DNA of 33,014 nucleotides from Acidobacteriota bacterium (GTDB taxonomy: Bacteria; Acidobacteriota; Terriglobia; Acidiferrales; UBA7541): positions 1-33,014 of the forward strand of contig QHYS01000128.1 in NCBI GenBank assembly GCA_003223325.1, given 5' to 3'. Every line of letters starts with the position of its first letter. Position 1 is the stretch's first letter. Under the pieces are notes generated by a model. The model searched no databases. It worked only from the letters and a program-made list of their open reading frames with translations, and was not told the origin of the DNA. The translations under genes were made by a program, and so were the position numbers. Of this stretch, positions 1-33,014 are shown piece by piece.

Positions 1-135
1 GAACTGGAGCAAGCCATCTATGACTGGTTGGCGAAATGGAATCGGGATCCCCAACCCTTCGTCTGGAAAGCGACCGCAGACGTTATTCTGGACAAGGTGC
101 GACGCTGTAAAGAATTATCCGAGACAGCACACTAG
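1..135 (+). mobile_element. IS630-type transposase, C-terminal end (cut by window edge)
   Basis: The frame is open from the first base of the window to a TAG at 133-135, giving 44 residues. They include the pattern WLxxWNxxPQPFVWKATADxIL followed by a basic helix, which is the typical end of the DDE domain and C-terminal tail of IS630-family transposases (helix after the catalytic Glu, then 'N-x-x-P-x-P-F-x-W'). The rest of the gene lies to the left of the window, so I cannot tell whether the element is intact. I could not place its right terminal inverted repeat or the TA target duplication. Together with the decayed transposase at 1450-2235, it marks this end of the window as an insertion-prone zone. 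Confidence 0.75.
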
Positions 136-312
136 TCTGTGCCTGATGTCTTCTCCCAGCTGAAGGCTTCAGCTTCGGGCTCGACGACAACTCCTACAGG
201 AAATCCCCGAACCCCAAAATACGGGAAAGGAGCATATGCTCGCGGCCGCAAGGCTGCTATGCTGGCTTCTCGAAGTGGTCATGCTCGAGAATCTTAGATC
301 GGAGAGGAACTT

Positions 313-507
313 ATGATAACCAGAAGGCCGACCCAGCCGAACGAAACGGACTGGCTACCGAAAAATTTCCCCGCTCTTCAGGAGCGAATGGACACTGTAA
401 AACGCAGCAATGCAGAAAAGCAGCAGCTTACTTCTCGTTCTCCTCTTGAGAATCCGGATGGTGTTGAGAAAGCGATCATTTCTTCCTCTTGTAGTCGAAT
501 CCTGTAG
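313..507 (+). CDS. possible small protein of unknown function (64 aa)
   Basis: This is a weakly supported small ORF that I do not recognise. A purine-rich GGAGAGG lies 5 nt before the ATG. A 25-codon ORF at 236-316, itself preceded by AAGGAG, ends in a 4-nt ATGA overlap with this start, the layout of a leader peptide coupled to a second cistron. The protein is polar and ends in a Ser/Cys-rich tail, with no signal peptide or membrane segment. Its 3' end runs into a 13-bp tandem duplication at 490-515, so the last residues may be recent additions. It lies between transposase remnants and a tRNA, where spurious ORFs are common. The rest of 136-612 shows nothing else I can support. Confidence 0.22.
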   Translation: MITRRPTQPNETDWLPKNFPALQERMDTVKRSNAEKQQLTSRSPLENPDGVEKAIISSSCSRIL

Positions 508-515
508 TCGAACCC
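490..515. repeat. 13-bp tandem duplication
   Basis: The unit TGTAGTCGAATCC at 490-502 is followed directly by TGTAGTCGAACCC at 503-515, with one mismatch. It looks like a short slippage or transposition scar at the end of a dubious ORF. No further copies follow. Confidence 0.7.
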
Positions 516-612
516 GATACTAATAACGAGCATAGTCAGCCAAGCAGAGAAACCGGGCAAAGACAGTGTCAAACTTTTCGAGCTTTGCCTTTATCTGATA
601 AGCTGTTTTCGC

Positions 613-688
613 GGGTGACTAACTCAACTGGTAGAGTAGCAGACTCTTAATCTGCGAGTTCAGGGTTCGAGTCCCTGGTCACCCACCA
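613..688 (+). tRNA. tRNA-Lys (anticodon CTT), CCA encoded
   Basis: A complete cloverleaf can be drawn by hand. The acceptor stem GGGTGAC (613-619) pairs perfectly with GTCACCC (678-684). The D-arm is ACTC/GAGT (622-625/634-637) around a GG-containing loop. The anticodon stem GCAGA/TCTGC (639-643/651-655) holds loop CTCTTAA with anticodon CTT at 646-648, reading AAG. The variable loop has 5 nt. The T-arm is CAGGG-TTCGAGT-CCCTG (661-677). The discriminator is A685 and the 3' CCA (686-688) is encoded in the DNA. There is no sign of degeneration, so the gene is probably functional. Its position between transposase remnants fits the use of tRNA 3' ends as integration hot spots, but I found no second copy of the 3' end that would define an attachment repeat. 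Confidence 0.95.
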
Positions 689-977
689 CCGTTCGGGCGC
701 GCCTTCATCCTCTGTGCCGAAGTCTTCTGGTCCATCCGTAAGTTTTTGGAAGCGGGAATTAGGTCTAAAGGCGGTGGGAAAGCCACGAAATGGGCTGGAT
801 CGCTGCGAGGGGATGCCCAGAATTCCTACGCAAAAGCAGGTTTTCACGCGGGAAACTGCCCAGCCGACGGCGATGACCAACTGAGAAACCTGAGCCCGCC
901 CCCCAACACGCTCTTACAGTAATTGCGCCACGTGGCCCAAGAGCCGACATTGACGACTATATCCAGCATCTCCCACC

Positions 978-1172
978 CTACTGGACGGGTTTGCAAACAG
1001 TGCCGGCTGCAGTGACATGACAATAAAATGTGACATAGTCGCCTTCGTGAGTTTGGATGACCCGGTATTCACCGGAATCGGTATCCACAGGTTGAGGGTG
1101 CCCGGACTCGTAGACATTGCGGTGACCGCATCCCATGCTCGCCAGGGCCATGAGGAGGAATAGATATCGCAT
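978..1172 (-). CDS. small putative lipoprotein (64 aa)
   Basis: The protein begins MRYLFLLMALASMGC, a short basic-hydrophobic signal peptide ending in a Cys at residue 15 that resembles a lipobox (S-M-G-C, a weak match at -3). About 50 polar residues follow, with two further Cys (a YC and a VC near the end) that could pair after export. The second of two in-frame ATGs (1172) is chosen because a perfect AGGAGG lies 6 nt before it; the first ATG at 1178 abuts the AGGAGG with no spacing. The body, with its 'GEYRVIQTHEGDYVTFYC' stretch, looks like a small beta-rich exported domain, but I do not recognise a family. The gene stands alone, flanked by empty DNA on both sides (689-977 and 1173-1449). 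The ribosome binding site and signal peptide together are the evidence that it is real. Confidence 0.55.
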   Translation of the reverse strand: MRYLFLLMALASMGCGHRNVYESGHPQPVDTDSGEYRVIQTHEGDYVTFYCHVTAAGTVCKPVQ

Positions 1173-1449
1173 GCTCATCCTCCTGGATCAGGTTACGGGC
1201 ATGCTCAGTGCTTGTCTTTGTCTACCGTCTAATAGGTGTGATGACGCCGCGGTTCAATTCCTCGAGGTGTTCCGGGGCAATTCCCAAGGCTTCTAGCCGA
1301 ACTTTCGCAGTTGCGGACGATTTTCGGCCTTTTTGCCGTGATTTTAGCGGTTAACTTGTGTGTTTCCATCGTCGGCCTCTAAAAATACGGTCGAGTGGAA
1401 ACCAAGTCTCTTCCCTTTGCCGTTGGAGTTCTGGCAGTTTGTGCAGGTC

Positions 1450-2235
1450 ATGTTTTTGTGCAGCAACCATCGCAAAAAAGATGGCAAGGATCATCGCTAC
1501 TTCAGCATCGTTGAGAACCATCGCATTGCTTCCAACAAGACGGACAGCGAACGGTTCTCTATCTCGGTGAGATCAACGACCATCAACGAGCGGCATGGCA
1601 GAAGACGCTGTCGGTGTTTGATGAAGAGCGGCAGGGTTATGAGAAGTTGAGTTTGTTTCCTGACGACCGCGAAATTCCCGCCGATGCGGTCGACAGTCTG
1701 CACGTGAAAATGAGCGGCCTCGAGCTGCGACGTCCTCGCCTTTTCGGCAGTTGCTGGTTGGCGTGCGAGTTGTGGCAGCAACTGGGCTTGCAGGAGTTTT
1801 GGGACGGTCGTCTCCGCGGCGGGCGTGAAAGCGTCTCTTGGGAGAAAGTGTTGCAACTCCTGGTAGTGAACCGGCTGCTGCATCCGGGCAGCGAGTTTCA
1901 TGTGAATCGGCACTGGTATGTGACGACCGCCATGGACACCTTGCTGGGAACGGATTTTGCTGTGGCCGAGAAAGACCGCTTGTATCGCTGTTTGGACCAG
2001 CTCCTGGAACACAAGCAGGAACTTTTTCAGTGGCTGCGCCAGAAGTGGGCCGATCTGTTTCAAGCCGAATTCGAAGTGCTGCTTTGCGATCTGACGGGCA
2101 CGTACTTTGAAGGAGAGATGGAAGAGAACCCCAAGGCCCAATCTGCTTCGCTCGAACCTCACCGCAAATGACCCTGCCGTGCTCTGGACGCGCTACGTGC
2201 AATTGACACAGATCGAAGCTGTATTTCGATCGCTC
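1450..2235 (+). pseudogene. decayed IS1634-type transposase (frameshift plus internal deletion)
   Basis: Three pieces in three frames together read as an IS1634-like (IS4 superfamily) transposase. Piece 1 (1450 to about 1553) starts MFLCSNHRKKDGKDHRYFSIVEN, the usual N-terminus. Around 1553 one base appears lost and the frame moves to piece 2 (about 1554-2141): YLGEIND, the AAW...FDE helix, then DLTGTYFEGE with the first DDE-type Asp in the family's 'D-x-T-S-T-YFEG' position. At about 2141-2143 it jumps to LLRSNLTANDPAVLWTRYVQLTQIEAVFRSL, the segment around the catalytic Glu near the C-terminus. Roughly half of a normal-length (about 550 aa) protein is missing, including the central catalytic region, and the C-terminal tail is gone. 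No terminal inverted repeats could be recognised. The element is dead. Confidence 0.8.
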
Positions 2236-2631
2236 GCGGCTTTATCGCCTCCTTGCGAGAGCGCCAAAAAAAAATACTATATAGATAACGATAATTTGTA
2301 AACCGTTCACATGAGAAAAACCATTGGTCCGCAATTTACGAATTCGTCTCTCTGTCTACATGTGGATCGTCGTGGCCATAGGTGTAAAAAGGCTCTGACA
2401 ACTTCGCGAATAACTTGGAAATCCGCCAGAATCGACCGCCCCGACCAAGGCCGCGAGATGCGGCGCCACGGTGCGCACATGAGTCAGTGTATAGAGAAAA
2501 AGAGATAAACGCAGGCTCAAAACCCATTCGTGTAAATGCACCGCAATTTTGCACACCAAGTAATCCTTACGAGTCGAGGCGCGGCGGATCACGCTCAATG
2601 AAATCTACTGGATGCTAGGATTCTATGCATC
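2236..2631. other. intergenic stretch without a recognisable gene
   Basis: About 400 nt separate the end of the transposase remnant from the glycosyltransferase. It starts with an A-run and AT-rich DNA (about 2265-2310, including TATATAG and ATAACGATAAT), unlike the GC-richer surroundings, and continues with sequence in which short ORFs overlap on both strands without ribosome binding sites. I see no tRNA, clear promoter or repeat. It is probably eroded mobile-element DNA plus the upstream region of the next gene. Confidence 0.5.
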
Positions 2632-4270
2632 ATGCAGTCGGGTCGTAACGCAGCCTCGTGGATGCTCGCACCTATTCTCATTCTTGCGTTCCTTTTCCAA
2701 AGCTATTCGGCAAGCCGACTGAAGAGCCCGACATTCGATGAGCCCATGCTCATCCCGGCCGGGCTCTCTTACGTTCAGACAGGCATCCTTCGCCTGAATG
2801 CGCAACAACCACCTTTGTTGCAGGAACTGGCCGGGCTGTCGCTGGTACTTTCCGGCATCCGTTGGCCAAACACGGTCGAAGCGTCGCAAATGCTCCAGGG
2901 AAATGGGGAGCCGGAACCGGAATGGCGTTTCGGCAACAGCATCATCACAGAGAACGGCGCAGACAAGGTTCTTTTCTGGTCGCGACTACCATTCATCTTC
3001 GTGTCGGCATTGGGTGGATTGCTGTTGTATTTGTTTGGACGCGAACTCGTCGGCGATGTTGCGGCGCTTGGGGCGCTTTTTTTGTACGCACTCGATCCCA
3101 CAATGATTGCGCATTCCTTTTTGGCGAAGACTGATGTGGGATTGGCCGTTTTTGCGATGTTGTTTCTGTGGGTTCTTTGGGAGTATCTACGGCGTCCGGG
3201 CTGGGCAAGACTGTTTCTTAGCGGAGTGGCGCTGGGTCTCGCCCTCTGCACGAAATTTACGGCTGTTTTCTTGCTTCCCATTGGCGGAGTGCTATCGCTG
3301 GCGGCCCTGCCCTGGCCTCCGGAAACTGCGAACGAAAGTGGTACCAGCTTTTTTGACAGGTTTTCTCTAGACAATTCCGAATGGGCCCGCGGAATCACGG
3401 CCCGGGTGTGCAGTTTCGTCATGATGTGCGTCGTGGCGGCATTCGTAATCGACGTACTCTACCTTTCGCCTCACGGGCTATCGCTCTACGACTCCGGCGT
3501 ACATCACGTATATACGGACCTTAATCCTGGCTACTTGGTATTTATGGCCGGTGAGTTGGACCACAAATTCCGCAGCTATTTGGCCGTATGCTATCTCGTA
3601 AAAGAACCTCTGGCAGGCATCGTGCTCTTCGGCATTGGTATATACGAACTCCGGCGCACGAAAACTCTGTCCCTGCTGCGCCAAATGTTTCTCGTCATCC
3701 CGCCGGCCGTGCTGTTTGCAGGCTACACGATCTGGTCCGAGAACGCGGGCATCCGGTATCTCATTCCGGTTCTCCCGTTCGTTTATTTGGTCGGCGGTTT
3801 GGGATTGGAAGCTCTGCTCCGCAATGGCTCCACCATAGCGCGCGCCGCGGCAATTTTGATTTGCGCATGGATGATCGTGGGCTTGTGGACCGCTATGGCT
3901 AGACGACAGCAACGTGGATTGGGGTCAGGGATTGAAGCAGCTAAAAATGTGGCTCGACAAGAATGCCCACGGCCGCAGTTTCCAACTAGGGTATTTTGGC
4001 ACTTACCCCCCGGAGGCATATGGGATTTTCTATCAGGGGTTAACTGTGCCCGAATTGATGCGGGGACCGAAGCCCGGTCTTTACGTGTTGAGTGCACATC
4101 TGGTGGCATTGCTTCCTGCCATCGGCGCAAAGGTGCGTCCAGGTGACGGTCAGTGGTTGCGGCAGGTTCCACCCACAGCCGTCGTAGGACATTCATTCTA
4201 CGTTTACGACATTCCTCAAACCGGCGTCAGCGGTTCCACACTAGCAGCGCCTCACGTCAGGCTGAATTAG
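2632..4270 (+). pseudogene. membrane glycosyltransferase, GT39/PMT-like, frameshifted
   Basis: The first part (from ATG 2632) is a multi-pass membrane protein. It has an N-terminal TM helix, then the periplasmic-loop signature KSPTFDEP (D36-E37, the usual catalytic acid pair of polyprenyl-phosphate-dependent glycosyltransferases), LNAQQPPLLQ, and about nine more TM helices to about 3890. The conserved soluble continuation 'DSNVDWGQGLKQLKMWL' is present only in the next frame (about 3902-4270, stop at 4268-4270), while the original frame runs on to an unrelated stop at 4146. Relatives usually have some 30 residues (a 'YFNELAGGP'-like stretch) between the last TM helix and DSNxDWGQ; here the two are adjacent. 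This suggests a deletion that also shifted the frame at about 3895-3902. Such enzymes transfer sugars from lipid carriers to proteins or envelope lipids. A sequencing error alone would not explain the missing segment. Confidence 0.78.
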
Positions 4271-4277
4271 GAGAGTG

Positions 4278-4703
4278 TTATTCCGGCGTCGCGGATTTCT
4301 CCCGCGCCCGCTGCGGCTTTAGAATCTCGTCCATCAGAAAGAGATCCGTGAGCAGCGCGCGGAGATGGATCGACGCATTCAAGTTATCTATCAACTGGGA
4401 GCTGATGGTGGTCTGCGCCAAAACAAGCTGAATGGCGGCGAGAGAGTCTTGAGCGTCCCGTTCCAATACGTGGAGGAACGCGGAGTAAGATTTCGTGTGG
4501 TCCAGATTTGCACGTTTCACCACCGCCGCATAGGCTTCCGCAAGGCCCGAAATCGCACCGGCGGCATGCTCGAGGTAATCACGCACCTGCCCGCTGGAGG
4601 CGCTACCTTCGTCGTCGCCAGCCAGTCCTTGGCCGGCGTACGCCAGCATGAACTCATAACACTTTTCGATGGCGTCGCAGCGGGCGCTGATCTCCTCGCC
4701 CAT
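4278..4703 (-). CDS. conserved small helical protein, last gene of the Mo-hydroxylase operon (141 aa)
   Basis: Its ATG (4703) lies 2 nt after the TAG of the cytochrome b gene, so the two are probably translationally coupled. The Shine-Dalgarno sequence is poor, which fits coupling. The protein appears all-helical and soluble: an N-terminal segment with a Cys and KCYEFMLAYAGQGL, a middle YLEHAAGAISGLAEAY, and a very regular C-terminal helix (LAAIQLVLAQTTISSQLIDNLNASIHLRALLTDLFLMDEIL). There is no signal peptide, TM helix or metal-binding cluster beyond scattered His. I cannot assign a family. From its position it could be an assembly or chaperone factor for the molybdoenzyme or for the cytochrome b. 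It converges on the broken glycosyltransferase gene, whose stop is only 7 nt away. Confidence 0.72.
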   Translation of the reverse strand: MGEEISARCDAIEKCYEFMLAYAGQGLAGDDEGSASSGQVRDYLEHAAGAISGLAEAYAAVVKRANLDHTKSYSAFLHVLERDAQDSLAAIQLVLAQTTISSQLIDNLNASIHLRALLTDLFLMDEILKPQRAREKSATPE

Positions 4704-4705
4704 CT

Positions 4706-5584
4706 CTAGGCTGGAACCCTGGACTTTGATCCTCCCGCGGCTCCGGCCTCGGGCGCTTGTTCGCCCACGGGCCAGCGCTGCGGATCGTGATGCTCCAGGT
4801 ACTTCTCGCGGCTCATCCATCCGAAGATCATTGAGTTGGTGATGAAAAACTTTTCCGGCCTGAGCGCGAAGTACACATGAGCTATGATGAGAGCGACAAG
4901 GGCGATGCCCGCGAGCCCGTGCAGCACGTACATCCAGCCCCACGTCGCGTCACTGAAGCCGAACAGGTAGGGATCCCGAGTGAAGAAAGGCGTACGCACC
5001 CTGCTCATCATCAACACACCTGTCCCGATGACAGCGAGACCGGCGCACAAAATGGCAAGGTGGTAGAGTTTGTTTTCCAAGGGATACTTGCCGAACTTTC
5101 TCGGCGCAGGAGCGGCCTGACCGAGGGCGCGTCGGAGTCGTCTGGCTGCGTCCTCGATGTCCACTCGATCGGGCCAGATCGACCAAAAATCGAGCCAGAA
5201 GGTCGCGTGGAAGAGGTGATAGATGACGGAGATGGTCAGCACGACGCCGGCGATCCAATGATAGGTGACCCACGCGAATCTGACTCCCATTTTCGGGAGG
5301 AAAGCAGTGAACAGCAGCGCGAACATGGCGAGCGCCATGACTCCATGGAAGAGTCGTGCACCGAAGGAGTGCCGGGCGACCCGTTCGGGGACACGCGAAG
5401 CGATTCCTGTGCCCACGGCCTCGCGCGAATGCGCTTCCGCAGATTTTGCCCAATACCCCACGTAGAGGGCATGAACGACCAGAAACAGCAGGCCTCCGAT
5501 TGCGGACACCCACAAAAGTCCAAAGGAGATGTGGATGGGAACTTCTCTACCCCACGGACTTGTAGCCCACTGTATTAGGCCCAT
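4706..5584 (-). CDS. membrane cytochrome b subunit (formate dehydrogenase gamma-like)
   Basis: The 292-aa protein has about five TM helices (roughly residues 18-40, 79-96, 106-127, 173-193, 217-240). His residues within or at the ends of the helices (H80, H109, H123, H126, H175, H222, H236) match the pattern of di-heme b-type cytochromes of the formate dehydrogenase gamma/cytochrome b561 kind. These take electrons from a redox enzyme and pass them to quinone. The C-terminal part (AHVYFALRPEKF...MIFGWMSREKYLEHHDP) is typical of this group. The ATG overlaps the FAD-subunit gene by 10 nt, so the proteins are made together. In context it is the probable membrane anchor and electron acceptor of the molybdenum hydroxylase, replacing NAD. 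The final 20 residues are a low-complexity Gly/Ala tail. Confidence 0.85.
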   Translation of the reverse strand: MGLIQWATSPWGREVPIHISFGLLWVSAIGGLLFLVVHALYVGYWAKSAEAHSREAVGTGIASRVPERVARHSFGARLFHGVMALAMFALLFTAFLPKMGVRFAWVTYHWIAGVVLTISVIYHLFHATFWLDFWSIWPDRVDIEDAARRLRRALGQAAPAPRKFGKYPLENKLYHLAILCAGLAVIGTGVLMMSRVRTPFFTRDPYLFGFSDATWGWMYVLHGLAGIALVALIIAHVYFALRPEKFFITNSMIFGWMSREKYLEHHDPQRWPVGEQAPEAGAAGGSKSRVPA

Positions 5585-6588
5585 GCTGCCTGCTCCACGC
5601 CGCCTATGGCGCGCTTCACTAGGTTTCTCATAAGCGGAATTTTGTAAGCGTTGAACCGCAACGGCCGCGCGCCCTGCACGGCCAGTCTTCCAGCTATTTC
5701 TCCGGTGGCGGCGTTCGGCTCTTTGCCGCGAACAGCATCTTCCACCGCAGCGAGCCGTAGCGGCCGAGCAGCCGCAGCATTCACCGCCAGCCGGATGCGC
5801 TCAATTTTGCCCCCGGTGATGACCATGGCCGACGCCACATTCATGAGCGGGAAATCCCACACATTCCGATCGCGCACTTTTTCAAAATAGAATTTAGCCC
5901 CAGCCCAATCCGCCGGCAGACGGATCGCCGTCAGAAGATCCCCTGGTCGCAGAATGTTCATCCGCGTTATGTCGGTGCCCGGGCCAATAAAGTAGTCTTC
6001 CGCGTCCACTACGCGCTCGCCTTTCGGGGTGCGAATCACAAACTTGGCGTCGAGCGCAATCAGGGCAGGCGCGGAGTCTGACGGGTTCACTGCCACACAA
6101 CGATCCGCCCCCAGAATCGCGTGCTCGCGGTTGATCGCCGTCGGCGTATCCGCAAAGCAGGTGTTCCCCCCGGCACGATAGCAAGGCCAGCCCGCGCGGT
6201 AATACCAACAGCGCGTGTCTTGCGATACGTTTCCGCCGATCGTGCCCTGGTTGCGAATCTGCGGCGAGGCCGCCGCTTCGGCTCCCGTTGACAAGATGCC
6301 GTATTTTCCACGGATGACGGGATGTCGCACTACCTCCGTCAACGTGGTCGTCGCCCCTATCTCCAGGCCACCGTTTGCCTCGCGGATTCCGCTCAGTTCT
6401 CTGACTTGGCTTAGATCGACCACGACTTTCGGGCGCTTGATGCGATCCTTGAGCCAATCGAAGGTGTCCAGGCCACCCGCCATTACCCAGGCATCTTCAC
6501 GGTACTGACCGAGCAACCGCACCGCATCGTCGACCGTCGGCGGTTGAAAGAGTTCAAACGCCGGCATCACATCATGTATCACGGCCAT
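5575..6588 (-). CDS. Mo-hydroxylase FAD-binding medium subunit with four-Cys insert
   Basis: This is the FAD subunit of the xanthine dehydrogenase/CO dehydrogenase family (337 aa, typical 290-330). It has the PCMH-type FAD fold at the N-terminus (VMAGGLDTFDWLK), the second FAD motif ATIGGN-like QGTIGGNVSQ, and the CO_deh_flav_C domain at the C-terminus. The unusual part is a loop just after GGNVSQDTRC with four Cys at 127, 136, 144 and 164, followed by CVAVNPSDSAPALIALDA. The same 'DTRCxYY...C...G..C...RCxAV..SD.APAL' architecture carries an extra [4Fe-4S] cluster in the beta subunit of 4-hydroxybenzoyl-CoA reductase. The start at 6588 is preferred over the upstream in-frame GTG at 6615 because AGGAGG lies 8 nt before it. 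It is third in the operon. Confidence 0.9.
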   Translation of the reverse strand: MAVIHDVMPAFELFQPPTVDDAVRLLGQYREDAWVMAGGLDTFDWLKDRIKRPKVVVDLSQVRELSGIREANGGLEIGATTTLTEVVRHPVIRGKYGILSTGAEAAASPQIRNQGTIGGNVSQDTRCWYYRAGWPCYRAGGNTCFADTPTAINREHAILGADRCVAVNPSDSAPALIALDAKFVIRTPKGERVVDAEDYFIGPGTDITRMNILRPGDLLTAIRLPADWAGAKFYFEKVRDRNVWDFPLMNVASAMVITGGKIERIRLAVNAAAARPLRLAAVEDAVRGKEPNAATGEIAGRLAVQGARPLRFNAYKIPLMRNLVKRAIGGVEQAAWA

Positions 6589-6648
6589 GTTTCCGTCCTC
6601 CTGCGCTCTCTCCACTTGGTCTCTATTCCGTCGCGCTCAAGGTTTGAC

Positions 6649-9168
6649 TTAAATGTGCGCCGTCAACGGCTCTTGCATCGGCCGGCCCGCTTCCAGCGAC
6701 GCCAGAATGGTGTCGGCGTTCACCGGCGCGCGCCGGAACACCTCGTCACCCAGGGCGTCGGATAAGGCGTTCAAGATTGCGGCGCAGCCGCCGCCGACGG
6801 GCGGCTCGCCGATGCCGCGGGCACCAATCGGCGTTTCCGGATCCGGGATGCCGACCGCCGCCCACTGCATCTTTTGCGGTATATCCAGGATCGTTGGCGG
6901 CTTGGTGTGGTGGAATCGCTTGGCCACGGGTAGTCCGTAGTGCTGGTCATAAACCCACTTCTGGCCGATGGCGTGGCCAATGCCCAGTATCGACCGTCCG
7001 AGAATCTGGCCGCCCAAAGCATTCGGATGAATCACTGTGCCGACGTCGGCGTAGGCGAGGAAATCGACGATACGATACTGACCCGTTTCGAGGTCAACTT
7101 CGACCTCGGCAAACGTGGCGACGTAGGAATGCGTAACGCCATCCCGCGGGTAACTGTCCTTGGCCACGGCCAACAGGCCCTGGCCGGCGAGCGCTGTGGC
7201 CGATGCGACAGTAAATTTATTGATGTCCTTAGGCAGTTCGTGGCCGTCGTAGATGCCCCCGAGCTGGATAGCGCGCTTAGCCGCTTGTGCCAAACTCATT
7301 CCTGGACCGCCGCCCTTGCGGACGACGCGCTCGTTCGCAACTTCGTAATCGTCGGGCTTGCCGCCCAAATCCCTTGCCGCGATCTCCTGCAGCTTCTTCC
7401 TAGCGTCCATGGCCACCGCATGCGCGGCGCGCGTCATCGCGTGAGTCGTCTGGCTGCCGCCAGAAGGACAAGCCCAGGGCAGGTTCTTCGCTGAATTGCC
7501 CCATGTAATCTCACACTTCTCCCAAGGCACACCGACTAACTCCGCAACCACGCGGTGTACGTCGTGTACCGACTCCGTTCCGAGATTCCCGATTCCCGAC
7601 TGGATGTAGAGCCGGCCATCGGGCTTGATGACAAAAAGACCATCGAAACCGATGGAGCCGCCGACGTAGCAACTGCTCGATACGCCGACGCCGCGCGCCG
7701 TGGTACCGCTTCGCTTCGGTAACGCTTTTCTCTCATCCCACTTGAACATCTCGGAGCCCCTATCGAGCGCTTCCTTGAGGAAGGCGCTCGTGGCGTAGGC
7801 TTGCTTACCGGCTATCAGTGGTCCGAATTTCGCTTTGCCCTCAGGCGCATTGATGCGCCGGATGGCGACTTGATCGATCCCGAGCTTTCGCGCAGCCTTC
7901 GCCATCAGGGGCTCCATAAGCGCGATTCCCTGCATGCCTCCCGGTGAGCTCTGCGCACTGCGCGGTGGCGTATTCGTGAGGACCGTAACCGCGCGCCAGC
8001 GCATCGCCAGCGGCTGGTATAGCAGCGAAACGATGCGGCCCGACGAAGCAGCATCCCCTACTTGGTCGTACGGTCCGTTGTCGCAGATCACGAACATATC
8101 GAGAGCTGTGATCCTGCCTTCTTTGGAAAAACCGACCTTCATGCGGCCGTGGAAGCCGGGACGCCCGCGACCGATGTAGTGCTCTTCCTCGCGGCTGATG
8201 CGCATCATGACAGGCATGTTGGTCTTCTTCGCCAGAAGTGCGGGGATAATCAGCGAGATGGCGCCTGTTATCTTGCTGCCGAAACCGCCACCTGTGTACT
8301 CACTGATGAAAACGACATTGTCGGGACTGATGCCTAGCCATCGCGCGATCGCTGGGACGGCTTGGGCGGTGCTCTGTGCCCCGCTGTGTACGAAGACCTT
8401 GCCGTTCTGCCAGTAGGCCATGGCAGTCCGCGTTTCCAGGCACTGGTGGCTCGAATTCGGGGTGACAAACGTCTCGTCCATCACGAGCGCCGCGTCCTTG
8501 AATCCCGCCTCGAGATCGCCAACCGTCCATTCATCGGTCGCCTTGCCCATTGGCAGGCGACCCTCCTTGGCCTCCGCGAAGTCCGCTTCAGTCCACTTGA
8601 GCACCGCGACATCGGGAGGAACCACAGCGGGCGGCCGTCCCGGCGTAGCGGGTGGTTGAGCGCCCCGCACCCAAACGTTTCCATCCGTTCTAGCGTTCGG
8701 CCCGCCCGGCCGCAGACTAACCAGCGGATCCACCACGAATGGCAGCGGTTCGAGGTCCAGGCGAATCTTTTCGATCGCGTCCGCAGCAGTGACTTCATCG
8801 ACCGCGGCCACAGCGAGGATCGGATCACCCTGGTACAGCGGCTCCCTGGTGAGTCCGCGATCTCCTCGCTTGTTTGCCAGAATCACAGTGCCGTTGTCGT
8901 TGATGCTGTCGGCCGGAGGGGGTAGCTCGTCTGCGGTGAGGATCGCTTTGACGCCGGGCATCGCCAGCGCCGCGCGCGCATCGATGCTCCTGACGCGAGC
9001 GTGCGGCATGGGGCTGAGCAGCAGTTTGCAGAAGAGCATGCCGTCCGCCCGATAATCCTCCGCGTACTTCGACCGACCTGTCACCTTCGCGTAGAGGTCG
9101 GGCGTTGTGTAGTTCTTGCCGATCAGTTTGTACTTGTTGTACTTGTTCGCCGGCACATTATTAGACAC
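6649..9168 (-). CDS. Mo-hydroxylase molybdopterin-binding large subunit
   Basis: The 839-aa protein belongs to the xanthine dehydrogenase/aldehyde oxidase large-subunit family and binds the molybdenum-pterin-dinucleotide cofactor that hydroxylates the substrate with water. Visible landmarks are the N-terminal a/b hammerhead (VTGRSKYAEDY...PHARVRSID), GGGFGSK at 293-299 (Mo-pterin contact) and the C-terminal GARGIGEP with the catalytic Glu at about residue 788. The loop that in xanthine dehydrogenase reads RGFG is here SSPGGMQG (407-414), so the substrate-orienting Arg is absent. A long insert (about 150-215) is rich in Pro/Gly. It starts with GTG at 9168, 6 nt after GGAGGG, and overlaps the stop of the iron-sulfur subunit by 8 nt (GTGTCTAA). 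No signal peptide is present, so export would need to be as a complex with the Tat-tagged small subunit. Confidence 0.92.
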   Translation of the reverse strand: MSNNVPANKYNKYKLIGKNYTTPDLYAKVTGRSKYAEDYRADGMLFCKLLLSPMPHARVRSIDARAALAMPGVKAILTADELPPPADSINDNGTVILANKRGDRGLTREPLYQGDPILAVAAVDEVTAADAIEKIRLDLEPLPFVVDPLVSLRPGGPNARTDGNVWVRGAQPPATPGRPPAVVPPDVAVLKWTEADFAEAKEGRLPMGKATDEWTVGDLEAGFKDAALVMDETFVTPNSSHQCLETRTAMAYWQNGKVFVHSGAQSTAQAVPAIARWLGISPDNVVFISEYTGGGFGSKITGAISLIIPALLAKKTNMPVMMRISREEEHYIGRGRPGFHGRMKVGFSKEGRITALDMFVICDNGPYDQVGDAASSGRIVSLLYQPLAMRWRAVTVLTNTPPRSAQSSPGGMQGIALMEPLMAKAARKLGIDQVAIRRINAPEGKAKFGPLIAGKQAYATSAFLKEALDRGSEMFKWDERKALPKRSGTTARGVGVSSSCYVGGSIGFDGLFVIKPDGRLYIQSGIGNLGTESVHDVHRVVAELVGVPWEKCEITWGNSAKNLPWACPSGGSQTTHAMTRAAHAVAMDARKKLQEIAARDLGGKPDDYEVANERVVRKGGGPGMSLAQAAKRAIQLGGIYDGHELPKDINKFTVASATALAGQGLLAVAKDSYPRDGVTHSYVATFAEVEVDLETGQYRIVDFLAYADVGTVIHPNALGGQILGRSILGIGHAIGQKWVYDQHYGLPVAKRFHHTKPPTILDIPQKMQWAAVGIPDPETPIGARGIGEPPVGGGCAAILNALSDALGDEVFRRAPVNADTILASLEAGRPMQEPLTAHI

Positions 9169-9805
9169 GGTTAGCCCTCCTCAAATTCTCCGCACCGCGC
9201 ATCATGGCATTGAGAATTTTGTCGTAGTCCTGACACCGGCAAAGATTGCCGGAAATTCCGTGCGCGAGCTCCGCTCGGCTTGGGTTCGGATTGGTTTTCA
9301 AATAGCCCACCGTCGCCATGATGAAACCCGACATACAAAACGCGCACTGAAAGCCCTGCTCATCAATGACTCCCTGCTGTACCGGATGCAACTTGCCGTC
9401 GGCGCTAGCCAGCCCTTCGATCGTCACGATATTCTTGCCCCGCACCGTGTGCGTCAGGATCGAACAGGAATAGTGCGGCACGTCGTCAATCAGCACGGTG
9501 CAAGCGCCGCATTCCGAGCGGTCACATCCGATCTTCGTGCCGGTCAGACCCAGCTTGTAACGCAGGGTTGTCGCCAGAGTCTCTTGCTTCATGACGTCGA
9601 CGCGACGCTGCTGGCCATTGACCGTCAGCGTGACCAAGCGCTCCACAGCACCGGGAGCGGATGTCTGGGACCACACCGCAGATGCGCGGAACAGATAGCT
9701 CGCCGAGGACACTGCGCCTGCCGCGATGACGCCCTTGATGAGGTCGCGTCTGGAAACAACGAGCGGAGTTGAGGTAACAGGTTGCTCTATCTCATGATCT
9801 GCCAT
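9161..9805 (-). CDS. Mo-hydroxylase iron-sulfur small subunit with Tat signal
   Basis: This 214-aa protein carries electrons from the Mo site through two [2Fe-2S] clusters. The N-terminal plant-type ferredoxin domain has C94, C99, C102 and C114 (GCDRSECGACTVL). The C-terminal helical domain has C154, C157, C189 and C191 (CAFCMSGF and GNLCRC). All eight ligands are present. Unlike cytoplasmic relatives, it has a 50-residue N-terminal extension with a twin-arginine motif SRRDLIKG (R19-R20), a hydrophobic Ala-rich segment and a small-residue region (FRASAVWSQ) where cleavage could occur. This indicates Tat export of the folded complex. It is the first gene of the operon. The ribosome binding site is only a G-run (GGGGG, 6 nt before ATG), and the promoter lies 30-60 nt upstream. 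Confidence 0.92.
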   Translation of the reverse strand: MADHEIEQPVTSTPLVVSRRDLIKGVIAAGAVSSASYLFRASAVWSQTSAPGAVERLVTLTVNGQQRRVDVMKQETLATTLRYKLGLTGTKIGCDRSECGACTVLIDDVPHYSCSILTHTVRGKNIVTIEGLASADGKLHPVQQGVIDEQGFQCAFCMSGFIMATVGYLKTNPNPSRAELAHGISGNLCRCQDYDKILNAMMRGAENLRRANRV

Positions 9806-9832
9806 CGGAAGCCCCCAGATGGATTTAGATTG

Positions 9833-9862
9833 GGTATACGCCTATACCTGACGGTGTGTCAA
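9833..9862 (-). promoter_or_regulatory. sigma70-type promoter of the Mo-hydroxylase operon with overlapping inverted repeat
   Basis: On the minus strand a perfect -35 TTGACA (9862-9857) is followed after 18 nt by TATACC (9838-9833) as -10. The -10 is one arm of a perfect inverted repeat GGTATA-CGCC-TATACC (9833-9848), which fits an operator whose occupation would block or remodel the promoter. It lies 28 nt before the ATG of the iron-sulfur subunit. No regulator gene is adjacent in the window. The divergent gene at 9972 shares this intergenic region. Confidence 0.5.
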
Positions 9863-9971
9863 TGGGATGGAAATGGGGACCCGCCTGGAGGCTGTCTGGG
9901 TCTCTCTGCGCACTTGTGAAACCCAACGGGGATGAGTAGAATCCGCGGCTGGATTCAGAAGGAGACCGAGG

Positions 9972-10865
9972 ATGTCGAAAGCTTTTTTAATCGCGACAAT
10001 TGCTTGTGTTGCGGCCGTGACGCTCTCCTCGCTTATCTACGCTCAGAAGACTCAAACCACGGAACAAACCACCACGGGAAGTAATCCCTACATCGGTACA
10101 CCCGTGGACGGCTGGACGGGACAGCCTGTTCCGCAGACCGCGAGCCAGGCGGCAACTCCGGTTCCGCGCGATGACATCTTTGGGGTTTGGGACCCCGGGA
10201 ATGGCGGAATCCAGGCCATGGGTGCGGCAGCAATGCCCGAAGACGGCAAGCCGGAGCATAAATTACCCTATACTCCTGCGGGCTTGGCGGCGCTGAATCT
10301 CACCAAGCCCAGCAATGGAGCCAGAAGCGTTCTTCCCGGAGAAACGAATGATCCCGTGGTCGCCTGTAATCCGCAGGGAATCCCCCGCGAAGACCTTTAT
10401 GAACTAAGGACCACTCAAATTGTGCAAACGCCCGCGAGCGTTCTGGTCCTATACGAGTATGGAAAAATATGGCGCACCATCTGGACCGACGGACGGGACT
10501 TCCCTAAGGATCCCGCACCCAGGTGGTTTGGATATTCGATCGGCAAATGGGAGGACGACTATACGTTCGTCGTGCAGACTTGCTGCATCAATGACGAAGT
10601 CTGGGTCGACAGGGCTGGTCGCCCACACAGTCCTGATCTGCGCGTCGAGGAGCGCTTTCACCGCGCGGATTCCAATACGTTAGAACTCACGGTGACGATT
10701 AATGATCCGGCGATGTACACAAAACCTTGGATCGCTCTCAATAAGCTGCCCTTCAAGCTGCAATCGACGCACTTCGATGTCATGGAGATGATGTGCTCGC
10801 CTGCGGAGCTTGCGGAGTACAACAAATTTATCGGTGACCCTGCGAGCGACAAAGGTAGCAAATAA
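9972..10865 (+). CDS. secreted protein of an Acidobacteria-rich family (TDGR/GKWE family), unknown function
   Basis: The 297-aa protein has a clear signal peptide (residues 1-24, ending IYAQ) and AAGGAG 7 nt before its ATG. The mature part starts with a Thr/Gln-rich linker and then carries the block IWTDGRDFP...RWFGYSIGKWEDDYTFVVQT...EVWVDRAGRPHSPDLRVEERFHR...LELTVTINDPAMYTKPW. This matches the conserved core of an expanded family of exported proteins in acidobacterial genomes, for which I know no established function. The gene at 19389-20264 encodes a second member with the same order of motifs. The gene is divergent from the Mo-hydroxylase operon and transcribed alone, followed by about 280 nt (10866-11143) in which I see no feature. 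Confidence 0.82.
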   Translation: MSKAFLIATIACVAAVTLSSLIYAQKTQTTEQTTTGSNPYIGTPVDGWTGQPVPQTASQAATPVPRDDIFGVWDPGNGGIQAMGAAAMPEDGKPEHKLPYTPAGLAALNLTKPSNGARSVLPGETNDPVVACNPQGIPREDLYELRTTQIVQTPASVLVLYEYGKIWRTIWTDGRDFPKDPAPRWFGYSIGKWEDDYTFVVQTCCINDEVWVDRAGRPHSPDLRVEERFHRADSNTLELTVTINDPAMYTKPWIALNKLPFKLQSTHFDVMEMMCSPAELAEYNKFIGDPASDKGSK

Positions 10866-11143
10866 AATCGGGGGATGCACCGCCCTTATGGCCGCCGGGC
10901 CGCCGCGGCTGCGAACTTATCCAGCAGAAGTCACGACGTAATCAGAGCTACTGATGGGCATCTTCATTCTGCCTACTCGCAGTGTGTGCTCTTGTCATAG
11001 TCAGTCCGTTGGACGGGACATTGCATCGCCTCGGAACTCGGCGGTAAGCTGCCAGTGGCAGAGCTTCTGCAAAATGTGTGAGTAGTAAAATGGCGGCGGT
11101 TGTTGGTGATCCGCAGGGGTTACAGAATTTGAGGAGCAAAGAA

Positions 11144-12457
11144 ATGGCGAAGTATCTGAAGACCACCATTCCCGCGGCAGAGATCGAAGCGGCAAATAAC
11201 CAGGTCCAAGGAACCGTCGCCAATCTGATCGCTGAGATAAAAATGCGGGGTGATGTAGCCTTGCGGGAACTCTCGACAAAGTTCGATGGCTGGTCACCCG
11301 TAAGTTTTCGCTTGTCGCAGGCCGAGATCGATTCTTTGCTTGCTTCCGTTTCGCCGCGAACCATCGAAGACATCGAATTTGCACAAGCGCAAATCCGGAA
11401 TTTCGCCGAACACCAAAAGGCCGCGCTGAAAGACATCGAAGTCGAGACGTTGCCCGGTGTACGCCTCGGCCACCGCAACATTCCCGTGAACAGCGTGGGA
11501 TGTTACATCCCGGGCGGGCGCTATCCGATGGTTGCGTCGTCGCATATGACCATCGTCACCGCCAAGGTGGCCGGCGCGCAGCGGGTTATTGCCTGCACCC
11601 CGCCTACTGGCGGAAAGCCGCACCCGGAGACGGTGGCCGCCATGGTGCTGGCCGGAGCGGATGAGATTTACATTCTCGGTGGCGTTCAGGCCATAGCCGC
11701 TATGGCGCTCGGCACCGAAACGATCGCTCCCGTGGATATGCTGGTCGGCGCGGGCAATGCCTATGTCGCCGAGGCGAAACGCCAACTCTTCGGCCAGGTG
11801 GGAATTGACCTGCTCGCGGGCCCTACTGAAATCCTTGTCGTCGCGGACGATTCAGCAGACGTGGCGTTTGTGGCCGCGGACCTGCTTGGGCAGGCCGAGC
11901 ATGGCCTCACTTCGCCCGCGGCCTTGATCACAACGTCGGAGGCGCTGGCGCAATCCCTGCCGGCGGAAATCGAACGCCAGCTCAAAACTCTTCCCACCGC
12001 AGAGATTGCCTCTGTCTCCTGGCGGGATTACGGCCAGATTATTTTGGTTGCTGATCTCGCTGAGGCGGTCCAGGAAGCCGACCGGCTCGCTTACGAGCAC
12101 GTCGAGATTATGACCCGCAATCCGCGTTACTTCCTCGAACATATGCGCAACTACGGCTCTCTGTTTCTTGGTCCCGAGACCAACGTGGCCTATGGCGACA
12201 AAGTGATCGGCACAAACCATACGCTTCCCACTCGCCGCGCGGCTCGCTACACGGGCGGACTTTGGGTTGGCAAATTCATGAAAACCGTTACGTACCAGCA
12301 GTGCACGGAAGAAGCGAGTTTACAGATAGGAGAGTATTGTTCGCGTCTCTGCGCGATCGAAAGATTTTGGGCACACAAAGAGCAGGCGGATATTCGGCTG
12401 CGCCGCTATGGCAAACCCAAGGTGAGTGTCGGCACCAGTTCGGGAGACGCGCAATAA
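11144..12457 (+). CDS. histidinol dehydrogenase-family oxidoreductase, probably a catabolic alcohol dehydrogenase
   Basis: The 437-aa protein keeps the HisD zinc ligands and catalytic residues: Q250 and H253 (GQAEHG), E318-H319 (YEHVEI), D352 (GDKVIGTNH) and H411 (AHKEQADIR). It is therefore probably an active Zn- and NAD-dependent dehydrogenase oxidising a primary alcohol to a carboxylate. The segments [19 protein letters not shown] and SWRDYGQII, and the absence of any other his gene nearby, fit the side branch that includes sulfopropanediol 3-dehydrogenase (HpsN) better than true histidine biosynthesis; this is inference. The start at 11144 is chosen because GAGGAG lies 7 nt upstream; in-frame codons further upstream have no ribosome binding site. 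An SDR gene follows 29 nt downstream, suggesting a two-dehydrogenase catabolic unit. Confidence 0.85.
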
Positions 12458-12486
12458 AATCCACGCCCGAAGCTACAGCAATCCCC

Positions 12487-13245
12487 GTGAGTTTCCGGCT
12501 CGATGGCCGCGTCGCACTGATCACTGGAGCGGGCCGCGGCATCGGCGCAGCGGGAGCACTGGCTCTCGCCGAAGCCGGGGCGGAGGTGGTCTTAGTCAGC
12601 AGAACGCGCAGCGAACTCGAACAGGTTGCCAAGCCCGTCACTGACGCGGGAGGCAAGGCGCGCGTAATCGTTTGCGACGTGACCAAGCGCGAGGAGGTGA
12701 ATTTCGCCCTCGCTAGCATCGAGCGGCTGGACATCTTGTTAAATAACGCTGGAATGAATATTCCCGAACCCTTCGTCGATGTTTCCGAAGCTCATTTGGA
12801 CGATATGATCTCCCTTAATGTCCGCGCCGCGTTCCTGGTCTCACAGGCTGCCGTACGAAAAATGCTTCAGCATCCCGATCGCCGGAAGCAAGGCGGCAGC
12901 ATCGTCCACATGACCTCCCAAATGGGGCGGGTCGGGGCAGAGCGGCGCACGGTGTACTGCATGGCCAAGCATGCGATCGAAGGTTTAACCAAAGCCATGG
13001 CCGTCGAACTCGCGCCTGAAAACATCCGTGTGAACGCCATCGCTCCCACGTTTCTCGAAACGCCCATGACCGCTTCCTTCTTTGCGGACCCTGAATTCCG
13101 CAATTGGGTCATCAGCCGAATTCCGCTCGGGCGCATCGGGCGCATGGATGAGGTCACCGGCGCCATCATCTTCCTGGCGTCTCCGGCGGCGTCCCTGATC
13201 ACAGGCACGAGCTTGGCAGTCGATGGCGGCTGGACCGCGCGTTGA
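12487..13245 (+). CDS. short-chain dehydrogenase/reductase (SDR)
   Basis: The 252-aa product is a classical SDR: TGAGRGIG (residues 13-20) for dinucleotide binding, NNAGMN after strand 4, the catalytic Ser in HMTSQMGRVG, YCMAK (Tyr-x-x-x-Lys) and the C-terminal GTSLAVDGGWTAR. Arg after VLVS suggests NADP could be accepted, but this cannot be settled by eye. The start is taken as GTG 12487, which gives the standard length; no in-frame ATG lies between the previous stop and the Rossmann motif, and the ribosome binding site is weak, as expected for a gene coupled to the one before it. Such enzymes commonly act on sugar-acid or polyol intermediates. The partner dehydrogenase upstream supports a catabolic role. 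A fragment of an amidohydrolase follows immediately. Confidence 0.88.
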   Translation: MSFRLDGRVALITGAGRGIGAAGALALAEAGAEVVLVSRTRSELEQVAKPVTDAGGKARVIVCDVTKREEVNFALASIERLDILLNNAGMNIPEPFVDVSEAHLDDMISLNVRAAFLVSQAAVRKMLQHPDRRKQGGSIVHMTSQMGRVGAERRTVYCMAKHAIEGLTKAMAVELAPENIRVNAIAPTFLETPMTASFFADPEFRNWVISRIPLGRIGRMDEVTGAIIFLASPAASLITGTSLAVDGGWTAR

Positions 13246-13467
13246 ACTGCAAAAATTCTATCGGCGGCATTCAGCCCCTACACGCTGGCTTCTTTGATGA
13301 AGCTGGTTCCGGCCTCGCATGTCCTGTTCGGCACCGACTTCCCATTTGTTTCTGCGGGAGCCTTTGCCAAGGGGCTCGGCGACTATGGCTTAAGCTACGG
13401 TGATCTTCAGAGCATCGGGAGAGAGAATGCGCTCGCTCTGTTCCCGAGATTGAAAAAGTGCGGATGA
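13246..13467 (+). pseudogene. amidohydrolase (amidohydrolase_2 type), C-terminal fragment
   Basis: Directly after the SDR stop codon, and in the same reading frame, about 73 codons read as the end of an amidohydrolase of the 2-pyrone-4,6-dicarboxylate hydrolase/ACMSD superfamily: SPYTLASLMKLVPASHVLFGTDFPF (with the Asp that ends the metal site), then GLSYGDLQSIGRENALALFPRL. The N-terminal metal-binding HxH part is absent from the window, and there is no start codon or ribosome binding site. The SDR therefore seems to have landed next to, or replaced, the first three quarters of this gene. Readthrough of the TGA would produce a fusion, but there is no sign that this happens. Confidence 0.8.
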
Positions 13468-13582
13468 CCGGACAAGCGGGCACGTTCAGTGCGAATTCGG
13501 ATCGATTCGAAGCGCTCGGCATCAGCATCTTGCCCCGATCTGCGGCACATCGCGTTCGCGACTCAAGGCGATCTAGGGCCAT

Positions 13583-14584
13583 CTAAGGCCTCACTCCTGC
13601 GACGTTCGTGCGGATTCGATAGAGGCTCGTTCGAGCCGTTACATACAGGGCCTTGCCGTCCGCGTCACCCCAACTCAGATTCGCGGGTATCTCCGGCAAC
13701 TGGATTGTGCCCAGGAGCTTCGCGTCCGGCGTAAAAATCATAATTCCCGCCGGCCCGGTGGCGTAGATATTTCCCGCGCGGTCGACTTTCATCCCGTCCG
13801 GCACGCCCTCGCCCGGAATGTTCGTTGCGTCGAAAAATTTTCTACCATGGCTCAAGCTTCCATCGGCTTCGACGTCATAAACCATCCAGAACTTCTCCGG
13901 GCGGGTACTGGCTACGTACAACTTCTTTTCATCCGGTGAAAAAGCAAGGCCGTTGGGGTAAGGCACTTCCTTGGTGACTAATTGCACTTTTCCTGGTGCG
14001 GTCACACGGTAGACCCCGGCGAAATCCAACTCCCTCTTCGGAGCATCCGGAATCTCGCGGTACGTTCGATAAAGCCCCGGCGGATCGGTGAAGTAAACGT
14101 CGCCATTACTCTTGCAAATCAGGTCATTGGGGCTGTTCAGCCGCTTTCCTTCGTAGCGATCGGCGAGGACGGTAATCGTCCCATCTTTCTCGATCCGGCT
14201 AACCCGGCGATTCCCGTGTTCCGCGGCGATCAAACGACCTTGTTTATCGAGGGTGAGGCCGTTGCTTCCGATCTGTACTCCATCGGGATAGCTGCCTGAA
14301 AATATCGACTCGCGGAAAACGGAGACGGCGCCGTCTGGGCTCCACTTCACGATAGCGTTGCTTGGGAGATCGCTGAATAGCAAATACCGCCCGCTTCTCA
14401 CCCATATAGGTCCTTCAATAAAGCGGAACCCGCCATGCAGCTTTTCAACCTTCGTGCCCGGTGACACGAGTTTATCGATCGCTGGGTCATTGCGGACGAT
14501 ACTTCCCACTTCCGCCTGCTGGCTGATAGCTGGCAATGCGGCAACGCCGGCCAGGATTGCGAGAGAGATTGCGAAATGTTTCAT
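13583..14584 (-). CDS. exported SMP-30/gluconolactonase-family protein
   Basis: The 333-aa beta-propeller protein begins with a signal peptide (MKHFAISLAILAGVAALPAIS). It carries the SMP-30 metal-site residues in order: Glu in FIEGPIWV, Asn in NSPNDLICKSNGDVYFTDP, NGLAFSPDEKKLY, and Asp in GVPDGMKVDRAGNIYATGP. The family hydrolyses sugar lactones with a divalent metal; in this exported form the substrate would be periplasmic. The ATG at 14584 gives the signal peptide a proper start; an in-frame GTG sits directly before it and the ribosome binding site is only a GGAA. It is convergent with the SDR gene and amidohydrolase fragment. Its presence beside dehydrogenases and a metallohydrolase suggests sugar-acid use, which is inference. 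Confidence 0.88.
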   Translation of the reverse strand: MKHFAISLAILAGVAALPAISQQAEVGSIVRNDPAIDKLVSPGTKVEKLHGGFRFIEGPIWVRSGRYLLFSDLPSNAIVKWSPDGAVSVFRESIFSGSYPDGVQIGSNGLTLDKQGRLIAAEHGNRRVSRIEKDGTITVLADRYEGKRLNSPNDLICKSNGDVYFTDPPGLYRTYREIPDAPKRELDFAGVYRVTAPGKVQLVTKEVPYPNGLAFSPDEKKLYVASTRPEKFWMVYDVEADGSLSHGRKFFDATNIPGEGVPDGMKVDRAGNIYATGPAGIMIFTPDAKLLGTIQLPEIPANLSWGDADGKALYVTARTSLYRIRTNVAGVRP

Positions 14585-14709
14585 CACGAATTTCCGTTCT
14601 AACCTGGGAATTTTTTTTGACCGAGTGAATGGGCACACTTATACACCTGCGGCTCTTTCCAGCAAACAAATAAATACCCTGCGCAGATCCCGCAGGCGGA
14701 AGGCGGCTA

Positions 14710-14731
14710 TTTGTGCCCGTTCTGGCACAAA
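14710..14731. other. perfect 8-bp inverted repeat (possible terminator or processing hairpin)
   Basis: TTTGTGCC (14710-14717) and GGCACAAA (14724-14731) flank the 6-nt loop CGTTCT. It lies 27 nt past the stop of the DUF6282 gene and before the SMP-30 gene on the same strand. It has no following T-run on the minus strand, so it is not a canonical intrinsic terminator, but it could stabilise the 3' end of the upstream message. Confidence 0.4.
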
Positions 14732-14757
14732 AGCCCTCCTCGCCATCGCTATTATTT

Positions 14758-15681
14758 TTATTGAAGTCCGAGGGCGCGGGCTGGATTCGTTTTGGACATC
14801 AGGTCGACGTCTGCCTGCGAAATCCTCTCTTTGCGCAGGGCCAGGAAGAATTGGGCCAGACCGTCGGGGTGCAGCGGACGTCCCGGCTGGCCGAGGTCGC
14901 TCGATAGAACGCAGGATGGCGCTCCCACGGCGCGAATCGCTTTGGCGTAATCGCTCATGCTCAACACGGCGAGCGTGCCGTTATTCGGTGGAAGGGTCGC
15001 ACCATAGACGAATTCAATGTAAGCGCCTTCGCGGGCCGCTTGCTGCATTTGTGGAATGGTCATGTGAATCGGATCGGCCATGGCGTGAGTGACCACGACG
15101 TGCTGCACTCCGGCTTGCCGCGCCGCGTGTACGATCAATAGGCCGTCTTCGGCCGAGGAGTGGCCGGTTTCAAGCGTCAATTGGTGTTTGGCCACCAGAC
15201 GAATCACTTCCTCGACTTCCGGTAGCAGTTTGCCGTTTTTAGAGACGGAGACGAACGGCCGGTTCTCTTTGCTGACCTTGACTTGATTTTCGTTGTCAAA
15301 CGTGGGCATCCAGACGACTTTGCCCCAGCCGCCTTTCATCAGCACCATGCGCTCGATCGCCGCGGGATTGACCCCGCCGACGGAGCGATTGAGATCGATG
15401 CCGCCGAAAATTTCGATGCCGGGCACTTCCTTGCGCACGATGTAGGCCAGTGCGGCGGTGGACTCATAGTGATTTTTCAGCACCAGCCCGCGCATGCCAC
15501 GTTGTTTGGCGAGCTTTGCCAGGTCGATCGCATCGATCGAACGGGGCAAGCTGTCCGGATCCATGTGAGCGTGAATATCAATCACGCCAGTCAAATCCGC
15601 TTGCCCGCGGGCCGGCAGCCCCGGCAACAAGAGCCCGATCCACAACAACCCGAGCGTCATCCACCAAACTCGTCGCATCAT
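14758..15681 (-). CDS. exported DUF6282-family metallohydrolase-like protein
   Basis: The 307-aa protein starts with a signal peptide (MMRRVWWMTLGLLWIGLLLPGLPARGQA). A TIM-barrel amidohydrolase-like pattern follows: GVIDIHAHMDPDSLPRS (HxH metal pair), LVLKNHYEST with a possible bridging Lys and a His, FGGIDLNRSVGG, TLETGHSS, VVTHAMADP and a late Asp in VLSSDLGQPGRPLHPDGL. This matches what I know as DUF6282, a group related to amidohydrolases whose substrates are not established. The ATG at 15681 is preferred over an upstream TTG because GGGGGAGG lies 6 nt before it. The gene is followed on the same strand by the SMP-30 gene and preceded by the cupin gene 62 nt upstream, so the three may be co-transcribed. 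Confidence 0.82.
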   Translation of the reverse strand: MMRRVWWMTLGLLWIGLLLPGLPARGQADLTGVIDIHAHMDPDSLPRSIDAIDLAKLAKQRGMRGLVLKNHYESTAALAYIVRKEVPGIEIFGGIDLNRSVGGVNPAAIERMVLMKGGWGKVVWMPTFDNENQVKVSKENRPFVSVSKNGKLLPEVEEVIRLVAKHQLTLETGHSSAEDGLLIVHAARQAGVQHVVVTHAMADPIHMTIPQMQQAAREGAYIEFVYGATLPPNNGTLAVLSMSDYAKAIRAVGAPSCVLSSDLGQPGRPLHPDGLAQFFLALRKERISQADVDLMSKTNPARALGLQ

Positions 15682-15743
15682 GGCGCGCCTCCCCCCGCAC
15701 AACTGGTTTCAAACGTGCCGCTGCTTGCCCGTTACGACCAGGA

Positions 15744-16235
15744 CTATCGACCGGGCTGATCCAAGAGAGGGAGCTGAAGCGTCACCCGATCCTCCGTGCT
15801 CACCACTTTCGTGATGTGACCCTTGCCAGTCGTGTCTTCGACAAGGTCGATGCTTCCCGGCCCGAGGGAGATGTTTTTTCCTCCCGCAACTTCGACCTCT
15901 CCCCGTCCGCTCAGCGTAATCACGTACTGGCGGCGCGGCGCGCGATGCCAATCGTCCACACTGCCGCCCGCCGTCCGATGAAGCTCAGCGCTGGTGATGG
16001 GCATCATCTTGGAGACCTCCGCAGGGTTTCCGGGCGTGAACTTCAGTTCCACTTCTTCGGCGTGCGTTTGATTGTCCGGACCCGTGTAAAGGCGAGTGAT
16101 CATTACGGGCTTGTGTGCTTGAGCCATCACCACGTCAGGCTGGGCGAAGTGCTCGCCGAGTAAAGGAATAGCTACGTGCCCGATGATTGCTCCGGCCGAG
16201 AAAGCGAAAAGAAGCGCGAATATTCTGCGGTTCAT
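15744..16235 (-). CDS. exported small cupin-domain protein
   Basis: The 163-aa protein has an N-terminal hydrophobic segment (IFALLFAFSAGAIIGHVAIPLL) serving as signal or anchor. A single cupin barrel follows, with the motif DWHRAPRRQYVITLSGRGEVEVAGG and, further on, LGPGSIDLVEDTTGKGH, where the two His would contribute to a metal site. The family is common in Acidobacteria as small periplasmic proteins whose substrate is unknown. The start at 16235 is chosen because it begins the signal segment and has GGAGGG 7 nt upstream; a longer reading frame back to 16406 lacks such a site. It precedes the DUF6282 gene on the same strand and is divergent from the RidA-like gene. Confidence 0.78.
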   Translation of the reverse strand: MNRRIFALLFAFSAGAIIGHVAIPLLGEHFAQPDVVMAQAHKPVMITRLYTGPDNQTHAEEVELKFTPGNPAEVSKMMPITSAELHRTAGGSVDDWHRAPRRQYVITLSGRGEVEVAGGKNISLGPGSIDLVEDTTGKGHITKVVSTEDRVTLQLPLLDQPGR

Positions 16236-16462
16236 TTTGTGTCCCTCCGGCGGGCAAGTATAGCAGTGATGTAAGGCGAGGGCCCGCATCACTTGAGTGC
16301 AGGCCCATTCGAGGGTGTTCCTCACGGCGATTCCCACTAATCCCTCGTGAAAGACGCGTGCGACTCGAAGAAAGCGAATCAGGCAGTGGAGGGTAACCCC
16401 GGCCACGCGTGGTTTTTCTTTGCCACTCTTTAGCAGATAATGGCACCGCGAAGGTCGACATT

Positions 16463-16822
16463 ATGTCAAATTTTGAAAAGCAAAATTACAACTACAGCGA
16501 GTGGACTAAGGCAAGATTCTCGGAAGTCGTCACCGTTTCTGGGCCGGGTACATTGATTTTTCTCGCCGGAGTCGGTGCCGAAGACGAAAACGGAACGATC
16601 GGCACCATCCTGTTCCCGGGAGACGTTTTCGGGCAATGCCGCTATGCCTTTGACAAGATCAAGAGACTTCTGGCGCGGCACCGAGCTACGGTCGCGGACA
16701 TCGTGAAAATCGTAACTTACGTTACAGACATCAGGTCAGCAGGTGATTACTTCAAATGTCTTACGGAGGCGCTTGGCGATGCGCCGCGACCGGCGCATAC
16801 ATTCCTCAACATAAATCAATGA
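16463..16822 (+). CDS. RidA (YjgF/UK114)-family protein, C-terminally short
   Basis: The reading frame encodes 119 residues that follow the RidA fold: YSEWTKARFSEVV..., FLAGVGAEDENG, then ...CRYAFDKIKRLLARHRATVADIVKIVTYVTDIRSAGDYFKCLTEALGDAPRPAHTFLNINQ and a stop. The family deaminates reactive enamine/imine intermediates, or binds related metabolites, as a trimer. A normal member continues after 'hTxxxV..L' with a strand of the form PGxLVEIEAIA carrying conserved Glu/Arg contacts; here the stop at 16820-16822 removes it. The frames after the stop do not restore it clearly. It may be a recently truncated pseudogene or a divergent RidA-like protein. The start is the ATG that opens the recognisable domain; a longer upstream frame (16409) has no support. 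Confidence 0.68.
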   Translation: MSNFEKQNYNYSEWTKARFSEVVTVSGPGTLIFLAGVGAEDENGTIGTILFPGDVFGQCRYAFDKIKRLLARHRATVADIVKIVTYVTDIRSAGDYFKCLTEALGDAPRPAHTFLNINQ

Positions 16823-16922
16823 CCTCCGCGGCCAGCGAGCGCCCTGGTGCTCGAGTAATGCGTTTTTCAGAAACTAGCTCTTCACTTCAGGGAAAACGGC
16901 TGAAGAGTATTTCGTGGGTTAC

Positions 16923-17792
16923 CTAAGGCTTAACGGAGACCTTGACCTGAGAGTTCGTCCAGCAGCACTGATAACCATGACCACCGATGCCGGACCAATC
17001 ATTGGCCACGACGAGCAAAACATACTCTCCCGGTTCGCTGAATGTCGCCGACGTGGTGGCGGTCCCGCTTACTCCGCCCGAACCTGCTTCCCCGTTCGCT
17101 AGCTCGACCGCGGGCTTCGCATTGGCGAAGGTGACGATACCCGGTCCGCGAAACTTGCTCCAAATCACCGTCACCGGAGGGGTTTTGGGCCGGTCCATTC
17201 CTGTAGTCCCGATCAGAGGCATCGTGGCGTCGTCAGAAACCGATACGGTCAGAGTGAGCGGATTGGCTAGGGTAGCGGAAAGAGCCGTGCTGATGGGCCG
17301 CGGGCCTTGGACAGAACCGCCTCCAGCGAGCTTGATCACAGGCGGGGTATTGCCTGTGGTTGGCTCGCGAAAAGCATTAATCTCCCACAGCGGGTTGAGG
17401 CTGCCCGGTATTATCAGGGGTTGGCCGTTGCTGATCAGGGTCCAAGTGAGCTTATCGGCGCCGAAGTCTGCGGGAACAGTCACTGTGAACAGACCCCACT
17501 GCCGCCCCGGCAGAAAGTGGGTGGGCTGACCTTGATCGGGGCCGCCTGGTTCAATCCGGTTATTCGGTCCTACTGGAATTTCCAAGTCCTGTTTCTGATT
17601 GCGGTTGTAATAGCCGAAGAGCAGACTGAAGCTACCGTCCCGATTTTTGAACCACCCTTCAAACGCACCCGTGACGTTTTGCCCCGTATCGTGCAAAGGC
17701 TCCAAAGGCAAGCGCTGCGCCCGCAAGAGAACAGAGCTCCCCATTCCGATTACGGTAAAAAAAGCTAGGAGCGTGGAACGCCGCAGTTGCAT
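16923..17792 (-). CDS. secreted protein of unknown function, Ig-like C-terminal half
   Basis: The 289-aa protein has a signal peptide (MQLRRSTLLAFFTVIGMGSSVLLRA). Its N-terminal part contains GAFEGWFKNRDGSFSLLFGYYNRNQKQDLEIPVGPNN, a block I have seen in secreted acidobacterial proteins next to multi-heme or monoheme cytochromes, but without a known role. The C-terminal half is beta-rich (TLTVSVSDDA, GTATTSATFSEPGEYVLLVVANDW), like an Ig/cadherin-type domain that normally binds partners or polysaccharide. A Cys pair (QCCW) sits near the end. It starts 24 nt after the stop of the cytochrome c-containing protein, so the two probably function together. The ribosome binding site AAGGGG is only 2 nt from the ATG. 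Confidence 0.72.
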   Translation of the reverse strand: MQLRRSTLLAFFTVIGMGSSVLLRAQRLPLEPLHDTGQNVTGAFEGWFKNRDGSFSLLFGYYNRNQKQDLEIPVGPNNRIEPGGPDQGQPTHFLPGRQWGLFTVTVPADFGADKLTWTLISNGQPLIIPGSLNPLWEINAFREPTTGNTPPVIKLAGGGSVQGPRPISTALSATLANPLTLTVSVSDDATMPLIGTTGMDRPKTPPVTVIWSKFRGPGIVTFANAKPAVELANGEAGSGGVSGTATTSATFSEPGEYVLLVVANDWSGIGGHGYQCCWTNSQVKVSVKP

Positions 17793-17816
17793 TTCCCCTT
17801 ACCAGTAAGCGCTCTC

Positions 17817-19229
17817 TTATCGCGTGGGGGCAGCCGACGCCAGTTGTTTTGATTTTTGCTTCGCAACGTAGGACTGGTAGTCCTCATCGGTGATGAAAGT
17901 CACGTTAACCCAGGCGTGGGACATTTCGTCGACGGTGCGTTCGCCCCACCCGACCCACTGACTCGGATCCGGATTGTTGGGGTTGTTCACCGTGTTGTCG
18001 TGCCACGCGGTGATGTGTAGCACGGTGCCCGCCGGCAGCACCGGCGCCGCATCATCGGCATAAATATAATTGGTCATCCAATTGAAATTGAAGTGGTCCA
18101 CAAAACTGAGCATCTGCGTGGAGCCGTCTGGCAGGATCGCTTCCATGGCCATAGCTTTGCCGCGAAGATGCATGTGCGGCTGGAAGTTCTGGAGGATCGC
18201 CGGATGTTTCAACACGTGGAACCCTTCCGTCTCCTTCACGGTATTAGGAGGAATATCCAGCTGAAGTTGGCCATTGATCGTCGGGTTTGCCGTGTAAGAC
18301 ATCAAATAGGTTCGATATTTCGGCTCCTGGCCTTTCGGATAGAGATAAATGGCCAATTGCGCATGATCAGTGATCTCTTCACCTACGGAATGAAGATGCA
18401 GTTCCCACCAGATATGCGCACCGGGCATCAATAATTTGCCGGTGTCCGGGCGATAGATGTCGTATTTTTTCCCGATGGCCCATTCCATCAACATGCCCGG
18501 CCCATTGCTATCGGCGTCGTTGCCGGTGAAGAGAGCCTTGCGCAAATCCGGTTCATCCTGCTGCAGGCGCGCGAGCACGTGATGCATGATCCTGCGGCCC
18601 GCGGGGGTCGCTGGTTTAATCTCGACCGCGCGGACCCAGCGCGGTTCCGTGATAGGCACATCAGACAAAGGCTTCCACCACACATCTTGCCCGTGGGCGG
18701 GCATGGTATAAGACCCCGAGTCGATGACTAGATCGGGCGCCCCGAACTGCTTCGCGAGTTGCCAGCCGTCTTCGTTTGGCCATTGTTTGACTGGGGGCAG
18801 GTCCTTGGGATTTCCGAGCGGCGCGCCTTCATCCACCCAGCGCACGATGGTAGCGATTTGCTCTTCACTCAAGGACAGGTCATTCTGGAAACGCTGGATC
18901 CCAACCGTTTTGTCAAGGTGCCACGGCGGCATTATGCGCGTCTCCACGCGCTGCTTCATCGCCCTGGCCCACGGGCGGGTCTCTTCGTATGTCACCAGAG
19001 ACATCGGAGCCATGCCACCTGTATGGTGGCACTCCTGACATTTCGTTTGGAGAACGGGGACGACATCCTTGGCGAAGGTGACCTGCGGTTGTGCAGAATT
19101 CTTAACCGCGTTCCCGAGCGCTTGCGCACTGACTGTGGTTGCGATTACGGTTATGAAGGCAAGCGTCATCAACACCGCTAACATGAACGCAAGGGGACCC
19201 ACGGGGAGCGATTTCCGTAGGGACGTCAT
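17817..19229 (-). CDS. exported c-type cytochrome fused to a PHM-like (copper monooxygenase-like) domain
   Basis: The 470-aa protein starts with a long signal region (hydrophobic to about residue 36, ending VSAQA). A monoheme c domain has CQECH at C64-H68 and a Met-containing GGMAPM soon after as possible sixth ligand, ending LSEEQIATIVRWVDEGAPLGNP. The larger C-terminal part resembles the type II copper-dependent monooxygenase fold: IMHHVLAR (H216-H217), an H-rich HIWWELHLHSVGEE (H272, H278, H280) and NFQPHMHLRGKAM (H352, H354), plausible ligands of two copper sites. Related proteins are frequent in Acidobacteria and Planctomycetes, but no reaction has been established. The ATG has a perfect AGGAGGT 6 nt upstream. 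It lies between a TDGR-family gene and a secreted Ig-like protein, all on one strand. Confidence 0.82.
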   Translation of the reverse strand: MTSLRKSLPVGPLAFMLAVLMTLAFITVIATTVSAQALGNAVKNSAQPQVTFAKDVVPVLQTKCQECHHTGGMAPMSLVTYEETRPWARAMKQRVETRIMPPWHLDKTVGIQRFQNDLSLSEEQIATIVRWVDEGAPLGNPKDLPPVKQWPNEDGWQLAKQFGAPDLVIDSGSYTMPAHGQDVWWKPLSDVPITEPRWVRAVEIKPATPAGRRIMHHVLARLQQDEPDLRKALFTGNDADSNGPGMLMEWAIGKKYDIYRPDTGKLLMPGAHIWWELHLHSVGEEITDHAQLAIYLYPKGQEPKYRTYLMSYTANPTINGQLQLDIPPNTVKETEGFHVLKHPAILQNFQPHMHLRGKAMAMEAILPDGSTQMLSFVDHFNFNWMTNYIYADDAAPVLPAGTVLHITAWHDNTVNNPNNPDPSQWVGWGERTVDEMSHAWVNVTFITDEDYQSYVAKQKSKQLASAAPTR

Positions 19230-19388
19230 CGCTTTACCTCCTCGGCCAAAGGGCCAGCTTTGTGGCCGCGCGGATTTTTGCGCGAAACGGCTCTCGGGCA
19301 GCTATGCCTGCGCTCAGTTCACCACTTAACTTCATTCCTGTCAAGCAGGTTACCGGTTTTGTACTGGCTTCCTCGTTCCCCGAACCGC

Positions 19389-20264
19389 TTAAAAGTCGCG
19401 CGTGTGGTGGTCGTCATTCACGAGGTGTTGTTCGTCGCGCTCATCGCAAGGGGGTTGCTCCACCACCATACCCTCTTCGAGCCTGACTGTTTGTGGAGTC
19501 ATCGTCCAAGGCTTAGTCAAGACCATGGGGTCCTCCACAGTGGCTTCGTAGGTCAGGGTATTGCCTTTGCGGGTATATCGCTCGACCACGTGCAGCGCGG
19601 CGCTGTGAAAATATCCGCTGATGCCCAGCCAGGTGTCTTCAGTCAAATGGGTCACGTCCACAATGAGTGTGTCTCCCTCCCAATGACCCACCGAATCTCC
19701 GAAATACATCGGATCCACGTCCTTGCGGTGCGAACGGCCATCGGTGGGTATAAGACGGACACCGATTCCACTCTGATCGCCTTCACCGATGTCGACTTGG
19801 TAGAAAAGTGCCACCAGCTTCGGAGTCTGGATAACCTGCCTCGGCGGCCCGACGCGCGGAACTCCCAGCGGTTTGCAATGAAACGCCGGGTCGGCGTGCG
19901 TCTGGTTTTTGGCCAGCTCCTTCACCTTTGCCAATAGCTCGGGCTTATAGGGCGGCGGATTCGGATCTCCCTGCATCTGGCCAGGGGCATTCGCGCCCGG
20001 AATGAAAGGGCTGGCATATACGACCCCGTCCTTCGTATGTTCGCTCACGGACGGCTGAGGAAAGTCCCAATACCCACTCAGGTCCACATGGCCGTCTGAG
20101 GCGCGCGGCGTTGGCTTTGCCGCCGCTGCCTTTATCTCCGCCTCAGCCGCGGCACCATGCGACACCGTAGCCCGATCGACCTGGGCGCCGGCACGCACGG
20201 TGAGCAGGCACAAAATGGCGCATCCTGCTATCGCGGCGCGCCGCCAAGATGATCGAGAATTCAT
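19389..20264 (-). CDS. secreted TDGR/GHWE-family protein (paralogue of 9972-10865)
   Basis: The 291-aa protein has a signal peptide (MNSRSSWRRAAIAGCAILCLLTVRAGAQ) and AGGAG 8 nt before the ATG. Its core reads RLIPTDGRSHRKDVDPMYFGDSVGHWEGDTLIVDVTHLTEDTWLGISGYFHSAALHVVERY...LTYEATVEDPMVLTKPWTM, the same order of motifs as the protein at 9972-10865, so the two are paralogues. The N-terminal half has DGHVDLSGYWDFPQPS, a variant of the 'DLSGxW' opening common in this family. The C-terminus is His/Asp/Glu-rich (PPCDERDEQHLVNDDHHTRDF). Function is unknown; the conserved acidic and His residues would suit a metal-dependent or binding role. It sits 62 nt downstream of the DUF6152 gene, and the pair is a common combination in Acidobacteria. 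Confidence 0.83.
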   Translation of the reverse strand: MNSRSSWRRAAIAGCAILCLLTVRAGAQVDRATVSHGAAAEAEIKAAAAKPTPRASDGHVDLSGYWDFPQPSVSEHTKDGVVYASPFIPGANAPGQMQGDPNPPPYKPELLAKVKELAKNQTHADPAFHCKPLGVPRVGPPRQVIQTPKLVALFYQVDIGEGDQSGIGVRLIPTDGRSHRKDVDPMYFGDSVGHWEGDTLIVDVTHLTEDTWLGISGYFHSAALHVVERYTRKGNTLTYEATVEDPMVLTKPWTMTPQTVRLEEGMVVEQPPCDERDEQHLVNDDHHTRDF

Positions 20265-20326
20265 TGCCGGATCTCCTTTTCACTCTGATCGTGATTCCCG
20301 AGAAAGCCACCGTCGTTCGCTCGAGC

Positions 20327-20746
20327 CTATTTCGGTGCGGGGTCCTCAGGCTGCGGGCGATTGGCGCCAAATGCAACCTTGCGCCCATTCGCAAACGTAA
20401 GTTCCTGCACCCATGCAAAGGCCCCGGTTCCATCCTTCGCGCGATAAGCGAGCACCGTGACGGTGTCACCGATTACGAAGTCATCTCTTGTGAGGCCAGC
20501 GCGATGCATGAACCCGGTCGGAATGGATTCCAGAGTCCAGTTGGTCACCTTGCCGCTGTCGTCTTTCACATCCAGGTAGAAATAGATATGAGGGTTAATC
20601 CAGTCTATTTTTGACAGGGTTCCCTTCAACGTGACCGCTTTGCTCGCATCGAACTCGGCTTGAAAGGAATGGTGCGCCCAACCAGGCAGTGTGGCCAGTA
20701 GCGCACAACTCGCCAGCAAAATAGCGAAGAAGTTGCGTTTCATCAC
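20327..20746 (-). CDS. DUF6152-family small exported protein
   Basis: The 139-aa protein has a signal peptide (MKRNFFAILLASCALLATLPGWAH) and starts its mature part with HHSFQAEFDASKAVTLKGTLSKIDWINPHIYFYLDVKDDSGKVTNWTLE. The N-terminal HHSF and the 'G-x-(V/L)-x-x-x-x-W-x-N-P-H' motif are the hallmarks of DUF6152, a small OB-like beta-barrel family of unknown function found beside the TDGR-type proteins. Conserved His residues at the mature N-terminus and in NPH could bind a metal. A GTG (20746) directly precedes the ATG at 20743; GGAGG lies 7 nt before the GTG, so either could be used. The 153 nt between it and coaE holds no gene. Confidence 0.85.
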   Translation of the reverse strand: MMKRNFFAILLASCALLATLPGWAHHSFQAEFDASKAVTLKGTLSKIDWINPHIYFYLDVKDDSGKVTNWTLESIPTGFMHRAGLTRDDFVIGDTVTVLAYRAKDGTGAFAWVQELTFANGRKVAFGANRPQPEDPAPK

Positions 20747-20899
20747 GGCAGGGCCTCCAATGAACTGATATCCAAGTTGGCGAGACTTTAGTAACAGGGA
20801 AGATTGGTCGTCAAGAGCAATCCGAATCGATCGCGCTGCGAATGCTCCGCGCTACGAAGACGACGGCAAAAGCGGCTTCGCTCTTACCAGAGCGCGCGC

Positions 20900-21526
20900 C
20901 TAATGGGCACGCCCTCCGGCCGTCTGCTTGAGCTGTTCCACCAATGCCCGAACTCGTCTCGTCGTGTAATCCAGGGAACCCGAACTATCGACCTCATCGT
21001 GAGCCACCTTGCGTTTTTCCTCCAGCGGCATTTGCGCAGCAATGCGCCGCTCGGCTTGCTCGCGAGACATCTCTCGTCCAAACGCGGGATTCGTCAGCCG
21101 TTCCAGTTGTTGCTCGCGAGTGCAAGTAACCAGAACGAGTCGGTCCAATCGTTTGTGGTAGCCCGATTCGATCAGCAATGCCGCTTCTACCACAGCTACG
21201 CCTTGAGGATCGATTCGTGAGAGCCGCTCCAATTCCAGCTCCAACTCGCGAAGCACGCGGGGATGAACGATCGCATTCAACGACGCCAGTTTATCCGCGT
21301 CGGCGAAGACAACGGCGGCCAATCGCGCGCGGTCGATGCTTCCGTCCGGAGCGAGGATATCCGCGCCAAATTTCCGCCGTATCTCTCCGTAAGCAGACTC
21401 TCCGGGCGCGATCAAGACGTGGGCCATTTTGTCAGCATTGAGCACGTGGCAGCCGAGTTCGCTCATCATCGCGGCCACGGTACTTTTTCCGCAGGCGATC
21501 CCGCCCGTCAGTCCGACGCGCAGCAT
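20900..21526 (-). CDS. coaE: dephospho-CoA kinase
   Basis: CoaE phosphorylates the 3'-hydroxyl of dephospho-CoA, the last step of coenzyme A synthesis in the cytoplasm. The 208-aa protein has the standard length and layout: P-loop GGIACGKS (residues 8-15), then CHVLNADKMAHVLIAPG with the catalytic-type Asp, LNAIVHPRV, VVEAALLIESGYHKRLDRLVLVTC and RQ-type lid region EQQLERLTNPAFGREMSREQAERRIAAQMP. The ATG overlaps the folD stop by one base (TAATG), so translation is coupled. No ribosome binding site of its own is needed. Nothing is unusual in the protein. Confidence 0.96.
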   Translation of the reverse strand: MLRVGLTGGIACGKSTVAAMMSELGCHVLNADKMAHVLIAPGESAYGEIRRKFGADILAPDGSIDRARLAAVVFADADKLASLNAIVHPRVLRELELELERLSRIDPQGVAVVEAALLIESGYHKRLDRLVLVTCTREQQLERLTNPAFGREMSREQAERRIAAQMPLEEKRKVAHDEVDSSGSLDYTTRRVRALVEQLKQTAGGRAH

Positions 21527-22482
21527 TAATGTCCACAGGCGGGACGGGCAACGGTCTCACCGGCCGCCTGGCCAGGTCTGAGCCGCGCAGCCTTTACCGT
21601 ATTGCTCATGAGCATGGCGATGGTGAGAGGTCCCACGCCGCCAGGAACAGGAGTGATCGCGCCCGCGATTTCTGCAACGTCGGGGTGAACATCGCCGGCC
21701 AATGCCGAGCCTTTTTGCCGGAACTGCTCGAGCCTTTGCGGAAATTTCGCGAAGATGCGGGCCGCTTCGGCAGGATCGGAGATTCGATTGATACCAACAT
21801 CAATCACGGTCGCGCCGGTTCGAATCCAGTCCGGCGTGACCATCGCCGGGCGGCCCATGGCTGCAATGACGAGATCCGCGCGGCGCGCGATTTGCGGTAA
21901 ATCGCGCGTCTTGGAGTGGCAAATCGTGACCGTCGCATTCGCGTGCATCAGCAGAAGGGCCATGGGTTTCCCCACGATGTCGCTTCGGCCGAGCACAACC
22001 GTCGGCACGCCTTCAGTGTCGATGCCGTTCCGCCGCACAATCTCCATCACTCCCGAAGGCGTGCAGGCGACCAGACCCGGCTCTCCGCGGACCAGCCGCC
22101 CCAGGTTAACCGGATGAAAACCGTCCACGTCTTTCGCGGGGTCGACGGCTTCCAAAACGCGGCGCGTCTCCACCTGACGCGGCAAAGGCAATTGCACGAG
22201 TATGCCGTCGATGTCCTCCCGACGATTCAAGTCCGCGACGAGTTGCAGCATCTCTGCAGTGGAAACGCTTTCCGCAGGCGTAAGAAGCCAGCTCCGTAGC
22301 CCGAGTTTTTCGCAGGCCGCAATTTTGCTCCGAACGTAGATCTCGGAGGCGGGATTATGGCCCACTAAAACTGCCGCGAGGCCTGGACGAATCCCGGCGG
22401 CTCCGAGTTCCGCAATTTCCGGTTGGAGTTCTGCGTAGATCTGGTCACGGATGGCGTTACCGTCGAGGATGCGCGCCGTCAC
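21526..22482 (-). CDS. folD: bifunctional methylenetetrahydrofolate dehydrogenase/methenyltetrahydrofolate cyclohydrolase
   Basis: FolD interconverts 5,10-methylene- and 10-formyl-tetrahydrofolate in the cytoplasm, feeding purine and formyl-methionine synthesis. The sequence shows YVRSKIAACEKLGL (catalytic Lys of the YxxxK motif), GILVQLPLP, ACTPSGVMEIVRR, VVLGRSDIVGKPMALLL (dinucleotide binding), VIDVGINRI and the signature GDVHPDVAEIAGAITPVPGGVGPLTIAMLMSNTV. With the GTG start at 22482, which has GGGAG 5 nt upstream, it has 318 residues; a TTG at 22500 is possible. The about 20-residue tail after the signature (RLRPGQAAGETVARPACGH) is a little longer than usual. coaE follows with a 1-nt overlap. 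Confidence 0.96.
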   Translation of the reverse strand: MTARILDGNAIRDQIYAELQPEIAELGAAGIRPGLAAVLVGHNPASEIYVRSKIAACEKLGLRSWLLTPAESVSTAEMLQLVADLNRREDIDGILVQLPLPRQVETRRVLEAVDPAKDVDGFHPVNLGRLVRGEPGLVACTPSGVMEIVRRNGIDTEGVPTVVLGRSDIVGKPMALLLMHANATVTICHSKTRDLPQIARRADLVIAAMGRPAMVTPDWIRTGATVIDVGINRISDPAEAARIFAKFPQRLEQFRQKGSALAGDVHPDVAEIAGAITPVPGGVGPLTIAMLMSNTVKAARLRPGQAAGETVARPACGH

Positions 22483-22641
22483 AATGGCTCCCGCGGACAA
22501 GTCTGAAGGCTGGCGAGCGCTTCAGTATAGCGGAAAGAGGGCGCGGCCATCGGACTCACGCGAGAAAATCGCGGGATTCCGGTGGCCGCCGAAAACCACG
22601 ACCGAACTTCGAGGCAGGATGGGAATGCGATGATGCCACGC

Positions 22642-23409
22642 TTACTTGGTGACCGGAAATATCTTCGCTTCTTCCCAGATCGGCGTTGCTTCCTTTGATT
22701 TGAAGTATTCGATAAGGGCCATGGCGGCTTTGCGGTCGCCAACGTTGGTGGAAACCCAGGCCGTAATATCAATCGGAGTGGAAGCATCCGGCGGCAGGGC
22801 GCCCACGATATTCAGGCCAGGATTGCGCATATCGCTGAGGTAGGGCCCCAGGGCGATCTCGATCTCGCCGTTGGCGACAGAATCCTGCACGCCGCCACCG
22901 CCTGGGAAAAACTTGAGCTTCGGCTTGATCTGGTCGGTGATGCCCATCTTGTCGAGGGCCAGCAGAGCAGCGCCGCCGACACTTCCCTGAGTGGGGTCGA
23001 CGGTAGCGACCGATTTCGCGTTGAGCAGCGTTTTCTTCACCGCCGCTGCGTTCGAAATATCAGGGCTCGCGACGCCCTTTTTCACGGCCAACGCCAAGCG
23101 AACTCGGGCCACAACGGTCTGCGTACTTTTGTCCACGTTGCCGGTCTTGAGAGCGTCGTCGAAAGGCGCAAAGAGCAGCGTCACATCCAAAGCGCCGCCT
23201 TCCTGAACCGTTCGCCGCGTGCCCACGCCCGTTCCGTAGGATTCCTGGACCTTGTCGCCTGCCTTCATCTCGAAGTTTTTAACGATCATGTCGACTTCCC
23301 GTTTGATCGGGTCGGGTGACAGGAGAGTGATCCGCGCTTGGGCGCGGGCGCTCGACGAAATACCGAGCGCAAAAGCAATAACGGCAATTAGGAAAACTAC
23401 TCGCTTCAC
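22642..23409 (-). CDS. ModA-like periplasmic substrate-binding protein (orphan)
   Basis: The 255-aa protein is a type II periplasmic binding protein of the molybdate-binding (ModA/PBP-like_2) group. It has a signal peptide (VKRVVFLIAVIAFALGISSSARA), the first-domain start ITLLSPDPIKREVDMIVKNFE, a GALDVTLLFAP segment, VATVDPTQGSVGGAALLALDKMG at the hinge, and a GEIEIALGPYLSDM stretch with the C-terminal domain ending EATPIWEEAKIFPV. True ModA has conserved Ser/Tyr ligands; here they are not evident, so the ligand may be something other than molybdate. No ABC permease or ATPase lies nearby. The GTG start at 23409 is supported by AGGAGG 5 nt upstream and by the signal peptide starting there. Confidence 0.8.
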   Translation of the reverse strand: MKRVVFLIAVIAFALGISSSARAQARITLLSPDPIKREVDMIVKNFEMKAGDKVQESYGTGVGTRRTVQEGGALDVTLLFAPFDDALKTGNVDKSTQTVVARVRLALAVKKGVASPDISNAAAVKKTLLNAKSVATVDPTQGSVGGAALLALDKMGITDQIKPKLKFFPGGGGVQDSVANGEIEIALGPYLSDMRNPGLNIVGALPPDASTPIDITAWVSTNVGDRKAAMALIEYFKSKEATPIWEEAKIFPVTK

Positions 23410-23615
23410 GGTGTCCTCCTGAATCGGCTGGTCTGCTTGGGTGCTCGACGCTGAGTCAGCATTAGCGCTGGGCAAAGAACTTACTCCCGCCCTTTCTCAC
23501 GCGTCAACTTGAAATCTTTGCTAAAAAGTGATCCTGCCGACGCAAATCGCGAGACCCATTCGATGAGGTTACGTGAGCCGGGAGCGATTTATCTGCGCGA
23601 AACGTAAATGACCGT

Positions 23616-24875
23616 TCACCGCTTTCTGAACAGCGAGAGGTCAATCGCTTCGGCCATCGCTTTGTACCCGGCGTCGTTCGGGTGCAGATGGTCGCCGCTA
23701 TCGTACAGGGGAAGGAATCGCGCCGGGTGCTCGGGGTCGCGCACGACCGCATCGAAGTCGATCACGCCGTCATAGGCCCCGCGCGTGCGGATAAATTTGT
23801 TGACGGCTTGGCGCTTTGTCTCACCCTCCGGGGTAAAGTAAGCGGCTCCTTCAAACGGCGTCAGCGTGCAGCCCACGATTTTGAGTCCCTGTTGGTGAGC
23901 TCGCGTGATCATTTGCAGATACCCTGCGATGATCTCGTCGGCGCTCACAGGTTGAGGAGCCCGGCCGGCCTGGGCTACCGCAGGCAGGCGGCTGATATCA
24001 CCGATGTCGTTGATGCCCAGCAGGACGGTCACGTACCCCACTCCTGCCTGCGTCAGCACGTCGCGGTCGAATCTAGCCAAGGCGTTCGGCCCGACCAGAT
24101 CGTGCAGGACCCGGTTTCCCGCGATGCCTTCATCGACAACGCTTAGCTTGACGTGATGCTGAGCCAATCGCTGGGCAAGAAGATTCGGCCAGCGATGGTT
24201 TGTATCGGGGGTGGAGCGCGTTCCATCGGTTATGGAGTCACCGAAGGTGACGACCGCAAAGGTATCTTTCGAGGACTTCACCTCTATGTCGGTCAGATAG
24301 AACCATGACGTTACGGTGTGATCGACCGGCATATCCGCAGCGGCTGTGAAATCTCCCGACCGGGAAACATAGTTCGTGGCGAGGGCTGCCGCGTGCCAGG
24401 TCGCCTGGCCCGTGGGTCCGGGTAAGTAAAGGCTCACCGCCAAATCAGAAAGTGCAGGCACGTCGAGCTTGACGCTGTCGCTGACCACGAGCGCTCCGGG
24501 CGGAATGGTCACCGAACCGGAACCGGCGAACGTGAGCGCTCGATCCGTGCCAGAAAGCGTGCCCGCATTCGTGCCGCGCAGCGCGAGGTGCGCCGTGCCG
24601 ATCACTAGCGATTCCATCCCGAACGCATTGGAGAGGCGCACGCGCACTTCGCTGCCGCCGAGGCTGGTGTGCACGACCAAGCGCACTGTTTGGTTGGTGA
24701 ATCCCGGATTGGTGGTGTTGGCAGGCAGCGGGGCCACCGGGCTTGCGCCCCAGGTGGCGACCCAGACTTGATCGCCTTCTTTCGGCCCCGCGAAGCTAGT
24801 CCAAGTTGCGAAACATGATGCCAGGACGGCGAGCGCCAGCCACGGCCGGGAACATATTGTGCGCCGAATCGTCAC
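23616..24875 (-). CDS. exported SGNH/GDSL-family esterase
   Basis: The 419-aa protein is a secreted SGNH hydrolase, probably a carbohydrate or lipid esterase. It has an N-terminal signal, a beta-rich region (roughly residues 30-190, WVATWGASPVAPLP...), then the catalytic domain with the GDSL block VVTFGDSITDG (nucleophile Ser at 214), the Gly block in DEGIAGNRVL, the Asn block VLLGINDIGD, and the C-terminal DSGDHLHPNDAGY with the catalytic Asp395 and His398. This domain order is typical of SGNH hydrolases acting outside the cell. The start is uncertain: GTG 24875 gives a clean signal peptide (TIRRTICSRPWLALAVLAS) with GGGG nearby, whereas GTG 24896 adds seven polar residues. It is 75 nt downstream of the rng stop. 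Confidence 0.88.
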   Translation of the reverse strand: MTIRRTICSRPWLALAVLASCFATWTSFAGPKEGDQVWVATWGASPVAPLPANTTNPGFTNQTVRLVVHTSLGGSEVRVRLSNAFGMESLVIGTAHLALRGTNAGTLSGTDRALTFAGSGSVTIPPGALVVSDSVKLDVPALSDLAVSLYLPGPTGQATWHAAALATNYVSRSGDFTAAADMPVDHTVTSWFYLTDIEVKSSKDTFAVVTFGDSITDGTRSTPDTNHRWPNLLAQRLAQHHVKLSVVDEGIAGNRVLHDLVGPNALARFDRDVLTQAGVGYVTVLLGINDIGDISRLPAVAQAGRAPQPVSADEIIAGYLQMITRAHQQGLKIVGCTLTPFEGAAYFTPEGETKRQAVNKFIRTRGAYDGVIDFDAVVRDPEHPARFLPLYDSGDHLHPNDAGYKAMAEAIDLSLFRKR

Positions 24876-24950
24876 TTGTGCCCCGTGTTGATCCACTCCT
24901 CAATCACAGCGAATATCAAAAGGATCCCTCGGGCAAAACGCTGGCAATCG

Positions 24951-27614
24951 TTAGTAGATGTCGTACTGTTCCCAATGCAGCGTAGGATCGGCTTGAATGA
25001 TCACGCTTTTGTGCGTGAGCTGTTCGAGTTCTTCGACGAGCACGGCCTCGCGAGTTTTCAGCGCTTTGGCGATCTCCGGATGAACGCGCAAGGTCAGGCT
25101 GGAAGATTCCAGGTCTCCGGCCATCTTGCGCGCTTCTGCTTGTATCTCGTAACAGATTGTGGGCACAGACTTTACCATGCCGGAACCTGTGCAGTAGGGG
25201 CACGGCTGCGTGAGGACCCGCTCGAGCGCCTGCTTGGTGCGTTTGCGAGTAATGGCCACTAAGCCGAATTCATTAAAGGACAGGGCCTTGGACGGGGCGC
25301 GGTCGGAGCGAAGCGCGGCCTCGAGGGCCGCCATCACTTTATCGCGGTTGCGCCGTTCCTCCATGTCAATGAAGTCCAGCACAATGATTCCGCCCAGGTC
25401 CCGCAAGCGAATTTGCCGGATGATCTCCTTCACCGCCTCGAGATTGGTTTTGACGATGGTGTCTTCCAGGCGAGTTGAGCCGCGGCCGACGTACTTGCCC
25501 GTATTCACGTCAATGGCCACGAGGGCCTCGGTGTGGTTGATGACGATGTAGCCGCCGGACTTGAGCCAAACCTTTGGCCGCAAGGCCTTGTCGAGTTCCT
25601 GCTGAATCCCGAATTCCTCGAAGATCGGAGAGCTCTTGGTATAGAGCTTGACGCGTCCAACCAATTTGGGCTGGAAGCGGCTGACGAATTCGACTACTTT
25701 GCTGAACTCTTCCTCATTATCGATCCAAATCGAGGCGTAGTCGTTGTTCACGTAGTCGCGCAGTATACGCTCGACCAGATTGAGGTCGCGATGCAGCAAG
25801 GCGGGAGCTTTACGCGGTTCCGACTGCGTGCGAATCTTCTCCCAGGTGCGGCCCAAAAATTCGACGTCACTGCGGATCTCGTCGTCCGGAGCGCCGTCGG
25901 CCGCCGTGCGCACAATGAACCCGCCCGGGAAACTACCTTTGGCTTCCGTAACCAAATGGCGCAGACGCGAACGCTCCTCAGCGGAATTAATGCGCCGCGA
26001 AACGCCGATGTGGTTGACCGTGGGCATATAGACCAGGAAACGGCCGGGCAAGGCAACGTGACTGGTGATACGGGCTCCCTTTTTTCCCAGCGGCTCCTTG
26101 GCGATTTGTACGATGATTTCTTGGCCTGGCTTCAGAACTTCGGAAATCAGTTGCGGTTTGCGCGGCTCCTGGCGGTGATCGGGGCGTCGCATTTGGCGCT
26201 GGCCACGGTGGCGGCCGCCTCGGCGCATGGGCCGCTGGAAACGCGCGCGTTGCGGCTCGGAAATGCGTGCCTCCATGGGGCGTTCCGGCGCACTCGCGGA
26301 CTCGGAAATCTGCGCTTCGTTCAGTCCGGCTGTGGATTCAACCGCGAGCCCTGTCGACGCCTCCTCGTGCTGTACCGCTTCCGCCTCAGCGATAAATTCA
26401 TCAGTCTCCGCGGCGCTTTCCGGCGCGTGGGGAGGCTCTTCCTCGAGCAGACCGAGCTCCGAATCGGCTTCCGCTTGGGCGCTCACTTCCTCGTGCCGTG
26501 CTTCGGCGAGTTGTTCTGCCAGCGAAGTCACTTCTTCTTCGGATAGATCGTGATGGCTGGCGGGCGCTGAACCCTCAGGTTGGACTTCTTCGTAGACCGC
26601 GCGCGGCGGCTCTTCGGGGAGGGCTTGATATTCGGAGAAAGTGCGCGGATCCGGCGCGACGCTCGGACTTTCAATCTCACGGGTTGCCGTCCATGCTTGT
26701 TCGCGTAGCGGCTCTTCCGATTCGTGTTCCACGGAACTTGAAGTCTCCCGCTCGTGATCCTCGAAGCCTCCCGGATATTCTTGTGCTGCGGGCGGAGGCG
26801 CCTGCACAGGCGATGTTGGCAATGCCGAAGTTCCGGGCGAACCAGCGCCGCCGGCGCGAGGCATACGGTCCTTGTATTTGGCTAAAGACTCCCCCGGCAA
26901 AATGACGGGCTCATAATCGGCCGGCAACTCCTCACCACCCTGTCCGCCGGGCGGTGAATAGGGGCGCGGCGAAGCGTACTTCGAGGGAGGCAGGTCGCGG
27001 CCCTGATAACGATGACCTCCACGGCCGTGCCGCCAGCGCCCGCCGCGGCCCTGCCGGCCTTGATCGTGGCGGCTTTGTCCAAACCCGCCCGGACGGCGTT
27101 CCTGTCGCGTAAAGGGCACCGGAGGAGTTGGCGTTTCCCGAAGGGGGGACTCGGGCTGGGAGTGTTCCGGCATCTCCAAGGCCGACGGCTCAGCCTGACT
27201 CGCCGACTCCGCCTCCATGGCGGGCTCCGGCGGAATGCCTTCCGCCGTCGGAGACTCCGCGTGAGGCATGGACTCTTGTCCTGACGGTTCGCCGCTCGCG
27301 GATGGCGCAAACACCTCGCCGCCCTGCTGCTCCATCTTTTGGACTTTTCCTTCTACAGTTGTAACTACGTGGTCGTAATCTTCGAGATTTTCCAGGAAGT
27401 CGCCGACGTAAAGGAAGGCATCGCTATCAAGACCGATGTCTACGAACGCCGACTGCATGCCGGGGAGCACGCGCGTAACACGGCCTTTGTAGATGCTGCC
27501 GACTAACGCAAATTCCTTTTCCCTCTCGATGTAAATTTCACAAAGTTGACCATCTTCCAGAATGGCGACCCGCGTCTCGTGGGGGGCCGCTGAAATTACC
27601 AGCTCTTTGGGCAT
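24951..27614 (-). CDS. rng: ribonuclease E/G with a long insert in the S1 domain
   Basis: The 887-aa protein is an RNase E/G-family endoribonuclease for rRNA and mRNA processing. Its S1 domain starts normally (YKGRVTRVLPGMQSAFVDIGLDSDAFLYVGDF, about 42-73) but is interrupted by some 400 residues (about 82-487) before it resumes at LKPGQEIIVQIAKEPLGKKGARIT. The catalytic Mg-binding Asp residues are D702 (VAIDVNTGKYVG) and D747 (GIIVLDFIDME); the zinc-link CPYC is C805/C808. The insert has an Arg/Gly-rich patch (173-206), an acidic Glu/Ala/Pro segment (about 285-450) and a second Arg-rich patch (455-486), so it probably binds RNA or partner proteins. The total length is due to this insert, since the core is RNase G sized. 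AGGAG sits 5 nt before the ATG. Confidence 0.93.
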   Translation of the reverse strand: MPKELVISAAPHETRVAILEDGQLCEIYIEREKEFALVGSIYKGRVTRVLPGMQSAFVDIGLDSDAFLYVGDFLENLEDYDHVVTTVEGKVQKMEQQGGEVFAPSASGEPSGQESMPHAESPTAEGIPPEPAMEAESASQAEPSALEMPEHSQPESPLRETPTPPVPFTRQERRPGGFGQSRHDQGRQGRGGRWRHGRGGHRYQGRDLPPSKYASPRPYSPPGGQGGEELPADYEPVILPGESLAKYKDRMPRAGGAGSPGTSALPTSPVQAPPPAAQEYPGGFEDHERETSSSVEHESEEPLREQAWTATREIESPSVAPDPRTFSEYQALPEEPPRAVYEEVQPEGSAPASHHDLSEEEVTSLAEQLAEARHEEVSAQAEADSELGLLEEEPPHAPESAAETDEFIAEAEAVQHEEASTGLAVESTAGLNEAQISESASAPERPMEARISEPQRARFQRPMRRGGRHRGQRQMRRPDHRQEPRKPQLISEVLKPGQEIIVQIAKEPLGKKGARITSHVALPGRFLVYMPTVNHIGVSRRINSAEERSRLRHLVTEAKGSFPGGFIVRTAADGAPDDEIRSDVEFLGRTWEKIRTQSEPRKAPALLHRDLNLVERILRDYVNNDYASIWIDNEEEFSKVVEFVSRFQPKLVGRVKLYTKSSPIFEEFGIQQELDKALRPKVWLKSGGYIVINHTEALVAIDVNTGKYVGRGSTRLEDTIVKTNLEAVKEIIRQIRLRDLGGIIVLDFIDMEERRNRDKVMAALEAALRSDRAPSKALSFNEFGLVAITRKRTKQALERVLTQPCPYCTGSGMVKSVPTICYEIQAEARKMAGDLESSSLTLRVHPEIAKALKTREAVLVEELEQLTHKSVIIQADPTLHWEQYDIY

Positions 27615-27657
27615 GAAAGCTCCTCAGAGCGCATCGCCACACTCTGATCCGCGGCAC

Positions 27658-27682
27658 TCCGGCGCACCTCTGCGGCGCCGGA
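27658..27682 (-). promoter_or_regulatory. GC-rich hairpin in the rng 5' leader
   Basis: TCCGGCGC (27658-27665) and GCGCCGGA (27675-27682) form a perfect 8-bp stem with a 9-nt loop, 44 nt before the rng ATG on the minus strand. A second 7-bp inverted repeat (CGCTGCG 27752-27758/CGCAGCG 27771-27777) lies farther upstream. RNase E in Escherichia coli is autoregulated through hairpins of its own leader; a similar role here is inference. Confidence 0.4.
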
Positions 27683-27799
27683 AAGCCGGAAAAAGTCGCT
27701 TGTGACAGCCGTTCAGTCACGCGATGCACTCTCAAATCCTAAATTTACTTCCGCTGCGCCGGATCGTTTCCGCAGCGCAGGGTCCAAACCGGCGCGGGC

Positions 27800-28888
27800 T
27801 CAATTGACGAACCGCCTCAGGCGCACATTCATCACCAGGCCCAGCGCTAGAAAAACAAATAGCATGGCCGAACCACCGTAGCTCATCAGCGGCAAGGGAA
27901 TACCGGTCACCGGCATGAAGCCAATGACCATGGCCACGTTAACGAGCACATGGAAACCCAGTATCGCCGCCACACCCATCACCAGAAACATTCCCGCGCG
28001 ATCCTTTGCGTGTTGCGCGTTCTGGATCAGGCGTAGCAGCAACGCCGTGTACAGCACCAGCGTTACAAATACTCCAGCAAAACCCAACTCCTCGGCCAGC
28101 GCCGCGAGAATAAAATCCGAATAACGTACCGGAACGAAACCGAGTTGGTTTTGGCTGCCATGGCCGAGTCCCTTTCCCCAGAATCCGCCTGAGCCTACGG
28201 CAATTTTCGACTGCAAAATCTGGTAACCCGATCCTTTGGGGTCTTCCTCGGGACGAAGAAACGTGGTTACCCGCTCCTTCTGATAGGGCTTTAGGTGATG
28301 CCAGCCAATCGGCAACATCAACGCAGCCGCCAGAACCATTACTGCCGCGTGTTTCCATTGGATACCCGCCAGATAAGCGCCCACTACCACTACGGGAACG
28401 AGCACCATGGCCGTTCCCAAATCCGGCTGCAGTAGAATCAAGCCTACCGGCACCGTGATGAGCACAGCCGCTTTGCATAAATCCGCAACCGCAAGCCGCT
28501 CGGTACGCACCTCCGCAAAAAAACGCGCCAACGAAACAATTATAATTAACTTCGCTATTTCCGACACCTGTAAAAACTCGCCCATGACGGGCAGCCAGCG
28601 CTTAGCGCCGTAGCGCGTATTTCCTGCCACCAATACCGCGAGCAGCGCTATGATTCCGATCAGGTACAGAATCGGCGCCTTATCCAGCACGGAGTGATAA
28701 TCCAAGCGGGAGAGCAACAACATTAAGCCGAAGCCCAGCGCGATCCACCACGTCTGCTTCCAGTGCATTCCTGCCAAATGGCTGGCGTGCGTAGCGGACC
28801 AGATCTCCAGCACGCCGATTCCACAGATGGCGAGAATGAGCGTCAGCAGCCACCAATCGTAATCGCGTATGCCTGTGCCTTCGTTCAT
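27800..28888 (-). CDS. rodA: peptidoglycan polymerase RodA (SEDS)
   Basis: RodA is the SEDS glycosyltransferase that polymerises lipid II during cell elongation, in complex with PBP2. The 362-aa protein has about ten TM helices and the C-terminal signature PVTGIPLPLMSYGGSAMLF of the FtsW/RodA/SpoVE family, together with RWLPVMGEFLQVSEIAKL and ILQPDLGTAMVLVPVVV, where the catalytic-type Asp and Glu regions lie. The ATG overlaps the mrdA stop by 4 nt (ATGA), so the pair is translationally coupled. The order mrdA-rodA follows mreBCD, as in many bacteria. It is followed by a 185-nt gap before rng. Confidence 0.96.
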   Translation of the reverse strand: MNEGTGIRDYDWWLLTLILAICGIGVLEIWSATHASHLAGMHWKQTWWIALGFGLMLLLSRLDYHSVLDKAPILYLIGIIALLAVLVAGNTRYGAKRWLPVMGEFLQVSEIAKLIIIVSLARFFAEVRTERLAVADLCKAAVLITVPVGLILLQPDLGTAMVLVPVVVVGAYLAGIQWKHAAVMVLAAALMLPIGWHHLKPYQKERVTTFLRPEEDPKGSGYQILQSKIAVGSGGFWGKGLGHGSQNQLGFVPVRYSDFILAALAEELGFAGVFVTLVLYTALLLRLIQNAQHAKDRAGMFLVMGVAAILGFHVLVNVAMVIGFMPVTGIPLPLMSYGGSAMLFVFLALGLVMNVRLRRFVN

Positions 28889-30861
28889 GGATTGCGAGTG
28901 GCTGGCGCTGTCGATTGCGGCGTTGTGGACACCGGCTGCGGTTTCGCCGGAACTGGAGCCGGGTTCGTCGGAACCGTCTCTTCTGCACCGGCATCTGGCT
29001 TCGTATTCCGCGCTGCCGCGGCAACAAATGACGGAGGCACGCCGGGCGGTACAGCTTGCGTGGTCAGTTGCTGGGGAGGAATCTTACCTTGCTTCTTATC
29101 GTAATAGGCTTTCACCACGTTCCGCGCAATCGGCGCGGCTGCCGAGGAGCCGTGCTCTCCACCCTGCACAAGAACCGCGACCACGATCTCCGGGTTTTGG
29201 CGAGGTGCAAACCCGACGAACCAGGCGTTATCTTTTAGGGCGGATTGTTTCCCAGCGCGTTTCAAGCCTTGTTCACTGATCACCTGGGCACTTCCCGTCT
29301 TTCCGCACAGTTCGATCCCGGGAAGTTTCGATGCACCAGCCGTCCCTCCCGGCTCATTCACCACTCCGTACATTCCTTCGGTCACGGTGTCTACGGTGGA
29401 GTCTGAAATCGGGAAGTCAATTTCTGGCGCCGGCTTGTCCGAAAGCAGAAGGTGAGGCTGGTGGAATCTGCCTCCCATCACGATGCCTCCGATCATGTAA
29501 GCAACCTGTATCGGGGTAACCGCAATTGCGCCTTGGCCGATCGCCACTGAGATGGTTTCCCCAGGGTACCACTTTTGGTGAAAGACTCGTTCCTTCCAGG
29601 CCGCCGAAGGCATTACGCCAGGCTCCTCGCCCGGCAAGTCAATTCCCGTTTTGTGCCCCAGGCCAAGGTTGCCTGCGTAAAATGAAATGCGATCGATTCC
29701 GAGTTGCTTGCCTAAGTTGTAAAAGAATACGTCGCAAGAATGCACGATGGCCTTGTGCAGATTCATTTCGCCATGGCCCTTCGCGTCCCAATCGTGAAAG
29801 ACCCGCCCATAGAATTCCGCTGAGCCGGGGCAGAAGACGTGATAGTCGGCCGGTACGCCCTTCGATTCCAGCATCGCTGTGGACATCAGAATCTTGAAGA
29901 CGGAGCCAGGAGCCAGTTGCGCCTGAATCGCGCGGTCGAGCAGCGGCCGCTCCTGATCTTCATTCAAGTCCTGCCACTCTTCCTTCGATATGCGCACGGC
30001 AAAATCATTGGGATCGTAAGAAGGCTGGCTGGCCATGGCGATGACGTCACCGGTCTTCGGATCGACGGCCACCACGGCCCCTTTTTTCCCGACTAAAGCT
30101 TCTTCCGCCACCAATTGCAGGTCGTAATCGATCGTGAGCCGGATCGGTTTGCCCGGGACGGCATCGGTCTGCTCAAGTCGGCCGACCTCGCGTCCGACGC
30201 TATTGACGACCGAGCGCCTCATGCCGTCGACGCCCATTAGGTGGTCGTTGTATTGCCGTTCGAGTCCCGCCTTGCCCACAATATCGCCGGGGCGGTTGCG
30301 CCCACCGCTCTCCTCGATTTGATCGGAGCTTACTTCACCGACGTATCCGCTCACGTGCGCCATAAAGCCGCCGTGCGGATACCGGCGGCGATGCACCATG
30401 AGCATTTCCAGTACGGGAATATCGGCGCGATGCGATTCGATGAAGGCGATGTCGCCCGGTGTGGCCTCCGGTTTGATCACGATTGGCTGGAAATGCGCCA
30501 GTGCTTTGACAGACTCGAGCTGTTGCTGAATATCGTCCAAAGTCAAGCTCAAACCATCGGCAATCTGGGGAAGCAGACGTTCCACTTGCTGCGGGTCATC
30601 GCGGAGCAACAGGACGCTAAACGAAGGGTAATTATCAACGATGACGCGTCCATAGCGGTCCAACATGGCACCGCGCGGAGCGATGATGGGAATGGACCGA
30701 ACTCGGTTACGCTCAGCAAGCTGCGTATAGCGATCGGAATTGACGATCTGCAGTTTCCAGAAACCCAGCAGAAGCAGGGCCATAAGCCCCACAAGCGTGT
30801 AGGAGATGACAGTCAGCCGCATCTGCGGCAGACGGTTTTCATTTTGAAACCAGAGGGACAA
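28885..30861 (-). CDS. mrdA: penicillin-binding protein 2 (elongation transpeptidase)
   Basis: PBP2 cross-links peptidoglycan during elongation as the partner of RodA. The 658-aa protein has one N-terminal TM helix (about 18-37), the dimerisation domain starting at VRSIPIIAPRGAMLDRYGR, and the transpeptidase domain with the three active-site motifs SVFK (S320-K323), SCD (S375-D377) and KTG (K521-G523). The last 40 residues or so are Pro/Thr/Ala-rich and probably extracellular. The start is a TTG (30861) with GGAG 5 nt upstream; the next in-frame Met is residue 14, which would clip the cytoplasmic part. A good promoter lies 59-87 nt upstream, in the 258-nt gap after mreD. It ends with a 4-nt overlap with rodA. 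Confidence 0.95.
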   Translation of the reverse strand: MSLWFQNENRLPQMRLTVISYTLVGLMALLLLGFWKLQIVNSDRYTQLAERNRVRSIPIIAPRGAMLDRYGRVIVDNYPSFSVLLLRDDPQQVERLLPQIADGLSLTLDDIQQQLESVKALAHFQPIVIKPEATPGDIAFIESHRADIPVLEMLMVHRRRYPHGGFMAHVSGYVGEVSSDQIEESGGRNRPGDIVGKAGLERQYNDHLMGVDGMRRSVVNSVGREVGRLEQTDAVPGKPIRLTIDYDLQLVAEEALVGKKGAVVAVDPKTGDVIAMASQPSYDPNDFAVRISKEEWQDLNEDQERPLLDRAIQAQLAPGSVFKILMSTAMLESKGVPADYHVFCPGSAEFYGRVFHDWDAKGHGEMNLHKAIVHSCDVFFYNLGKQLGIDRISFYAGNLGLGHKTGIDLPGEEPGVMPSAAWKERVFHQKWYPGETISVAIGQGAIAVTPIQVAYMIGGIVMGGRFHQPHLLLSDKPAPEIDFPISDSTVDTVTEGMYGVVNEPGGTAGASKLPGIELCGKTGSAQVISEQGLKRAGKQSALKDNAWFVGFAPRQNPEIVVAVLVQGGEHGSSAAAPIARNVVKAYYDKKQGKIPPQQLTTQAVPPGVPPSFVAAAARNTKPDAGAEETVPTNPAPVPAKPQPVSTTPQSTAPATRNP

Positions 30862-30919
30862 GCAAACTCCGCGCCCGCTGCCCGGCCGTCCGTGCTCAGC
30901 TTACCGTTCGGAATCGCCA

Positions 30920-30948
30920 AGTATACCGCCATAACATTGATACGGCAA
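30920..30948 (-). promoter_or_regulatory. sigma70-type promoter upstream of mrdA
   Basis: On the minus strand TTGCCG (30948-30943) and TATACT (30925-30920) are separated by exactly 17 nt, a near-consensus -35/-10 pair. Transcription would start near 30912, about 50 nt before the mrdA TTG. It makes mrdA-rodA, and perhaps rng, independent of the upstream mreBCD promoter. Apart from this, the 258-nt gap (30862-31119) contains no gene. Confidence 0.55.
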
Positions 30949-31119
30949 AATTTAGCGGCAGTGCCGGAGAGCCTCTTTCGGCGATTTGGGCGGACTCGCC
31001 CAACGTATCACTGGCCTCTCTACGCGCGCAACCCTTTGCGGTTCCCAGATGCCCAATCGAATAAGGAGTCGGACGCAACTGCCGGAACCGGCACGTCCTC
31101 AGCACATTCAGATGATCCA

Positions 31120-31635
31120 TTACGGCTTGCGAAACTTATCCAAGACGGCGAAAAAAACCACGGCCACCGCGGAATTTACGATCGAGGCGATCACCAGCTT
31201 TGTTTCCAAATACGGTTCGTGCTGCCCGAGCAGCAGCCGGTTGATCACTACGAGTACGCCATTGTGCAGATGAAAAAAGACGAAAGTTAACAGGAACCGG
31301 CTAATCGGATGCTCCACGTCGATCCGCGAACCGAAGGAGGACGCCACGAAACCGACCGCTGTCTTGGCGATTCCGTACATTCCGAAGGGCGTGTGTCCAA
31401 GACTATCCTGCGCTAGTCCAATGGCCATTCCGAGCAATAGCCCCGACGAAGGATTTCGCCGACTCAATCCGAAATAGACGGTTACCAGTAGAGGAAGTTC
31501 CAGAATCGCCGCCGATCGGAAATACACTGGCAAGAGCGCTTCGAGCGCCAGCGCTAGGATTGCCACGCCGAAGATAGTGCCGGCGTAGTACTTATGAACT
31601 TCGATGTACTGATCGTATTGGGTGTGGATTTCCAT
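31120..31635 (-). CDS. mreD: rod shape-determining protein MreD
   Basis: The 171-aa membrane protein fits MreD in length and in its arrangement of about five TM helices (GTIFGVAILALALEALLPVYF; AILELPLLVTVYFGL; LLLGMAIGLAQDSL; TAVGFVASSF; FLLTFVFFHLHNGVLVVINRLL; VIASIVNSAVAVVFFAVL). The motif S-G-L-L-L-G-M-A-x-G-L-A-Q-D matches the characteristic 'G...G..QD' helix of the family. MreD stabilises MreC and the elongation complex in the inner membrane. It starts 23 nt after the mreC stop. The protein is poorly conserved in general, so position between mreC and mrdA is a large part of the evidence. Confidence 0.9.
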   Translation of the reverse strand: MEIHTQYDQYIEVHKYYAGTIFGVAILALALEALLPVYFRSAAILELPLLVTVYFGLSRRNPSSGLLLGMAIGLAQDSLGHTPFGMYGIAKTAVGFVASSFGSRIDVEHPISRFLLTFVFFHLHNGVLVVINRLLLGQHEPYLETKLVIASIVNSAVAVVFFAVLDKFRKP

Positions 31636-31658
31636 CTCGGAGCCCTAGTGATTTGCGA

Positions 31659-32702
31659 TCACCGATTGTTCGGCACCACCGGAGCTGCCCGTTTCACGGG
31701 AGCATCCTGTTGGGATGGCGCCACGGGAGCCGCAGGCTTCCGGGGTGACGGGAGAGCCGCCGATTTGGGCGGCGTCACGGAAGCTGCAGGCTTTGGCGTT
31801 GACAGGGGAGTGGGCGGTTTCGGCGAAGTCGCAGGTCCAACGAGAACCGGGACGGATTTTTCTCCGTCCTTGTGAAAGGCAAATTCCTGTCGCGTGAGCA
31901 GTACCAGAACTTCCTCGAGCCCGTCCAGCCGGGCCGTTGGCTTCACCGATATTTTCAGAAACGGACTGTGGCGGTCAGGTTGCACTTGCGTGACCGTTCC
32001 GACAGGCAAATCCTTTGGGAAGATGCGATCCTGCCCCGATGTGAGTATCCTTTCGCCTGGCTCAACCCTAATGTCGTTGCTGATGTATTCGAGTCCTAGT
32101 AGGGGCTCGCCCGTGCCGCGCACCGGTCCCTGAGCGCGCGAATCTCCCAACAATGCCCCCACGCCGCTTTCCTTGTCTGTAAGCAGGAGCACCTGCGAAG
32201 TGTCCGGATAGACGGCGAAAACCTTCCCGACCACGCCTTCCGGCGTGATCACTCCCATGTCGCGCTTGACGCCATCGCGTGAGCCGCGACTGATGAAGAC
32301 CATGTGACTCGAAGGATCCGGGCTTGCCCCAATGACGCGCGCCGCTAGCATTTGCACTTCGACATGCGCATCCCGAAAGCCGAGCAAGTCCGCTAAACGA
32401 CCCGCTTCCGCCGCACGGCTCTCCAGTTGAGCGTTACGCATTCGGAGTGCCGCGAGCTCGGTGCGGAGTTGATCGTCTTCCTCGCGCAGATGCCGCAAGG
32501 CTACATAGTTATTCCAGAGGCCCCGGACTCCATCAACAGACCACGCCGCGCCGCGCCCTAAAGGCGATACGCTCTCGATGGCCCAAACGCGGATGAGCCG
32601 CACCTGTTGCCCGCGTCTGATCTGAAGCGCGAGCAGCAGGACTTGAGCCGCCATCGCAGCCGCGAATAGAGTCAGCGATCGATGACGTGAAGGAATGGGC
32701 AA
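31659..32702 (-). CDS. mreC: rod shape-determining protein MreC with Pro-rich tail
   Basis: The 347-aa protein has an N-terminal TM helix (about 9-26), a coiled coil (about 66-108, LRHLREEDDQLRTELAALRMRNAQLESRA) and the two beta-barrel domains of MreC (VIGASPDPSSHMVFISRGSRDGVKRDMGVITPEGVVGKV; LLTDKESGVGALL; PVGTVTQVQPDRHSPFLKISVKP). MreC is a periplasmic scaffold linking MreB to PBP2 and RodA. From residue 293 a 55-residue tail rich in Pro, Ala and Lys (repeating PKP/KPAA units) is added. The start is a TTG at 32702 with only a weak AGAGAG upstream; no ATG fits before the TM helix. The stop is 23 nt before mreD. Confidence 0.94.
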   Translation of the reverse strand: MPIPSRHRSLTLFAAAMAAQVLLLALQIRRGQQVRLIRVWAIESVSPLGRGAAWSVDGVRGLWNNYVALRHLREEDDQLRTELAALRMRNAQLESRAAEAGRLADLLGFRDAHVEVQMLAARVIGASPDPSSHMVFISRGSRDGVKRDMGVITPEGVVGKVFAVYPDTSQVLLLTDKESGVGALLGDSRAQGPVRGTGEPLLGLEYISNDIRVEPGERILTSGQDRIFPKDLPVGTVTQVQPDRHSPFLKISVKPTARLDGLEEVLVLLTRQEFAFHKDGEKSVPVLVGPATSPKPPTPLSTPKPAASVTPPKSAALPSPRKPAAPVAPSQQDAPVKRAAPVVPNNR

Positions 32703-32770
32703 GGTGATCTCTCTTTGGCCTCAAACAAGGATCATTGGCGTGCGGTAGGCTCCTGAACCACTACGCTAGT

Positions 32771-33014
<244 letters not shown>

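Follow-up and report, generated by a model that had tools for sequence, protein, structure and literature searches.

A five-gene cassette of soil Acidobacteriota pairs a predicted Tat-exported molybdenum hydroxylase with an FdnI-type cytochrome b, probably for quinone reduction

4-Hydroxybenzoyl-CoA reductase (HBCR) dehydroxylates its substrate with ferredoxin in the cytoplasm, and the membrane aldehyde dehydrogenase of acetic acid bacteria (PDB 8gy3) has a c-type cytochrome subunit and lacks a FAD subunit. The urolithin C dehydroxylase Ucdh is another reductive member of the family (PMC12771579). The FAD subunit of PaoABC, the periplasmic aldehyde oxidoreductase of E. coli, carries a four-cysteine motif that has been called characteristic (PMC13404670). 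PaoABC is a soluble trimer that does not use NAD, and its electron acceptor was unidentified (PMC3958847, 2014); a dedicated quinone module would therefore fit a periplasmic enzyme of this kind. We have found no publication on the gene combination described below among open-licence articles.

The window, i.e., the whole stretch of 33,014 nucleotides that was analysed, comes from a soil Acidobacterium and contains five minus-strand genes that form one cassette in the order FeS, Mo, FAD, cytochrome b, and orf5:

9161..9805, minus strand: FeS small subunit (P0001), 214 aa, two [2Fe-2S] clusters, Pfam Fer2_2/Fer2
9665..9805, minus strand: Tat signal region of the FeS subunit, residues 1-47, motif V-S-R-R-D-L-I-K, weak TAT_signal match with an invariant RR
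6649..9168, minus strand: Mo large subunit (P0002), 839 aa, GTG start, Pfam MoCoBD_1/MoCoBD_2
5575..6588, minus strand: FAD medium subunit (P0003), 337 aa, ATG start, Pfam FAD_binding_5
6097..6210, minus strand: predicted [4Fe-4S] site, the Cys4 loop of the FAD subunit, from conservation and alignment to PaoB/ALOD
4706..5584, minus strand: cytochrome b (P0004), 292 aa, FdnI/Ni-hydrogenase type, about five transmembrane helices, PF01292
4278..4703, minus strand: orf5 (P0005), 141 aa, soluble all-helical orphan protein without known family

The junctions are tight, in agreement with the original prediction of five coupled genes at this place. The FeS and Mo genes overlap by 8 nt, a gap of 60 nt separates Mo from FAD, the FAD and cytochrome b genes overlap by 10 nt, exactly as predicted, and only 2 nt lie between cytochrome b and orf5. 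A longer GTG frame of the FAD gene begins at 6615. The cassette lies between HisD-like and SDR genes and, at its other end, a glycosyltransferase-type gene, and in most loci the neighbours offered no clue to the substrate, nothing being recurrent outside the cassette.

The FeS subunit matched Pfam Fer2_2 (1.8e-25) and Fer2 (1.8e-6), both above cut-offs, and its PDB matches were HBCR gamma and PaoA. It contains the twin-arginine motif SRRDLIK, whose R19-R20 pair is invariant in 33 sequences, while the Pfam TAT_signal match (residues 17-33) is weak, scoring 15.4 bits where the cut-off is 22.7. The Mo subunit matched MoCoBD_1 (2.8e-57), MoCoBD_2 (2.4e-41), and Ald_Xan_dh_C, all above cut-offs, and its PDB matches were HBCR alpha (1rm6_A, the top one), ALOD, and PaoC. 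The catalytic Glu788, placed after G-x-G-E, is invariant in 34/34 sequences and aligns with the corresponding Glu of PaoC and HBCR; a conserved insertion is found at about 157-215. Judged from its domains and Glu788, the cassette enzyme is a member of the xanthine oxidase (molybdenum hydroxylase) family, so the Tat-tagged molybdenum hydroxylase originally proposed, with its twin-arginine signal on the 2x[2Fe-2S] subunit, is supported by the Pfam domains and the Tat motif. The active-site R440 of PaoC is not conserved, Ser499 being found here in its place, and an aldehyde substrate is therefore a guess by nearest relatives.

The FAD subunit matched FAD_binding_5 (3.7e-46) and CO_deh_flav_C, above cut-offs, with 5y6q_B, 1rm6_B, and 5g5g_B as PDB matches. 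It has four cysteines in total, at the predicted positions 127, 136, 144, and 164 (C127-x8-C136-x7-C144-x19-C164), and all four are retained without exception wherever a FAD subunit of the clade is sequenced across the loop. They align one to one with C119/129/138/157 of the [4Fe-4S] protein PaoB and with ALOD (5y6q_B). When HBCR is aligned with this subunit, its C146 falls on a Glu and Cys136 has no HBCR counterpart, so that the spacing is PaoB-like and the benzoyl-CoA-reductase-type insert originally proposed has to be abandoned. In the FAD subunit tree, the Pao set is a clade of its own (100/100 support), outside the clade of the window's FAD subunit, and the NCBIfam scores lie below the cut-offs for PaoA (139.3 vs 322 bits) and PaoC (251.5 vs 1180 bits).

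The family also contains reductive members, such as HBCR and Ucdh, and the complex might run in reverse on the model of HBCR, electrons passing from quinol through cytochrome b to the [4Fe-4S] cluster and driving a reduction, e.g., the dehydroxylation of an exported aromatic compound. The best NCBIfam models for the Mo and FAD subunits are indeed those of HBCR (321 and 181 bits), whose alpha subunit is also the top PDB match of the Mo subunit. However, all three HBCR cut-offs (TIGR03193/03194/03195) are missed by far (152.6/257.8, 321.1/994.6, and 181/404.6 bits) and the Cys spacing is unlike that of HBCR. Moreover, quinols are weak reductants for a dehydroxylation reaction, and CoA esters do not occur in the periplasm. 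We thus regard the reverse direction as quite unlikely and an oxidative, quinone-reducing direction as the preferred one.

Ten close relatives whose FAD gene has no cytochrome b gene next to it keep the Cys4 motif as well, and the role of the motif is therefore not cytochrome-specific, whereas the original prediction had suggested that the extra cluster may wire the flavin to cytochrome b. Since it is kept in these copies and in PaoABC, Cys4 need not be the electron exit. Within the same genome, the paralogues L075 and L076 have the Tat signal and Cys4 without a cytochrome b gene, and for this reason we rejected the combination of both features as a hallmark of a cytochrome-linked type; a third paralogue, L074, has the Tat signal and lacks the fourth Cys. 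Among the relatives we looked for a cytochrome b gene beside a FAD subunit with lost loop cysteines, a case named with the original prediction as one that would refute it, and found none. An apparent deletion in the FAD subunit of locus L031, which could have been a lost insert, corresponds to unsequenced bases, and the split FAD match of L027, a frameshift or assembly error, was left out of the counts.

The persistence of Cys4 with or without an adjacent cytochrome b gene, and in PaoB, would also suit a scheme in which the cytochrome receives its electrons directly from the [2Fe-2S] subunit, the Cys4 cluster being structural or ancestral and off the path. The FAD and cytochrome b genes nevertheless overlap or abut, which fits both proteins as partners, and the HBCR cluster in the corresponding subunit was reportedly thought by Unciuleac and colleagues, in 2004, to be an electron port. 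An off-path cluster is in our opinion distinctly improbable.

The cytochrome b protein matched PF01292 (Ni_hydr_CYTB) with 3.1e-20 and 73.1 bits against a cut-off of 30.1, and its model matched FdnI (1kqf_C) best (E 1e-5, prob 1.00, 19% identity), which bears out the membrane cytochrome b of quinone type in the original prediction. The score with the formate dehydrogenase gamma model TIGR01583 is below the cut-off (40.4 vs 115.9 bits). Ten His residues are invariant (38, 72, 80, 109, 123, 126, 175, 222, 236, and 266), and we take His80/109/222/236, the last two being 14 residues apart, to be the positions of the four heme ligands of FdnI. The FdnI type of this protein suggests the electron route by which such enzymes reach the respiratory chain. 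A plasmid search with cytochrome b gave no match.

Using cytochrome b alone as the query, we have collected 43 loci from Acidobacteriota and Binatota. A FAD sequence directly adjoins cytochrome b in 41/43, and all five genes are present in 30/33 loci having at least 4.3 kb of upstream DNA, which places the cassette far beyond chance. Conversely, in 396 Acidobacteriota genomes 38 of the 48 clade FAD copies are followed immediately by cytochrome b, in most cases at a distance of -7 to +16 nt. Co-occurrence across genomes, the check proposed with the original prediction, also came out in its favour: FAD was found in 39 of these genomes, cytochrome b in 40, and both in 37, one genome (G159) having the enzyme with no cytochrome b detected. 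As a separate observation, locus L020 holds only the last 45 FAD codons ahead of its cytochrome b and orf5, lacks FeS and Mo genes upstream, and is a decayed or misjoined copy.

These data also bear on the possibility that the enzyme is soluble and PaoABC-like, using diffusible acceptors, and that cytochrome b is independent of it, being merely co-transcribed or serving several periplasmic dehydrogenases. PaoABC itself is a soluble trimer (PMC3958847), on the tree at least four changes separate enzyme copies that have cytochrome b next to them from those that do not, and the same cytochrome b family is also found beside PQQ-type dehydrogenase genes, as in loci L051, L053, and L086, where a relative lies in divergent orientation to such genes and there is no Mo enzyme. 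On the other hand, the co-occurrence in genomes is near-complete (37/39), the junctions are mostly tight, and of the 10 FAD copies that lack a neighbouring cytochrome b, 8 are in genomes with a cytochrome b at another place, as would suit a cytochrome acting in trans. An independent cytochrome is thus unlikely.

The orf5 gene was found in 26/396 Acidobacteriota genomes and adjoins cytochrome b and FAD in 20/20 loci read. Its product, with the conserved core YEFxLAYA..QG / SSQxxDNLNASxHxRxxLT, matched no Pfam, NCBIfam, or PHROG family. A Foldseek search with its model returned nothing at E <= 0.001, and a second fold comparison returned only generic four-helix bundles, at a Z of about 10-11 such as helical bundles would be expected to give. 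The XdhC/PaoD chaperone domains PF02625/PF13478 were not found in orf5, nor was XdhC (PF02625, PF13478) found in this genome. A replacement of XdhC by orf5 was rejected given that XdhC is present in 23/23 other carriers tested, and its absence here is therefore probably an assembly gap of this 377-contig genome. The orf5 protein represents a new, uncharacterised helical family, accessory to the cassette, and most likely helps, in the cytoplasm, to assemble or proofread the cassette enzyme.

In the mechanism that we propose, the Mo, 2x[2Fe-2S], and FAD+[4Fe-4S] subunits would fold in the cytoplasm, where orf5 would aid assembly or proofreading, and would leave it as one unit, guided by the small subunit's Tat signal in the manner of PaoABC. 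The trimer would next bind to the FdnI-type di-heme cytochrome b from the periplasmic side. Electrons, most likely from the oxidation of an aldehyde or a related organic compound, would flow from Mo through the two [2Fe-2S] clusters to FAD, the [4Fe-4S] cluster, the periplasmic heme b, the cytoplasmic heme b, and finally quinone. We consider it probable that the cassette encodes a respiratory periplasmic Mo hydroxylase of this kind, reducing quinone via the [4Fe-4S] cluster and a di-heme cytochrome b and probably oxidising aldehydes. The stricter version, in which electrons leave for the quinone pool through the extra [4Fe-4S] cluster of an undescribed respiratory complex with orf5 as its dedicated helical maturation factor, has in our judgement an even chance of being right.

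An operon joining such an enzyme to a b-type, quinone-reducing cytochrome provides a testable proposal for the acceptor of PaoABC-type enzymes (PMC3958847). If true, it would give, in one lineage, a concrete answer to which acceptor PaoABC-like periplasmic Mo hydroxylases use, it would extend the role of FdnI-type cytochromes to a second family of molybdoenzymes, unrelated to the first, and it would link Acidobacteriota, a large soil phylum, to the periplasmic respiration of some organic substrate. The orf5 family defines a small group of proteins to study as maturation factors. The combination of Tat tag, insert, and cytochrome b had been predicted to be unusual; the Tat tag plus Cys4 is already known from PaoABC and occurs in L075/L076, and what is new here is the dedicated b-type quinone module, together with the orf5 family.

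Compared with known systems, the cassette enzyme resembles E. coli PaoABC (PDB 5g5g) in being a three-subunit Mo/FAD/FeS enzyme with a Tat signal on the small subunit and four cysteines in the FAD subunit in the same order and with nearly equal spacing (119/129/138/157 vs 127/136/144/164). However, PaoABC has no membrane subunit and its genes are ordered A-B-C-D with the PaoD chaperone, whereas here cytochrome b and orf5 follow and the cassette contains no PaoD-like gene. The HBCR of Thauera (PDB 1rm6) has an extra [4Fe-4S] cluster in the FAD subunit, as predicted here, but it is cytoplasmic and ferredoxin-linked, its ligands are C122/138/146/155, and it lacks both Tat signal and cytochrome b. 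Finally, FdnI (1kqf_C) is a membrane di-heme cytochrome b through which a periplasmic molybdoenzyme reduces quinone, as proposed here, whereas the cytochrome b described here has an extra N-terminal helix and a partner that belongs to the xanthine oxidase family and not to the DMSO reductase family.

The cassette comprises five genes, listed below in their order of transcription; the assignments of the first four products are backed by Pfam.

Cassette, 9805 to 4278, minus strand: five closely packed genes
Small subunit, 214 aa: twin-arginine signal and two [2Fe-2S] domains
Molybdenum subunit, 839 aa
FAD subunit, 337 aa
Membrane cytochrome b, 292 aa
orf5, 141 aa: protein without family

The original prediction described this arrangement correctly in all its details, including the 10-nt overlap of the FAD and cytochrome b genes and the four cysteines of the FAD subunit (127, 136, 144 and 164), which has no further Cys. 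Elsewhere in the window, a gene encoding an exported-looking protein without family (9972-10865, plus strand) and another encoding a DUF6152 protein (20330-20746, minus strand) recur near some cassettes (loci L011, L035, L045 and L050), and they adjoin each other in L035 as an acidobacterial pair. The window also encodes a HisD-like dehydrogenase and, after it, a short-chain dehydrogenase (11078-13242, plus strand), with no histidine operon around them within the window.

Homologous loci were gathered from the genome collection with cytochrome b as the sole query, and thus the presence of the enzyme genes is an unbiased result. The scan returned 43 loci, nearly all from Acidobacteriota, plus one from a Binataceae and one labelled Deltaproteobacteria. 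The FAD gene, or its end on short contigs, lies directly before cytochrome b in 41 of them. Thirty-three loci (L037 and L050 counted) have 4.3 kb or more of sequence upstream, and 30 of these contain all five genes, the exceptions being L050 (without orf5), L020 (FAD tail only) and L051 (cytochrome alone). The gene order is that of the window throughout, apart from L037 and L050 with the Mo gene at the end. The Tat arginines of the small subunit, ten His of cytochrome b and, in every FAD subunit reading through the loop, the four Cys are invariant.

Co-occurrence, proposed as a check in the original prediction, was borne out by profile searches with orf5, cytochrome b and FAD in a sample of 396 Acidobacteriota genomes. 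The FAD matches fall into two score groups (48 copies above 510 bits, all others below 311), and cytochrome b lies directly downstream on the same strand in 38/48 copies, mostly at -7 to +16 nt. FAD was found in 39 genomes, cytochrome b in 40 and both in 37 (hypergeometric probability 4e-46, shared ancestry not corrected for). The three cytochrome-only genomes are G116, G237 and G077, the first two carrying a partial FAD gene beside cytochrome b. Of the 26 genomes with orf5, 25 also have cytochrome b, and the profile did not find orf5 in the whole genus g76, where the four-gene core is present. The cassette therefore has a four-gene core, with orf5 as an accessory at the lineage level.

orf5 is conserved and helical (model pLDDT 84) and adjoins the cytochrome b and FAD genes in the 20/20 loci read for it. 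Its sequence has no apparent signal peptide or membrane helix, and neither a family match nor a convincing fold match was obtained. By analogy with system-specific chaperones (PMC2997495), its likeliest role would be that of a cytoplasmic maturation factor of the enzyme. A replacement of XdhC by orf5 was rejected, since XdhC is present in the other carriers.

Ten close relatives of the FAD subunit have no cytochrome b gene next to them, and all ten keep the four Cys. In the tree they are nested inside the cytochrome-bearing clade, requiring at least four changes. Hence the Cys site is ancestral, with no tie to cytochrome b. The opposite case, cytochrome b retained with the loop Cys lost, was looked for and not seen. 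A cytochrome b copy elsewhere in the same genome, found for 8/10 copies (exceptions G159 and G293), fits sharing in trans; in G293, no FeS or Mo gene of the window's clade was detected next to FAD either. In five of the ten (L092, L093, L096, L099 and L100), a small lipoprotein gene directly follows the FAD gene in place of cytochrome b (6322-6741 in L092, 6289-6816 in L093). This family, with the pattern W..G.W.G...QT.......HS..SGRP, also occurs near four cytochrome-type loci (L022, L035, L038 and L049). Separately, a Tat-tagged paralogue in the window's own genome (L074, C172, 6336-7325) has an FAD subunit with three of the four Cys, the fourth missing, and the fourth is likewise lost in L046 (14999-15964).

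Among PDB structures, FdnI of formate dehydrogenase-N (1kqf_C, E 1e-5, probability 1.00) stands out as the single clear match to the cytochrome b model (pLDDT 82). The positions of the model's helices (21-45, 74-99, 105-130, 169-193 and 212-241), together with the basic stretches that follow helices 1, 3 and 5, indicate the FdnI topology for the last four. By position, the invariant H80, H109, H222 and H236 stand where heme ligands are expected, H222 and H236 being spaced 14 residues apart like the last two ligands in FdnI. These features support a putative electron route from the periplasm to quinone. In three loci without any Mo hydroxylase (L086, 9511-12838; L051, 5392-8849; L053, 1-2512), a same-family cytochrome b gene is divergent from that of a PQQ-type quinoprotein dehydrogenase, assigned by eye from sequence, suggesting that this family may also provide the quinone module of another type of periplasmic dehydrogenase.

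The loop Cys had been predicted to be of the benzoyl-CoA-reductase type, but in the alignment each of them pairs with a Cys of PaoB and of the aldehyde oxidase chain 5y6q_B, and all three proteins have TRC, a Cys 9-10 residues on, another 8-9 further and the last about 20 further. In contrast, 4-hydroxybenzoyl-CoA reductase (HBCR) lacks the second Cys, and its C146 aligns with a Glu of the window's FAD subunit, so the site is better called Pao-type. In overall sequence the Mo subunit scores nearer HBCR than PaoC, and among NCBIfam models HBCR fits the FAD subunit best. The enzyme misses every cut-off of both families, outside which it forms a separate clade.

In the Mo subunit, the catalytic Glu788 is invariant, and the sequence of the active-site loop is NTPPR-xx-Q-[S/R]-x-P-G-x-x-Q. 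The loop Arg common to PaoC, HBCR and others is kept in 14/34 members, and the remaining 20, including the window's, have Ser. The active-site residue R440 of PaoC corresponds to Ser499 in the window's protein. No conserved gene neighbour pointing to a substrate was seen among the loci. An aldehyde might be tentatively taken as the default substrate, since aldehyde oxidases are the closest enzymes that share this Cys site. The hammerhead and the first Mo-cofactor domain are separated by a conserved insertion (residues ~157-215, window ~8524-8700), which exceeds that of HBCR in length and has invariant R160, G163, N164, K191, G203, P206 and W214; it is possibly an interface with cytochrome b.

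The cassette thus encodes a real, conserved variant of a known enzyme class, apparently with no description so far. The combination of Tat tag, insert and cytochrome b had been considered unusual. The first two are already known together from the E. coli periplasmic aldehyde oxidase PaoABC, where PaoA bears a Tat leader (PMC3958847) and four conserved Cys of the FAD subunit make up an additional [4Fe-4S] motif (PMC13404670). What is new relative to PaoABC is the b-type quinone module, together with the orphan protein orf5.
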